From: Pelagibacteraceae bacterium | GTDB taxonomy: Bacteria; Pseudomonadota; Alphaproteobacteria; Pelagibacterales; Pelagibacteraceae | Assembly: GCA_008638015.1 (NCBI GenBank) | Contig: VTPD01000001.1 | Location: 1 to 64,000, forward strand | DNA: 64,000 nt | Reading direction: 5' to 3' | Shown here: piece after piece, positions 1-64,000 of the stretch | Layout: every line of letters starts with the position of its first letter | Numbering within the stretch: position 1 is the first letter of the stretch | The notes under the pieces: generated by a model | Database searches by the model: none | Told to the model about the DNA's origin: nothing | The model's input: the letters and a program-made list of their open reading frames with translations, nothing else | Program-made: the position numbers and the translations under genes

Positions 1-2
1 TT

Positions 3-98
3 AGTGATCTTTCTGGTGGAGTGACAGGTGAAATTCACTATGTGGATGCTGGTTACAATAAAGTTGGTATGCCAGATCCAAAAAATATTACTTCTTAG
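3..98 (+). CDS. fabI: Enoyl-ACP reductase FabI, C-terminal end (partial, truncated by window)
   Basis: Frame 3 reads SDLSGGVTGEIHYVDAGYNKVGMPDPKNITS*, typical of the FabI C-terminus. Confidence 0.85.
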   Translation, partial: SDLSGGVTGEIHYVDAGYNKVGMPDPKNITS

Positions 99-165
99 TG
101 ACTATTATAAAATATTGACCTCGGGCTTATGAGTTCCGCTCCTAAATAAAAAAATTACGGTTATA

Positions 166-2247
166 TTATTTTGAGTCTTCTAATGCTTCTTTCATAGAAA
201 GCTTAACTTTGCCCCTGTCAAACCCTACTACTTTTACTGAAACTTCGTCGCCTTCTTTGACAACATCAGAAACATTTTCTACTCTCTTAGCTGCAAGCTG
301 AGAAATATGAACTAAACCATCTTGTTTTCCTAAGAAATTAACAAACGCACCAAAGTCCATAATTTTTACCACTTTGCCTTTGTAAATTTTTCCCATTTCA
401 GGTTTGGCAACAATATCCTGCACCATTTGCACAGCTTTATTTCTAGACTCTTCATCAGCAGCTGCAATCGTAACAACTCCATCATCATTAATATCTAATT
501 TAGCGCCAGAAAGTTCTACGATTTCTCTAATCGTTGCTCCACCTTTTCCGATGACAGCAGCAATATCTTTTTTATCGACTTGAATTTTTTCCATCTTTGG
601 AGTGTTTTTAGATAATTCTGTTCTAGATTCTTTAATCGCTTTTGCCATTTCACCTAGAATATGAATTCTACCTTCTTTGGCTTGATCTAAAGCTTTCTCC
701 ATAATTTCAAATGTAATTCCTGTGATCTTAATATCCATTTGTAGAGAAGTAATTCCATCTTCTGTTCCAGCAACTTTAAAATCCATATCACCCAAGTGAT
801 CTTCATCACCTAAGATGTCACTTAGAATAGAATAATCATCACCTTCTTTAATTAATCCCATTGCAATACCTGCAATTGGTTTTTTAATTGGCACTCCTGC
901 ATCCATTAATGCAAGGGAAGATCCACAAACAGTTGCCATGGAAGATGAACCATTCGATTCTGTAATTTCAGATACGATTCTAAATGTATAAGGAAAGTCT
1001 TCTTTGGAAGGTAGGGATGAGTTTATTGCTCTCCACGCTAATTTACCGTGACCGATTTCTCTTCTACCTGTTCCAATTCTTCCAACTTCTCCTACTGAAA
1101 AAGGAGGAAAATTGTAATGAAGCATAAATCTTGAACGTTCAGCTCCATCTAATGTTTCTAACCTTTGTTCATCATCTGATGTTCCTAAAGTGGTTACCAC
1201 TAATGCTTGAGTTTCGCCTCTTGTAAACAAAGCAGATCCATGAACTTTTGGTAATACACCAACTTCACATTTAATATCTCTAACTTCATTTAATTTTCTT
1301 TTATCAATTCGTTTAGCGTCTTTTAAAATCTGCGTTCTAACAATTGTTTTTTCCACATTTTTAAACTGATCATTAATTTCAACCGATGAATATGTTTCAT
1401 CATTTTCAAATAAAGCTTTTACTTTTTCTTTCGCTTTTCCAATTAAAGATCCTCTTAATTTTTTATCAGACTCATCAAATGCTTTTTGTAAATCATCTGT
1501 TACTGCATCTGCAATTTTCTTTTTTAGTTCAGAATAATCTTTTTCCTCAATTTTCCATCTTTCTTTTCCTGCTTCTTTAGAGAATTCTTTAATTAAATTA
1601 ATCACTTCTTTTGCTTTGTCATGACCAAATTTAACTGCATCTAACATTTGTTTTTCTGTTAATCCTGATGCTTCAGACTCGACCATCAAAACTGCATCTT
1701 CTGTACCTGCAACAACTAATTCTAATTGCGAATTTGTAATTTGTTCTTTGGTAGGATTTAAAACAAAGTTTCCATCAATTAATCCAACTTTAGCGGCAGC
1801 TACCGGTCCCATAAATGGAATACCTGATATCGCTAATGCTGCAGAACTTGCAATCAATGCTAAAACTTCTGGATCATTATTTTTATCGTAAGAAATTACT
1901 GTAGGTAATACTTGCACTTCATTTCTAAATGAATCTGGAAATAATGGTCTGATAGGTCTGTCAATTAATCGTGAAATTAAGGTTTCAGCTTCGGTTGGTC
2001 TTGCTTCTCGTTTGAAATATCCACCTGGAATTTTTCCAGCTGCATAATATTTTTCTTGATAATTTACGGTTAAAGGAAAAAAATCAATATCTGGTTTTGC
2101 TTCCTTTGCTGCAACTGCAGTTGCTAGAATAACAGTGTCGCCACAGCTTAGCATCACAGCGCCGTCTGCTTGACGAGCTACTCTGCCTGTTTCTAACGTT
2201 AATTTTTTATCGCCCCAAGTAATTTCTTTTTTTGTGATGTTGAACAT
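166..2247 (-). CDS. pnp: Polyribonucleotide nucleotidyltransferase (PNPase)
   Basis: 693 aa; RNase PH domains, KH domain ([11 protein letters not shown]), S1 domain at C-terminus; next to rpsO. Confidence 0.97.
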
Positions 2248-2253
2248 TAAGTT

Positions 2254-2523
2254 TTATTTACGCAAACCTAACTGCTCTAAAACTTTTCTATAAATAGATG
2301 GCTCTTTTTTGCTCATGTATTCTAGTAATTTTTTTCTTCGAGTAATTAATTTGCTTAATCCCATATTTGAGTGTTTGTCTTTTTTGTTTGTAGAGAAATG
2401 TGTTGTTAAGTATTTGATTCTCTCTGTTAAAATACCTACTTGCACTTCAGATGATCCAACATCTGTTTTGTGTTTTTGCAAACTTGAAATAATTTCTTTT
2501 TTATCTATTTTTTTCTTTGGCAT
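2254..2523 (-). CDS. rpsO: 30S ribosomal protein S15
   Basis: 89 aa; GSSEVQVGILTERIKYLTTHF...LGLRK. Confidence 0.97.
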   Translation of the reverse strand: MPKKKIDKKEIISSLQKHKTDVGSSEVQVGILTERIKYLTTHFSTNKKDKHSNMGLSKLITRRKKLLEYMSKKEPSIYRKVLEQLGLRK

Positions 2524-2532
2524 AGTGTTTTG

Positions 2533-3411
2533 TTATATGTTTAAAATTCTTTTGGGATAAAAAAATCCAGATTTTAATTCTCCGAATGCGAGTACCTGGT
2601 TTTGATTTTGGGCTATTAACTTCTTTAGATCAATTTCTCCAAACTCTTCCAACATGCTTACTTTCATTCCGTTTTTAATAAGCTTAATTCTTTTATCTTC
2701 TAAATTTATGGAAGGTATATGTATTAAAACTTTATTAATTTCAAGTAAGTATTTGCTCAACTCCTCTTTTTTCATATTTTTTACAATAAAATCCATATTT
2801 AAAGAGGTTTTTTGAGAAAATTGACCATATCGATAACGTACAATTTTAGATGCATAACCAAATGTATGTAAAGCATAAGCAATATCTCTAATTAAGCTTC
2901 TTACATACGTTCCATTGCCACAAGTAACAAAAAAAGAAGTTTTGTTTGTTTTGTGATGAACAACGCGAATATTATAAATTTTGATTTTTTGTTTTTTTAG
3001 TTCAACATGAATATTTTTTCTGGCTAAATTATAAGATCTTTCTCCATTAATTTTTTTTGCAGAGTATTGTGGAGGCATTTGCTCCGTTTCACCAATCCAT
3101 TGTTTAATTATTTTTTCTATACTTTCTTTATTTGGTACAATATCTGATGAATGAATAGTTTCTCCCTCTTCATCCAATGTAGATGTTTCTTTTCCCCAAG
3201 TAGCTTCAAAAAAATAAGTTTTTTTTGTTTCGGATAAATACGGAATTGACTTAGTGGCCTCACCAATTGCTACAGGTAAAATGCCTTCCGCAAGTGGGTC
3301 TAATGTTCCAGCATGTCCAATTTTTTTTAATTTAAATTTTGATTTTAAAACATTCAAGCAATACGTTGAGGTATAACCTTTTGGTTTATAAATATTGATC
3401 CAGCCGTTCAT
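2533..3411 (-). CDS. truB: tRNA pseudouridine(55) synthase TruB
   Basis: GHAGTLDPLAEGILPVAIGEATK motif; between rpsO and rbfA. Confidence 0.95.
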   Translation of the reverse strand: MNGWINIYKPKGYTSTYCLNVLKSKFKLKKIGHAGTLDPLAEGILPVAIGEATKSIPYLSETKKTYFFEATWGKETSTLDEEGETIHSSDIVPNKESIEKIIKQWIGETEQMPPQYSAKKINGERSYNLARKNIHVELKKQKIKIYNIRVVHHKTNKTSFFVTCGNGTYVRSLIRDIAYALHTFGYASKIVRYRYGQFSQKTSLNMDFIVKNMKKEELSKYLLEINKVLIHIPSINLEDKRIKLIKNGMKVSMLEEFGEIDLKKLIAQNQNQVLAFGELKSGFFYPKRILNI

Positions 3412-3788
3412 TATTTTTCTTCCGTATTGGCAATAATAATTTTTTCAATTTTTTCCGCATAATCAAAAGACTGATCTAAGACAAATCGTAAATTAGGTAA
3501 AAACTTTGCAGTCCAAGATGCTCTCACTTTTTTTTTCACCTCATATGCAAACTGATTTAAAATTTCTAAAGCTAATTCTGACTTTTCGCCTGCAAGCGGT
3601 AAGAAATAAACTTTTGCATGCCTTAAATCTGGACTCACTCTAACTTCAGTGATTGTAATAGCGCGAGATGATATTTCAGGTAAAACAATCTGATCTTTAA
3701 TAAAAAGATTAGCAATAATTTTTTTTAGTGTCTCACCTACTTTTAACTGTCTTTGAGTTAATGGTTTAGAGGTATTTTCATAGTCCAT
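3411..3788 (-). CDS. rbfA: Ribosome-binding factor A
   Basis: 125 aa; ITEVRVSPDLRHAKVYF. Confidence 0.93.
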   Translation of the reverse strand: MDYENTSKPLTQRQLKVGETLKKIIANLFIKDQIVLPEISSRAITITEVRVSPDLRHAKVYFLPLAGEKSELALEILNQFAYEVKKKVRASWTAKFLPNLRFVLDQSFDYAEKIEKIIIANTEEK

Positions 3789-5968
3789 TACACTTCTCTT
3801 TCAGTGGTATTAGTTTTAAAGGCTTCTATGATATCTCCTTTTTTAATATCGTTAAAATCTCTAATCGATACTCCACATTCTAAACCTGCTTTCACTTCTT
3901 TTGCTTCATTTTTTTCTCTAAATAAACTACCAACTCTGCCAGTAAATACCACGGCTCCGTCTCGAACTAATCTTAACTCAGAATTATTTCTAATTTCTCC
4001 ATCTAAAACCTTAACACCAGCCACTTTTCCAGCTTTAGAAACGTTAAATACTTCTAGTACCTGACAAGTACCTTGGGCTTCCTCAGTAGTTTCTGGAGCA
4101 AGTAATCCTGATATTTTTTTTGTGATATGATCAAGCGCTTCGTAAATAATATTAAAATATAAGATTTCTAATTTATAGCTTCTGGCTAATTCTTTTGCTT
4201 CCTTGTTCGGTCTAATATTAAATCCAAGTAAAATTGCTTTTGATGCTTTTGCTAATGTAACATCTGTCTCCGTAATAGGACCTACTGCTGATAAAATTAT
4301 TTTTGGCTTAATATTTTCAACTTGAATTTTTTCAATTGCATTGGACAAAGCCTCTAACGAACCATTCACATCTGTTTTTAAAATAATGTTATAATTTTCA
4401 TCTGGTGCGGCCTCTCCAAAAATATCGTTTTTCTTTGTGGCTGCAATTTTCTTATCTTTTAGTTCTTGTTTTCTAAATTCAACAATTTCTTCAGCTTTTG
4501 AATCATCTTCCACAACTACAAAGTCATCCCCAGCATTTGGTATGCCTTGAAAACCAATAATTTCTACTGGTGTAGAAGGCGTAGCTTCATTAATGAGTTT
4601 TCCATTATAATCATAAATAGCTCTAACTTTTCCACTCGTTGCACCACTGACAAATAAATCCCCTTTTCTCAAAGTTCCTTTAGTAATTAAAACAGTTGAT
4701 AAAGGACCTCGACCTTTATCTAATTTTGATTCAACCACAACGCCAGCTGCAGATAATTTTGGATTTGATTTTAAATCTAAAATTTCTGCCTGAAGAATAA
4801 TTTGTTCTTTTAACTTATCTAAATTTTGTTTTTTTAGAGCTGAAATTTCAGCACTCAATACATCTCCGCCCATTTCCTCAACAATAAGTTCATGTTCTAA
4901 TAATTGATTTTTAACTTTCGCGGGGTCTGCTCCTGGTAAATCACATTTATTAATTGCAACAATAATTGGAACTTGTGCAGCTTTGGCATGTTGTATTGCC
5001 TCAATTGTTTGAGGCTTGATCCCATCATTTGCAGCAACAACTAAAATAACGATGTCTGTAATTTTAGATCCCCTTGCTCTCATTTCAGTAAACGCAGCAT
5101 GACCCGGAGTATCAATAAATGTAATTAAATTTTTATTATCAACATTCACTTGATACGCACCAATATGCTGAGTAATTCCTCCGTGCTCAGTAGAAACAAC
5201 ATCTGTTTCTCTCAAAGAATCTAGCAAAGATGTTTTACCATGATCGACGTGTCCCATTACTGTTACAACAGGCGGTCTGGGAACTGCATCTTTTATTCCC
5301 TTATCTTTTGATAAAATTTCTTTTAATAATTTTTCTGGCTCTTCATCCTTGATCACCTCATGACCAAATTCATTAACAATAAATTCTGCAGTATCTTGAT
5401 CGATGGAATGGTTGATTGTTACTTTTACATTTTTAGATAATAAATATTTAATTACAGCACTTGCTCTCTCTGCCATACGGTTTGCAAGCTCTTGAATAGT
5501 GATAACCTTTGGAACTTTAACTTGTCTAACAATTTTTTGTGTTTCTTCTTGAGAATCGCTTGATTGTTTTTTAAATTGCTTTTCTCTTGCTCTTTTAATC
5601 GAGGCTTCACTTCTAACTCTTATTTCTTCTTCTTCATCCGATAGGGCTTTGGTTACTGTCAGCCTATAATCTCTTTTTTTAATGGCATTTTTTTTATTAG
5701 CTTTTAAAAAAAGTTCCTCTTGGATTTTTTTCTTAGCCCATTCTTTAGCCGTTTTAGGCTTTTCTACTTCGGATTTAATTTTGGGGCTATCTACAATATT
5801 ACCACTAGTAACTTCTTCTGATTTTACAACTTTTACAGTTGGAGCAGGCTGCTCTTTACTTTTAAAAATATCGGATGTTTTTTTAGCTACAGTTTTATTT
5901 ACGGAACTGGGAGCACTGCCAGTAAAATTCTTTAGAGTTAATTTTTTTTTCTTTTCTTTTGTGCTCAT
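3788..5968 (-). CDS. infB: Translation initiation factor IF-2
   Basis: PPVVTVMGHVDHGKTSLLDSLR, DTPGHAAFTEMRARG, NKCDLP GTPase motifs. Confidence 0.97.
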   Translation of the reverse strand: MSTKEKKKKLTLKNFTGSAPSSVNKTVAKKTSDIFKSKEQPAPTVKVVKSEEVTSGNIVDSPKIKSEVEKPKTAKEWAKKKIQEELFLKANKKNAIKKRDYRLTVTKALSDEEEEIRVRSEASIKRAREKQFKKQSSDSQEETQKIVRQVKVPKVITIQELANRMAERASAVIKYLLSKNVKVTINHSIDQDTAEFIVNEFGHEVIKDEEPEKLLKEILSKDKGIKDAVPRPPVVTVMGHVDHGKTSLLDSLRETDVVSTEHGGITQHIGAYQVNVDNKNLITFIDTPGHAAFTEMRARGSKITDIVILVVAANDGIKPQTIEAIQHAKAAQVPIIVAINKCDLPGADPAKVKNQLLEHELIVEEMGGDVLSAEISALKKQNLDKLKEQIILQAEILDLKSNPKLSAAGVVVESKLDKGRGPLSTVLITKGTLRKGDLFVSGATSGKVRAIYDYNGKLINEATPSTPVEIIGFQGIPNAGDDFVVVEDDSKAEEIVEFRKQELKDKKIAATKKNDIFGEAAPDENYNIILKTDVNGSLEALSNAIEKIQVENIKPKIILSAVGPITETDVTLAKASKAILLGFNIRPNKEAKELARSYKLEILYFNIIYEALDHITKKISGLLAPETTEEAQGTCQVLEVFNVSKAGKVAGVKVLDGEIRNNSELRLVRDGAVVFTGRVGSLFREKNEAKEVKAGLECGVSIRDFNDIKKGDIIEAFKTNTTEREV

Positions 5969-5989
5969 TGTTTATCACCTTACTTCTCA

Positions 5990-7534
5990 CTAAATATTAA
6001 AGACTTTTTTTCTAGCACGCATAATTAAATCATCTGCATCTTTTCTAGAAATATCAAACTCTTCAAGGATACCATCAAATTTTTCTCTTTTTCCTTTAAT
6101 TTCATCGTATCCACCAATTAGTTCATCTGTTGAAAGCTCAGCAAAGTCTTTTAATGTTTTAATGTTATCTTCCCCTAGTATTAATAACATTCCCAAACTA
6201 AGACCCTTGTGATTTGCTAAGTCTTCGTGAATTCCAAGCTCTTTAATTTTTTTTGAAATTTCTTCTGCTTCTTCTTGAATAAATTCTTTCGCTCTATTTT
6301 TTAATTCTCCAGCTGTCTCTTCGTCAAAACCATCAATTTTTAAAAAATCTTCAACATTTGCTTCTGAAATTTTTTCAATATTAGAAAATCCCTCCGACAC
6401 AAGTAATTGGGCCATAGTAGTATCTATTTCCAGACTCTTAACTAATTTATCAGTACTAAATTTAAATTCCGACTGACGTTTTTCTGACTCTTCCTTATCA
6501 GTTAGAATATCAATTTCATAATCAAGTAATTTAGATGCTAATCTTACATTTTGTCCTCTTCGACCAATAGCTTTACTCAAATTATTCTCATCAATGACAA
6601 CTTCAATTCTTTTTTCATCTTCAGCAATAATAACTTTCATAACTTCAGCAGGCGATAAAGCACTTTTCACTAAAGATGAAGCATCATCAGTCCAATTAAT
6701 AATATCTATTTTTTCCCCTTGTAATTCGTTTACAATTGCTTGAACTCTGCTTCCTCTCATTCCAACGCAAGCTCCCACAGGATCAATTGAACTTTCTTTG
6801 GATTGAACACAAATTTTTGCTCTACTTCCAGGGTCACGTGCCACTGATTTAATGCTAATTGTTCCCTCGTAAATTTCTGGAACTTCTTGATAAAAAAGTT
6901 TAGCTAAAAATTGAGGATGTGCTCTTGATAAAAATATTTGAGGTCCTTTACTTTCTCTTCTAACATCATAACAATATGCTTTGATACGATCCCCATTTTT
7001 CAAATTTTCTCTTGGTATTAATTCTTCTCTTCGAATAATTGCCTCCGATTTTTGTAAATCAACTATGATATTTCCATATTCAGATCGTTTCACAATACCA
7101 CTTAATATTTCTCCAACTTTGTCTTTAAATTCCTCAAATTGCCTATCTCTTTCTGCATCTCTGATTTGATGTGAGATAACTTGTTTAGCAGTTTGAGCTG
7201 CAATTCTTCCAAAATCTATTGGTGGCAACTCCTCATTAATAATATCATCTATTTTTGCATCTTCTTGTTTAGCCTTAGCATCTTCTAAGCTAATTTCTGA
7301 GTGTGAATTTAAAACTTTCTCTACAACTTTTAATTTTCTACCTAACTCTATTTTTCCAGAAGTTCTATCAATCGCTACATAAATTTCATTTTCAGTTCCG
7401 TATCTTGTTCTTGCTGCTTTTTCTATGGCACTCTCCATGGAAGTTAAAACAAGGTCTTTACTTATGGATTTTTCGTCAGCAACTGCGTCTGCAATTCTTA
7501 TTAATTCAGTACTATCAATTCTATTATTTAGCAT
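5990..7534 (-). CDS. nusA: Transcription termination/antitermination protein NusA
   Basis: 514 aa; S1 and KH domains (DPVGACVGMRGSRVQAIVNEL, AIGRRGQNVRLAS), upstream of infB. Confidence 0.96.
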   Translation of the reverse strand: MLNNRIDSTELIRIADAVADEKSISKDLVLTSMESAIEKAARTRYGTENEIYVAIDRTSGKIELGRKLKVVEKVLNSHSEISLEDAKAKQEDAKIDDIINEELPPIDFGRIAAQTAKQVISHQIRDAERDRQFEEFKDKVGEILSGIVKRSEYGNIIVDLQKSEAIIRREELIPRENLKNGDRIKAYCYDVRRESKGPQIFLSRAHPQFLAKLFYQEVPEIYEGTISIKSVARDPGSRAKICVQSKESSIDPVGACVGMRGSRVQAIVNELQGEKIDIINWTDDASSLVKSALSPAEVMKVIIAEDEKRIEVVIDENNLSKAIGRRGQNVRLASKLLDYEIDILTDKEESEKRQSEFKFSTDKLVKSLEIDTTMAQLLVSEGFSNIEKISEANVEDFLKIDGFDEETAGELKNRAKEFIQEEAEEISKKIKELGIHEDLANHKGLSLGMLLILGEDNIKTLKDFAELSTDELIGGYDEIKGKREKFDGILEEFDISRKDADDLIMRARKKVFNI

Positions 7535-7545
7535 TTATATTTTTT

Positions 7546-7568
7546 GTAAAAAAAAAGGGCCTAAGCCC
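7546..7568 (-). terminator. Candidate short GC hairpin plus T-tract between trmB and nusA
   Basis: Minus strand reads GGGC-TTAG-GCCC-TTTTTTTTT; 4 bp all-GC stem in a very AT-rich context, followed by a T run. Confidence 0.5.
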
Positions 7569-7608
7569 ATTTCTTAATCGTTAATTTTGGCTGAAATTAC
7601 TCCAATAT

Positions 7609-8246
7609 TTATATTTTTACAATAACTAAAAATTGTACTTTATTTCCCAATTTATTAGCTCTCTTAAAATATTTTGTATTTTCAAGGTATTTTGGCTCTT
7701 TTTTTATGATTTTCATAGGTGCTTTGTTGGAAATTAATTCCTTTAATTCAATACTAACTTTTTCAAAATAATCTTGATTATCGGTTGCAAAGAAAATTTT
7801 ACCTTTGGTTTTTAATTTATCCAAAATAGCTAAAATAAAATTAGCTTTCACTAGTCTTCTTTTGTGATGCTTTTTTTTAGGCCAAGGATCGGGAAACAAA
7901 ATATAAATTTGATCACAGATAATTTTTGGAAAATCTTGAAAAAACTTTTCTACCGGAGTTGGATATAATAAAATATTAGATATTTTCTCTTCTACACATG
8001 TATGAACTAAATTAGCAACTCCATTAATAAATGGATCAATACCAACAAAAATATTATTTGGATTTTTTGTAGCTAAAGCTAAAATATTATGGCCCATACC
8101 AAAGCCAATTTCTAAAATAAGAGGCTTTTCCTTTTTAATTTTATCTGGATGAAATAATAAATTTTGTAAATTTTGATCTAGAATTTTTTTTTTTCAGGAG
8201 AAAGCTTTCTTGATTGTAATCTTCCAAAAAAAGTCTTTTGTTTCAT
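7609..8246 (-). pseudogene. trmB: tRNA (guanine-N7-)-methyltransferase TrmB, reading frame interrupted at an A11 tract (frameshift, error or slippage)
   Basis: Upstream frame from ATG at 8244-8246 gives [22 protein letters not shown]; with one extra A it continues ILDQNLQNLLFHPDKIKKEKPLILEIGFGMGHNILALATKNPN into the called ORF 7609..8097. Confidence 0.85.
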
Positions 8247-9409
8247 TAAATTTCTTTTTTAAATAAATCTACTAAATTTGTTTTTTCCCAACTAAACGAT
8301 CCATCTGATCCTGGTTCTCTTCCAAAGTGACCGTAGGCAGCCGTTTTTTGGTAAATTGGTTTATTTAATTCTAGTGAATTTCTTATTCCTCTTGGGCTTA
8401 AATCAAAATTATTCTGTATAACTTTAATAATTTTTTCTTCTAAATTTTTATTATCCTGAAAAATATTTAAATAAATAGATAGTGGTTGAGAAACTCCAAT
8501 CGCATAGGATAACTGAATTACACATTTATCAACAATACCTGAGGCCACAATATTTTTAGCTAAATATCTAGCTGCATATGCTGCAGATCTATCAACTTTT
8601 GTTGGATCTTTTCCTGAAAAAGCTCCACCACCATGTGGCGCAGCTCCTCCATATGTATCAACAATAATTTTTCTACCCGTTAAACCAGTGTCTCCGTCGG
8701 GACCGCCTATAACAAATCTACCTGTTGGGTTAACATAAAATTTTTCCTCGGGACAAATCCAAGTTTCTGGAAGAATTTTTTTTACGTAAGGTCTTATTAA
8801 TTCTTTTACTTCCTTTTGACCAATGGATGCATCATGTTGAGTAGAAACTACTACAGATGTTACTCCAACTGGTTTACCATTTTCATAGACTACTGATATT
8901 TGGCTTTTTGAATCTGGTCCCAGCAAGTTTAGCGGACCTGATTTTCTAGCTTTTGCTAACTCTTCCAAAATTTTATGCGAGTATATAATTGGAGCTGGCA
9001 TTAATTCTTTTGTTTCATTACATGCATAACCAAACATAATGCCCTGATCTCCAGCGCCTTCATCTTTTTCATTTCCCGAAGAGTCTACTCCTTGCGCAAT
9101 ATCAGCAGATTGCTCATGCAAATAATTAAAAAACTCTAAATTTTTATAATGAAATCCTTCTTGCTCATAACCAATATGTTTAATCTGATCTCTAATTAAT
9201 TGTTCAATTTTAGAAGCTTCAATTTTGGGTCCTCGAACCTCTCCAGAAATGATTACTTTATTAGTCGTTGTTAGTGTTTCACACGCAACTCTACTTTCAT
9301 TAAATTCTGATAAGTATAAATCCAAAACTGTATCTGAAATAATGTCACAAACCTTGTCTGGATGACCCTCGGATACTGACTCGCTTGTAAAAATATAATT
9401 GTTATTCAT
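8246..9409 (-). CDS. metK: S-adenosylmethionine synthetase
   Basis: [50 protein letters not shown]. Confidence 0.98.
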
Positions 9410-10931
9410 TTTTCTTAAAGAAAACTAGCAATACAGACAGTATTAGAATTAGTAAATAAAAAATTTTATTTTTATAAACACTAAAAACTGTTTCTTCATT
9501 ATTCAGATAAATTTCTGTAGATATTTTTGAATAACCATCAAGTTTTGTTACTCTATTTACGCTTCCATTTGGCAGAATACTTGATGAAAAACCCTGATTG
9601 GTAGATCTGATAATATGTTTTCCCTCTTCAATTGCTCTAAATTGTGAATGTACAAAATGCTGATGAACACCAACAGACTTATTAAACCAGCCATCTTCTG
9701 AAATATTTAAAATAAAATTATAAGGCTTTGTGTCAAGATTAACTGCGCCAGTAAAAATCATTTCATAACAAATTAATGGTAAAAAACTTAAAGTATTAAA
9801 AATTGATATTGGCTTTCTATCTGGACCACTTTGGAATGATCCATAACCAAAAGTAATTTTTTTTAAGTTTAATTTTTCTACTAAATCAACAAAAGGAATA
9901 AACTCTCCAAAAGGAACTAACTTTAACTTTGAATAAATATTTAAAATATTCCCATTATTATCAACTAACACTAAGCTGTTAAACATTTTATTATTTTGTA
10001 AATTAGTAGCACCAAAAATAATTACATGATTATCTAAAAAATTTTCTTTGATTGTATTTTGATAAATTTTTAGATTATTTAAATTTGAAAGCACTCCTTC
10101 AGGCCAAACAAAAACCGTTTGTTTTTTTTTATATATTTGCGGATTACTAATTGTAATAAGTTGGTTAACATAATTAACCTCATTATTTTCTAATAAAAAA
10201 TTTTCTAAACTTCTATCTGGTTGAACAGTAACAATCTGCAAATTTGGTATTACTGTTAAATTATTTTTTTTTAAAAAACTTTGTCCGTAATAAAAATTTA
10301 AACTAAAAATAAGTACTAGGAAAAGTGAAACGCTAATTTTTTTTTTGAGAGAAGTTTGAACACATATAAAAAGCGGAAAAGAAAAAAAGAAAATAGATAA
10401 TAAATTTAAACTATACGTTCCAAATAAATTTAATATTTGAATACTTTCAAGAGACCAGCTCCATGTATAGACAAACAAATTCCATGGAAACCCTGTAAAT
10501 ACATGTCCTCTAACAAAATCGAAAATAGCTAAAATAATTGAAAAAATAATAATAAAACTGAATTTTTTTGAAACAAATTTTTTGACACAAAGAAAACTCA
10601 ATCCATAAAAAATTGATAAATAGGCTGGTATAGCAATTATACTTAATGGCTTTAGAATAATTAAATCAGGATCAAAATTTAATGAATAATGTATCCAATA
10701 AAGACTACAAAGAAAATAACCAAATCCAAATAAGCAACCAAAAATAAAAAAAGATTTATAACTAGAATCTTGATTTTTAATTAAAAAAAAAAGCAATAAT
10801 GGAAATGCAAAAAAACTAATCCAAGTTTGATTATAGGGAGGTAATGAAAAACTTAATAAACAACCAATAATAAATAAATAAAAATACTTATATTTAGTTG
10901 TAAAAAAATTATTCGAAAAATAATTTTTCAT
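9402..10931 (-). CDS. lnt: Apolipoprotein N-acyltransferase
   Basis: N-terminal multi-TM region and CN-hydrolase domain ([29 protein letters not shown]). Confidence 0.93.
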
Positions 10932-10936
10932 TAACT

Positions 10937-11776
10937 TTAAGAATAATAAATTTTAAGTACTTTTATTTTTCTTGGATCTGCATCGATAATTTCAAATGCA
11001 TACTTCTTATCCTCTGTCTTAATAATTTCTCCTTTATGAGGAACTCGATTAATTAAGGAAAAAACATACCCTCCTAAGGTATCAACTTTATCTGAGTTAA
11101 AATCCATCTTAGTTCTTTGTATAAAATCATTTACTTCCATTTTTGCGTCTGCAACAAATGTTTTGTCATCTATTTTTTTAAAATCAATTATCTCTTCATT
11201 GTCATGTTCATCCTGTATTTCACCTACAATTTCCTCCACTAAATCCTCAATCGTAACTAGTCCATCTGTTCCGCCATGTTCGTCAATGACTAAAGCCATA
11301 TGCAGCTTAGTTGATTGCATTTTTAATAAAATATTTAAAACTGGCATCGAAGGAGGGACAAACAATATATCTTTCATGATATTTTTGATTTGAAATTCTT
11401 CTTTAGAGCTGCTGGAAATAAATTTAATTAAATCTTTAATATGAACCATGCCGATCACGTCATCTAGATCTTTTCTGTAAATGGGAATTCTAGAATGAGA
11501 TTCTTTATTAATGATTAAAATTAAATCATCATAATTTGATTGATAGCTTGCTGATATAATTTCAGCTCTAGGAACCATAATGTCAGATGCTTTTAATTTA
11601 TTAATAGTTAAAATATTTTCTAAAATAGTTTTTTCTTTATTAGTTAAATTAGAATTATCATGCCCATTTTTAGAACTTTCTTCTATCGCACCTTGAATAC
11701 TTTCTCTTAAGTTATTTTTATCTTCGGTTGAAAAAAATTTAAGTATTTTTTTTATAAAATTATTTTTAGAGTTCAT
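10937..11776 (-). CDS. corC: CBS/CorC-HlyC domain protein
   Basis: ASDIMVPRAEI, CBS pair, VIDEHGGTDGLVTIEDLVEEIVGEIQDEHD. Confidence 0.92.
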   Translation of the reverse strand: MNSKNNFIKKILKFFSTEDKNNLRESIQGAIEESSKNGHDNSNLTNKEKTILENILTINKLKASDIMVPRAEIISASYQSNYDDLILIINKESHSRIPIYRKDLDDVIGMVHIKDLIKFISSSSKEEFQIKNIMKDILFVPPSMPVLNILLKMQSTKLHMALVIDEHGGTDGLVTIEDLVEEIVGEIQDEHDNEEIIDFKKIDDKTFVADAKMEVNDFIQRTKMDFNSDKVDTLGGYVFSLINRVPHKGEIIKTEDKKYAFEIIDADPRKIKVLKIYYS

Positions 11777-12249
11777 TGTAATTGAGATAATATTTTTTTT
11801 TCTATTTTTGACATTTCATTATATTCCTTCATGTTATCGTGCTTATAACCTACAAGATGTAAACACCCATGAACAAAAATTTTTTCAATATATTTTGCAA
11901 AATTTAACTTTTTTTTTTTAATATAATTATAAGACATAGCTAAATCACCCAAAAAAATATCATTGGGAATTTTTTTTTGTGAAAAAAAAGATTTTGGGTA
12001 ATTAGGAAAAGACAAAACATCTGTATCTTTGTTTTTTTTTCTAAATTTCTTATTCAAGATTTTCATTTCTCTAGTATTGGTTAATAAAATTGATATTTCT
12101 AATTTTTTTTGTTTAAATTTTTCAATGGTTTGAAAAATAGTATGAAAATAGCTGTAAAATAGACTTTCTATATCCGATAATTCTTTTTTCCATTTATTGT
12201 CTTTGATTAAAATTTCTACTTTATGCATCTTCATTGTTTTCGTAAGCAT
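11773..12249 (-). CDS. ybeY: Endoribonuclease/rRNA maturation factor YbeY
   Basis: DTDVLSFP ... GDLAMSYN ... HGCLHLVGYKHDN metal-binding motif. Confidence 0.94.
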   Translation of the reverse strand: MLTKTMKMHKVEILIKDNKWKKELSDIESLFYSYFHTIFQTIEKFKQKKLEISILLTNTREMKILNKKFRKKNKDTDVLSFPNYPKSFFSQKKIPNDIFLGDLAMSYNYIKKKKLNFAKYIEKIFVHGCLHLVGYKHDNMKEYNEMSKIEKKILSQLQ

Positions 12250-13219
12250 TAATAATTTTGCTTACAAGAGGATGCCTTTGTACATCTTTTGAATCAAAAT
12301 AAACTATTTTAACCTCCTCTATTTCTTTTAAAATTCCAATAGATTGGGATAATCCTGAAGTATGAGATTTAACTAAATCTACTTGGCTTGGATCACCATT
12401 AACTACCATGGTAGAATTATCGCCAAGTCTAGTTAAAAACATTTTTATTTGAGTTTTTGTTGCATTTTGTGCTTCATCTAAAATAACAAATGAATTTTTA
12501 AGTGTCCTTCCCCTCATAAATGCCAATGGTGCAATTTCTATAGAACCGTCCTCTATTCTTTTTTGCATTTTTTCAAAACCTAACAATTCATGCAAAGCAT
12601 CGTACAAAGGTATTAGATACGGATCTATTTTTTCTTTCATGTCACCTGGCAAAAACCCTAGATTTTCTCCTGCTTCGACAGCTGGTCTTGAAAGAATTAT
12701 TTTCTCAACATCTCCTTTGATTAACTTTTCTACAGCCACCGCAACAGCTAAATAAGTTTTTCCAGTTCCAGCAGGACCTAAAGCAAAAATAATATTGTTG
12801 CTCCTCAAATCTTTAACATATTTTTTTTGTTTCGCCGTTCTTGGCAATACTGTTTTTTTTAAAGTTTTAATTCCGGGGGCTATTTCAGTAAATTTTTCAT
12901 CAGCTAAGTTTTTAGACTCAAAACTAAAAATAGACTTAACATCTTCTTGATCAATGTCGTCTTTTTCAAAAGATTTTTTTAACAATAAATTAATAACACT
13001 CACTACAGTTTCAGAATTTTTATTATTTCCTTTTATAGTGATATGATTACCCCTTAAGCTAATTTTTGTATTAGATAATTTTTCTAGTAAAAGAAAATTT
13101 TCATCATGGGTTCCACTAATTTTAGCTAGATTTATATTATTTTTGATATGTAAATTAACTGTATCTGAGTTTGTCTCTAAGACCTGTAAAAAATTTGTAG
13201 AATTTATAGAACTAACCAT
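12221..13219 (-). CDS. phoH: PhoH-like ATPase
   Basis: FALGPAGTGKTYLAVAVAVEKL, SRPAVEAGENLGFLPGD, FVILDEAQNAT. Confidence 0.94.
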   Translation of the reverse strand: MVSSINSTNFLQVLETNSDTVNLHIKNNINLAKISGTHDENFLLLEKLSNTKISLRGNHITIKGNNKNSETVVSVINLLLKKSFEKDDIDQEDVKSIFSFESKNLADEKFTEIAPGIKTLKKTVLPRTAKQKKYVKDLRSNNIIFALGPAGTGKTYLAVAVAVEKLIKGDVEKIILSRPAVEAGENLGFLPGDMKEKIDPYLIPLYDALHELLGFEKMQKRIEDGSIEIAPLAFMRGRTLKNSFVILDEAQNATKTQIKMFLTRLGDNSTMVVNGDPSQVDLVKSHTSGLSQSIGILKEIEEVKIVYFDSKDVQRHPLVSKIINAYENNEDA

Positions 13220-13224
13220 TAATT

Positions 13225-14532
13225 TTAAATTATAGTCCCAAATAAATTATTTCGTTTGTAGGAATGAATAGAAACATCTATCACATTTCCAATTATGCAA
13301 TTATTGGCATTTATAAAAACAGGTTGCATATATTCATTTCTACCAAAAAACTGATTTGCTGTACTTGTCATATTTTCAATTAACACTTTTGTTTTTTGAT
13401 TAATTTTGCTTGCATTAGACTTTAATTGCAAGTCAAAAAGAACTTGCTGTAATTTTTCTAGGCGCTTCTGAGCTACTGGTTTAGATATTTGATCCAAATC
13501 AACTGCTGGAGTTCCTGGTCTCTGACTATAGATAAAAGAATAGGAATTAGAAAACTGAACCTCCTCAACTAAACTTATTGTCTGCTCAAAATCTTCCTCT
13601 GTTTCACCAGGATATCCAACAATAAAATCGCTAGAAAATTCAATATCAGATCTAGCACTCTTAAACTTACTAATTAAGTCTAAATAAAATTCTCTTGTAT
13701 GTTTTCTATTCATTAGTTCTAGTATTTTATTTGAACCAGACTGAACGGGCAAATGAAGCTGGGGCATTAATTTTGGTTCAGACTTAAATATATTTATTAG
13801 TTCCTCATCAAAATCATTGGGGTGAGAAGTTGTAAATCTTATTCTTTCTAATTTAGCAATCGTCGCTATTTGCTTTATTAACTTTGCAAGATTGAAATCT
13901 TCATGTTGATAGGCACTGACATTCTGACCTAATAAGACCACTTCTCTTGTTCCATAATCAACCAAATTTTGAACTTCCTTAATAATCGTATCAGCACTTC
14001 TAGAAAATTCAGGTCCTCGTGTATAAGGTACAACACAAAACTTGCAAAATTTATCGCAGCCCTCTTGAATAGTTACAAAAGAAGAAACTTTTGAAAAATT
14101 ATTTTTATAAGAATTTAATGTATCAAATTTTTCAGAAACATCTAAATCAGTATTACATATTTTTTCTCTATTTTGATTATGCTCTTGAATAATGCCTGGT
14201 AACTTATGATAAGCTTGAGGCCCAACAACAATATCGACAAAATCACTTTTTTCAAAAACAACTGAGGACTCGGCTTGAGCCACACAACCTGCCAATATAA
14301 AAGTTGGCTTACTTCTCTTATCTCTAAATATTTTCTTTATTTTGCCAATATCAGAATAAACTTTTTGCGTTGCCTTTTCTCTAATATGACAAGTATTAAA
14401 AATAAAATAATCTGCAAGCTGTTCATCGTCTACTCTTTTTAGGTCAATTGATTGAAGCAAATCTGCAATACGATTAGAGTCGTACTCATTCATTTGACAG
14501 CCAAATGTTTTTATATAAAAATTTTTAGACAA
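13225..14532 (-). CDS. miaB: tRNA-2-methylthio-N6-dimethylallyladenosine synthase
   Basis: FYIKTFGCQMNEYDS, radical-SAM CDKFCKFCVVPYTRG. Confidence 0.96.
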   Translation of the reverse strand: MSKNFYIKTFGCQMNEYDSNRIADLLQSIDLKRVDDEQLADYFIFNTCHIREKATQKVYSDIGKIKKIFRDKRSKPTFILAGCVAQAESSVVFEKSDFVDIVVGPQAYHKLPGIIQEHNQNREKICNTDLDVSEKFDTLNSYKNNFSKVSSFVTIQEGCDKFCKFCVVPYTRGPEFSRSADTIIKEVQNLVDYGTREVVLLGQNVSAYQHEDFNLAKLIKQIATIAKLERIRFTTSHPNDFDEELINIFKSEPKLMPQLHLPVQSGSNKILELMNRKHTREFYLDLISKFKSARSDIEFSSDFIVGYPGETEEDFEQTISLVEEVQFSNSYSFIYSQRPGTPAVDLDQISKPVAQKRLEKLQQVLFDLQLKSNASKINQKTKVLIENMTSTANQFFGRNEYMQPVFINANNCIIGNVIDVSIHSYKRNNLFGTII

Positions 14533-14973
14533 TTATTTTAATTTCTTACAATATAATTCTAAGCGATGATCTACTAGCTCAAAGCCTAATTTATTAGCGA
14601 TTTTTTTTTTAAGTTTTTCAATTTCATCGTCTACAAATTCTATAATTTCACCAGAATTAATATCAATTAAATGATCATGATGTGTTTCAGTTACAGCCTC
14701 ATACCTTGATTTTCCTTCTTTAAATTCATGACGATCAATTATATCTGCCTCTTCAAGTAGCTTTACGGTACGATACACTGTTGCGATACTTATTTTTTTA
14801 TCAATCGCTACAGCTCTTTTATGAATTTCGTCTACATCTGGATGAAATTTTGTATCCATAATTGTTTCCTCCAGTAATTTTACTATTACTTTTCTTTGAT
14901 CAGTAAGACGCAAACCTTTATCAATACATTTTTGTTCTAAATTGATAGCGAAAGGTGAAATTTTTTTTACCAT
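14533..14973 (-). CDS. fur: Fur family transcriptional regulator
   Basis: LRLTDQRKVIVKLLEE, ISIATVYRTVKLLEEADII, ETHHDHLI. Confidence 0.9.
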   Translation of the reverse strand: MVKKISPFAINLEQKCIDKGLRLTDQRKVIVKLLEETIMDTKFHPDVDEIHKRAVAIDKKISIATVYRTVKLLEEADIIDRHEFKEGKSRYEAVTETHHDHLIDINSGEIIEFVDDEIEKLKKKIANKLGFELVDHRLELYCKKLK

Positions 14974-15020
14974 AATTTGAAAGTATTAGAATTTTTGAGA
15001 TAAAACAAATTTTTTTATTA

Positions 15021-15578
15021 TTAGTAATAAGGAGTTATTTTTCTTTGAATATACAATCTTTTTTTGATTATATTTTCAATACTTTGAGCATCATATTCAA
15101 ATGGAATAATGTTTTTTTTTTCTAAAGTAGTCTGAGCCTCATAGTTAGATATGACTCGTTGTTTTTTTAGAATTTTTTGAAAAGCATCTAAATTTATATT
15201 TTTTTTATTTGTTAGATAAAATTTTTTATTAAAATAAATAATTATTTTTAATTTATTCTTTTTATTTAAATTCATAACTTTCATTAAATCATAATTAGTA
15301 AATCCGACTATCAATATTTTATTAAGCAAAGCAAAAACTTTTATCGATGATAAAACATTTCTTATTCCAGCATAACTACCTGGTCCTAGATTGATTAAAA
15401 TTAATTTTATTTTTTTTATAGGAATAAAATTTTTTTTTAAAATTTGATTAAAATCTTCCGCAAAATTATCACTTTTTAGATAATTTTTAATCATGATTTC
15501 TTTCTTGGGTTGAATATTCGATGTAATTTTTAAACAATTCAGAGTAGAATCTACAGATATAAATTTTGGTATGATCAT
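15021..15578 (-). CDS. tsaB: tRNA threonylcarbamoyladenosine biosynthesis protein TsaB (divergent)
   Basis: N-term ISVDSTLNCLKI and LGPGSYAGIRNVLSSIKVFA; next to fur as in other alphaproteobacteria. Confidence 0.75.
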   Translation of the reverse strand: MIIPKFISVDSTLNCLKITSNIQPKKEIMIKNYLKSDNFAEDFNQILKKNFIPIKKIKLILINLGPGSYAGIRNVLSSIKVFALLNKILIVGFTNYDLMKVMNLNKKNKLKIIIYFNKKFYLTNKKNINLDAFQKILKKQRVISNYEAQTTLEKKNIIPFEYDAQSIENIIKKRLYIQRKITPYY

Positions 15579-16602
15579 AAAAAAAATATTCTATCCTTTT
15601 TTTGCATTAATTATATTTATGCAAAGCAACCTGATTGCAAATGAAGTATCAGAAAAAGGCATTATAGCTTTAATGTATCATAGATTTGAAGAAAACAAAT
15701 ATCCAAGCACAAACATAAGAATAAATGATTTTATAAAACATATAGAATTAATGAAAAATTCTAACATTGAATTTATCGATGAAAAAACATTAAAAGAAAT
15801 CATTCTTAAAAAAAAAAATTATAGTGAAAAAAAAATATTATTAACAATTGATGATGCTTTTTTATCTTTTTATAAAAATGCCTGGCCTATTTTACAAAAA
15901 GAAAAAATACCTTTTATTCTATTTGTAAATACTAGAGAAATTAACAATCGGCACCCAAACTATATGTCTTGGGACCAAATTCGCGAAATACACCAATCTA
16001 ATTTAGGAATAATAGGAGGGCATAGCTTTAGCCATGAATATTTAGCATTTGCAACGGAAGATGAGGTTATCAAAGACATTAATAAGTCTATCGAAGATTA
16101 TAAAAGAGAATTAAATTTTAATCCTGAAATATTTTCTTATCCTTTTGGAGAATACAGTCTTGAAGTAAAAAATATTGTTAAAAAACTTGGTTACGTTATG
16201 GCCTTTGGTCAGCACTCTGGTGTTATACATCAAAGATCAGATATTTTTGAATTACCAAGGTTTCCTATTAATGAATCATACGGCACCTTAGATAGATTTA
16301 GTTTTTTATTAAACACAAGTCCTTTACCTTATAAATTTTTTAAGCCTGATGAGAAATTACTTAAAACGAACAATCCTCCCAATATTGAGATTGAATTTGA
16401 ACAAAACGTTAGAAATATAAATTGTTTCACCAATGAAGGTGGCTCCTGGAAAAAAAGTGAAATTACTTATTTGGATAACAACTGGATAAGAGTTTTATTA
16501 AAAGAAAAATATCAACCGCGTAGAGGAAAAATTAATTGCACATTAAAAATGAAAGATGGGTCTTGGGGTTGGTTAGGTAAGCAATTTATTGTTTCGGACT
16601 AA
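15571..16602 (+). CDS. Polysaccharide deacetylase family protein with signal peptide
   Basis: Hydrophobic N-term leader, GIIALMYHRFEE, ILLTIDDAF, GGHSFSHEYLA, FSYPFGEY. Confidence 0.88.
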   Translation: MIIKKIFYPFFALIIFMQSNLIANEVSEKGIIALMYHRFEENKYPSTNIRINDFIKHIELMKNSNIEFIDEKTLKEIILKKKNYSEKKILLTIDDAFLSFYKNAWPILQKEKIPFILFVNTREINNRHPNYMSWDQIREIHQSNLGIIGGHSFSHEYLAFATEDEVIKDINKSIEDYKRELNFNPEIFSYPFGEYSLEVKNIVKKLGYVMAFGQHSGVIHQRSDIFELPRFPINESYGTLDRFSFLLNTSPLPYKFFKPDEKLLKTNNPPNIEIEFEQNVRNINCFTNEGGSWKKSEITYLDNNWIRVLLKEKYQPRRGKINCTLKMKDGSWGWLGKQFIVSD

Positions 16603-17765
16603 ACTATATTTGGTTTCTTTTTCTTAGATAAAATAGCATCATCAAAGTCTGTTAATGAATTTTGTTCAATTATTTTTTGTAATCTTTCAACATAGACCGT
16701 GCCGATTTCTGAATAATTGTACAAATATTTTGCCAATTCCAATCCATTAACTCTATTTAAGGTTTTTCGTTGATTAGCTCTCATTTCTCTAAATTCCTTA
16801 TAGCTTGCATGGGTATTTAGATTCTTTTTGTAGGAAGAAATAGAGGCTCTTATAATTTTAAATGCAGCTACTTCAAATTTTTCATTCTCTTCTCTTTCAT
16901 TTGGGACTAATCCTTTACCTTTTTTCCAAGTTCTTGCTCCATAAAGAGAATTTCCTTCCATTGCAAATCTTGAAGTTCCCCATCCACTTTCATATGCGGC
17001 TTGAGCTAAAGCGATCGATACAGGTATGATATCCATTTTAACTTTTAATTCCTCTAAATCGTTATTTAATACTTTGTATTCTTTAAACTTTTTGTTTAAC
17101 CAATCCTTTTCTATTGTATCTAAGGTTTTCTCTCTTGATATTTGATTTAAAATCTCTCTGTCCTCTAAGATTTGCTCATTCTCATAAAGAACTAATGGCA
17201 AAACAACTCTAATAAATAATTTTTTTCTATCATTAATATTATCTATCTGCTCGATGCCAGTTGGTAATTTAGAAAGAAAAATAGGTTCAACTGCTTTTCC
17301 TTTCCTTATATCTTTTAAATTATAATCTTCTTCTTCAAATAAACTAATAATAGTTCTCGCGTCTATATTATTTCCGAAACCTAAAATCTGTTTATCGCCA
17401 AATTCATCTGGTTTTATCTTGGGTAGTTTTAAACCAAGCTCAGAATTTTTTTGTAAGTTATTATCAATAGTAGCAACATCATCTAGAGAAGATCTAATAT
17501 AATCTAAAGACTTGTCTTCCATCAAAACCTGATATTGGTATTTATTTTTATTTAAATGAATATTAACTGTTAAAAGACAAATAATAACTGCAACAAAGGA
17601 TCCTCTAGCATACGAAATGCTATAATGTTTTTGTAATTTAGCATTTAGTTTTATCTTTGATCTTCCAAGAATGTGTTTGTTGATATTTCTAAAAATATTA
17701 GCATATGAAAAAACTAGTAACCACTTACGAAATAGGTATTTTTTAACAGAATGTGATTTATTCAT
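16599..17765 (-). CDS. Bax-like glucosaminidase domain protein with N-terminal TM segment
   Basis: IPVSIALAQAAYESGWGTSRFAMEGNSLYGARTW; N-terminal membrane anchor. Confidence 0.85.
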   Translation of the reverse strand: MNKSHSVKKYLFRKWLLVFSYANIFRNINKHILGRSKIKLNAKLQKHYSISYARGSFVAVIICLLTVNIHLNKNKYQYQVLMEDKSLDYIRSSLDDVATIDNNLQKNSELGLKLPKIKPDEFGDKQILGFGNNIDARTIISLFEEEDYNLKDIRKGKAVEPIFLSKLPTGIEQIDNINDRKKLFIRVVLPLVLYENEQILEDREILNQISREKTLDTIEKDWLNKKFKEYKVLNNDLEELKVKMDIIPVSIALAQAAYESGWGTSRFAMEGNSLYGARTWKKGKGLVPNEREENEKFEVAAFKIIRASISSYKKNLNTHASYKEFREMRANQRKTLNRVNGLELAKYLYNYSEIGTVYVERLQKIIEQNSLTDFDDAILSKKKKPNIV

Positions 17766-18300
17766 TTAAGTTAACAGCGGTGACTGAATTAACTTCTGGA
17801 ACATAGTGCTTAAGCATTCTTTCAACGCCTTGCTTTAAAGTTATGACAGAACTAGGACATCCGGCACAACTACCCTTCAGCATTACCTCTGCAATTCCAT
17901 CTTTAAAAGATTTTAACTGAATATCACCTCCATCCATAGCAACTGCTGGCCTAATTTTTTCACTCAAAACTTCTTCGATTCTCATAGAAACATCGTCCTT
18001 AAAATTGCTAATTTTTTCAAAAGACAAAGGAATAAAATCCTCTTTAATTTCAGTTGAAAGAATCTGTAAAGCGATCGTGGAAACTTCATCCCATGATTTA
18101 TCTGATAATTTTTTGATAGTAATAAAATTTGAATCAATAAATATTAATTCTATTAAATTTGTCTCAAATAATTTTTTAGCAAAATTAATATTTTCACATT
18201 CACTCAAAGATTTAATTTCTTTTGAACCAGTTTTCACAATGGGAAAACTAAAAATAAATTTTTTGGACTCTGGATTTGGTGTTTCTGTTATATCAATCAT
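17758..18300 (-). CDS. NifU-family Fe-S scaffold protein
   Basis: IRPAVAMDGGDIQLKSFKDGIAEVMLKGSCAGCPSS, CxxC NifU C-terminal domain. Confidence 0.92.
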   Translation of the reverse strand: MIDITETPNPESKKFIFSFPIVKTGSKEIKSLSECENINFAKKLFETNLIELIFIDSNFITIKKLSDKSWDEVSTIALQILSTEIKEDFIPLSFEKISNFKDDVSMRIEEVLSEKIRPAVAMDGGDIQLKSFKDGIAEVMLKGSCAGCPSSVITLKQGVERMLKHYVPEVNSVTAVNLNE

Positions 18301-18363
18301 AATACTGTGATTTTAAAGGTTATCTTAGATTATACTTATTAGAAGAGTAATTTAAATATCTGA

Positions 18364-18825
18364 TTAAGCTAGTAAATCTATATCTTTTTCACTTAAAGAG
18401 CCAGGGACTATTACTATAGGTATGGCAAGATCTTTGATTCTTTTGCCTGTCAATTCTTCTATGATCGGGCCTGGGTTTTCATTGTTGGGAGAAGAAGCCA
18501 ATACGAGAAAACGAATATTCTCATCTTCCTCAATTAATTTCATAAGTTCATCTATTCTATCACCAATCTTAATTATAATTTCACTTTCAATATTAAATCT
18601 TTTTTTTATTTTTTGTGCCCACTCTCTACAAAGCTTTTTGGCTTCACTAGTTTCTTCCTGCTCAATTAAATTTTCTACTCTAGCCCATTGAGCATTCATT
18701 GCTGGATCAACTATATAAAGTAGTGATAATTTTCCATCTGTATGAATTGCTCTATTGGCAGCAAAATATATTGCATTAGATAATTCTTGACTATCATCAA
18801 TTACAACTAAAAATTTTTTCTTCAT
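18364..18825 (-). CDS. Universal stress protein family
   Basis: [24 protein letters not shown] ... IVIVPGSLS. Confidence 0.85.
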
Positions 18826-19841
18826 ATTCCAACTATTGATTTAATCTCTTTTAAATTTTTTTCTGCTATTATTTCAGCTTTCTTCCTTCCATCCTGCAAA
18901 ATATTTTCTAAAAACTTAATATCAGTTTTTAATTTAACAATTTGTTTCCCAATAGGACATATTTTATCAACCAGTACTTCGGCTAAAGCCTTTTTAAATT
19001 CTGAAAACTGCTTTCCATCCCATTCCTCTAGGGTTTTGATTGGTTTTTGATTTTTCAAAGCAGAAAAGATATTGATTAAATTTTTTGCCTCTGGTCTGTT
19101 ATTCTCTTCATTTATATTAATGCTAATTGGCTCACTATCAGTTTTGGCTTTTTGAATTTTTTTTATGATTAGATCTGAATCGTCGGTTAAATTAATTCTG
19201 GATAAATCAGACTCATCTGATTTGCTCATTTTTTGAGTACCATTTCTTAAACTCATAACTCTTGAAATTCCTTCTGGTATAATGGGTTCTGGCATTTGAA
19301 AAAAGTTTTCATTGTTAAAATCATTATTAAATTTCATTGCAATATCTCTGCACAATTCGAGATGTTGTTTTTGATCATCTCCAACAGGAACGTGAGTTGC
19401 TTTATAAAGCAAAATATCTGCTGCCATTAAAACTGGATAAGTAAAAAGACCTACGCTAGCTTTTTCTTTGTTGGATCCCGCTTTTTCCTTAAATTGTGTC
19501 ATTCTGTTAAGCCATCCAATCCTTGCAACACAATTAAATATCCAAGCTAATTCAGCATGTGCTGAAACTTCGGATTGAATAAATATACTATTTTTTTGAG
19601 GATCGATTCCTGATGCCAAAAAGGCAGCTGTAGTGTCTATAATATTTGCCTGCAACACTTTTGGATCATGCTTTACCGTAATTGCATGCAAGTTTGCTAA
19701 CATAAATAGACACTCATAATTTTTTTGCAATAAAACAAAATTATTGATTGCACCCAAATAATTTCCTAGATGAAGATTTCCAGTTGGTTGGACGCCAGAT
19801 AAAATTCTACCTTGTTTCATAAGACTTAGATTTAAAATCAC
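18822..19841 (-). CDS. trpS: Tryptophanyl-tRNA synthetase
   Basis: [29 protein letters not shown]. Confidence 0.97.
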
Positions 19842-21339
19842 TAATACTAAAAGATTTAAACAATATTGATAGCAGAAAATAAATTAAAGCGGAACTCCCG
19901 ACAATTCCAACTAAATAGAATATTTTTGAGGCAGAATTTTCATAAAAAACATCACCAAACTCAAATAGTAAAAAATATAAAATAGCACTCATAATAAAAG
20001 AGCAGACAAAAATTTTTGAGATTCTGATTTTAAAAATTTTATCAAACTGATGTAGATTATTTTGATGTAAGTTAACTTGATACACTAATATTGCAATCCA
20101 ACATGAAATAACTGTACCTAATGCAATTGCAATAAAACCGATGTAAGCAAAAAATAAAATGCTTATCAAAATATTAATTATTACTGTTAATAAAGAAACC
20201 TTAAATGGAAATTTTGTATCGCCTCTAGCGAAATAAAAACTCGAATAAATTTTTAATAAGGAAAATGCAGGTAATCCAAAACCAAAAATAAATAAAGCTC
20301 TTGAAGTTTGATAAATACTTTCTTGATTAAAAGAACCATAACCAAATAAACATGATATAATTGGTTGTGTGGCAACTAAAATTCCTACCATTGCCGGTGC
20401 TGACAAAAATAAAGAAAGTTCAATTGACCTGTTTTGTAAAAAAAAACTTTTTTCTTCTTTTCTAAAAATAGCTTTAGACAAAGTTGGTAAAATAACTGTA
20501 GCAATAGCAATCCCAGTAATAGCTAGCGGTAGTTGATAAATTCGATCAGCATAATAAAGATAGGATACGGCACTAGCTTGAAATGATGCAATAATTGTTC
20601 CAACTAAAATGTTGATTTGCATGATTCCAGAGGAAAAAATGCTTGGTAACAATCTTCGAAAAAAATATTTTACCTCTTCTGAAATTGTAAAATTAAATGA
20701 TAACTTTGGGACAAAATATTTTTTTGAATAAAAATAAAGCATCAATAATTGCAAAAAGCCTGCAATCGATACTGCCCAAGACATATGATAAACATATTCT
20801 TCCTTGTTAATGTACGAATAGTAAATAGATCCTATTAGCATTACATTCAAAATAATTGGAGCTGAGGCTGCAACAGCAAATTTCCCTTTGGAGTTTAGAA
20901 TACCTGAATAAAAAGAAGATAAAGAAACAAAAAATAAAAAAGGAAATGTTATTCTACTTAAAGAGGTAGCTAATTCAAACTTTTGATCATCCGCTAAAAA
21001 ACCAGGAGAAATTAAATATAAAACTCCACCCATAAAAATTTCAGCAACACAAATCAACAAAAGCAAACTAAAGACCAATAAATTAAAAATAGAATTTGCA
21101 AAATTGTATGATTTTTTTTTTACATCTAATTTTGAATACTGCGGAACAAAGGCAGAATTAAAAGATCCTTCAGCAAATAGCCTGCGAAAAGTATTTGGAA
21201 GACGAAAAGCTACAAAAAAAGCATCTGCCAAAAAACTTGTGCCTACAAAAAAAGCGATTAAGATATCCCTTAAATAACCAAGTATTCTGCTTACTAAAGT
21301 CAATATTCCAAATGAGCTGACGGAAGTGAGAATGTTCAT
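19807..21339 (-). CDS. murJ: Lipid II flippase MurJ (MviN)
   Basis: Multi-[54 protein letters not shown]. Confidence 0.95.
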
Positions 21340-21425
21340 ATTTATTTTTTTATTGTTTTACTTTTTTTATAATCTAAATTCCGGCCTACAAATAAAATTT
21401 GACGAATTCATGAAAAATAAAATTT

Positions 21426-23705
21426 ATGGCTGATAAAAACTCTATCCAAAAATACACTGATAAAGAAGCTTTAGATTTTCACACAGAAGGAAAGCCAGGA
21501 AAAATAGAGGTAATTTCATCTAAAAATTTATCAACCCAAAGAGATCTTGCTTTGGCTTACTCACCTGGTGTCGCTGTCCCTTGTATTGAAATTGGAAAAA
21601 ATCCTGAAACAGCTTACGACTATACAAGTAAAGGAAATTTAGTTGCAGTTATTAGCAATGGAACAGCTATTTTAGGACTTGGTGATCTTGGTGCACTTGC
21701 TTCGAAACCAGTCATGGAAGGTAAGTCCGTACTATTTAAAAGATTTGCAGACATAGACTCGATTGATATTGAAGTTGATTCAAAAGATGCAGATGAAATT
21801 ATCAATGTCATATCCAAAATAGCAGTAAGTTTTGGAGGAATTAATTTAGAAGATATTGCAGCACCGGATTGTTTTATTATTGAACAAAAATTAAAAGAGT
21901 TAGTAGATATTCCAATCTTTCATGATGACCAACATGGTACGGCAATTATCACAACAGCTGGACTTATTAATGCACTAGATATTTCCGGCAAATCTATCAA
22001 GGATGTAAAAATTGTTGTGAACGGAGCTGGGGCTTCTGCAATTGCTTGTACAGAATTATTTAAAAATTCAGGTGTTCCAAATGAAAATGTCACGATGCTG
22101 GATCGCAAAGGAGTAATTTACAGAGGAAGACCGGATGGTATGGATCAATGGAAGTCAAAGCATGCAATCGAAACAAAAAAAAGAACTTTAGCTGAAGCAA
22201 TGGAAGGTGCTGATGTTTTTTTAGGACTATCTGCAAAGGATGTGCTTACAAAGGAAATGGTAAAATCAATGGCAAAAAACCCGATTATTTTTGCTTGTGC
22301 AAATCCAGATCCAGAAATTAGACCAGAAGTTGTTAAAGAAGTTAGGGATGATGCAATTATAGCGACTGGTAGATCTGATTATCCTAATCAAGTTAATAAC
22401 TTAATTGGATTTCCATATATATTTAGAGGTGCATTGGATGTACGTGCAAAAGTAATTAATGAAGAAATGAAAGTAGCAGCAGCAAATGCAATTGCAAAAC
22501 TTGCCAGAGATAATGTGCCCGATGAAGTTGTGGCAGCCTATGGTGGTGAAAGACCTAAGTATGGAAGAGAATATATCATTCCTTCAACCTTTGATCCTAG
22601 ATTAATTACTACGATTCCAATGGCGGTTGCCAAGGCAGCAATGGATAGTGGAGTTGCAAAAAAACCGATCCAAGATTTTGATAAATATGAAGCTCAATTA
22701 GCTGAGCGCCTAGACTCTTCAATGAATTTTATGAAAACAATTAATGCTTCTATCAAGGGCAAAAATAAACGAGTAGTTTTTGCAGAAGGTGAGGATCTTG
22801 AAAATCTCAAAGCTGCAATCGCATTTAAAAATAGTGGACTTGGAGAGCCAATTTTAATCGCAAACAAAGATAAGTTAAAAGAAAGCTTAAAGTTAATTGG
22901 ACTAGATGAAAATTTTCCTATTCAAGTTACAAATTCTGCTGATAAAGAAAGAAGTGAGAAATATGTTCAGTATCTATATAAAAAACTGCAAAGAAAAGGA
23001 ATTTTAGAAGCAGATTGTAATAAATTAGTAAAAACAGATAGAACCACTTGGGGCTCTTGCATGGTATCTTGTGGAGATGCCGATGCCATGGTGACTGGAA
23101 ATACCAGACACTACGCTGCCACTGTTGAAAAGTTGATGATGGCAGTTGGCCCGAGAGAAAATGAAACTGTATTTGGGATGTGCATCTTTGTGAATCAGGG
23201 AAAAACAACGATCATTGCTGATACAAATGTGATTGAATATCCAACTTCAGAAGAACTAGCTGAAATGGCAATTTCTTCTTCCAGAGTAGCGCGACTTTTA
23301 GGATTGGATCCTAAAGTTGCTTTTCTTTCTCATTCAACTTTTGGACAACCTGAAACAGATAGAACCAAAAGAGTTGCTAAAGCAGTAGAAATCCTAAAAC
23401 AAAAAGAAGTTGATTTTATTTTTGATGGTGAAATGCAGCCAGATGTTGCTTTGAATGCAAAATATAAATCCACTTATCCTTTTTCTAAATTAGTAGGAAA
23501 CGCAAATATTTTATTAATGCCTTCTATTCATGCGGCGGCTATTTCTATTAAGTTGCTAAAAGAACTAAGCAGAGGAAAAGTCATAGGTCCACTGCTAATT
23601 GGCCTTGATCAGCCAATAGAAGTTGCACCACTTCGATCTACAAGTTACGAATTATTAAATTTGGCATCCATTGCTGCCTTTTCGTCAGAAATTATTAAAT
23701 ACTAA
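21426..23705 (+). CDS. maeB: NADP-dependent malic enzyme with C-terminal phosphotransacetylase domain
   Basis: 759 aa; DLALAYSPGVAVPC, FHDDQHGTAIITTAGLINAL, C-terminal PTA-like domain. Confidence 0.95.
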   Translation: MADKNSIQKYTDKEALDFHTEGKPGKIEVISSKNLSTQRDLALAYSPGVAVPCIEIGKNPETAYDYTSKGNLVAVISNGTAILGLGDLGALASKPVMEGKSVLFKRFADIDSIDIEVDSKDADEIINVISKIAVSFGGINLEDIAAPDCFIIEQKLKELVDIPIFHDDQHGTAIITTAGLINALDISGKSIKDVKIVVNGAGASAIACTELFKNSGVPNENVTMLDRKGVIYRGRPDGMDQWKSKHAIETKKRTLAEAMEGADVFLGLSAKDVLTKEMVKSMAKNPIIFACANPDPEIRPEVVKEVRDDAIIATGRSDYPNQVNNLIGFPYIFRGALDVRAKVINEEMKVAAANAIAKLARDNVPDEVVAAYGGERPKYGREYIIPSTFDPRLITTIPMAVAKAAMDSGVAKKPIQDFDKYEAQLAERLDSSMNFMKTINASIKGKNKRVVFAEGEDLENLKAAIAFKNSGLGEPILIANKDKLKESLKLIGLDENFPIQVTNSADKERSEKYVQYLYKKLQRKGILEADCNKLVKTDRTTWGSCMVSCGDADAMVTGNTRHYAATVEKLMMAVGPRENETVFGMCIFVNQGKTTIIADTNVIEYPTSEELAEMAISSSRVARLLGLDPKVAFLSHSTFGQPETDRTKRVAKAVEILKQKEVDFIFDGEMQPDVALNAKYKSTYPFSKLVGNANILLMPSIHAAAISIKLLKELSRGKVIGPLLIGLDQPIEVAPLRSTSYELLNLASIAAFSSEIIKY

Positions 23706-23707
23706 AT

Positions 23708-24298
23708 TTACTTTTTATTTTGAGAAAGATCGTTAACTAAAAAAATTGTTGCATCAACATTTTTAACATCTAAAATTTGTTTACCCTCGTTGATAACCTC
23801 TCTTCTTTCTTCTTCATTTTGAGCTATGCCAAAAATATATATAATTTGATTAACTGTATTAATTTGATAATTCACTGATTTCACTTTTTTATTAGCTAAT
23901 AACGCAACCTTAATTTGTGATGTAATTAATAAGTCTTTTGCTTCATTTTTAAGTGAAAATTTATCTTTAACTTTTAAATTATTCTTAACAGATCGTGCAC
24001 CCTCAATTTTCCATGCTAGTTTGGTCATTAAAATTTTTTCATCAACTGTATCTACGGTTCCTTTTAAAAAAATGTGACCATCGATTACTTTTGTTGAAAC
24101 ACTAATAATATATTTAGAGTTCACCTGTGCTATTCTTATCCCTAAAGATTTTTGCATGATAGAATCATCAATTTGTGTTCCTAAAGTTCTAGGATCAGTA
24201 TAAATACTTACACCCGTGCCTAGCACACCTTGGGATGAAACGCCTACACAACCATAAAGCAATAAGGAAGAAAAAATAATTATTATTATTTTTTTCAT
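23708..24298 (-). CDS. BON-domain lipoprotein
   Basis: Lipobox LLLYGC; two BON-like repeats (VIDGHIFLKGTVDTVDEK, VNQIIYIFGIAQNEEERREV). Confidence 0.8.
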   Translation of the reverse strand: MKKIIIIIFSSLLLYGCVGVSSQGVLGTGVSIYTDPRTLGTQIDDSIMQKSLGIRIAQVNSKYIISVSTKVIDGHIFLKGTVDTVDEKILMTKLAWKIEGARSVKNNLKVKDKFSLKNEAKDLLITSQIKVALLANKKVKSVNYQINTVNQIIYIFGIAQNEEERREVINEGKQILDVKNVDATIFLVNDLSQNKK

Positions 24299-25152
24299 AA
24301 ATTTAATTTTAAAATATTTTGATAAACTATTTTTTTACTAATATTCATTTTGTCTGACAAGTATTCAGCAATATCTTTCGAGGACATTTTGTTAATCAAG
24401 AGTTTAATTTCTTTTTCTAAATTATTAATTTCATTACTATTTTTTTTTAAATCTACTGATTTGTCGCTAATTACAATTGTTATTTCACCTTTAGTTGATT
24501 GCTCATCCATTTCTCTAATTAAATCCTCTGGAAAACCTCTATAGTAGGTTTCGTGAATTTTAGTTATTTCACGAGCAATCAAAATCTCTCTTAATGGCAA
24601 GTGAACTGCAATATCTTTTAATGTTTTTTTTAAATCTCGAGCAGGAACGTATAAAACAATAGTGCAGGATAATTGGGATAACTTCTCAAACTCAGTTTTG
24701 CGAATATTGTTTTTTTTAGATAAAAAGCCATAAAAATAAAATTTTGTATCAAAACCAGCAACAGAAACAGAAGCAATAGTCGCCGAAGGACCTGGTATAG
24801 GAATAACATTTAACTCTGCCTCCCTTGCTTGTTTTACTATGATTTCGCCTGGATCAGATATTAATGGTGTACCTGCATCAGAGATAAGAGAAATAATTTT
24901 TCCTTCTTTAATATCATTAAAAATTTTTTCTAAATTTTTATTTTCATTATGCTGATGAAAAGCGATTAACTTCGCTTTTATTTTATAATGATTTAAAATT
25001 TTCAAAGAATGCCTGGTATCCTCACACAAAATATAATCAGAATTTCTTAAAACATTTAAAGCCCTAAACGTTATATCCTCTAAATTACCAATAGGAGTTG
25101 CAACAACATACAAGCCAGCTTTAATATTGTTATTTTTTTTGTTTTCCAACAT
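24295..25152 (-). CDS. rsmI: 16S rRNA (cytidine-2'-O)-methyltransferase RsmI
   Basis: LYVVATPIGNLEDITFRAL, LISDAGTPLISDPG. Confidence 0.96.
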   Translation of the reverse strand: MLENKKNNNIKAGLYVVATPIGNLEDITFRALNVLRNSDYILCEDTRHSLKILNHYKIKAKLIAFHQHNENKNLEKIFNDIKEGKIISLISDAGTPLISDPGEIIVKQAREAELNVIPIPGPSATIASVSVAGFDTKFYFYGFLSKKNNIRKTEFEKLSQLSCTIVLYVPARDLKKTLKDIAVHLPLREILIAREITKIHETYYRGFPEDLIREMDEQSTKGEITIVISDKSVDLKKNSNEINNLEKEIKLLINKMSSKDIAEYLSDKMNISKKIVYQNILKLNL

Positions 25153-25180
25153 AAAGTAATCTATATCATATACTTATTTT

Positions 25181-26341
25181 ATGAAAAAAAATTTTCTAAA
25201 ATTTTTTTTGATTTTCTTTTTTTTATGCAATTCAGCTTTTGTAGCTGAAAGTAAAAATCGTTCATTAAAAATTGCAGCTATTCTTCCGCTTTCTGGAAAA
25301 TATGAGGATATTGGAAATAATTTATTAAAAACATTTGAACTTACAATTTTTGAACTTAATAATTTAAATGTAAGTTTATTACCTTTTGATAACCAAAGTA
25401 CCAAAGAAGGTACAAAATTTGCTTTTCAAGAATTACAAAACGAAAAAATCGATATTGTCATCGGTCCTGTTTTTTTCGAACACCTAAAAGAGATTTCAAA
25501 AGATCCTAACTTTTCTAAATATATTTTCTTTTCATTAACTAATGAAACTACAGACATACCTCCAAATGTAATATCATTTGGTGTTAATATTAATAGCCAA
25601 ATTAATGCGATCAAACCAGTGCTGTTAAAAAATAACAAAACCAAAATTTTTTTTGGTGAAAAAAATACTTTTTCTGAATTAATTTTCACTAAATTAAAAA
25701 ATGAAAAAATATCATTTTATAAAGATTATTTTTTCACAGATTTTCAGGATATAGATAAGCAAAGTCAAATTGCAACCTCCTACTGGTGGAGAAATAAAAA
25801 ATTAAAAGATTTAATTGACAAGCTGAATAACTCTCAAAATGAAGAAGACAAAATAAAAGCAAAAAATCTAGAAAAATTAGACACGCTGGGTGGAGTAAAT
25901 TATCAGCAAGTTTTTACGCCATCATTTGATAATAACTTAATTAGTATTTTATCATTTTTTGATTATTACGATGTAAATTACGATAATGCTGAATTTATAT
26001 CTCTAAATCAATGGTTTGATAAAAAACTGTTAATTGAGCCTTCCCTACAAAATCTGATTTTTCCATCAATAAACTTTGATAATTTTAAGGAACTTAATAA
26101 TAAATTTGTGAAAAATTTTGGTAAAGAAATTTCTAATATAGAAATACTAGCCTATGATTTATTACCTTTACTTGCTTCTGTTTGGTATTCCAAAAATGAA
26201 GATTCATTTTCAATGAATGATTTTACAGATAAAGAGTTTAAAGGAAAAAGTGGAATATTTAAGATTACCAAATCCAATACTACCGAAAGAAAGTTAAATT
26301 TATATCAAATTCAAAACAAGCAATTCAAAGCTTTTAATTAA
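25181..26341 (+). CDS. Periplasmic-binding-like protein, LppC/LpoA-type penicillin-binding protein activator
   Basis: Signal peptide; KIAAILPLSGKYEDIGNNLLKTFELTIFEL; divergent from rsmI. Confidence 0.75.
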   Translation: MKKNFLKFFLIFFFLCNSAFVAESKNRSLKIAAILPLSGKYEDIGNNLLKTFELTIFELNNLNVSLLPFDNQSTKEGTKFAFQELQNEKIDIVIGPVFFEHLKEISKDPNFSKYIFFSLTNETTDIPPNVISFGVNINSQINAIKPVLLKNNKTKIFFGEKNTFSELIFTKLKNEKISFYKDYFFTDFQDIDKQSQIATSYWWRNKKLKDLIDKLNNSQNEEDKIKAKNLEKLDTLGGVNYQQVFTPSFDNNLISILSFFDYYDVNYDNAEFISLNQWFDKKLLIEPSLQNLIFPSINFDNFKELNNKFVKNFGKEISNIEILAYDLLPLLASVWYSKNEDSFSMNDFTDKEFKGKSGIFKITKSNTTERKLNLYQIQNKQFKAFN

Positions 26342-26945
26342 ATTTAAAATATTTTTTAATCTTTTTAAAAGCTTGATATCGATGAGAGATTTTATTTTTA
26401 ATTGATGGTTTTAATTCTGCAAAAGTTTTTGTTTTTCCAGTGGAAATAAAAATAGGATCATAGCCAAAACCTTTTTGTCCCCTTGGGGGAAAACACACTT
26501 TGCCAAACACTTTTCCTAAAAATTCAAAGGATTTGCCTGATGGAAAAGCGATAGAAATACAGCACGTAAAGTTAGCTGGAGAACTTTGTTTATTTTTACT
26601 TAATAATTTTTTTTTTATTTTCTCTATAGCAATACTAAAATCTTTTTTTTTGCCAGCCCATCTTGCGGAGTAAATACCTGGCTGATTATCTAAGTATTTT
26701 ACCTCGAGGCCCGAGTCATCTGAAATAGAAACGATTTTAGATCTTTTGGCACAATACAAGGACTTTATTTTTGCATTATCTTTAAATGTTTTTCCATTTT
26801 CCTTTGGTTCGTTAATATTAAAATCTTGAGGTTTATAAACTTTAATTTTTTTTGGAAGTAATTCTCTTATTTCTTTCAATTTTCCAGGATTATTAGTTGC
26901 TATTAAAATTGCTTTTAAATTTTTTAATTCTAGAAGACTACGCAC
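26334..26945 (-). CDS. rdgB: dITP/XTP pyrophosphatase RdgB/HAM1
   Basis: LIATNNPGKLKEIRELL, SDDSGLEVKYLDNQPGIYSARWAG. Confidence 0.95.
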   Translation of the reverse strand: MRSLLELKNLKAILIATNNPGKLKEIRELLPKKIKVYKPQDFNINEPKENGKTFKDNAKIKSLYCAKRSKIVSISDDSGLEVKYLDNQPGIYSARWAGKKKDFSIAIEKIKKKLLSKNKQSSPANFTCCISIAFPSGKSFEFLGKVFGKVCFPPRGQKGFGYDPIFISTGKTKTFAELKPSIKNKISHRYQAFKKIKKYFKFN

Positions 26946-27651
26946 TTAAAGCTTTTTTTTGTAAATTAATAATTTCTTTAATAGATTGCTTGGAGTATTT
27001 TAGCATATCTAAAAATTCAGTTTCGCTACAAGTAGTTTTTTCGCCCGTTAACTGCAGTTCTATTATATCTCCCTTGTCATTCATCACATAATTTGAATCA
27101 ATATCGGCTTTACTATCCTCCTCATAATCAAGATCCATTAAAATTTCTCCATTAACAATCCCACAACTAATAGCCGCTACAAAACTTTTAATAGGATTAT
27201 GATTGATTTGTTTTCTTTGAATCATAATATCTATACATTTTTTCAAAGCTACAAAGCCACCGGTTATAGATGCCGTTCTTGTTCCTCCGTCTGCCTGCAA
27301 GACATCACAATCAATTGTAATTAAATATTCTCCTAATAATTTTGTGTCTATAGACGCTCTTAAAGACCTTCCAATTAATCTTTGAATTTCTGAAGTTCTT
27401 CCTCCGATTTTTCCAACAGAAGCCTCTCTTTTCATTCTCTCATGTGTAGATCTGGGTAGCATTCCATATTCAGCTGTAACCCATCCCTTACCAGAATTTT
27501 TTAGCCATCTTGGAACTTTATCTTCTATGGACGCAGTGCAAACTACATGCGTATCTCCAGATTTAATTAAGCAGGATGCATCCGCATTCTTTATATAGTC
27601 TGTAACAATCTCAATATTTCGAATTTCTAAATTTTTTCTATTATTTCTCAT
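26938..27651 (-). CDS. rph: Ribonuclease PH
   Basis: VTAEYGMLPRSTHER, IDCDVLQADGGTRTASITG. Confidence 0.97.
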   Translation of the reverse strand: MRNNRKNLEIRNIEIVTDYIKNADASCLIKSGDTHVVCTASIEDKVPRWLKNSGKGWVTAEYGMLPRSTHERMKREASVGKIGGRTSEIQRLIGRSLRASIDTKLLGEYLITIDCDVLQADGGTRTASITGGFVALKKCIDIMIQRKQINHNPIKSFVAAISCGIVNGEILMDLDYEEDSKADIDSNYVMNDKGDIIELQLTGEKTTCSETEFLDMLKYSKQSIKEIINLQKKALSA

Positions 27652-27659
27652 AATTAAAC

Positions 27660-27688
27660 CTTGGAATTTAAACTTTTGTAACTATATA
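27660..27688 (+). promoter_or_regulatory. Candidate sigma32-like heat-shock promoter upstream of grpE
   Basis: CTTGGA at 27660-27665, 16 nt spacer, CTATATA at 27682-27688; ~26 nt from the grpE ATG. Confidence 0.4.
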
Positions 27689-27714
27689 TGCACTCATTAT
27701 AAGATAAAAAATAA

Positions 27715-28317
27715 ATGAATACAGAAGAAAAAAAAGAAAATACAGGTATTGAGGAAAACGCCAATCCTAATGACAATGAAAATTTGGCAAGTACAAATCC
27801 TTCCAGTGAAGAAGCTTCTAAAAAAAGCGAGGTAGATGAAGAAAATCCTGAAAATAAAATTAAAAATCAAATAGCTGAATTAAATGATAAAATTTTACGA
27901 CTCTTAGCAGAAAATCAAAATCTAAGAAAAAATCATGAAAAAGAAAAAGAAGATATTATAAAATACGGATCTTTTAATTTTGCCTCTCAAATCCTTAGTT
28001 TAACGGATAACTTAGATAGAGCTTTTTCAATATTTAAAAATAATGAAAAATTTAAAGATAAAGAATTTTTAGAAATCACAAGTGGTATTGAACTTATTGA
28101 AAAAGAATTACAAAACACTTTAGAAAAAAATTTCATTACATATATTGACTGTCTAAATAAAAAATTTGACCCAAATTTTCATCAAGCATTAAGTGAAATT
28201 GAAAGCGATAAAGAGCCTGGAACCATTGTAGATGAAATCCAAAAAGGATATATGCTGCATGATAGACTGTTAAGACCGTCGCTCGTAAACGTAGCAAAAT
28301 CAACAAAAAAAAGCTAA
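27715..28317 (+). CDS. grpE: Nucleotide exchange factor GrpE
   Basis: FASQILSLTDNLDRAF, FDPNFHQALSEIE; upstream of dnaK. Confidence 0.94.
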   Translation: MNTEEKKENTGIEENANPNDNENLASTNPSSEEASKKSEVDEENPENKIKNQIAELNDKILRLLAENQNLRKNHEKEKEDIIKYGSFNFASQILSLTDNLDRAFSIFKNNEKFKDKEFLEITSGIELIEKELQNTLEKNFITYIDCLNKKFDPNFHQALSEIESDKEPGTIVDEIQKGYMLHDRLLRPSLVNVAKSTKKS

Positions 28318-28324
28318 AAAAAAA

Positions 28325-28344
28325 ATTACAACAGAGGTTGTAAT
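28325..28344. repeat. Perfect inverted repeat between grpE and dnaK
   Basis: ATTACAAC-AGAG-GTTGTAAT, 8 bp stem; A-run on its 5' side makes it terminator-like on the minus strand. Confidence 0.7.
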
Positions 28345-28406
28345 CCTAAAAATACCACCCATATCCAATACACAATTAAGTTAAAAAAATTAAGGAATTA
28401 AAAATT

Positions 28407-30335
28407 ATGTCAAAAATTATAGGAATTGATTTAGGTACAACGAATTCATGTGTTGCTGTTATGGACGGCGCAACACCAAAAGTTTTAGAAAATTTAGAAG
28501 GGGCTAGAACCACACCATCAGTAGTTGCTTTCACAGAGAGTGACGAAAAACTAGTAGGTATGGCTGCAAAAAGACAAGGTGTTACAAATTCTGAAAATAC
28601 TTTTTTTGCTGTCAAAAGACTAATTGGAAGAAAGTTTGATGGGGAAGCAGTTAAAAAAGATATTAAAGGTTTGCCTTATAAAATTATTAAAGCCGATAAC
28701 GGTGATGCTTGGGTAGAGTCGAGAGGCAAAAAATATTCTCCAAGTCAAATTTCAGCTTTTGTATTACAAAAAATGAAAGAGACAGCTGAAAAATATCTTG
28801 GTTCAGAAGTGAAGGAAGCTGTAATAACTGTACCAGCCTATTTTAATGATTCACAAAGACAAGCAACAAAAGATGCTGGGAAAATTGCTGGTCTAGATGT
28901 AAAAAGAATTATCAATGAACCAACTGCAGCAGCTCTTGCTTATGGTTTAGATAAAAAAAATGCAAAAACTGTAGCTGTATACGATTTGGGTGGAGGTACA
29001 TTTGATGTTTCTATTCTTGAATTAGGCGATGGTGTTTTTGAAGTAAAATCCACAAATGGTGATACTACTTTAGGTGGAGAAGATTTTGATGCACATATCG
29101 TAGATTATTTGGCTGCTGAATTTAAAAAAGATAATGCAATTGATTTAAAGCAAGACAAACTAGCTTTACAAAGATTGAGGGAAGCGGCTGAAAAAGCAAA
29201 AATAGAATTATCTTCAGCTACACAAACTGAAATTAATTTGCCATTTATTACTGCAGATAAAACTGGTCCAAAACACTTAAATATAAAACTAACTAGATCT
29301 AAATTAGAATCTATTGTTGCGGAACTAATACAAAAGACAATTGCGCCATGCAAAACAGCGTTAAAAGATGCTGGATTGAGCGCGGGAGAAATTGGTGAAG
29401 TAATTTTAGTTGGTGGTATGACTAGAATGCCAAAAGTTGCGGAAACAGTAAAAAACTTTTTTGGTAAAGAGCCTAACAAAAGTGTGAATCCCGATGAAGT
29501 TGTAGCAATGGGAGCTGCAATTCAAGCTGGTGTTTTACAAGGAGATGTTAAGGATGTTTTATTATTAGATGTAACTCCTCTGTCTTTAGGAATTGAAACA
29601 TTGGGTGGTGTTGCAACTAAATTAATTGAAAAAAACACAACAATACCAACTAAAAAAAGCCAAGTCTTTTCAACAGCAGAAAATAATCAGCCCGCTGTTT
29701 CTATAAGAGTAGTTCAGGGAGAAAGAGAAATGGCTGCTGACAATAAACTATTAGGCAATTTTGAATTAACGGGTATTGCTCCAGCGCCAAGAGGTGTTCC
29801 ACAAATTGAAGTTACTTTTGATATCGATGCTAACGGAATTGTAAATGTTTCTGCAAAAGACAAGGGAACAGGCAAAGAACAAAAAATACAAATTCAAGCC
29901 TCTGGTGGATTGACAGATGAAGAGATTGAAAAAATGGTCAAAGATGCAGAAGCAAATAAAGAAGCCGATAAGAAAAAAAGAGAAGAAATAGACGCGAAAA
30001 ACAGCGCTGATAGTCTTGTAGCTTCTACAGAGCAAAGCCTCAAAGAACATGGGGACAAAGTTTCAGCAGAAGACAAAAAAACAATTGAAGCTGATCTTCA
30101 ATCTTTAAAAGATGCGATTAAAGCTGACAATGTTGAGGATATCAAAACTAAAACTCAAACATTAATGCAATCCTCTATGAAAATGGGTGAAGCAATTTAC
30201 AAAGCTCAACAAGCAAATCCTGACGCAGGAAGTGGAAATGAAAAAAATACAGATAGTGAAAAAAAAGAAGATGTTGTTGATGCTGAATTTGAAGAAGTAA
30301 AAGACTCAAAAGACGATAAAAAAGATAGTGCTTAA
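28407..30335 (+). CDS. dnaK: Chaperone DnaK (Hsp70)
   Basis: [33 protein letters not shown]. Confidence 0.98.
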
Positions 30336-30349
30336 TTTTTAATTAAGCA
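30329..30349. repeat. Perfect inverted repeat overlapping the dnaK stop codon, before dnaJ
   Basis: TGCTTAATT-TTT-AATTAAGCA, 9 bp stem, 3 nt loop. Confidence 0.75.
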
Positions 30350-30361
30350 TTAAACAGAGGC

Positions 30362-31507
30362 ATGGCCAAAGCTGACTATTACGAAACATTAGGAGTCTCT
30401 AGAAATGCTTCCAAGGATGAAATAAAAGCTGCTTATAGAAAGCAAGCAATGAAATTTCACCCTGATCGAAATCCGGGTGACAAAAGTGCAGAAGCAAAAT
30501 TTAAAGAAGCTTCTGAAGCTTACCAAGTACTTTCAGACTCACAAAAAAAATCTAACTACGACCAATTTGGACACGCAGCTTTTGAAAATGGTGGTGGTGG
30601 TCGAGGTGGTTTTGGTGGTTTTGAAGATTTTGGTGGTTTCGACTCAGGTTCTTTTTCAAGTATTTTTGATGACTTTTTTGGAGACTTTACTGGTGGACGA
30701 AGAAGGAAATCTCCAAAAACCAGAAGAGGCTCCGATTTAAAAATAAATATCGAAGTTACGTTAGAAGAAGCTTACCAAGGAAAAAAACAAACTTTTGATT
30801 TACCTACTTCTGAAAAATGTTCAAGTTGTTCAGGTAGCGGGGCTGCTACAGGTTCTAAACCAATTACGTGTGATACTTGTGGTGGACATGGTCAAGTAAG
30901 AGCTCAACAAGGATTTTTTACTTTACAGCAAACCTGTCCTGATTGTGCCGGAGAAGGAAAAGTAATTTCTAATCCTTGCAAAGACTGTCGAGGATCTGGT
31001 TCTAAAAAGGTCAATAAAACAATATCAATACAAATTCCAAAGGGTGTAGATGATGGAACACAGATGCGATTAGCTGGCAAAGGAGAGGCTGGCCCACGAG
31101 GTGGTACACAAGGAGATTTGTATGTTTATATTTCTCTAAAAAAACATCCTATTTTTAAAAGATCGGAGGAAAATTTATATTTTGAACTCCCAATATCTTT
31201 TGCTGATGCAGCGCTAGGAACAACTATTGAAGTTCCAACAATTGATGGATCAAAATCAAAAGTAAAAATACCATCTGGAACACAGTCTGGAAAACAATTA
31301 AGACTTAAAGATAAAGGAATGCCTCAACTCAGAGGTAATGGCTTTGGGGATTTATATTTACAAATAAAAGTTGAAGTCCCAGTTAATTTAAATCGAGAGC
31401 AAAAAATATTGCTTGAAAAATATAAAGAATTAGAGGACTCTAAAAATAATCCGGAAAATGAATCTTTCTTTAAAAAAGCTAAAAGTTTTTGGGATAATTT
31501 AAATTAA
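30362..31507 (+). CDS. dnaJ: Chaperone DnaJ
   Basis: J domain with HPD, G/F region, four CxxCxGxG zinc-finger repeats. Confidence 0.98.
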
Positions 31508-32277
31508 TGAAAAAAATTAATATTACCGTTAGTGGTGGCTTGGGCAGAATGGGTTCTTTGCTCATAAAAAAAACGCTTCAAGATAAAATGCTAAATTTAT
31601 CAAGTGTTACTGAGCAACAAGAGCAAAAAAAGAATGGTATCCAATATAAAAAAAATTCAGTTCATTCGCTCAAAAATACTAACGTAATTATTGATTTTAC
31701 TCGACCGCATTGTACTTCCGAGATTTTAAAAATTGCAACTAAACTAAAGAAAAAAATTGTTATTGGCACAACAGGATTTAATAAAAAACAACAAAACGAA
31801 ATAAATCAAGCATCTAAAAAAATTGCTATTTTGCAATCAGGAAATATGAGTTTAGGAATAAACTTAATGCAATATCTGTCTCTAATTTTATCAAAAAAGA
31901 TTTTGCAAGAATATCAAATGGAAATTCATGACGCACATCACAAAATGAAAATTGACTACCCATCAGGAACAGCGCTTATGCTTGGCAATGCTGTAGCCAA
32001 GGGAAAGGGCAAATCCTTGGATCAAATTAAGGGTAAGATTTTCTTAAATAAAAAAGGAAAGGGAAATGTAAATAAAATTAATTTTTTTATTAAAAGAAAG
32101 GGTAAAATTCCAGGTACACACTCTGTAATCTTTCAAACTAGGAAAGAAATAATTGAATTAAAACATATTGCAAAATCTAGGGATTTATTTGCTGACGGAG
32201 CCATTAATGCTGCCAAGTGGTTAGCTAAGAAAAAGCCTGGTCTTTATAATATGCACGATGTTCTGAATATTAAATAA
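31507..32277 (+). CDS. dapB: 4-hydroxy-tetrahydrodipicolinate reductase
   Basis: VSGGLGRMGSLLI, IGTTGFN, EIHDAHHKMKIDYPSGTAL. Confidence 0.94.
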   Translation: MKKINITVSGGLGRMGSLLIKKTLQDKMLNLSSVTEQQEQKKNGIQYKKNSVHSLKNTNVIIDFTRPHCTSEILKIATKLKKKIVIGTTGFNKKQQNEINQASKKIAILQSGNMSLGINLMQYLSLILSKKILQEYQMEIHDAHHKMKIDYPSGTALMLGNAVAKGKGKSLDQIKGKIFLNKKGKGNVNKINFFIKRKGKIPGTHSVIFQTRKEIIELKHIAKSRDLFADGAINAAKWLAKKKPGLYNMHDVLNIK

Positions 32278-32910
32278 GTGAACAATCAAAGCAAAAGTAT
32301 TTTTAAAGAATTAAGTAAAATAATTAAAAATCCAAAAAGCGATTTACAATATAAAAATAAATTTACACTTTTAACATCTGTAGTTCTTTCTGCCCAATGC
32401 ACAGATGTAAATGTTAATAATGTAACAAAAAATATTTATCCTTTTTACAATAAGCCTGAGGATTTTGTTCGATTAGGCCAAAAAAAAATAGAAAAATTAA
32501 TTAATAAAATTGGCCTATTTAGAAATAAAGCCAAAAGTATATATCAACTATCTAAAATTCTCATCCGAGAACATAACAGTAAAGTTCCAAATGACTTTGA
32601 CAAACTTTTAGCGCTACCAGGTGTTGGTAGAAAAACTGCAAATGTTGTACTCAATGAGGGATTTGGACAATCTACAATTGCTGTAGATACTCATATTTTT
32701 CGTGTTTCTAATAGAACTAAACTTGCTCCAGGAAAAAATCCTGATGAAGTTGAAAAAAATTTATATAAAGTAGTGCCACCAAAGTACTTAAAAGATGCTC
32801 ATCATCTTTTGCTTTTGCATGGAAGATATACTTGCAAAGCTAGGACTCCATTATGCAAAAAGTGTGTTATAGAACCTCACTGTAAATTTAATAAGAAAAA
32901 ATTTGATTAG
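32278..32910 (+). CDS. nth: Endonuclease III (GTG start)
   Basis: LLTSVVLSAQCTDVNVN, LPGVGRKTANVVLNEGFG, CKARTPLCKKCVIEPHC (4Fe-4S). Confidence 0.95.
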   Translation: MNNQSKSIFKELSKIIKNPKSDLQYKNKFTLLTSVVLSAQCTDVNVNNVTKNIYPFYNKPEDFVRLGQKKIEKLINKIGLFRNKAKSIYQLSKILIREHNSKVPNDFDKLLALPGVGRKTANVVLNEGFGQSTIAVDTHIFRVSNRTKLAPGKNPDEVEKNLYKVVPPKYLKDAHHLLLLHGRYTCKARTPLCKKCVIEPHCKFNKKKFD

Positions 32911-33840
32911 ATGAATATAATTGGAATTGGTAATGCAATTGTAGATGTTATTTGCAAGGTAGAAGATCAATTTTTAATTGATCATCAACTAACCAAAAGC
33001 ACTATGAAGTTAGTAGATGAGGCAGAATTTAAAAATTTATTATCTAATTTAACTATAGAGCAGACTATTGCTGGCGGATCTGTTGCCAACTCTATCGTCG
33101 GAATGTCCCAATTGGGTAGCAATGTTTCTTTTATTGGAAAAATTAATAATGATGAATTGGGAAATAAATACGAAGAAAGTCTAACGAAAGAAAAAGTAAA
33201 ATACTGTTACCAAAAAAAACAAGAATCTATTTCGACAGGAACTTGTTTAATTCTTATTACTCCCGACTCCGAAAGAACTATGTGTACTTTTTTAGGCATA
33301 GCTGGAAAAATAAATGAAAATGATATTGATGAAAAAGCTATCAAAGAAAGCTCATTAACTTTTTTAGAAGGTTATTTGTGGGATGAAGGAGAACCAAAAA
33401 TGGCTTTTCATAAAGCAATGCAATTATCTAAACAAGTTGCCATGTCACTATCTGATAAGTTTTGTGTCGATCGTCACAAAGATAGCTTTCTCGAACTGGT
33501 TAAGAATAAATTAGATATTACATTCGCTAATGAACAAGAAATAAAAGAATTAATAGATGCAAAATCTTATGAAGAAATAATTGATTTTGGAAAAAGTTTA
33601 AACAAGTTATTAATTGTAACAAGGTCAGATAAAGGAAGTGTGGCAATTCAGGGAAAAGAAGTTGTCGAGTGTAGCAGTAAAGAAAATCTAAAAATCGTTG
33701 ATTTGACTGGAGCTGGAGATTTATTTGCAGCTGGTTTTTTGCATGGATACAACCAAGCTTGGAATATCAAGCAATGCCTAGAAATGGGCACAGACATGGC
33801 TTCACAAATCATCCAAAAAATTGGCGCTAGGTTAAATTAG
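32911..33840 (+). CDS. PfkB-family sugar/adenosine kinase
   Basis: GNAIVDVICKVED, TIAGGSVANSI, DLTGAGDLFAAGFLHG. Confidence 0.92.
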   Translation: MNIIGIGNAIVDVICKVEDQFLIDHQLTKSTMKLVDEAEFKNLLSNLTIEQTIAGGSVANSIVGMSQLGSNVSFIGKINNDELGNKYEESLTKEKVKYCYQKKQESISTGTCLILITPDSERTMCTFLGIAGKINENDIDEKAIKESSLTFLEGYLWDEGEPKMAFHKAMQLSKQVAMSLSDKFCVDRHKDSFLELVKNKLDITFANEQEIKELIDAKSYEEIIDFGKSLNKLLIVTRSDKGSVAIQGKEVVECSSKENLKIVDLTGAGDLFAAGFLHGYNQAWNIKQCLEMGTDMASQIIQKIGARLN

Positions 33841-33943
33841 GTTTTTTTCTTTGAAAGCTACCCTTGCCTTTTTTGGGCTTCACAACTCTTTTTTTATATT
33901 TGGGTGTTCTTAAGTCTTTTGCAATAAAATTTTTTTTTTTCAT
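33827..33943 (-). CDS. arfA: Small ORF (38 aa), ArfA-like alternative ribosome-rescue factor
   Basis: Below the ORF-track size cutoff; MKKKNFIAKDLRTPKYKKRVVKPKKGKGSFQRKKPNLT*; resembles the conserved ArfA segment [23 protein letters not shown] SD-like sequence just upstream. Confidence 0.72.
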   Translation of the reverse strand: MKKKNFIAKDLRTPKYKKRVVKPKKGKGSFQRKKPNLT

Positions 33944-33949
33944 ACTCTC

Positions 33950-34606
33950 TTAATGATTAAGAAAATATTTTCCTTCTTTTATTTCTACAAATTTTTTATC
34001 TTTTAATTTATTCAAAATTTTTTGTCTCAAGCGATAAAGGTGTGTTTCATAGGTGTGGGTATCAACCTCATCCGAATATGACCAAATATCTTTCATGATA
34101 TCTTTTTTAGTAGCGCCATCTTTTTTGCCATAAAGATAAATAATAATATCTAATTCTTTTTCAGTTAATTTAACTATCTTTCTTCCTAGTGACAAAGTTC
34201 TTTTATTTTTATCAATGATATAAGGACCCACTTCTACCTTGGTTTGATAATGAAATTTAAATTTCAAGATAGAGAGTTTAATAATTTTTTCTAAATCAAC
34301 ATAATTAATTGGCAATTGTAAAAAAGTACTAAACAAATTATCTTTTTTATAGTCTTTAAAATTTTTAAGATCGGATGATAAAAAAATTTTTGGAAACATA
34401 ATTTTTTTTACTTCATTTTTTTTTATTTTTTCTAATTCATCTAAAAAAAATAAAAAAACAAATCCATCTTGGACGTTATATGTTTTGAAAAGATTGTTAA
34501 CTTGTTTAAAGCTATCAAGTTTATTCAGGTTATATTCTGTAGATTGTTCACGCAAACATTCATAAAAAGTTTCTGAACCAACTGTTACTATTGAATAATT
34601 TTGCAT
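33950..34606 (-). CDS. OmpR/PhoB-type winged-helix regulator with degenerate receiver-like N-terminus
   Basis: C-term RTLSLGRKIVKLTEKELDIIIYLYGKK...DTHTYETHLYRLRQKI; N-term lacks receiver acidic/Asp residues. Confidence 0.8.
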   Translation of the reverse strand: MQNYSIVTVGSETFYECLREQSTEYNLNKLDSFKQVNNLFKTYNVQDGFVFLFFLDELEKIKKNEVKKIMFPKIFLSSDLKNFKDYKKDNLFSTFLQLPINYVDLEKIIKLSILKFKFHYQTKVEVGPYIIDKNKRTLSLGRKIVKLTEKELDIIIYLYGKKDGATKKDIMKDIWSYSDEVDTHTYETHLYRLRQKILNKLKDKKFVEIKEGKYFLNH

Positions 34607-34627
34607 AGAATGAAATTATAAATATTT

Positions 34628-35128
34628 ATGATTATAGTAAATAATAAGGGAGAACTTTGGTACAAAAAAAAGCGCTACAAATGTGCAATCGGCAAAAATG
34701 GTGTCACTAGAAGCAAAAAAGAAGGTGATGGATGTACGCCAATTGGTACTTTTTCTTTACGAAGGCTCTTTATAAGAAAAGACAGAATTAAAAAAATTAC
34801 AACTAGTCTTTCACAAATAACTATTGTCCCAAATATGGCATGGGAAGATAATCCTAAAAGTAAAAATTATAACAAACTCATTTTTTTAAAAAAAAATAAT
34901 TCCAGAGAAAAATTATTTAGAAAAGATAAATTATATGATCTAATCCTTGTAATTGAGTACAATACAAAAAAAATAATTAAAGGAAAAGGAAGTGCAATTT
35001 TTTTACATATTGCAAAAAAAAATTACAGTGGAACACAAGGTTGTGTCGCACTAAAGAAAAGTGACTTTTTAGAAATATTACAATTCATTAAGCCAAATGA
35101 AAAAATAAAGATTATAGATAATTTCTAG
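34628..35128 (+). CDS. L,D-transpeptidase (YkuD) family protein
   Basis: GDGCTPIGTFSLRRL, FLHIAKKNYSGTQGCVALKKSD (HxnCxxL-type catalytic motif). Confidence 0.88.
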   Translation: MIIVNNKGELWYKKKRYKCAIGKNGVTRSKKEGDGCTPIGTFSLRRLFIRKDRIKKITTSLSQITIVPNMAWEDNPKSKNYNKLIFLKKNNSREKLFRKDKLYDLILVIEYNTKKIIKGKGSAIFLHIAKKNYSGTQGCVALKKSDFLEILQFIKPNEKIKIIDNF

Positions 35129-35762
35129 CACCAAAAATCTTACTACCGACTCTCACATGGGTAGCTCCTAATTTTGCCGCATCGATATAGTCATTACTCA
35201 TTCCCATACTTAATAGAGGTAATTGTAGTTGCTTGTTCAAGTCACTTACAGTTTGAAAAAATGGAATAGGATCTAAATCAAATGGAGGAATGCACATTAA
35301 ACCAAGAACATTTAATTTTTTTTCATTAATACAAAAATTTACAAAATTTAATACCTCCTTTGTCGCAATTCCAGATTTTTGTTGTTCATCACCTACGTTT
35401 ACTTGAACAAAATATTTTCTTTGAAGATTTAATTTATTTTCTGACTTGGATAACTCATCAGCAAGTTTAGGATTGTCTAAGGAATGTATATAATGAAATA
35501 TCTTTACAGCATCTTTGGCTTTATTCGATTGAAGTTTACCAATGAGATGTAATTCTAAATTTTTAACAACTGGCAATACCTTTTCCCATTTTTGCTTTGC
35601 TTCTTGAACTTTGTTTTCACCAAATACTCTGTGCCCATAATCCAATAGAGGCTGTATATGCTCTAAAGAATGAGTTTTACTTACAGCTATGATAGTTGGT
35701 TTTTTTTTTACCTTATCTAATTCATGACTAACAACAGAAAAATTTTGTATAATATCTATCAT
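35112..35762 (-). CDS. YggS-family PLP homeostasis protein
   Basis: PTIIAVSKTHSLEHIQPLLDYGHRVFGENKVQEAKQKW, LSMGMSNDYIDAAKLGATHVRVG. Confidence 0.94.
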   Translation of the reverse strand: MIDIIQNFSVVSHELDKVKKKPTIIAVSKTHSLEHIQPLLDYGHRVFGENKVQEAKQKWEKVLPVVKNLELHLIGKLQSNKAKDAVKIFHYIHSLDNPKLADELSKSENKLNLQRKYFVQVNVGDEQQKSGIATKEVLNFVNFCINEKKLNVLGLMCIPPFDLDPIPFFQTVSDLNKQLQLPLLSMGMSNDYIDAAKLGATHVRVGSKIFGARNYL

Positions 35763-36372
35763 GAATAAAAAATTTCAAATTTATTTTTTTTTAGAAGAAC
35801 TTAATACTATCAATATTTCAATTCTAAAAAAGTTAAAAAATGTGTCATTAATTTATCGTAACTACTTAAAAAAAAATTACATAGAAAATGCAATAACCAT
35901 CAGCAATTTTACAAAAAAACATAAATTTAAATTATTTGTTGCAAATGATTGGAAGCTTGTAAAAAAAATAAACGCCAATGGAATTTATATTCCAAACTTT
36001 AATAAACAATTTTTTTTTAGAAATTATAACTTAATTAAACAGGGACAAATTATAGGCTCTGCACATTCTATTCCAGAAATTCAAACTAAAATTAGACAGG
36101 GATGTAGTACTATTTTGTTATCTCCTATTTTTAAAACTTCTTCACACCCTGATAAGCAAAATCTAGGAATAGTAAAATTTTCAAACTTTTGTCAAAATAT
36201 TTCAAAACAAACTAAGCTTATAGCTCTTGGAGGTATTGATGAAACTAATATAAAAAAACTTTTCTTATCAAATATTTCTGGTATTGCTTTAAAAAGTTTT
36301 TTGAACAAACCTCAAACTAGCAAATCCCTTAGCTTTCTTAATTTAATTGCAGGAACAAATTTAATACGATAA
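35761..36372 (+). CDS. Divergent ThiE/TenI-like thiamine-phosphate synthase family protein
   Basis: [52 protein letters not shown]. Confidence 0.75.
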
Positions 36373-36382
36373 TTGTAAAAAA

Positions 36383-38947
36383 ATGTTAGTTGAAAAATTT
36401 AATCATACTGTAATAGAAAAAAAATGGAGGTCCTACTGGGACACCAACAACGTATTTAAAACAAGCCAGGACAGAACTAAAAAAAAATTTTATTGCCTTG
36501 AGATGTTTCCCTATCCATCAGGTAAAATTCACATGGGACATGTAAGAAACTATACATTAGGTGATGTCATTGCAAATTTCAAAAGATTAAATGGTTTTAA
36601 TGTTTTACATCCAATGGGATGGGATTCTTTTGGCATGCCAGCAGAAAACGCAGCTATTCAAAATAAATTACATCCGAAACAGTGGACTTTAAATAATATT
36701 GAAACAATGAAATCCCAATTAAAATTGCTTGGTTTTTCCATTGATTGGGATAGAGAAATTTCAACGTGTGACAAGAGCTATTATAAACATCAACAAAAAT
36801 TTTTTATTGATTTGTATAAAAAAGGACTAGTCTATAAAAAAGAAAGTTCTGTAAATTGGGATCCAGTTGACAATACTGTTTTAGCGAACGAACAAGTAAT
36901 TGACGGAAAAGGTTGGCGATCTGGTGCCGATGTGATCCAAAAAAAACTTTCTCAATGGTTTTTTAAAATTACAAAATTTGCTGATGAGTTAAATAATTCA
37001 TTAGAATCACTCAATGCATGGCCAGAGAAAGTGAAGCTTATGCAAAAAAACTGGATTGGAAAATCAATCGGTTGTGAAATCCAATTTAGTTTATCTGATA
37101 GCGCTAAAAAAGAGACTTTAAAAATATTTACCACCCGACCAGATACTATATTTGGCGCTTCTTTTATTGCACTTGCTATTGATCATCCGCTTTCTAAAAA
37201 GTACGAAAAATCAGCAGAATTTATCAGTTTTAAGGAGCAATGTTACAAAATTGGCAATACTGATGAGGCGATAGCAAAAACTGAAAAGTTTGGATTTAAA
37301 ACAGATTACGAAGCAGAACATCCCTTTATTACAAATAAAAAAATACCAGTTTATTTTGCAAATTTTGTTTTAATGGATTATGGGACTGGAGCTATTTTTG
37401 GTTGTCCTGCGCATGACCAGAGAGATTTAGATTTTGCAAGAAAATATAATTTGGAAGTTTTACCTGTAATCTTGCCATCTGATCAAAATGAAAAAGATTT
37501 TGAAATCAAAAATGAAGCATATGTTGAAAATGGAACTCTTATCAACTCTGATTTTCTAAATGGAATGACAGTTGAACAGGCAAAAAGTACCGTTATCAAA
37601 AAATTTGAAGATTCAAAAAAAGGATTAGGGAAAACAACTTTTAGATTAAGAGACTGGGGGATATCAAGACAAAGATATTGGGGATGTCCAATACCCATTC
37701 TTTACAGAGAAGATGGTTCTGTTGTTCCCGTAAGAGAGCAAGATCTTCCTATTGAGTTACCTGAGGATATAAGTTTTGATAAACCTGGAAATCCACTTGA
37801 ACATCACCCCACATGGAAGTTTACAACTTGCCCTGAAACAGGACAAAAAGCGATTAGAGAAACTGATACTCTAGATACTTTTGTTGATTCTTCATGGTAC
37901 TTTTTAAGATTTTGTTCTAGCGATAATGACAAAGCTGGTTATGCCACTGATGATGCAAAGTATTGGATGCCTGTAGATCAGTACATCGGTGGAGTAGAGC
38001 ATGCAATCTTGCACTTATTATATTCAAGATTTTTTTCTCGAGCTATTAGTCTTGATACAGAGTTTGTTGTTACAGAACCTTTTACCGGTTTATTTACTCA
38101 AGGAATGGTATGTCATAAAACATTTAAAACTGAAGATGGCCAATGGGTTTATCCAGAAGATGTTGTTGAAGAAAATAACCAAACTTTTGAAAAAAATACA
38201 AAAAAAAGAGTTATCATTGGACCATCTGAGTCCATGTCAAAATCAAAAAAAAATGTAATTGATCCTCAGTCTGTGATTGAAATGTATGGAGCAGATGCTG
38301 TCAGATGGTTTGTTTTATCAGATAGTCCACCAGAAAGAGATATTCAATGGAGTGACGAAGGAATATCAGGTAGTTACAAGTTTGTTCAAAAAGTATGGAA
38401 TATTTCGGAAAAAATAAATTCTATTCAAGAAAAAAAGGAGCTTGTTCACGAAGTTCAAAATGATTTGGATAAGTTAATAAACAAGCTAATCAAAGATATC
38501 ACTTATAATATTGAACATTTTCATTTCAACGTGGCTGTCGCCAAATTTTATGAATTTATAAATGCTCTTTCTAAGATATTATCTGACAATGAAATTGATA
38601 AAGAAAAATATCAAAGCATTTTTAAGCAATTTTTAATTTTAATTTATCCCTTCCTTCCCCATCTTGCGTCAGAATGCTGGGAAAAGATAACTAAAGAACA
38701 AAATCTACATTGTCAGAACTGGCCTGTTTTTGACGAAAAACTTTTAATCGTTGAAGAAATCAATTTGGTCATTCAAATAAATGGTAAAAAAAGAGCTATT
38801 TTGCTTGTAAAACCTGACATAAGCGAGGAGAATCTATTTAATATGAGTTTAGATCTGGATAATGTTAAAAAGTTTACAGAAAATAAAACTATACTAAAAA
38901 AAATATACGTCAAAAATAAATTAATTAATTTTGTGGTAACCGAATGA
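36383..38947 (+). CDS. leuS: Leucyl-tRNA synthetase
   Basis: [33 protein letters not shown]. Confidence 0.98.
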
Positions 38948-39408
38948 TAAAAAAAATTCTAATTAGTTTTCTTTTTATTTTTATTGTGAGTTGTGGCTTT
39001 CAGCCGATGTTAAAAGATTTTGATGTTTCTTCTCTTGTAATAAAACAAATTAATTATACAGGAAAAAATGAATTTAATTATATGCTTCAGAATAATTTAA
39101 ATTTAAATCAAAAGCCAAACTCAGAGGGCTTCATTGTAAATTTAGCAACATCAGAAAGCATAAGCTCTGTAACTAAAGATACAGCCGGAATCACTACAGA
39201 GGAACAAATAACAATATCCATTGGATTAAATGTTCAAGATCATATGCAGAATACTTTATTAACAGACACTGTTTCAGAATCGAGTAGATTACAAGTAACT
39301 AGTAATTTAGGGACAGACGATACAACTAAAAATATTGTTCGCCAAAAAATAATAACTAATTTAGCGCAAAAAATAAAATTTAAATTAATGATTTTGTCTA
39401 AGCGTTAA
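38944..39408 (+). CDS. lptE: LPS-assembly lipoprotein LptE
   Basis: Lipobox [10 protein letters not shown]; between leuS and holA. Confidence 0.85.
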
Positions 39409-39411
39409 AAA

Positions 39412-40428
39412 ATGATTTTCAAAAGCTTTGGAACAATAAGTAAAGAAATAATCAACAAACCATTTGTTCTTCTGTATGGTGAAAACCCTTCTTTAATACA
39501 TGAGATTGAAAATAATATTTTAATTAAAATAAAAGAAGAAAAATCCTTTACGATAAAAAAATACCAAGAAGAATATCTCATTCAAAATGAAGATATATTT
39601 AATCAAATGATTAACTCTAATAATCTATTCGAGGATGATGAAATTTATATAATTTCAAAAACAACAGATAAAATATTACACATTTTTAATGAAGAAATTG
39701 CTGCACAAAATAATAAAAAAATAGTTTTTTTATCAGAAAATCTTACGAAAAAATCTAAATTAAGAAATTTAGCAGAAAGCTCCAATTACTTTGCGTGCAT
39801 CGCATGCTATCATGATACCCCTGAGCAATTACAGTCTCTTCTAATTCAGAAATTAAAAAATATGCAAATTAATGTATCCAGAGAATTTATTAATTCGTTG
39901 TTTGAAATTAATTCATTGAATAGGCAAGACATAAATGATGCGGTAGATAAAATTCTACTTATTAAAAAATCATCAAATATAGATGAAAACAAACTAAAAG
40001 AATTATTTCATTCATCTACTGATAATAATAATTTTGAAATAGTAAATGACTGTCTGCTTGGTAATAAAAAAAATATTAATATTGCTCTTAATAATATTTA
40101 TGCCCAAGGTATCAACTTTAATGAAATTTTATCTGCCCTCAAATATAAAATTAATAAGCTGCTTGAGATTGTAGAGTCAAATACTGATAATAAAAACATT
40201 AATCAACTTGTAGAAAGTTTTAGACCAGCTATTTTTTGGAAAGAAAAAAATATTGTCAAAGATCAATTGAATCGTTGGTCTAAAAAAGAACTGGAAATTC
40301 TTTTAGATCAAATTTTTGATATAGAAATACAGTGCAAAAAAAATTACGATGTATCGACCGTTATATTGCAAAATTTTGTAATAAATATTTCCACAAAGAC
40401 AGCTTTAGAAAAAATCCACACTCAATAA
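39412..40428 (+). CDS. holA: DNA polymerase III delta subunit
   Basis: FVLLYGENPSLIHEIEN...; position after leuS-lptE. Confidence 0.88.
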   Translation: MIFKSFGTISKEIINKPFVLLYGENPSLIHEIENNILIKIKEEKSFTIKKYQEEYLIQNEDIFNQMINSNNLFEDDEIYIISKTTDKILHIFNEEIAAQNNKKIVFLSENLTKKSKLRNLAESSNYFACIACYHDTPEQLQSLLIQKLKNMQINVSREFINSLFEINSLNRQDINDAVDKILLIKKSSNIDENKLKELFHSSTDNNNFEIVNDCLLGNKKNINIALNNIYAQGINFNEILSALKYKINKLLEIVESNTDNKNINQLVESFRPAIFWKEKNIVKDQLNRWSKKELEILLDQIFDIEIQCKKNYDVSTVILQNFVINISTKTALEKIHTQ

Positions 40429-40446
40429 CTATAATTTAATAGTTAT
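40425..40446. terminator. Hairpin spanning convergent holA/parB stop codons, possible bidirectional terminator
   Basis: ATAACTAT-AATTTA-ATAGTTAT, perfect 8 bp inverted repeat. Confidence 0.5.
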
Positions 40447-41311
40447 CTTTAATTACTTTTATCAATCGGTTTAGTTGATCTATATTTTTATAGTCTAGAG
40501 AAATTTTTCCAGAGTTATTTTTTTTATTTGAGATAGTAACCAGCATTCCAGTTTTGTTTTGAAGATCATTTTGAATATCAAGAATGTTAGGATCGTTTAC
40601 TTTTGTCCTATTTTTAGTAGCAGATGGCAACGAAGATGTTTTTTTTGCCAAAAACTCTGCTTGCCTAACTGATAGATTATTATTAACGATATTCCTTGCT
40701 AATTCAACGTTGCCCGGAACCTCAATTAAAGCTCTTGCATGCCCAGGAGTTAGCAGACCATTAATTATCATATCTTGTATCTCTTGGGGGAGCTTTTTAA
40801 GCCTCAATGTATTTGCAATGTGTGCCCTGCTCTTTCCTATTACCTCAGCAAGCTTATCCTGCGTATAGCTAAACTTATTCATTAATAACTCAAAGCCATT
40901 TGCTTCTTCCAAAGCATTGAGCCCTTCTCGTTGAACATTTTCTAAGATTGCAAACTCAGCTGCTAAACTATCATCTACATCCAATTTGACGATTGGTACT
41001 TCATGCAATTGAGCTAGTTGCGCTGCTCTCCATCTTCTTTCGCCAGCTATAATCTCAAAATTACTTTCACCTGATTGGCGTACAACAATTGGTTGGATAA
41101 TTCCTCTGCTCTTTATAGATTGAGCAAGTTCTTCTAGTTGTTTTTTATCAAAATGTTTTCTTGGCTGATATCTATTGGGTTTTAAAAAATGAATGGAAAT
41201 TTTTTCCGTTTTAAAATTTTCATTTTTAATCACCTCTGTTGTATCATTATCTCCAAGCAAAGCTGCTAAGCCTTTTCCTAATCCTTTAGATTTAAAATTA
41301 TTTAATACCAT
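40436..41311 (-). CDS. parB: Chromosome partitioning protein ParB
   Basis: LKPNRYQPRKHFDKKQLEELAQSIKSRGIIQPIVVR, IIAGERRWRAAQLA. Confidence 0.97.
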   Translation of the reverse strand: MVLNNFKSKGLGKGLAALLGDNDTTEVIKNENFKTEKISIHFLKPNRYQPRKHFDKKQLEELAQSIKSRGIIQPIVVRQSGESNFEIIAGERRWRAAQLAQLHEVPIVKLDVDDSLAAEFAILENVQREGLNALEEANGFELLMNKFSYTQDKLAEVIGKSRAHIANTLRLKKLPQEIQDMIINGLLTPGHARALIEVPGNVELARNIVNNNLSVRQAEFLAKKTSSLPSATKNRTKVNDPNILDIQNDLQNKTGMLVTISNKKNNSGKISLDYKNIDQLNRLIKVIKDNY

Positions 41312-42099
41312 TATGCTGCAAAGTTAAATTTTTTTTGTTTTTCTATAATTTCAGCTGCTAATTTTTCATATGCAATAGATCCAGCACAATATTTATCATA
41401 AACAATTACTGGCAACCCATGAGATGGAGCCTCTGAAATTCTAATATTTCTTGGAATAAGTGTTTCGTACACTTGCTCACCAAAAAATTTTCTTGCTTCT
41501 TGCTCGACTTGAGCACAAAGTTTATTTCTTTTATCAAACATTGTTAAAACAATACCCTCCACTTCTAACATTTTATTTAAGCTCATTTTAATCCTGTTAA
41601 TGGTTTTTAATAATTGCGTTAATCCTTCAAGAGCAAAAAATTCTGTTTGCAAGGGTACAATTACTGAATTTGAAGCTACTAAGGCCATAACAGTTAAAAG
41701 GCTTAAAGAGGGCGGGCAGTCAATAAGTATTTGATTATATTGATTTTTTTGTCTCAATTCATCCATAATGCCCTTTAATATAAATGCTCTATTTTTATCT
41801 TCTGCAACTTCCGTTTCAAAGCCAGACAATTCAACGTTAGCACACATAATATCTAAATTTTCAATTTTGGTATGTTTCACGTATTGTTGCAAATTATTTC
41901 TTTCAATTAAAAGTTTGTAAATTGAATTTTCTCTTTCATTGTTTTCAATTCCCACCCCCGTTGATGCATTACCTTGCGGATCTAAATCAATAATTAAAAT
42001 TTTTTGTCCTAGGTTAGCAAAGGCACATCCAAGATTAATAGTTGAAGTAGTTTTACCAACTCCGCCCTTTTGATTTATTACCGAGATCACATGATTCAT
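41311..42099 (-). CDS. parA: Chromosome partitioning ATPase ParA
   Basis: VINQKGGVGKTTSTINLGCAFA, deviant Walker A. Confidence 0.97.
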   Translation of the reverse strand: MNHVISVINQKGGVGKTTSTINLGCAFANLGQKILIIDLDPQGNASTGVGIENNERENSIYKLLIERNNLQQYVKHTKIENLDIMCANVELSGFETEVAEDKNRAFILKGIMDELRQKNQYNQILIDCPPSLSLLTVMALVASNSVIVPLQTEFFALEGLTQLLKTINRIKMSLNKMLEVEGIVLTMFDKRNKLCAQVEQEARKFFGEQVYETLIPRNIRISEAPSHGLPVIVYDKYCAGSIAYEKLAAEIIEKQKKFNFAA

Positions 42100-42102
42100 T
42101 AT

Positions 42103-42720
42103 TTAAATTCTCTTAACACTATTTATTACGAATACCTTCGAAGTAGGGTTTGTGACACTTTCATGCATATCACAATTTATTTCCCAATATTTCTTAGCTT
42201 CATTCATTTCTAATTGATAATTTTCACCCTTCAAAAGCAAAATTTTTCTAAAATTTATAGCACTTTCCTCTAAAATATTTAAAAAAGTCAACATAGGCTT
42301 AAAAGCTCTGCTAGCTATAACATCAAACCTATTGTTTTTTAAATCTTTAACATCATAGTTATGGATTGCCACATCTATTTGCAGATATTTGCAAAGTTCC
42401 TGTAGATAAGTGCATTTTTTTGGACTTTTTTCAACTATTTCTAAATTAAATTTCAAATTTAGATCATTTTTAATTAATTCCATAACTATTCCAGGAAAAC
42501 CAGCTCCAGATCCAATATCCAAAATATTTTTATCTTTTGTATCAATATATTTAAGTAATTGAGCAGAATCCTCAATGTGTCTGCTCATAATGTTAACTTC
42601 TGAATTTTTTGATATTAAGTTAAGTTTTTTGTTATATTTTATTAAAAAATCACAATATTTATTGATTTTTTCAAGTGTTTCACGTGAAACAATACTATTC
42701 AAATAAGGAGTTCGAATCAT
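42103..42720 (-). CDS. rsmG: 16S rRNA (guanine527-N7)-methyltransferase RsmG (GidB)
   Basis: IVSRETLEKINKYCDFLIKYNKKLNLIS, ILDIGSGAGFPGIVM. Confidence 0.96.
   Translation of the reverse strand: MIRTPYLNSIVSRETLEKINKYCDFLIKYNKKLNLISKNSEVNIMSRHIEDSAQLLKYIDTKDKNILDIGSGAGFPGIVMELIKNDLNLKFNLEIVEKSPKKCTYLQELCKYLQIDVAIHNYDVKDLKNNRFDVIASRAFKPMLTFLNILEESAINFRKILLLKGENYQLEMNEAKKYWEINCDMHESVTNPTSKVFVINSVKRI
42676..42691. promoter_or_regulatory. parS: parS centromere site
   Basis: TGTTTCACGTGAAACA, exact 16-bp palindromic parS consensus, inside the 5' end of rsmG. Confidence 0.95.
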
Positions 42721-44583
42721 TTAAGCAGAATGCTTAAATTTATATCTTTTTGTATGTGCTAATAAAAGGTTTATTGCTGCCGGTGTTATTCCGTCAATTC
42801 TTAGAGCTTGGCCAAAAGTTTCTGGCTTAATTAATCTTAATTTTTTCTTAACTTCATCAGTTAAACCACTAATTTTATCATAATCGATGTTTTCAGGTAT
42901 CTTTAAACCCTCATCTTTCTTGAATTTTTTGATATCAGCCTCTTGTTTTGCATAATATCCTTTGTAATGATTTTCTATTTTTAGTTGTTCAATAATATCA
43001 TCACTTGTATCTGGAAGATTGTTAAATATTGATTTAAGTTTTTTATAGTCAACGTTTTTATATCTTAATAAGTCAATTCCATTTCTTTTAATGCCATCCA
43101 TAGATATTGAAATATCATGCTTTTTTGCCTGATTTGGGCTCAAAGAGACTTCCGAAAGGCTTTTCTTAATATAATTAATACTATTAATTTTATTTTTTAT
43201 TTTATTAGCTCTATCTTTTGATACGCAGCCTAAATTCATTGCTATTGGAGACAATCTTAAATCTGCGTTATCTGCTCTTAGGGTTAGTCTATATTCAGCT
43301 CTAGACGTAAACATTCTGTATGGTTCAGCAACTCCCTTGGTTATAAGATCATCAATCATAACTCCTATATAAGCTTGAGACCTATCAAGCACCAATGGAT
43401 CTCTGCCTTGAACTGACAAGGCAGCATTCAAACCTGCCATCAGACCTTGAGCAGCTGCCTCTTCGTACCCTGTGGTTCCATTAATTTGACCAGCTAGATA
43501 AAAAGAGTCTATTTTTTTAAGTTCAAGAGTAGATTTGAGCTCTCTTGGATCAATATAATCATATTCAATAGCATATCCTGGTCTAATCATCTTAACTTCA
43601 GATAAGCCATTGATATTAAACAATATTTCTTGCTGAACGTCTTCAGGTAAAGATGTAGAAATTCCATTTGGATAAATTGTGTGGTCGTCTAAACCCTCTG
43701 GCTCCAAAAAAATTTGATGCCTTTGCTTATCAGCAAACTTTACAATCTTATCTTCAATCGAAGGACAATATCTTGGTCCAACCCCTTTAATGTTTCCAGA
43801 ATACATCGCAGACTTTTTAATATTACGAGAAATAATTTTATGAACTTCGTCGTTCGTGTAAGTGATGCTACAGGAAATTTGTTTTGCATTTATTTTTTTT
43901 GTTTCTGTAGAAAAGAAAAAAGGTTTTTCATCTGCAACTTGTTTTTCTAAACCATCAAAATTAATTGTACGAGCATCCAGTCTTGGTGGAGTTCCAGTTT
44001 TTAATCTTCCAAATTTTAAATTATATTTTTGTAACTGCTCCGATAAACCAGCAGTGGGTGCTTCACCAAATCTTCCTGCTGGAGTCATTTTTAATCCGAT
44101 ATGAATTACTCCATTTAAAAATGTTCCCGTTGTTAAAATTATTTTTTTAAATTTTATTTCTTTTCCTGAAGTTAAAATGATGGATGTAATCTTATCTTTG
44201 TCAAAAACGAATGACACAACAGGATCGTAAATAATGCTTAAATTACAATGACTTATAAGAGATTCAAGCATGTATTTTTTATACAATGCCCTATCCGACT
44301 GTGTTCTTGGACCTCGAACTGCGGGACCTCTACTCGCATTTAATAATTTAAATTGAATACCAGACGCATCAGAAACTTTTGGCATCACACCATCAAATGC
44401 ATCAATCTCTCTTACAAGATGGCCTTTGCCTAATCCACCAATGGCTGGGTTACAAGACATTTCACCAATTGAATTTTTTGTAGTTGTAATGAGAGCAGTG
44501 TTCACGCCCATCCTTGCAGAAGCTGCAGCAGCTTCACAACCGGCATGTCCTCCTCCAATAACTACAACATCAAAATTTTCCAT
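42721..44583 (-). CDS. mnmG: tRNA uridine 5-carboxymethylaminomethyl modification enzyme MnmG (GidA)
   Basis: [37 protein letters not shown]. Confidence 0.98.
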
Positions 44584-44644
44584 GACGGAAATGTATATAT
44601 CAGAGATTTATTTACAAGTAGCTTATGGAAGTTGAAAAAAAGGT

Positions 44645-45982
44645 CTATTTTCCGATACAAAAATCCTTAAAAATCCTACCCAAAACCTCTTCAACACCAA
44701 TAAAGCCAACTATTTCTCCAAGATAATTAGAGGCAATTCTTAGCTCTTCAGCAACTTTTTCTACGTCGTTAGAACGTGAAATTTTTAGATATTTCTTTAG
44801 ATGCTGAGAAGTTTTTTCTAACAAATTTCTGTGTCTTGATCTTGATATTAAAGTATCAGATTGGTTGGCATACAAACTGTCCAAAATGTTTTCCAAATTT
44901 TCAATTAATTTTTTATATCCAAATTTTGTTACGGTAGATATTTGATGCGTGCCTAAAAAATTTTTTGCTTTTAAATTCTTTAAAACAAATTCCCCATTAA
45001 ATTTTTTTTTATCTTGTTTATTAACTATTATTAAAGTTTTCTTATCTATTAATTTTTTTATATCTTGAGAAATATTTTTTACTGTTCCATCTAAAATTAA
45101 AATATTTAAATTAGAATTTTTAATTTGTTTCAAAGCTAAGCCTACTCCAATTTTTTCAATTTTATTTTTGGTAGTTCTAATGCCAGCAGTATCTGAAAGA
45201 ATAACTGGAAAATTTTTAATTTGAAAATGAACTTCAATTACATCTCGTGTCGTTCCCTTTACCTCTGAAACAATTGCTGCCTGTCTTTTTGCCAGCAAGT
45301 TCAAAAAACTAGATTTTCCTGAATTGGGAGGTCCAAAAATGGCTATTTTAAAGCCTTCTCGCATAATTTCACCAACTTTGGCATCATCTAACATATCTTG
45401 AATTTCATCATTAATTTCACTAATTTTTTCGTCATTTCCTTCCAAAATGCTGGCTGGCAAATCTTCCTCTGAGAAATCTATGGCAGCTTCACACTTGCTC
45501 ATGACATCTAAAATTTTTTCTCTCCATTTCATAAATAAAGGAGAACTATTTTTTAATCTTAAGGCCTGAACTCTTTGACCCTCAGTTTCGGCATTCAAGA
45601 GATCAGCTATACTTTCAGCTTCATACAAATTAATTTTATTATTTAAAAAAGCCTGCTTGGTAAATTCTCCTGGCTGAGCAAGCTGACAATCAGATCGCAA
45701 CGATAGCTCATTTAAAAATTTATTGATAACCGCCTTGCTTCCATGAATATGAAATTCTACTAAATCATCTCCCGTATAACTTTGTCCTTTAGGATACCAA
45801 ATAACAATTCCCTCATCGATCATTTCATGTTTTGAATCAATAATTTTTTTCAAAATAGCCATTCTAGGTTTGTTGATTGTACCAACAAAATCCTTGGCAA
45901 TTCTCAAAGCATTTGTTCCTGATAATCTTATAATTGCTATTCCTGAAACTCCAGGAGGAGTAGATAAAGCATATATCGTCAT
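44645..45982 (-). CDS. mnmE: tRNA modification GTPase MnmE (TrmE)
   Basis: IFGPPNSGKSSFLNLLA, DTAGIRTTKNKIEKIG, C-terminal FCIGK. Confidence 0.97.
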   Translation of the reverse strand: MTIYALSTPPGVSGIAIIRLSGTNALRIAKDFVGTINKPRMAILKKIIDSKHEMIDEGIVIWYPKGQSYTGDDLVEFHIHGSKAVINKFLNELSLRSDCQLAQPGEFTKQAFLNNKINLYEAESIADLLNAETEGQRVQALRLKNSSPLFMKWREKILDVMSKCEAAIDFSEEDLPASILEGNDEKISEINDEIQDMLDDAKVGEIMREGFKIAIFGPPNSGKSSFLNLLAKRQAAIVSEVKGTTRDVIEVHFQIKNFPVILSDTAGIRTTKNKIEKIGVGLALKQIKNSNLNILILDGTVKNISQDIKKLIDKKTLIIVNKQDKKKFNGEFVLKNLKAKNFLGTHQISTVTKFGYKKLIENLENILDSLYANQSDTLISRSRHRNLLEKTSQHLKKYLKISRSNDVEKVAEELRIASNYLGEIVGFIGVEEVLGRIFKDFCIGK

Positions 45983-45983
45983 A

Positions 45984-47144
45984 TTAAATTCTTAATCCTT
46001 TGTCTGCGATATCAATAATTTTATTCATTAAAGCAGGTTGAGAAACTATGGAAAAAGTTTTTTTTCTTATTTTTTTAATTGAAGATGATTGATTGCGGAA
46101 AGCTCTTCTTACTAAATCAATAGAAACAGCGAATAATAAATTACTCAACTTAGTTTTCTTCTCAAATTCTTGTAAGACTTCGATTGACCCAATGTCATAT
46201 CCCTTGGACAACTTTACTTGTAAAATTCTTTTTAAATCATCAATATCTCTAAGGGACATATTCCAACCTTGGCCTGCAATAGGATGTATTTTGTGAGTAA
46301 TGTCACCAACAAATATAGTTCTAAAAAGCGCTATTTTACTTAAGAAATTAAAGGTTAGGGGAAAAGATTCGGGCTGACTAATTACCTTCATTTTATCATA
46401 AATTCCTAGGGTAATTTTTTGTAAAAATTCTAATCTTTGTTTCTCATCTAAGATAATATTTTCTGTTTTAGATTTATTTTTTACTGACCAAACAACTGAT
46501 GTTGATTGTGGTGAAAGAGGTAAAAAGGCTAGGGGTCCATCTGATAAAAAAAATTGTCTTGCACATGAATTGTTTATTTTTTGATGATGTAATAAAAAAG
46601 TGTAAGCAGTTTCTGAATAACTCCAATTTAGTTTTTTTTCATTGGAAAATAATTTTAAATGTTCTTTTTCGGTTACAATAATTAAATGATATTCTTGCTG
46701 TGTTCCATTATGAAAAATAATTTTTTGTAAAAAATGTTTATCCTCAATATGAGAAATTTTTTGTCGAACAATTTTTATCTTAGTTATTTTTTTTTCAATT
46801 TCTTTTTCTAGAAAATTTTTTTTTACAATGTAATTTAAAAATTTTTTTAAATCTTGATTGTAAAATTCTGCATCCGGTTTTGCATGTTGCAAACTATCGT
46901 ATAAAATAATTTTTTTTACAGGCCAAAAAATAGAAGAATTTTTTTTAATACCAAGAGCCTCTAAAATACGTAAAGATCCATCACTAATAGATAGGGTGGC
47001 ATTAGAAGCTTTTTTTGCCAATAACCCTGGTTTTTCTTGAATTAAATCAATATCTACGTCCAATTTATTTAAAGCCAAAGCTAATGCTTTTGCTGTTAAA
47101 CCTGAGCCTAAAATCGCAATCTTCTGTTTATTCATATTTTTCAA
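45984..47144 (-). CDS. UbiH/UbiF/VisC-family FAD-dependent hydroxylase
   Basis: AILGSGLTAKALALAL, FVGDITHKIHPIAGQGWNMSLRDIDDL. Confidence 0.85.
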   Translation of the reverse strand: MKNMNKQKIAILGSGLTAKALALALNKLDVDIDLIQEKPGLLAKKASNATLSISDGSLRILEALGIKKNSSIFWPVKKIILYDSLQHAKPDAEFYNQDLKKFLNYIVKKNFLEKEIEKKITKIKIVRQKISHIEDKHFLQKIIFHNGTQQEYHLIIVTEKEHLKLFSNEKKLNWSYSETAYTFLLHHQKINNSCARQFFLSDGPLAFLPLSPQSTSVVWSVKNKSKTENIILDEKQRLEFLQKITLGIYDKMKVISQPESFPLTFNFLSKIALFRTIFVGDITHKIHPIAGQGWNMSLRDIDDLKRILQVKLSKGYDIGSIEVLQEFEKKTKLSNLLFAVSIDLVRRAFRNQSSSIKKIRKKTFSIVSQPALMNKIIDIADKGLRI

Positions 47145-47216
47145 TATTAATTTTCATCAATTCTACAAAAAATGTTAAAAAACAACAGTAAATGATTCGT
47201 TGCTAATAAAGGCAAA

Positions 47217-49334
47217 ATGGAAAAATTATTAAACTTCTTCAAATTAAGGTTCATAGAGTTCTTGGGTTTAATTGTATTGGCTGCTGGACTAATTATTATC
47301 TACTCCATAGCAACATATTCACCGAGCAATCCTACAATCATTTTTCCAGATACCGCTGATACACGCTTTGTTTTAATAAAGTATGGGGCTAATGTTGCAG
47401 ACTTTATACTGCAAGCTTTTGGCATACTAGCAGTAGGACTTGGCTTAAATTGTTTTGCTTTTGGAGGAAAGATTATCATCAATAAACAGGTCGAATATAT
47501 TTCGCTTAGATTATTATTTATTGTTCTGTATCTAATATTTGGCTCTTTTTTCTTTAAGATATATTCCGACCAAAGCTTTTGGTTGCCTGACAATGGTAAT
47601 GGGGGATTTTTAGGAGCTTATCTTGTGCAACTGTTTTCATCCGTTGATAAACAGCTACTAAAAACTATAAGTTATGTATCCTGTGGCCTGTCTCTCACCT
47701 TCTTTTTTCTTAGCTTGGGAGTTTCGTTTCAAAACTGGAAAAATATTTTTTCCAACATACTCAAACCTTTCAATTTTTTATTTTTAACCATTATTAAAAG
47801 AACAGCCCAATCCAAACCAATTGAAGAAGAAGTAGAGAATAAATATGATGAAAATGAAATTATAGAAGATGAGCCTTATATTCCTGCAACTCAAACTAAC
47901 TTACCACTACAAGAAGATAAAAAAACAAAATCTTTCGAGTATCGTTTGCCTTCTTTGTCTTTCTTAAAAGATCCAGAAAATAAAGTTTCCGATACAGAAC
48001 TAACTGATACCTTTGAAAAACAATCAAAATTTTTAGAAGATACACTTCTTGATTTTGGAATTATGGGAAAAATAAAAAGAGTAAGCGCAGGTCCTGTGGT
48101 TACTTTGTATGAATTTGAACCTGCGGCTGGAATTAAAACTTCAAAAATTATTAATTTATCAGATGACATTGCCAGAAGTACCAGCTCAATCGCAACTCGT
48201 GTTGCCACCGTCCCAGGAAAAAATACTATTGGAATTGAAATTCCTAATAAAAATATTGAACCTGTTGCTTTAAAAGAAATATTATCTAGCAAAGAATTTG
48301 CTAATAAAAATATTCGATTACCAATTACTTTGGGCAAGAGCATTTCGGGCTATCCGATAGTTGGAGATTTAGTTAGCATGCCTCACTTACTAATAGCAGG
48401 AACTACAGGCTCAGGAAAATCAGTCTGCATCAACACGCTTATCCTTTCCATTTTATATAAACACAAACCAGAATACTGTAAGTTAATTTTAATAGATCCA
48501 AAGATGCTGGAATTATCAATTTATCAAGGAATTCCTCACTTATTGAGCCCTGTCATTACGGAACCAAAAAAAGCTACTGCTGCCCTAAAATGGGTCGTTG
48601 GTGAAATGGAAAGCAGATATCGAAGGATGACAGAGGAAGGTGTTCGAAATATTTCTGGATACAATGAAAAAATGGGGGAAGATCCGAAAAAAATAATTCC
48701 TTATATTGTTGTTATCGTTGATGAAATGGCTGATCTCATGATGATAGCTGGAAAAGAAATTGAAAATTACATTCAACGACTTGCACAGATGGCACGAGCA
48801 GCAGGAATACATATTGTAATGGCAACACAAAGACCAAGCGTTGATGTTATTACTGGAACTATTAAAGCCAATTTCCCAACAAGAATTTCATTTCAGGTGA
48901 CATCTAAAATAGATAGTAGAACTATTTTAGGAGAACAGGGTGCTGAATTATTATTAGGAAAAGGAGATATGTTATTTATGTCTTCTGCAAGTAGAGTAGT
49001 AAGAATTCATGGTCCATTCGTTTCTGATGAGGAAATTGAGCGAATAACAACATTTATTCGATCACAAGGTAGTCCTGATTACATTGATGAGGTCACAAAA
49101 ATTCAAGAAAAAGATGAACAGTCCAATGATAGCATTTCAGGCAATGATAAAGATGAACTATTTGATGAGGCTGTGCGATTAATTAAATTAGAAGGAAAAG
49201 CATCCACCAGTTACTTACAAAGAAAATTACAAATTGGATATAACCGTGCAGCAAGAATTATTGATCAAATGGAAGAGGCCAAAATTATAAGCCCCGCTAA
49301 TCATGCTGGAAAAAGAGACATTTTTCCATCTTAA
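47217..49334 (+). CDS. ftsK: DNA translocase FtsK
   Basis: N-term TM segments; LLIAGTTGSGKSVCINTLI, C-terminal gamma winged helix. Confidence 0.96.
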   Translation: MEKLLNFFKLRFIEFLGLIVLAAGLIIIYSIATYSPSNPTIIFPDTADTRFVLIKYGANVADFILQAFGILAVGLGLNCFAFGGKIIINKQVEYISLRLLFIVLYLIFGSFFFKIYSDQSFWLPDNGNGGFLGAYLVQLFSSVDKQLLKTISYVSCGLSLTFFFLSLGVSFQNWKNIFSNILKPFNFLFLTIIKRTAQSKPIEEEVENKYDENEIIEDEPYIPATQTNLPLQEDKKTKSFEYRLPSLSFLKDPENKVSDTELTDTFEKQSKFLEDTLLDFGIMGKIKRVSAGPVVTLYEFEPAAGIKTSKIINLSDDIARSTSSIATRVATVPGKNTIGIEIPNKNIEPVALKEILSSKEFANKNIRLPITLGKSISGYPIVGDLVSMPHLLIAGTTGSGKSVCINTLILSILYKHKPEYCKLILIDPKMLELSIYQGIPHLLSPVITEPKKATAALKWVVGEMESRYRRMTEEGVRNISGYNEKMGEDPKKIIPYIVVIVDEMADLMMIAGKEIENYIQRLAQMARAAGIHIVMATQRPSVDVITGTIKANFPTRISFQVTSKIDSRTILGEQGAELLLGKGDMLFMSSASRVVRIHGPFVSDEEIERITTFIRSQGSPDYIDEVTKIQEKDEQSNDSISGNDKDELFDEAVRLIKLEGKASTSYLQRKLQIGYNRAARIIDQMEEAKIISPANHAGKRDIFPS

Positions 49335-49912
49335 TGTTTAGATATATTCTCATTTCATTTTTTATTTTTTTTAATTCTGCTTTTGCAAATAGTAATGATG
49401 AAATTATAAACAAACTTACTAAAAAATTTACTAGTATCAATAATTTACAATTTAATTTTATTCAAAAAACAGAAGGCATATCTGAAACAGGTAATTGTTT
49501 TTTACAATATCCAAAAAACTTAATTTGTCGATATGATGGCAATGAAGGGAAAGAAATTGTTATAAAAAATAATACTCTTGCAATAATAAAAAGGAAGTAC
49601 AAACGTGTTTACCCTTACCGAGTTTCTAATTCACCATTCACAACTTTATTAGATAAAGAAAAAATTCTTGGTCATATTCAAAGTTTAGAAAATATCGAAA
49701 ATCAAAATAATCAATATATTATTAGTTTTACCAACCAAAATATTTCAACTATCAAATTATATATAGATCAAACTACTCTCAATATTAGCGGATGGGAAAC
49801 AGCTGGATATGACCAGCAAAAAGTTATTTTTAAAGTATTAAACCCTCAAATAAACATTGAAAATAAAGAAAAATTTGAGATTCCTAATTATAGTAATAAT
49901 TTAGGTAATTAA
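49334..49912 (+). CDS. lolA: Outer-membrane lipoprotein carrier protein LolA
   Basis: Signal peptide; FTSINNLQFNFIQKTEG..; directly after ftsK. Confidence 0.88.
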   Translation: MFRYILISFFIFFNSAFANSNDEIINKLTKKFTSINNLQFNFIQKTEGISETGNCFLQYPKNLICRYDGNEGKEIVIKNNTLAIIKRKYKRVYPYRVSNSPFTTLLDKEKILGHIQSLENIENQNNQYIISFTNQNISTIKLYIDQTTLNISGWETAGYDQQKVIFKVLNPQINIENKEKFEIPNYSNNLGN

Positions 49913-50418
49913 TTAACTACAGTGACGAATTCTTTTTTAAAAATACTCATTCCACGAGCTATATAATTTCTTAAAGCATTAGGATGATCCAAAGTACAGG
50001 TATGTACCCAAACTCTTCTAGGATTATGTTTCCATGCATTTTCTAAAGCATGAGTAAGAAGATAGCCGCCTAATTTTTTTCCAAAATAATTTTTAAAAAT
50101 ACCAAAATAGGTAATTTCAACTTCACGAATATCATGGTGGTTTAAATACTCATAATAACCAGCTGGTTCGTCGCCCACAAAAGCGGTAAAAAATTTTAAT
50201 TTTTCATTGTTTAAATAATTTTTCCATTCGTCCAAACTCCATGCGAGTCTATCTTTCCAATGGAAGTCCTCTCCTATTTTTTGGTATAAAAATTTACAAA
50301 ATTGAGGATCGTCTTTACCTTGTTCTAAAATTTTTAAATTATAAATTCCACAAACTGCTGGGTTTAAATCTTTTTTATTTTTAGTTTCAAGAAAGTATCT
50401 TTGAACTTTTTGCTCCAT
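49909..50418 (-). CDS. GNAT-family N-acetyltransferase
   Basis: FFTAFVGDEPAGYYEY, YFGIFKNYFGKKLGGYLLTHALENAW. Confidence 0.85.
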   Translation of the reverse strand: MEQKVQRYFLETKNKKDLNPAVCGIYNLKILEQGKDDPQFCKFLYQKIGEDFHWKDRLAWSLDEWKNYLNNEKLKFFTAFVGDEPAGYYEYLNHHDIREVEITYFGIFKNYFGKKLGGYLLTHALENAWKHNPRRVWVHTCTLDHPNALRNYIARGMSIFKKEFVTVVN

Positions 50419-50795
50419 TATGATTTTGTTGAAACCATTCTTCCTAGCGGCTCACCGCCTACTATATGAAAGTGTAAGTGAGGAACCTCTTGGCCACCAT
50501 CTGGACCGTTATTTCCAATATATCTATATCCTTTTCCCGATGAGTATTGGGAAACCCCAATAATCTTAGCCACCTCACCCAAAGCTCTTATAAGGCCTGT
50601 TATTTCTTCACTCGAAGCGTTCTGGGAAAAATCATCCATATTTACATATGCTCCTTTGGGGATAACCAAAACATGAACTTTTGCTTGAGGATGAATATCC
50701 TTAAATGCTAAGGCATGATCACTTTCATAAATTTTATCACAAGGTATTTCACCCCTTAGAATTTTTGCAAAAATATTATTTTGATCATAAGTCAT
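50418..50795 (-). CDS. HIT-family protein
   Basis: IFAKILRGEIPCDKIYESDHALAFKDIHPQAKVHVLVIPK, VPHLHFHIVGG. Confidence 0.95.
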   Translation of the reverse strand: MTYDQNNIFAKILRGEIPCDKIYESDHALAFKDIHPQAKVHVLVIPKGAYVNMDDFSQNASSEEITGLIRALGEVAKIIGVSQYSSGKGYRYIGNNGPDGGQEVPHLHFHIVGGEPLGRMVSTKS

Positions 50796-50799
50796 ATTT

Positions 50800-51102
50800 T
50801 TATCGATTAGCTTTTTCTTCTAGACCAGATTTATTTTGTCTTTTTTTTAATTCAGCCATTACTTCTTCAATTTGAATTCCATTTGCTTCTAGCAATACTA
50901 AAATATGATAAATCAAATCAGCCGCTTCATGCACTTGATTATTATTTTCTTCTATCGACTCTAATAATTCTTTTAATTCTTCCTCAACTTTTGCCTGATT
51001 TAAATTCTTATTGTTTAATAGCTGACTTGTATAAGACTTGTCTGCATCAGCATTTTTTCTGGATCGTATAATTTGAACTAATTCTTCTAATGTTTTAAAC
51101 AT
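50800..51102 (-). CDS. hisE: Phosphoribosyl-ATP diphosphatase
   Basis: SYTSQLLNNKNLNQAKVEEELKELLE...VHEAADLIYHILVLLE. Confidence 0.92.
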   Translation of the reverse strand: MFKTLEELVQIIRSRKNADADKSYTSQLLNNKNLNQAKVEEELKELLESIEENNNQVHEAADLIYHILVLLEANGIQIEEVMAELKKRQNKSGLEEKANR

Positions 51103-51104
51103 AA

Positions 51105-51863
51105 CTATATTCTTACAGAAACACTTTGTGACTTCAAATATTCTTTTACTTGTTTGATAGAAAATTCCCCAAAATGAAAAATAGATGCAGCTAAAACGGC
51201 ACTTGCGCCGCCGTTCACTATGCCATCTCTAATATGCTCAAGTGTACCAACGCCTCCTGAAGCTATCACTGGTATACTTAAATTGTTTGAAATAGTTTTA
51301 GTTAAATTAATATCGTATCCAGACTTTGTTCCGTCTTTATCCATAGAGGTAAGCAAAATTTCACCAGCTCCATTATTTTGCGCCAATAGTGCGAATTCTA
51401 GAGCATCCAACTCCGTCTGATTTCTCCCTCCGTGAGTAAATACATTCCATTTATCTTCAGATGTTTTCTTGGCATCAATAGCAACAACGATACATTGAGA
51501 TCCAAACTGTAAGGCAGCCTGTTTTATTAAATCTGGGTTATTGATTGCTGCCGTATTAATGGAAACTTTATCTGCACCAGCAAGTAACAAGTTTCGTATG
51601 TCTTGAAGTGACCTGACACCACCTCCCACTGTTAAAGGAACAAAACATTGTTCGGCTGTTTTTTGTACGGTATCTAATAATATATCTCTGTTCTCATTTG
51701 ATGCAGTAATATCAAGAAAACAAATTTCATCTGCGCCGCTATCACTATAAACTTTTGCTTGTTCGACAGGATCTCCCGCATCTACTAAATTGATAAAATT
51801 AATTCCTTTGACTACTCTTCCGTCTTTTACATCTAGGCATGGTATAATTCTTCTCTTTAGCAT
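51105..51863 (-). CDS. hisF: Imidazole glycerol phosphate synthase subunit HisF
   Basis: [33 protein letters not shown]. Confidence 0.98.
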
Positions 51864-52577
51864 CTAAATTATTTTCACCAACTCTTCTAAATTTATAGAA
51901 CCATCATAAATGGCTTTTCCAACAATAACTCCTTTGATGATATTAGTTTTTTGAATTGAAACAATATCTTCAAGATTAGCAACGCCACCTGATGCAATAA
52001 CAGGCACTGTACTTAATGATGCTAATTTTAATGTCTCCTCTAGGTTCACTCCTTGTTTAGTCCCATCTTTATCAATGTCCGTAAAAATAATACTTTTGAT
52101 AGGATATGTTTTAATTTGCTCAAGAAAATCTGCTGCAAGTAATTTAGTTTGATCTGTCCAACCTTTTAAAGCTAAAAAACCTTTTCGCACATCCATGCCA
52201 ACTGAAATTTTCATTGGATGCTTAGTAGAGATCATTTTTAATAATTCTGTATTCGTAACTGCTGCCGTTCCCATAACTATATTTTCCACTCCTAGATCAA
52301 GCACTTCTTCAATATCTTTTGAAGTTCTTAAGCCTCCTCCAACTTGTATTTTTAGAGATGTATGTTTTGCAATTTCCTTAATTGAATTTAAATTAGAAGT
52401 CTTTGAATCTAATGTTCTGTCTAAATCTACGATATGCAGATTCTTAAAGCCTAACTTCTCAAATTGCTGGGCTTGATCAAGAGGGGAGTCATTAAAAATT
52501 TCTTCTTTAGCAAAATCACCCTTGTATAATCTTACACATTTTTTATTTTTTAAATCAATTGCTGGATAAATAATCAT
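51864..52577 (-). CDS. hisA: ProFAR isomerase HisA
   Basis: IYPAIDLKNKKCVRLYKGDF, IQVGGGLRT, VIASGGVANLED. Confidence 0.97.
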   Translation of the reverse strand: MIIYPAIDLKNKKCVRLYKGDFAKEEIFNDSPLDQAQQFEKLGFKNLHIVDLDRTLDSKTSNLNSIKEIAKHTSLKIQVGGGLRTSKDIEEVLDLGVENIVMGTAAVTNTELLKMISTKHPMKISVGMDVRKGFLALKGWTDQTKLLAADFLEQIKTYPIKSIIFTDIDKDGTKQGVNLEETLKLASLSTVPVIASGGVANLEDIVSIQKTNIIKGVIVGKAIYDGSINLEELVKII

Positions 52578-52581
52578 AAAA

Positions 52582-53217
52582 TTACCATTTAATAAAATTT
52601 TCTAAAATTTGGATTCCATTTTTTTGACTTTTTTCAGGGTGAAACTGTGTACCAAAAATATTATCCTTTAAAACGGCAACCGTTATTTCGTCTTGGTAAA
52701 AGGTAGATGCAGCAACGTTTTTTTGATCTTCTGCTATGAATTGATAGCTATGAACAAAGTAAAAATGCTTATCCATAGTCATGTGATCAAATAACGTGGT
52801 GTTTTGTTTTATTACGACCTCATTCCATCCCATATGAGGAAGTTTTAAATCTTTATTTAAAATATTAATTTTTTTGACACTCCCCTTAATCCAGCCAAAT
52901 CCATTTGAGCCTCCATCTTCTTCTCCAACGTCAGCAAATAATTGCATTCCTACACAAATTCCAAAAATATTTTTTTTCTTTTCTATTACAAAATCATGAA
53001 GCTCATCCATCATACCAGAAATATTTTTTAAATGTTGGGCGCATTGTTTGAAAGATCCTTGTCCTGGTAAAATAATTTTATCTGATTGTCGTATTGCAGC
53101 AGGTTCACTAGTGACATTAACAACAATAGATTTATTCAAATTTTGCGCAGCAAACTCAACGGCTTTTGACACTGACTTTATATTGCCAGATCCATAATCA
53201 ATAATGGATATTATCAT
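52582..53217 (-). CDS. hisH: Imidazole glycerol phosphate synthase subunit HisH
   Basis: IIDYGSGNIKSVSKA, FGICVGMQLFAD, GTQFHPEKSQKNG. Confidence 0.96.
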   Translation of the reverse strand: MIISIIDYGSGNIKSVSKAVEFAAQNLNKSIVVNVTSEPAAIRQSDKIILPGQGSFKQCAQHLKNISGMMDELHDFVIEKKKNIFGICVGMQLFADVGEEDGGSNGFGWIKGSVKKINILNKDLKLPHMGWNEVVIKQNTTLFDHMTMDKHFYFVHSYQFIAEDQKNVAASTFYQDEITVAVLKDNIFGTQFHPEKSQKNGIQILENFIKW

Positions 53218-53224
53218 TTACAAT

Positions 53225-53812
53225 TTAAATTGTACCTTTGGTAGATGGAATAGAGTTTTTCATTCTCGGATCTATTTCAAAAGCACTTCGTAAAGCTTTT
53301 GCTAAACCTTTATAACAAGACTCAATAATATGGTGACTATTATCACCATAGATATTTTCAATGTGCAAAGTAATTCCAGCAGCCTGGGCGAAAGCTTGAA
53401 ACCACTCTTTAAAGAGTTCAGTATCCATCTCGCCAAGCTTTTCTACTTTTAATTTTACATTCCACACTAAGTAAGGACGACCAGAAACATCTAAAGAAAC
53501 TCTACTCAATGTCTCATCCATTGGTATAAGTGCGTGAGCATATCTCTTAATTCCTTTTTTATCACTCAGTGCTTGTAAAATAGCTTCACCAATAGCAATA
53601 CCGCTGTCTTCAGTTGTATGATGTAAATCAATGTGTAAATCTCCAACCGCTTTTATTTTTAAATCTATCAAAGAGTGTTTGGAAAGCTGTTCCAACATAT
53701 GGTCTAGGAAACCTATGCCAGTTTTAATGTCATATTGCCCTGTACCATCTATATTAACTTCAACGCTAATATTTGTTTCTTTTGTTTTTCTTTCTATGCT
53801 TGCAGTTCTCAT
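53225..53812 (-). CDS. hisB: Imidazoleglycerol-phosphate dehydratase
   Basis: [37 protein letters not shown]. Confidence 0.97.
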
Positions 53813-53857
53813 GTTTTATGATTTACTTTATTATAATAAATAACTCAAAAATTATAC

Positions 53858-53886
53858 CTTGAAGATATTAATTTAATAACCACATT
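53858..53886 (+). promoter_or_regulatory. Candidate sigma32-like heat-shock promoter upstream of hslVU
   Basis: CTTGAA at 53858-53863, 16 nt spacer, CCACATT at 53880-53886, ~25 nt from the hslV ATG. Confidence 0.5.
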
Positions 53887-53911
53887 AACTATTATTAAAA
53901 TAGAGCAAAAT

Positions 53912-54451
53912 ATGGACACACAAAATTGGCATGGAACTACAATAGTTTTGGTACGAAAGAATAATGAAGTAGTTGTTGCTGGAGATGGACAAGTTAGCAT
54001 CGGCAACACTGTTATGAAAAGTACTGCAAAGAAAGTAAGAAAAATAGAAAGTAGGGGTGTAATAGCTGGCTTTGCTGGATCTACAGCAGATGCATTTACG
54101 TTATTTGAAAGACTGGAGTCAAAATTAGAAAAACATGGAGGTCAATTAACTAGAGCTGCCGTTGAGTTAGCTAAAGATTGGCGAACAGACAAGTATTTAA
54201 GAAAGTTAGAAGCTTTAATGGCAGTGGCCGATAAGGAAAAAAGTTTTATTGTTAGTGGAATGGGTGATGTCTTAGAACCTGAGCATGGAGTAATTGCAAT
54301 AGGTTCTGGTGGAAATTATGCATTAGCAGCAGCTAGAGTGCTTTTGGAAGAAACTAACAAATCAGCTGAAGAAATTGCAAGAAGATCTATTGAAATCGCA
54401 TCTGAAATTTGCGTATTTACAAATAATAATATCACCATCGAAAAATTATAA
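53912..54451 (+). CDS. hslV: ATP-dependent protease subunit HslV
   Basis: [31 protein letters not shown]. Confidence 0.98.
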
Positions 54452-55771
54452 ATGGAAGAAGAAAAAAAAATTGTTTCGTTCTCTCCAAGAGAGATTGTGT
54501 CTGAATTAGATCGATACGTAATTGGACAAAAAGATGCAAAAAAAGCTGTGGCAATTGCATTACGTAACAGATGGAGAAGACAAGAGCTTCCTCCAGAATT
54601 GAAAGAGGAAGTGCTACCAAAAAATATTTTAATGGTGGGCCCAACTGGGGTTGGAAAAACAGAAATTTCACGAAGATTGTCTAAATTAGCGGAAGCTCCA
54701 TTTATTAAAGTTGAAGCAACTAAATTTACAGAGGTGGGTTATGTTGGAAAAGATGTAGAACAAATCATTAGAGATTTAATTGAAATCGCAATTGCTCTCA
54801 TAAAAGACAAAAAAAGAAAAGAAGTAGAAGCTAAATCGCAATTAGCTTCTGAAGAAAGAGTACTAGATGCACTAGTTGGAAACAATGCAACTCCTGCAAC
54901 GAGAGAAAGTTTTAGAAAAAGATTAAGAGCTGGAGACCTAGATAATACTATTATTGAAATATCAGTTCAAGAAAATCCATCCATGCCTTCTTTTGAAATA
55001 CCTGGAATGCAAGGTGGTGTGGGCATGATTAGTATTGGTGATATTTTGGGTAAAGGAATGGGTGCTAAGAAAAAGAAAAAGAAAATGACTGTCAAAGAAT
55101 CATATGAATATTTAATACAAGAGGAATCTGACAAGTTAATTGATCAAGACCAAATTATTAAAGAAGCAAAATTTTCTGTTGAAAATAATGGAATCGTTTT
55201 TTTAGATGAGATTGATAAAGTTTCAGCAAGAAGTGAAAGGTCTGGGACCGACGTTTCAAGAGAGGGTGTTCAAAGAGATTTGCTGCCCTTAATTGAGGGA
55301 ACCACTGTAAATACAAAGCATGGTCCCATTAAAACAGATCATATTTTATTTATTGCCTCAGGAGCCTTTCAATTAGCAAAACCATCGGATTTACTACCTG
55401 AATTACAAGGTAGATTGCCAATTCGTGTTGAATTACAGCCACTTACCAAAGAGGATTTTATTAAGATTTTGAAAGAACCAGATAATAGTTTGATTAAACA
55501 ATACGTGGGCTTAATGAAAACTGAAAATGTTGAACTTCAGTTCACAGATGACGGTATTGAGACATTAGCAGATATTTCAACTCACATAAATTCTACTATT
55601 GAAAATATTGGAGCAAGAAGACTTCATACAATTATTGAAAAGGTTTTAGAAGAAATCAGCTTCACCGCTCCAGATAAAAGTGGTGAAAAAGTTATAGTGG
55701 ATAAACAATTTGTAGAAAAAAATATTGGCAATATTATTAAAGATAAAGATTTATCTAAATTTATTTTATAA
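54452..55771 (+). CDS. hslU: ATP-dependent protease ATPase subunit HslU
   Basis: [47 protein letters not shown]. Confidence 0.98.
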
Positions 55772-56206
55772 TTTTTTTAACGTTACTATCATAGAACCCT
55801 CCCCACCCAATTTAATTGGACTCGGCTCTATAGAAACTAATATTTTTGCAAAGTTCTTTTGGAGATAATCTGGTACTGCATATTTTAACAAGCTTAAATC
55901 TTTAGATGCATAGGGGTCTTGCTCCTTGTTAGAATGAAGACCTTTGCCTGTAATAATTAGTATTTTTTTAATTTTTTTTTCTTCAGCAAAACTCATTAAT
56001 TGATCTATTTTTTGAAATGCTTCATCAATAGTATAGCCATGCAGATCTACTCTTAGATCAAAAATATTAGGGCTTGAATGGTGAGTAACTGGATGTAATT
56101 TTTGATCCTTATCTTCAACTACATTTGTTTGATTAATAAACTTATTCCAAACTTCTAAATCTTCTTTAGAAATTTTAGTGCTTGGTCTCTTGTCCAGTTT
56201 CTTCAC
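55766..56206 (-). CDS. Smr/MutS2 C-terminal domain protein
   Basis: [32 protein letters not shown]. Confidence 0.9.
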
Positions 56207-56792
56207 TAGAAAGCTCTGTTAAGTACCAAGTTAAATCTTTATCTTTTAAATCTCTTTCAAAGCTCCATACATCAGTTGTAACTTTTGTTTTTTCAGGATC
56301 ACCTTCGATCACTTCTCCTTTTTCATTTTTTAAGCAAGTAATGATCTCGCTTACAAATCTAGCAGTTACTTTGTATTTAGTTCCTTCGTTGGCTATTTTA
56401 TCAATAGATAATTTTTTTATTCCAATAAAAGTCAATTCAGATTTTAACTTTTTTTCATTGCGCTCATCAATAATTAACGAAAAATCTTCATACAATTTTT
56501 TATTTAAAAGCGATTTTAATGTAGCTTTGTCTCCGCTGGCAAAAGCATTGATAATCATTTCGTAAGCGTACTCTGCACCTTTTTTAAATACTGCCTCATC
56601 AAAAGATGGTTCTTTTGATTTTTCTTGCACATCTTGAACGAATGAAAAGTTTTCTTGAGCTTTTTTTAAAAAATCATGTTTAATAGGAGCATTGTCAGCT
56701 CCTTTTCCTAGAACATTTCTTAGACGTAAAAAAATAAATCCTGCCAGCATTGCTAGCAAAATAATATCTATATAGCCGAAATTTTCACTCAT
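56175..56792 (-). CDS. Tim44-like domain protein (start re-assigned to MSENFG)
   Basis: MSENFGYIDIILLAMLAGFIFLRLRNVLGKG; C-terminal Tim44-like domain; track ORF used a TTG start at 56825. Confidence 0.85.
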   Translation of the reverse strand: MSENFGYIDIILLAMLAGFIFLRLRNVLGKGADNAPIKHDFLKKAQENFSFVQDVQEKSKEPSFDEAVFKKGAEYAYEMIINAFASGDKATLKSLLNKKLYEDFSLIIDERNEKKLKSELTFIGIKKLSIDKIANEGTKYKVTARFVSEIITCLKNEKGEVIEGDPEKTKVTTDVWSFERDLKDKDLTWYLTELSSEETGQETKH

Positions 56793-56841
56793 AGTTGTAA
56801 TCTTAATAATAGTAATTATGTACAATATTAAATCATATATT

Positions 56842-57252
56842 ATGCAATTTACACTATTAATTTTAATCTTATTGCCGCTATTTGAAGTTTACCTAATGAT
56901 TAAAATAGGTTCGGTTATTGGTGCTTTCAATACTATCTCCATTACTATTTTTACTGCAGTATTGGGCATGTACTTTGTGAAGCAACAGGGGCTATCTACT
57001 CTAAGATCTGTACTTGAAAATTTGCGCGCAGATAGAAATTCAATCAGCGAAATATTGCATGGATTTTGCTTGGTAATTGCAGCTTTTTTACTAATATTAC
57101 CTGGATTCATTACTGATTTTTTTGGTTTTTTATTGCTTGTGCCATATAGTAGAGATTGGTTTTTAAAAAATTTTATTCCAAAAAAAGAAAGCGATATCAA
57201 TATAATTGAAATTAACCCGGAGGAAGTAGAAGAGCATGACCGATTCAAATAA
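56842..57252 (+). CDS. fxsA: FxsA-family membrane protein (likely start MQFTLL)
   Basis: LLPLFEVYLMIKIGSVIGAFNTISITIFTAVLGMYFVKQQG; next to secB. Confidence 0.85.
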   Translation: MQFTLLILILLPLFEVYLMIKIGSVIGAFNTISITIFTAVLGMYFVKQQGLSTLRSVLENLRADRNSISEILHGFCLVIAAFLLILPGFITDFFGFLLLVPYSRDWFLKNFIPKKESDINIIEINPEEVEEHDRFK

Positions 57253-57679
57253 TTCAAATTATGAAATAGTAGCAAAATATATTAAGGATATTTCTTTTGA
57301 AATTCCAAATCCGGATTGTTTTGTAGATGCGGCGAGAGGTTTAAATGAATATTCAACAAAGCTAGATTTAAATAGTCAGCCCTATAAAAATAATCTTATC
57401 GAATTAAATTGTAAATTTTTGTTAGAGGCACCTGATACAGCTCAAAATAAAATTCATGCTGAGATTTGTCTTTCAATAATTTTTAAAATTATTAATAAGG
57501 ATCTAACTGCTGACCAAGTAAAGAAATTAATTTTAGTTACTTTGCCAACAGAAAATTTTTCTTTTATGAAGGAAATGGTAACTTTTCTTTTTCAAAAATC
57601 TGGATTTAAAGGTTTTAATTTTAATAAAGAAGTTGATTTTGAAGCTTTGTATAAACAACAATTTCCTACTTCAGCATAA
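57236..57679 (+). CDS. secB: Protein-export chaperone SecB
   Basis: YIKDISFEIPNP, LTADQVKKLILVTLPTENFSFMKEMV. Confidence 0.9.
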   Translation: MTDSNNSNYEIVAKYIKDISFEIPNPDCFVDAARGLNEYSTKLDLNSQPYKNNLIELNCKFLLEAPDTAQNKIHAEICLSIIFKIINKDLTADQVKKLILVTLPTENFSFMKEMVTFLFQKSGFKGFNFNKEVDFEALYKQQFPTSA

Positions 57680-58343
57680 AGGATTTCGGGACCTGGGTTT
57701 CTAAAAATTTTTTATGCAATTGTTTTTCTTCTTCACTAATAGTAACAATTAATTTTTCTCTATTCTCATTAATTACATGAGCCGAGTTAATTTCTGCAAT
57801 CGTAGCTTGGGTTTGTTGTAAATCTAATAGGGGTTCTTTTTTTTCTAAAAGCTCAATATAAACTTCCGTCAACAACTGACAGTCTAATAAAGCTGAATGC
57901 TTTTCTCTTTTAGAAGTATCAATTTTAAATCTTTTACATAAAGCATCCAAACTAGCCTGCGAGCCTGGGAATTTTTGTCTAGCCAACATCAGGGTATCTA
58001 CTACTCTGTCTTTCGCAATGGGCTCCAAATCTTGGTCCTGTAGGGCTTTATTCAAGAAAGCCAGGTCAAAATCTGCGTTATGGATCACCAACTTAGAATC
58101 CTTAATAAAAGCCAAGAATTCCTTAGCAACATTTTTAAAAGTTGGTTTGTCTCTTAAAAATTCCCTTGTAATTCCATGTGTTTGATAGGCGCCATCCGAA
58201 ATATCCATTTCTGGATTAATAAAAACATGAAATTGATTTTTTGTCGGTATTTGATTGTCTAATTCAATACAGGCAATTTCAATAATTTTATCAGAATTAA
58301 ATGACAATCCTGTGGTTTCGGTATCTAGTATAACTTCAATCAT
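57666..58343 (-). CDS. dnaQ: DNA polymerase III epsilon subunit
   Basis: VILDTETTGLSFNSDKIIEIACIEL, HNADFDLAFLN. Confidence 0.96.
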   Translation of the reverse strand: MIEVILDTETTGLSFNSDKIIEIACIELDNQIPTKNQFHVFINPEMDISDGAYQTHGITREFLRDKPTFKNVAKEFLAFIKDSKLVIHNADFDLAFLNKALQDQDLEPIAKDRVVDTLMLARQKFPGSQASLDALCKRFKIDTSKREKHSALLDCQLLTEVYIELLEKKEPLLDLQQTQATIAEINSAHVINENREKLIVTISEEEKQLHKKFLETQVPKSFMLK

Positions 58344-58920
58344 TTATAACAATTCTACCAAGAAGCTCTTTTACTCTCAACTGCATAGTTTTTTTATTAT
58401 AATTATTTACTAACACAAAGTCTGCCAATAGTTTTTTTTCTTCGATTGGCAATTGTATTTTGCGCAAAATAGAAATCATTTTTTTATTATAACTTGGTCT
58501 TTGTTTTAATTTTGCATCTAACAGTTTTTGATTAGCATCAATGCAAATAATAACATCCTCGGGTTCATGTAATTTATTTTCTAATAAAAGCGGTATATCC
58601 ATTATGACTACTTTTTTGTTTTTATTTTTTTGTAAAAATAATTTCATTTTTTTTCTTACCTCAGGATGAACAATTTTAATTATTTTTTTTAAATTATTTT
58701 GATTACTGCTAATGGCCTGAATTAACTCTTGTTTATCAATTGGATACGAAGCAATATATTTAGATAAAGTTTTCTTTAACTTTGCAAAAATAGATTTTTG
58801 CTTGTAAACATTTGAAACTTCTTCATCTGCATTAAAAATGGGAAACTTTTTTCCCGCCAATAATTTTGAAATATAGGTTTTGCCTGATCCAATGGAGCCA
58901 ACAACGCAAATTTTTATCAT
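58336..58920 (-). CDS. coaE: Dephospho-CoA kinase
   Basis: CVVGSIGSGKTYISKLL, FNADEEVSNVY, MDIPLLLEN. Confidence 0.93.
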   Translation of the reverse strand: MIKICVVGSIGSGKTYISKLLAGKKFPIFNADEEVSNVYKQKSIFAKLKKTLSKYIASYPIDKQELIQAISSNQNNLKKIIKIVHPEVRKKMKLFLQKNKNKKVVIMDIPLLLENKLHEPEDVIICIDANQKLLDAKLKQRPSYNKKMISILRKIQLPIEEKKLLADFVLVNNYNKKTMQLRVKELLGRIVIND

Positions 58921-58922
58921 CT

Positions 58923-59729
58923 TTATAATTCTAATTTTTTAATTAGTTCTTGATTAATTTCAGGTTTAATCCCTGTCCAAATTTCAAAAGCTTTTTGCGC
59001 CTGATATAGAAACATTTTTAATCCATTGATTACTATACAGTTTTTTTCTTTAGCTTTTTTTAAAAAAGTTGTTTCTAAGGGATTGTAAATAACATCATAA
59101 ACAAAAGTATTTTGATTAAGTTTATCAAATGGTATTTCTAAGTTAGAACTGCCAGGCAACCCAAGGCTAGTTGCATTAATAATTATATCTACCATTAAAT
59201 TAATTTTTAAATCTGACCAAGAAACCACTTTAACCAATGACGTAAATTTTTTTTGTAAAGCTATAGCTTTTTCTTCCGTTCTGTTGGTTAAGTAAATTTG
59301 CTCCATTCCCATTTCTTTTAATGCAACAATAATAGATGGGGCCACTCCGCCTGATCCAATTAAAAGTGCTGATTTTAATGGTTTATTTAAGGTAACTTCT
59401 TCCAAAGATTGGCGAAACCCAAAAATATCAGTGTTGTCGCCTATAATTTTACCCGCTCTTTTAAATACTGTATTCACAGAGTTGGATAATTTAGCTTGGT
59501 CAGAAAGCTCATCTAGGTAAGGAATAATAATTTGCTTAAAGGGAACCGTAATATTAACTCCATGTATTTCGTCTAATTTTATTTGATGAACAATTTTGCT
59601 CAATCCTTTTTCGTCTGTCTGAATTTTATCATAATCAGAATTAATATTATATTTACTAAACCAGTAATTATGTACCGTTGGTGATTTTGAATGCTGAATG
59701 GGATTTCCTATTACAAAAAATTTTTTCAT
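58923..59729 (-). CDS. aroE: Shikimate dehydrogenase
   Basis: VIGNPIQHSKSPTVHNYWF, GVNITVPFK, LIGSGGVAPSI. Confidence 0.96.
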   Translation of the reverse strand: MKKFFVIGNPIQHSKSPTVHNYWFSKYNINSDYDKIQTDEKGLSKIVHQIKLDEIHGVNITVPFKQIIIPYLDELSDQAKLSNSVNTVFKRAGKIIGDNTDIFGFRQSLEEVTLNKPLKSALLIGSGGVAPSIIVALKEMGMEQIYLTNRTEEKAIALQKKFTSLVKVVSWSDLKINLMVDIIINATSLGLPGSSNLEIPFDKLNQNTFVYDVIYNPLETTFLKKAKEKNCIVINGLKMFLYQAQKAFEIWTGIKPEINQELIKKLEL

Positions 59730-60316
59730 TTTGCTTGATGTGTAAAATAATGAACAACTGGTTGTATGGGCATTCCCAATATAGAATTTAAGTCTCCCTC
59801 TATATGCGTAAATAATTTTTTTCCTTGTCCTTCTATTTGATAAACCCCATATTGTTGCAAAATACCTAGGTCTATTTCTTCTAAATAATTGTTGATTTCT
59901 TCATCAGATAAATTTTTCATTTTTAGGATACAGGTATTATTAAAATGCCAAACCATACTTCCATTTTTAGATACACAAATTGCATTATGTAGTTTGTGTT
60001 CCTTGTTATTTAATTTAAGCAAAATATTTTTAGCTTCCGCTTTGCTCACTGGTTTACTAATACAGACGTTATCCAAATCCAACACCTGATCTGCACCCAG
60101 GACATAGTGTTGCTCAAATTTACTACTTATTCTATTTGCTTTGTGTTCTGCTAAACTTTTGGCAATTGCAATACAGCTAGCTCCGTTAGCCATCATAGAC
60201 AGTTTAATTTCTTCTTCGTCTACATTCGACGGTTCAGCCCTTACTTTAAAATTAGCATCTTCCAAAACTTTTTTTCTTATTGCACTTTTAGAAGCTAAAA
60301 TAATATTATCAATCAT
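59726..60316 (-). CDS. maf: Maf-like nucleotide pyrophosphatase
   Basis: IILASKSAIRKKVLEDANF, VLGADQVL. Confidence 0.93.
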   Translation of the reverse strand: MIDNIILASKSAIRKKVLEDANFKVRAEPSNVDEEEIKLSMMANGASCIAIAKSLAEHKANRISSKFEQHYVLGADQVLDLDNVCISKPVSKAEAKNILLKLNNKEHKLHNAICVSKNGSMVWHFNNTCILKMKNLSDEEINNYLEEIDLGILQQYGVYQIEGQGKKLFTHIEGDLNSILGMPIQPVVHYFTHQAK

Positions 60317-61128
60317 GCATTTTTTTTAATCTCATAAATTTTAACTATCGCAGCGGCAGTTTCTTCCACTGATTTTCGTGTTACATCTATGGTTGGTATT
60401 TTATGCGAGGCAAATAATTTTTTTGACTTATTGATTTCGTCTTGGATTAAATCAATATTAGCATAGTTTGAATCGGGTTTATCATTTAATAAATTTATTC
60501 TAGTTTTTCTTATGTCCTCGAGACGCTTTGGGTCAACTACCAAACCTACAAGCATTGCTTTAGACTCAAATATATATTCAGGCACTGTTTGATGGGGGAC
60601 CAAAGGAATATTTGCAGTTTTAAAACCTTTTTCTCCAAGGTAAATGGATGTTGGAGTTTTGCTTGTTCTGCTTACGCCCATAATAATAATATCAGCATCA
60701 ACCATGCTTTCAAGTTGCTGCCCGTCATCATGAGCAAGCGTATATTGTATGGCTTCAATTTTTTTATAATATTCTTTATTTAATTCATGCTGACCACTAG
60801 GCCTTCCACTTGCCTTTTGTTCAAATAATTTTTCAAATCCTGGAATTAAATGATCCAAAACACCAAAGCAGGGAATACCAAGGGACTGACTTTGACTTTT
60901 AATAAAATTTGTCGTTGCGGGCTCAACTAAAGTATAAATTATAATCGAATTTTCAGTTTTTCTACATTTTTCAATTAATTGGGCTGTTTGGGCACTAGTT
61001 CTGATAAATGAAAAATGGTGAAGGTTATATTCTAAAGTTCTAAATTGGGCTTTAATTGCAAGAAAAATACGATCTAAAGTTTCTCCCGTTGAATCTGATA
61101 CTAAAAAAAAATTATATTTTTTGTTCAT
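60313..61128 (-). CDS. ppsR: PEP synthase/PPDK regulatory kinase-pyrophosphorylase (DUF299)
   Basis: FFLVSDSTGETLDRI, IIMGVSRTSKTPTSIYLG. Confidence 0.94.
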   Translation of the reverse strand: MNKKYNFFLVSDSTGETLDRIFLAIKAQFRTLEYNLHHFSFIRTSAQTAQLIEKCRKTENSIIIYTLVEPATTNFIKSQSQSLGIPCFGVLDHLIPGFEKLFEQKASGRPSGQHELNKEYYKKIEAIQYTLAHDDGQQLESMVDADIIIMGVSRTSKTPTSIYLGEKGFKTANIPLVPHQTVPEYIFESKAMLVGLVVDPKRLEDIRKTRINLLNDKPDSNYANIDLIQDEINKSKKLFASHKIPTIDVTRKSVEETAAAIVKIYEIKKNA

Positions 61129-61395
61129 AAGCTTGTTAATAAATATCTATAACTTAAAATTATACATTTATCATCATTGGCCAACTGGCTTATTCGACAG
61201 ATCTATTGTTTTTTCACAAAAAAACTAAGTTTAGTAAAAAAAAAATTTACAAGTTAGTTATGTTTATAACTTAAACAAATATGATAAATTATTCATAATT
61301 CTTATAAAAAAACAATGAACAACTTGTGAATAAAAACTTAACCCCAAAACTAACATCTCCTACCAATACCAATACTTTAATTAAATATTATATAT
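61129..61395. other. oriC: Candidate chromosomal replication origin (oriC)
   Basis: Longest gap in the window, AT-rich, between divergent ppsR and hemE; perfect DnaA box TTATTCACA (- strand, 61325-61333) plus three single-mismatch boxes. Confidence 0.65.
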
Positions 61396-62409
61396 ATGAG
61401 TAATTTAATCTTAAAGGCTTTAAAAAAAGAAAGACCTATCTGGTTAATGAGACAAGCAGGGAGATATTTAAAAGAATATCAAGTCATTAGAAAAAAACAA
61501 AAAAATTTTATCGATTTTTGTTTAAATTATAAAGCTGCAAGCAAAGTAACATTACAACCAATAAAAAGATTTGATCTAGATGCTGCAATAATTTTTTCAG
61601 ATATTTTAATAATTCCATATGGCTTGGGACAAAAAGTTAATTTTAAACATAACGAGGGACCTATTTTGGGTTCTTATAATTTAAAAGAATTTAAAAAAAA
61701 CAATAAACGAAAATTTTTATCAAAAGTTAAAAACGTCTATAAAGCAATTGAGTATACTAGAAAAAAATTAAATAAAAAAAAATCCCTTATAGGTTTTGCA
61801 GGATCTCCATGGACATTATTGGTTTATATTTTAAATAAAAAATCTCCGAAAAAAAACTTTAATTTAAATAAAATTATTCAAAATAAAAAAGAAGTTGATA
61901 GTCTTTTAAAAATAATTGAAAAATTTATTTATATTCATATTGAACAACAAATTAAAAGTGGTGCAGACACGATTCAGTTATTTGATAGTTGGGCCGGACT
62001 GTTAAATAAAAAAAATTTAAACAAATATTGTTATCAACCCAACAAAAGAATAGTAAAAAAAATTAAACAAAAATATCCGAACATTCCTATTATTTGTTTT
62101 CCAAAGGGCTTACATAAAAATATTGTGCAATTTTGCAATATAGTTAAACCAGATTGTTTAAGCATTGATAGTAAGGCAGATGTTAATCTTATAAATAAAA
62201 AAATATCTTCTAAAACAATTATTCAAGGAGGGCTCGATCCAAAGTTTTTATTAGGAAATAAAAAAGCATGTGAGAAAAAAGCGTTATTTTATCTAAGAAA
62301 ATTTAAACACAGGCCCTATATTTTTAATCTTGGTCACGGAGTGGACAAAAAAACCAAACCAACCGCTGTTCAGCGCCTGGTTAAAGTAGTAAGAAAGTTT
62401 CAATCATGA
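61396..62409 (+). CDS. hemE: Uroporphyrinogen decarboxylase
   Basis: RPIWLMRQAGRYLKEYQ, IIFSDILIIPYGLG, FNLGHGVDKKT. Confidence 0.97.
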   Translation: MSNLILKALKKERPIWLMRQAGRYLKEYQVIRKKQKNFIDFCLNYKAASKVTLQPIKRFDLDAAIIFSDILIIPYGLGQKVNFKHNEGPILGSYNLKEFKKNNKRKFLSKVKNVYKAIEYTRKKLNKKKSLIGFAGSPWTLLVYILNKKSPKKNFNLNKIIQNKKEVDSLLKIIEKFIYIHIEQQIKSGADTIQLFDSWAGLLNKKNLNKYCYQPNKRIVKKIKQKYPNIPIICFPKGLHKNIVQFCNIVKPDCLSIDSKADVNLINKKISSKTIIQGGLDPKFLLGNKKACEKKALFYLRKFKHRPYIFNLGHGVDKKTKPTAVQRLVKVVRKFQS

Positions 62410-63422
62410 CTTTAGAACACGCAAAAAATCATCCAGAAGTAAAATTTGGAAAAACGGGCGTCCTTATTATTAATTTAGGAACACCAGATAGTACTGGTTG
62501 GTGGGACATTAGAAAATATTTAAAAGAATTTTTATCAGACAGAAGAGTTATAGAAGTTAATCCTATTTTGTGGAAAATTATTTTAAATTTAATTATTTTA
62601 AATTTTAGGCCGCACAAAACAGCCCATGCCTACAAGCAAATCTGGCTTAAGGAGACCAACGAGTCTCCGCTGCGATATTATACCAGACAACAAGCACAGA
62701 AATTACAGGACAAATTTCGTGATCACGATGAAATTTTTTTAGATTTTGCTATGAGATATGGCAATCCAAGCATAGCTTCTAAATTAAAAGAACTAAACGA
62801 TAAGGGATGTGAAAACCTAATCATTTTGCCTCTATACCCACAGTATGCAGCGGCAACTACAGCAACAGTTTGTGACGAGGTATATCGTAGTCTTATGAAA
62901 ATGAGGTGGCAACCAAGTTTACAAATTATTCCACACTACGAATCTAATCCTTTGTACATAGAGGCATTAAGCAAAAGTATTACTAGTCATCTAAAAACTT
63001 TAAATTGGACACCAGACGTTATCCTTTCCTCTTATCATGGGATACCAAAGAAATATTTTACCAAGGGAGATCCCTATCATTGCTATTGTCAAAAAACGAA
63101 CCGGCTTTTAAAAGAAAGACACGGCAATTCAATTCCAATTGAACTTTCTTTTCAATCGCGTTTTGGCCCAGATGAATGGCTACAGCCCTATACAGACAAG
63201 ACAATTGAAAAATTAGCAAAAGAGGGAAAAAAAAATTTGCTAATGATTTGTCCTGGCTTTGCTTCTGACTGCGTTGAAACTTTAGAAGAAATTAATATCC
63301 AAGGAAAAGAAACTTTTGAAGAGCACGGCGGAGAAAATTTTTCTATGGTCCCTTGTTTAAACGACAACGATGATCATATAAACTTATTAGAAAATTTAAT
63401 AAAAAAATATTTGATTAAATGA
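62406..63422 (+). CDS. hemH: Ferrochelatase
   Basis: GVLIINLGTPDS, LSSYHGIPKKYFTKGDPYHCYC. Confidence 0.97.
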   Translation: MTLEHAKNHPEVKFGKTGVLIINLGTPDSTGWWDIRKYLKEFLSDRRVIEVNPILWKIILNLIILNFRPHKTAHAYKQIWLKETNESPLRYYTRQQAQKLQDKFRDHDEIFLDFAMRYGNPSIASKLKELNDKGCENLIILPLYPQYAAATTATVCDEVYRSLMKMRWQPSLQIIPHYESNPLYIEALSKSITSHLKTLNWTPDVILSSYHGIPKKYFTKGDPYHCYCQKTNRLLKERHGNSIPIELSFQSRFGPDEWLQPYTDKTIEKLAKEGKKNLLMICPGFASDCVETLEEINIQGKETFEEHGGENFSMVPCLNDNDDHINLLENLIKKYLIK

Positions 63423-63853
63423 GCATTTATCTTCTTTTAAAATCACTGCACATTATTGCTATTATAGCTTGGATGGCAGGACTTTTGTACTTGCCAAGAA
63501 TTTATGTCTATCATTGTCAAACCACTTTTGGTTCAGAAGCCCATGAAAAATTTGTTCAAATGGAATACAGATTATTAAAATATATTATGAATCCAGCCAT
63601 GATTATTTCTTGGATATTGGGCATTGGATTAATTCATTCGCTGGGGCATGAGGTTGCAACACAGTTTTGGCTTCAATTAAAATTATTTTTAGTGCTATTA
63701 ATGTCAGGATTTCATGGATATCTAGGCGCTTGTAGAAAAAAATTTGAAAGCAACACAAACACAAAATCAGAAAAATTTTATAGAATTATTAATGAGGTGC
63801 CGACAGTGCTCATGATTATAATTGTATTTCTTGTCGTTTTTAAACCCATCTAA
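63419..63853 (+). CDS. hemJ: Protoporphyrinogen oxidase HemJ
   Basis: LKSLHIIAIIAWMAGLLYLPRIYVYH...; follows hemEH. Confidence 0.93.
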   Translation: MSIYLLLKSLHIIAIIAWMAGLLYLPRIYVYHCQTTFGSEAHEKFVQMEYRLLKYIMNPAMIISWILGIGLIHSLGHEVATQFWLQLKLFLVLLMSGFHGYLGACRKKFESNTNTKSEKFYRIINEVPTVLMIIIVFLVVFKPI

Positions 63854-63913
63854 GCTTGCAAAAATTTAAATATCGAATATAAATTACACAAGTATCCAAA
63901 TTAACTTCCTTTA

Positions 63914-64000
63914 ATGAACCTCCAAGAACTAAAAGATAAATCACCAGCAGATTTAATACTAGAAGCAGAAAAGCTTGGTATTGAAAATCCAAGCACTATG
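63914..64000 (+). CDS. rho: Transcription termination factor Rho, N-terminus (partial, runs off window)
   Basis: MNLQELKDKSPADLILEAEKLGIENPSTM. Confidence 0.92.
   Translation, partial: MNLQELKDKSPADLILEAEKLGIENPSTM

Follow-up and report, generated by a model that had tools for sequence, protein, structure and literature searches.

The window, a stretch of 64,000 nucleotides from a Pelagibacteraceae genome, contains a 267 bp intergenic region (61129-61395) between two divergently oriented genes: ppsR (COG1806, Kinase-PPPase; 60313-61128, minus strand, Pfam PF03618) on the left, and hemE, encoding uroporphyrinogen decarboxylase (61396-62409, plus strand, Pfam PF01208), on the right. The original prediction placed a candidate replication origin in this gap and described it as the longest in the window. 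This was confirmed, the next longest gaps between open reading frames being 165 and 148 bp. The gap is 78.7% AT, compared with roughly 70% across the window, and both this composition and its position next to hemE and COG1806 are those expected of an alphaproteobacterial hemE-type oriC. Pfam assignments agreed with the names proposed for the flanking genes. Those on the ppsR side encode Kinase-PPPase (ppsR), Maf, AroE, CoaE, a DnaQ-like exonuclease, SecB and FxsA; those on the hemE side encode URO-D (hemE), ferrochelatase (hemH) and UPF0093 (hemJ). The one exception is rho, at 63914-65182 of contig C67, which was identified by reading its translation. The assembly containing the window is a draft of 1.09 Mb in 67 contigs, 95% complete. 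As the relatives found through ppsR bear the names Pelagibacteraceae, HIMB114 and Fonsibacter, we take the window to belong to SAR11 subclade III (Pelagibacterales). SAR11 bacteria, which are streamlined marine cells, count among the ocean's most abundant.

Five sites matching the DnaA box TTATNCACA with at most one mismatch were found in the gap, where 0.60 would be expected, and none of 1000 dinucleotide shuffles reached five. The four boxes listed in the original prediction are all present: TTTTTCACA (61210-61218, plus strand), TTATAAACA (61261-61269, minus strand; TGTTTATAA in plus-strand letters), TTATTCATA (61289-61297, plus strand) and the perfect box TTATTCACA (61325-61333, minus strand; TGTGAATAA in plus-strand letters). 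The fifth, TTATTAACA, lies closest to ppsR (61134-61142, minus strand) and had been overlooked; many relatives have TGTTAATAA, TGTTGATAA or TGTGGATAA at this position. The box at 61261 had been labelled a single-mismatch site, which is correct relative to TTATNCACA but not relative to TTATTCACA, from which it differs at two positions. The expectation that the boxes are conserved in relatives held best for 61261-61269, where TGTTTATAA is invariant in six of six same-genus sequences, and for 61325-61333, which reads TGTKAATWA in five of the six and TGGGAATAA in the sixth. The box at 61210 is partly conserved, as CTTTTCATA or TTTTTCATA in three sister genomes. The sequence at 61289 is not conserved in the sister genomes, and is probably a chance match. 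A degenerate box, AAACTAACA (61347-61355, plus strand), sits at the conserved box position closest to where unwinding would occur; of the 46 family sequences, 44 have AACA, CACA or AACC in this column. Exact copies of TTATTCACA are about as common genome-wide as a reversed control (13 and 10 respectively), so the perfect 9-mer is uninformative alone, and its counts were dropped as an origin marker.

The intergenic element is conserved as a whole. In the 46 distinct family sequences in which hemE adjoins the gap, its length always falls within 264-294 bp. Within the genus the strongly kept parts are the ppsR-side box region, TATAAC (61148-61153, plus strand), TGTTTATAA, TTAACC (61338-61343) and CCTACCAATAC (from 61359). 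All six same-genus sequences have TATAAC unchanged, and the HIMB114 group keeps it too.

Lying between divergent genes, the gap must contain the promoters of ppsR and hemE, and it could be merely their regulatory region, with boxes that are there by chance or that serve as sites in a DnaA-regulated promoter. Loci with rearranged neighbours bear on this directly. In the HIMB114 group, hemE has gone from the locus and the next gene after ppsR is rho, separated from it by 348-353 bp in four loci. Even so, these relatives retain the box on the ppsR side, both motifs (TTAACC and TAAAC) and the trio region. Loci of this group that lack hemE and have rho after ppsR are L047, L044-L046, L221 and L222. 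In three HIMB114-group genomes (G014, G026 and G034), the sole hemE match found is elsewhere and has 33-35% identity, suggesting that hemE was replaced by a distant homologue. Conversely, 10 genomes from a second family within the order (G037, G038, G039, G041, G043, G045, G048, G050, G058 and G060) yielded no ppsR. In this family maf adjoins the gap, which is 271-281 bp long and terminates in CCACAGG or a near variant, followed by ACTACTACTA or ACAACTACAAT ((CTA)n or CAACTACAAT), then TATATATA and then hemE. As the element persists both after loss of hemE and after loss of ppsR, it is not a by-product of the promoter of either gene. Together with box enrichment that leads the genome in complete relatives and a skew that switches at the gap in one of them (both described below), this makes a purely regulatory role for the gap very improbable.

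To place the gap on whole chromosomes, skew was examined in two complete relatives, each a single contig and covered completely apart from short masked stretches: G005, of the same genus as the window (1,284,727 bp), and G010, of the same family (1,160,202 bp). The hemE gene of G005 (G005:C1:358203-359209, L025) is split across two frames, by a frameshift or a sequencing error. In G010, strand-corrected GC3 skew gave an origin optimum at 1,091 kb (on a 1-kb grid) of 1,160 kb, with a likelihood ratio of 138.6, and positions from 1,083 to 1,098 kb were within 6 deviance units of this optimum. The homologous gap, at 1,090.03-1,090.31 kb, is within 1 kb of it. The detrended cumulative GC skew of the same genome bottomed out at 1,072.6 kb and peaked at 493 kb. 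The gap gained no support from third-position T/A skew in G010. The GC3 skew of G010 is strong support for the gap as the origin. Skew in G005 is weak: the raw GC skew had its minimum at 327 kb, 32 kb from the gap at 359 kb, and its maximum nearly opposite, at 1,016 kb. The corrected GC3 scan of G005 allowed a broad region, in which the gap was worse than the optimum by 2.0 and dnaA by 3.2, neither being rejected. The switch in gene orientation was best placed at 360-372 kb. For third-position T/A skew the best fit was at 360 kb and dnaA scored 11 units worse, although the sign was free in this fit and a region near 880-900 kb did about as well. The skew of G005 is thus compatible with an origin at the gap, and the coincidence of gap and skew minimum anticipated in the original prediction was borne out in these relatives, most clearly in G010.

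The complete relatives were also used to rank box density. By exact TTATNMACA sites, the homologous gap takes first place among the intergenic regions of at least 120 bp in both genomes (186 such regions in G005, 132 in G010). It also heads the ranking of all 270-bp windows for this pattern, alone in G010 and jointly in G005. A cluster of boxes above chance that leads the genome is what a hemE-type oriC should show. These results bear on whether the origin lies at some other site, such as next to dnaA or where raw skew is lowest in G005 (327 kb). In those complete relatives that were checked, roughly 63-73 kb separate dnaA from the gap, and the corrected scan of G005 leaves dnaA allowed. Against this, the dnaA position is 40 deviance units worse than the optimum in the corrected GC3 scan of G010, which strongly rejects a dnaA-adjacent origin, third-position T/A skew disfavours dnaA in G005, and exact TTATNMACA sites near dnaA amount to one in each of two dnaA loci and none in two others. 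We regard an origin away from the gap as even less probable than a gap that is only regulatory. The conserved blocks could also be those of a small RNA or short gene mimicking origin conservation, but this can be practically dismissed, as the gap has no Rfam match at E values up to 1 and no tRNA or tmRNA, and the conservation falls in box-like 9-mers, TTATTAACA occurring 57 times in the family gaps when 2.6 are expected.

The entire ppsR-hemE intergenic element (61129-61395, no strand assigned) is therefore very probably the chromosomal oriC of this Pelagibacterales bacterium. Our analysis bases this on the position of the element, its length and layout conserved in 46 relatives, the switch in composition in a relative and its independence from the genes beside it. 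As origins go it is an ordinary alphaproteobacterial one, in an already known place. The original prediction had likened the hemE/DUF299 context to that of the Caulobacter crescentus and Rickettsia origins, and this is indeed the published arrangement, hemE and COG1806 flanking the origins of C. crescentus and R. prowazekii (PMC1914354). The window shares with these origins the same neighbours in divergent orientation, a high AT content and several DnaA boxes. It differs in being shorter (267 bp, compared with 383-404 bp in the table of that paper), in lacking TTAA-N7-TTAA and WATCAN5WTR, and in the family box TTATTAACA. No paper joining DoriC and Pelagibacter was found in a literature search, nor was a sequence-level SAR11 origin found in the literature searched. 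The passages of PMC4033161 consulted state that the oriC of HTCC1062 was identified manually, and give no sequence; P. ubique is listed among chromosomes possibly divided unequally by origin and terminus (PMC2099444).

An AT-rich stretch is present beside hemE, where the original prediction put it (61376-61395, no strand), and is a probable DNA unwinding element. It has the same position in relatives, as TATATATA in the second family. It is preceded by an imperfect DnaA-trio-like repeat on the bottom strand (61360-61380, minus strand; 3'-GAT GGT TAT GGT TAT GAA ATT-5'), in which CCTACCAATAC is invariant in the six same-genus sequences. The published basal unwinding system (PMC8287927, PMC6669920) has the same order of parts as the window, namely a box, a short GC-containing spacer, a bottom-strand trio-like repeat and an AT-rich stretch, with the trio on the strand running 3' to 5' away from the box. 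The window differs from it in that two of its first six triplets have a middle G and its adjacent box is degenerate. We applied the published rule, under which a box carrying no more than two mismatches must lie 16 nt or less from at least three consecutive 3'-NAN-5' triplets. Owing to the G-centred triplets and the degenerate box, the window gap falls outside this rule, its longest NAN run being two and the adjacent AAACTAACA being far from consensus. Three sister genomes (L010, L012 and L013) have NAN runs of six, with variable nearest boxes. The second family has a near-textbook CCACAGG...CTACTACTA motif, and in most of its sequences CCACAGG lies at the place homologous to the degenerate box at 61347-61355. 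Over all relatives the trio statistic was modestly above that of shuffles (173 compared with 147, sd 8.7), and in one sequence of the second family (L227) the scan put the box in the wrong place; the case for oriC was therefore not rested on this statistic. Opening would, we infer, occur at the hemE side, since the position is conserved and the second family shows a clearer form.

Neither the CtrA consensus TTAA-N7-TTAA nor the IHF consensus WATCAN5WTR, both associated with hemE-type origins, occurs in the window gap; in the gaps of relatives the IHF consensus is near shuffle level (17 compared with 13.5). Three HU/IHF-family proteins are encoded. The window's genome has four OmpR-family regulators, of which one is a PhoB above cut-off, two are below every cut-off shown and one has no family match. 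None of the four passes as CtrA, the best score being 137 compared with a cut-off of 350, which belongs to a model named for Rhodobacterales. The four regulators of G005 match the same four by eye. CtrA is thus likely to be absent from the window's genome, the absence being likely rather than proven because the draft is 95% complete. CtrA sites do not strictly define a hemE-type oriC, since origins without them were reported in a 2007 paper. A 218-aa protein (window 33971-34174, minus strand) has an OmpR-type DNA-binding C-terminus, an N-terminal half unlike an ordinary receiver domain and no NCBIfam family match.

The CtrA-like pattern TTAA-N7-TTAAC is enriched in the gaps of relatives (20 compared with 2.1). 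It was rejected as a set of CtrA sites because the window's genome yielded no recognisable CtrA and TTAACA boxes 10-11 bp apart can create the pattern; we tentatively read these sites as phased DnaA boxes.

These features suggest how initiation might proceed. We infer that DnaA would bind the boxes spread over the gap (61134, 61210, 61261 and 61325), assemble towards the hemE side and transfer to the bottom strand on reaching the trio-like repeat. The AT-rich stretch beside hemE would then open for helicase loading, and two forks would depart, one towards ppsR and one towards hemE. As no CtrA was found, the timing of initiation is probably set by DnaA itself, and not by CtrA repression as in Caulobacter. 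A reliable oriC is required for growth estimates from origin-to-terminus read depth, and a conserved 270-bp element that persists as its neighbours change, with its proposed shifted box (see below), makes SAR11 initiation directly testable and origin annotation possible in draft genomes.

The part of this origin that deserves specialist attention is its box. TTATTAACA is the most enriched 9-mer in the family gaps, and position 6 of the boxes is A in 80 cases, C in 15 (1.2 expected), T in 9 (7.0 in background) and G in none; these position-6 and 9-mer counts come from 46 related sequences and are not independent. A genuine preference for A is likely, because drift towards AT should also yield T, yet T is only at background. 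The recognition helix of DnaA is GRDHTTV in all four proteins read and looks unchanged, so no obvious protein change explains the difference. That the DnaA box of the Pelagibacteraceae has itself shifted from TTATNCACA to TTATTAACA, with A and not C at position 6, we hold as a tentative proposal with a little less than an even chance of being right. If it is, origin control would depend on a box of non-canonical sequence and operate without CtrA.

Two further features of the 46 gaps were observed. Same-strand TNMACA boxes form 16 pairs 10-11 bp apart and 14 pairs 40 bp apart in the raw counts, as if helically phased. The CcrM motif GANTC is depleted, with 2 occurrences compared with 10.9 expected.
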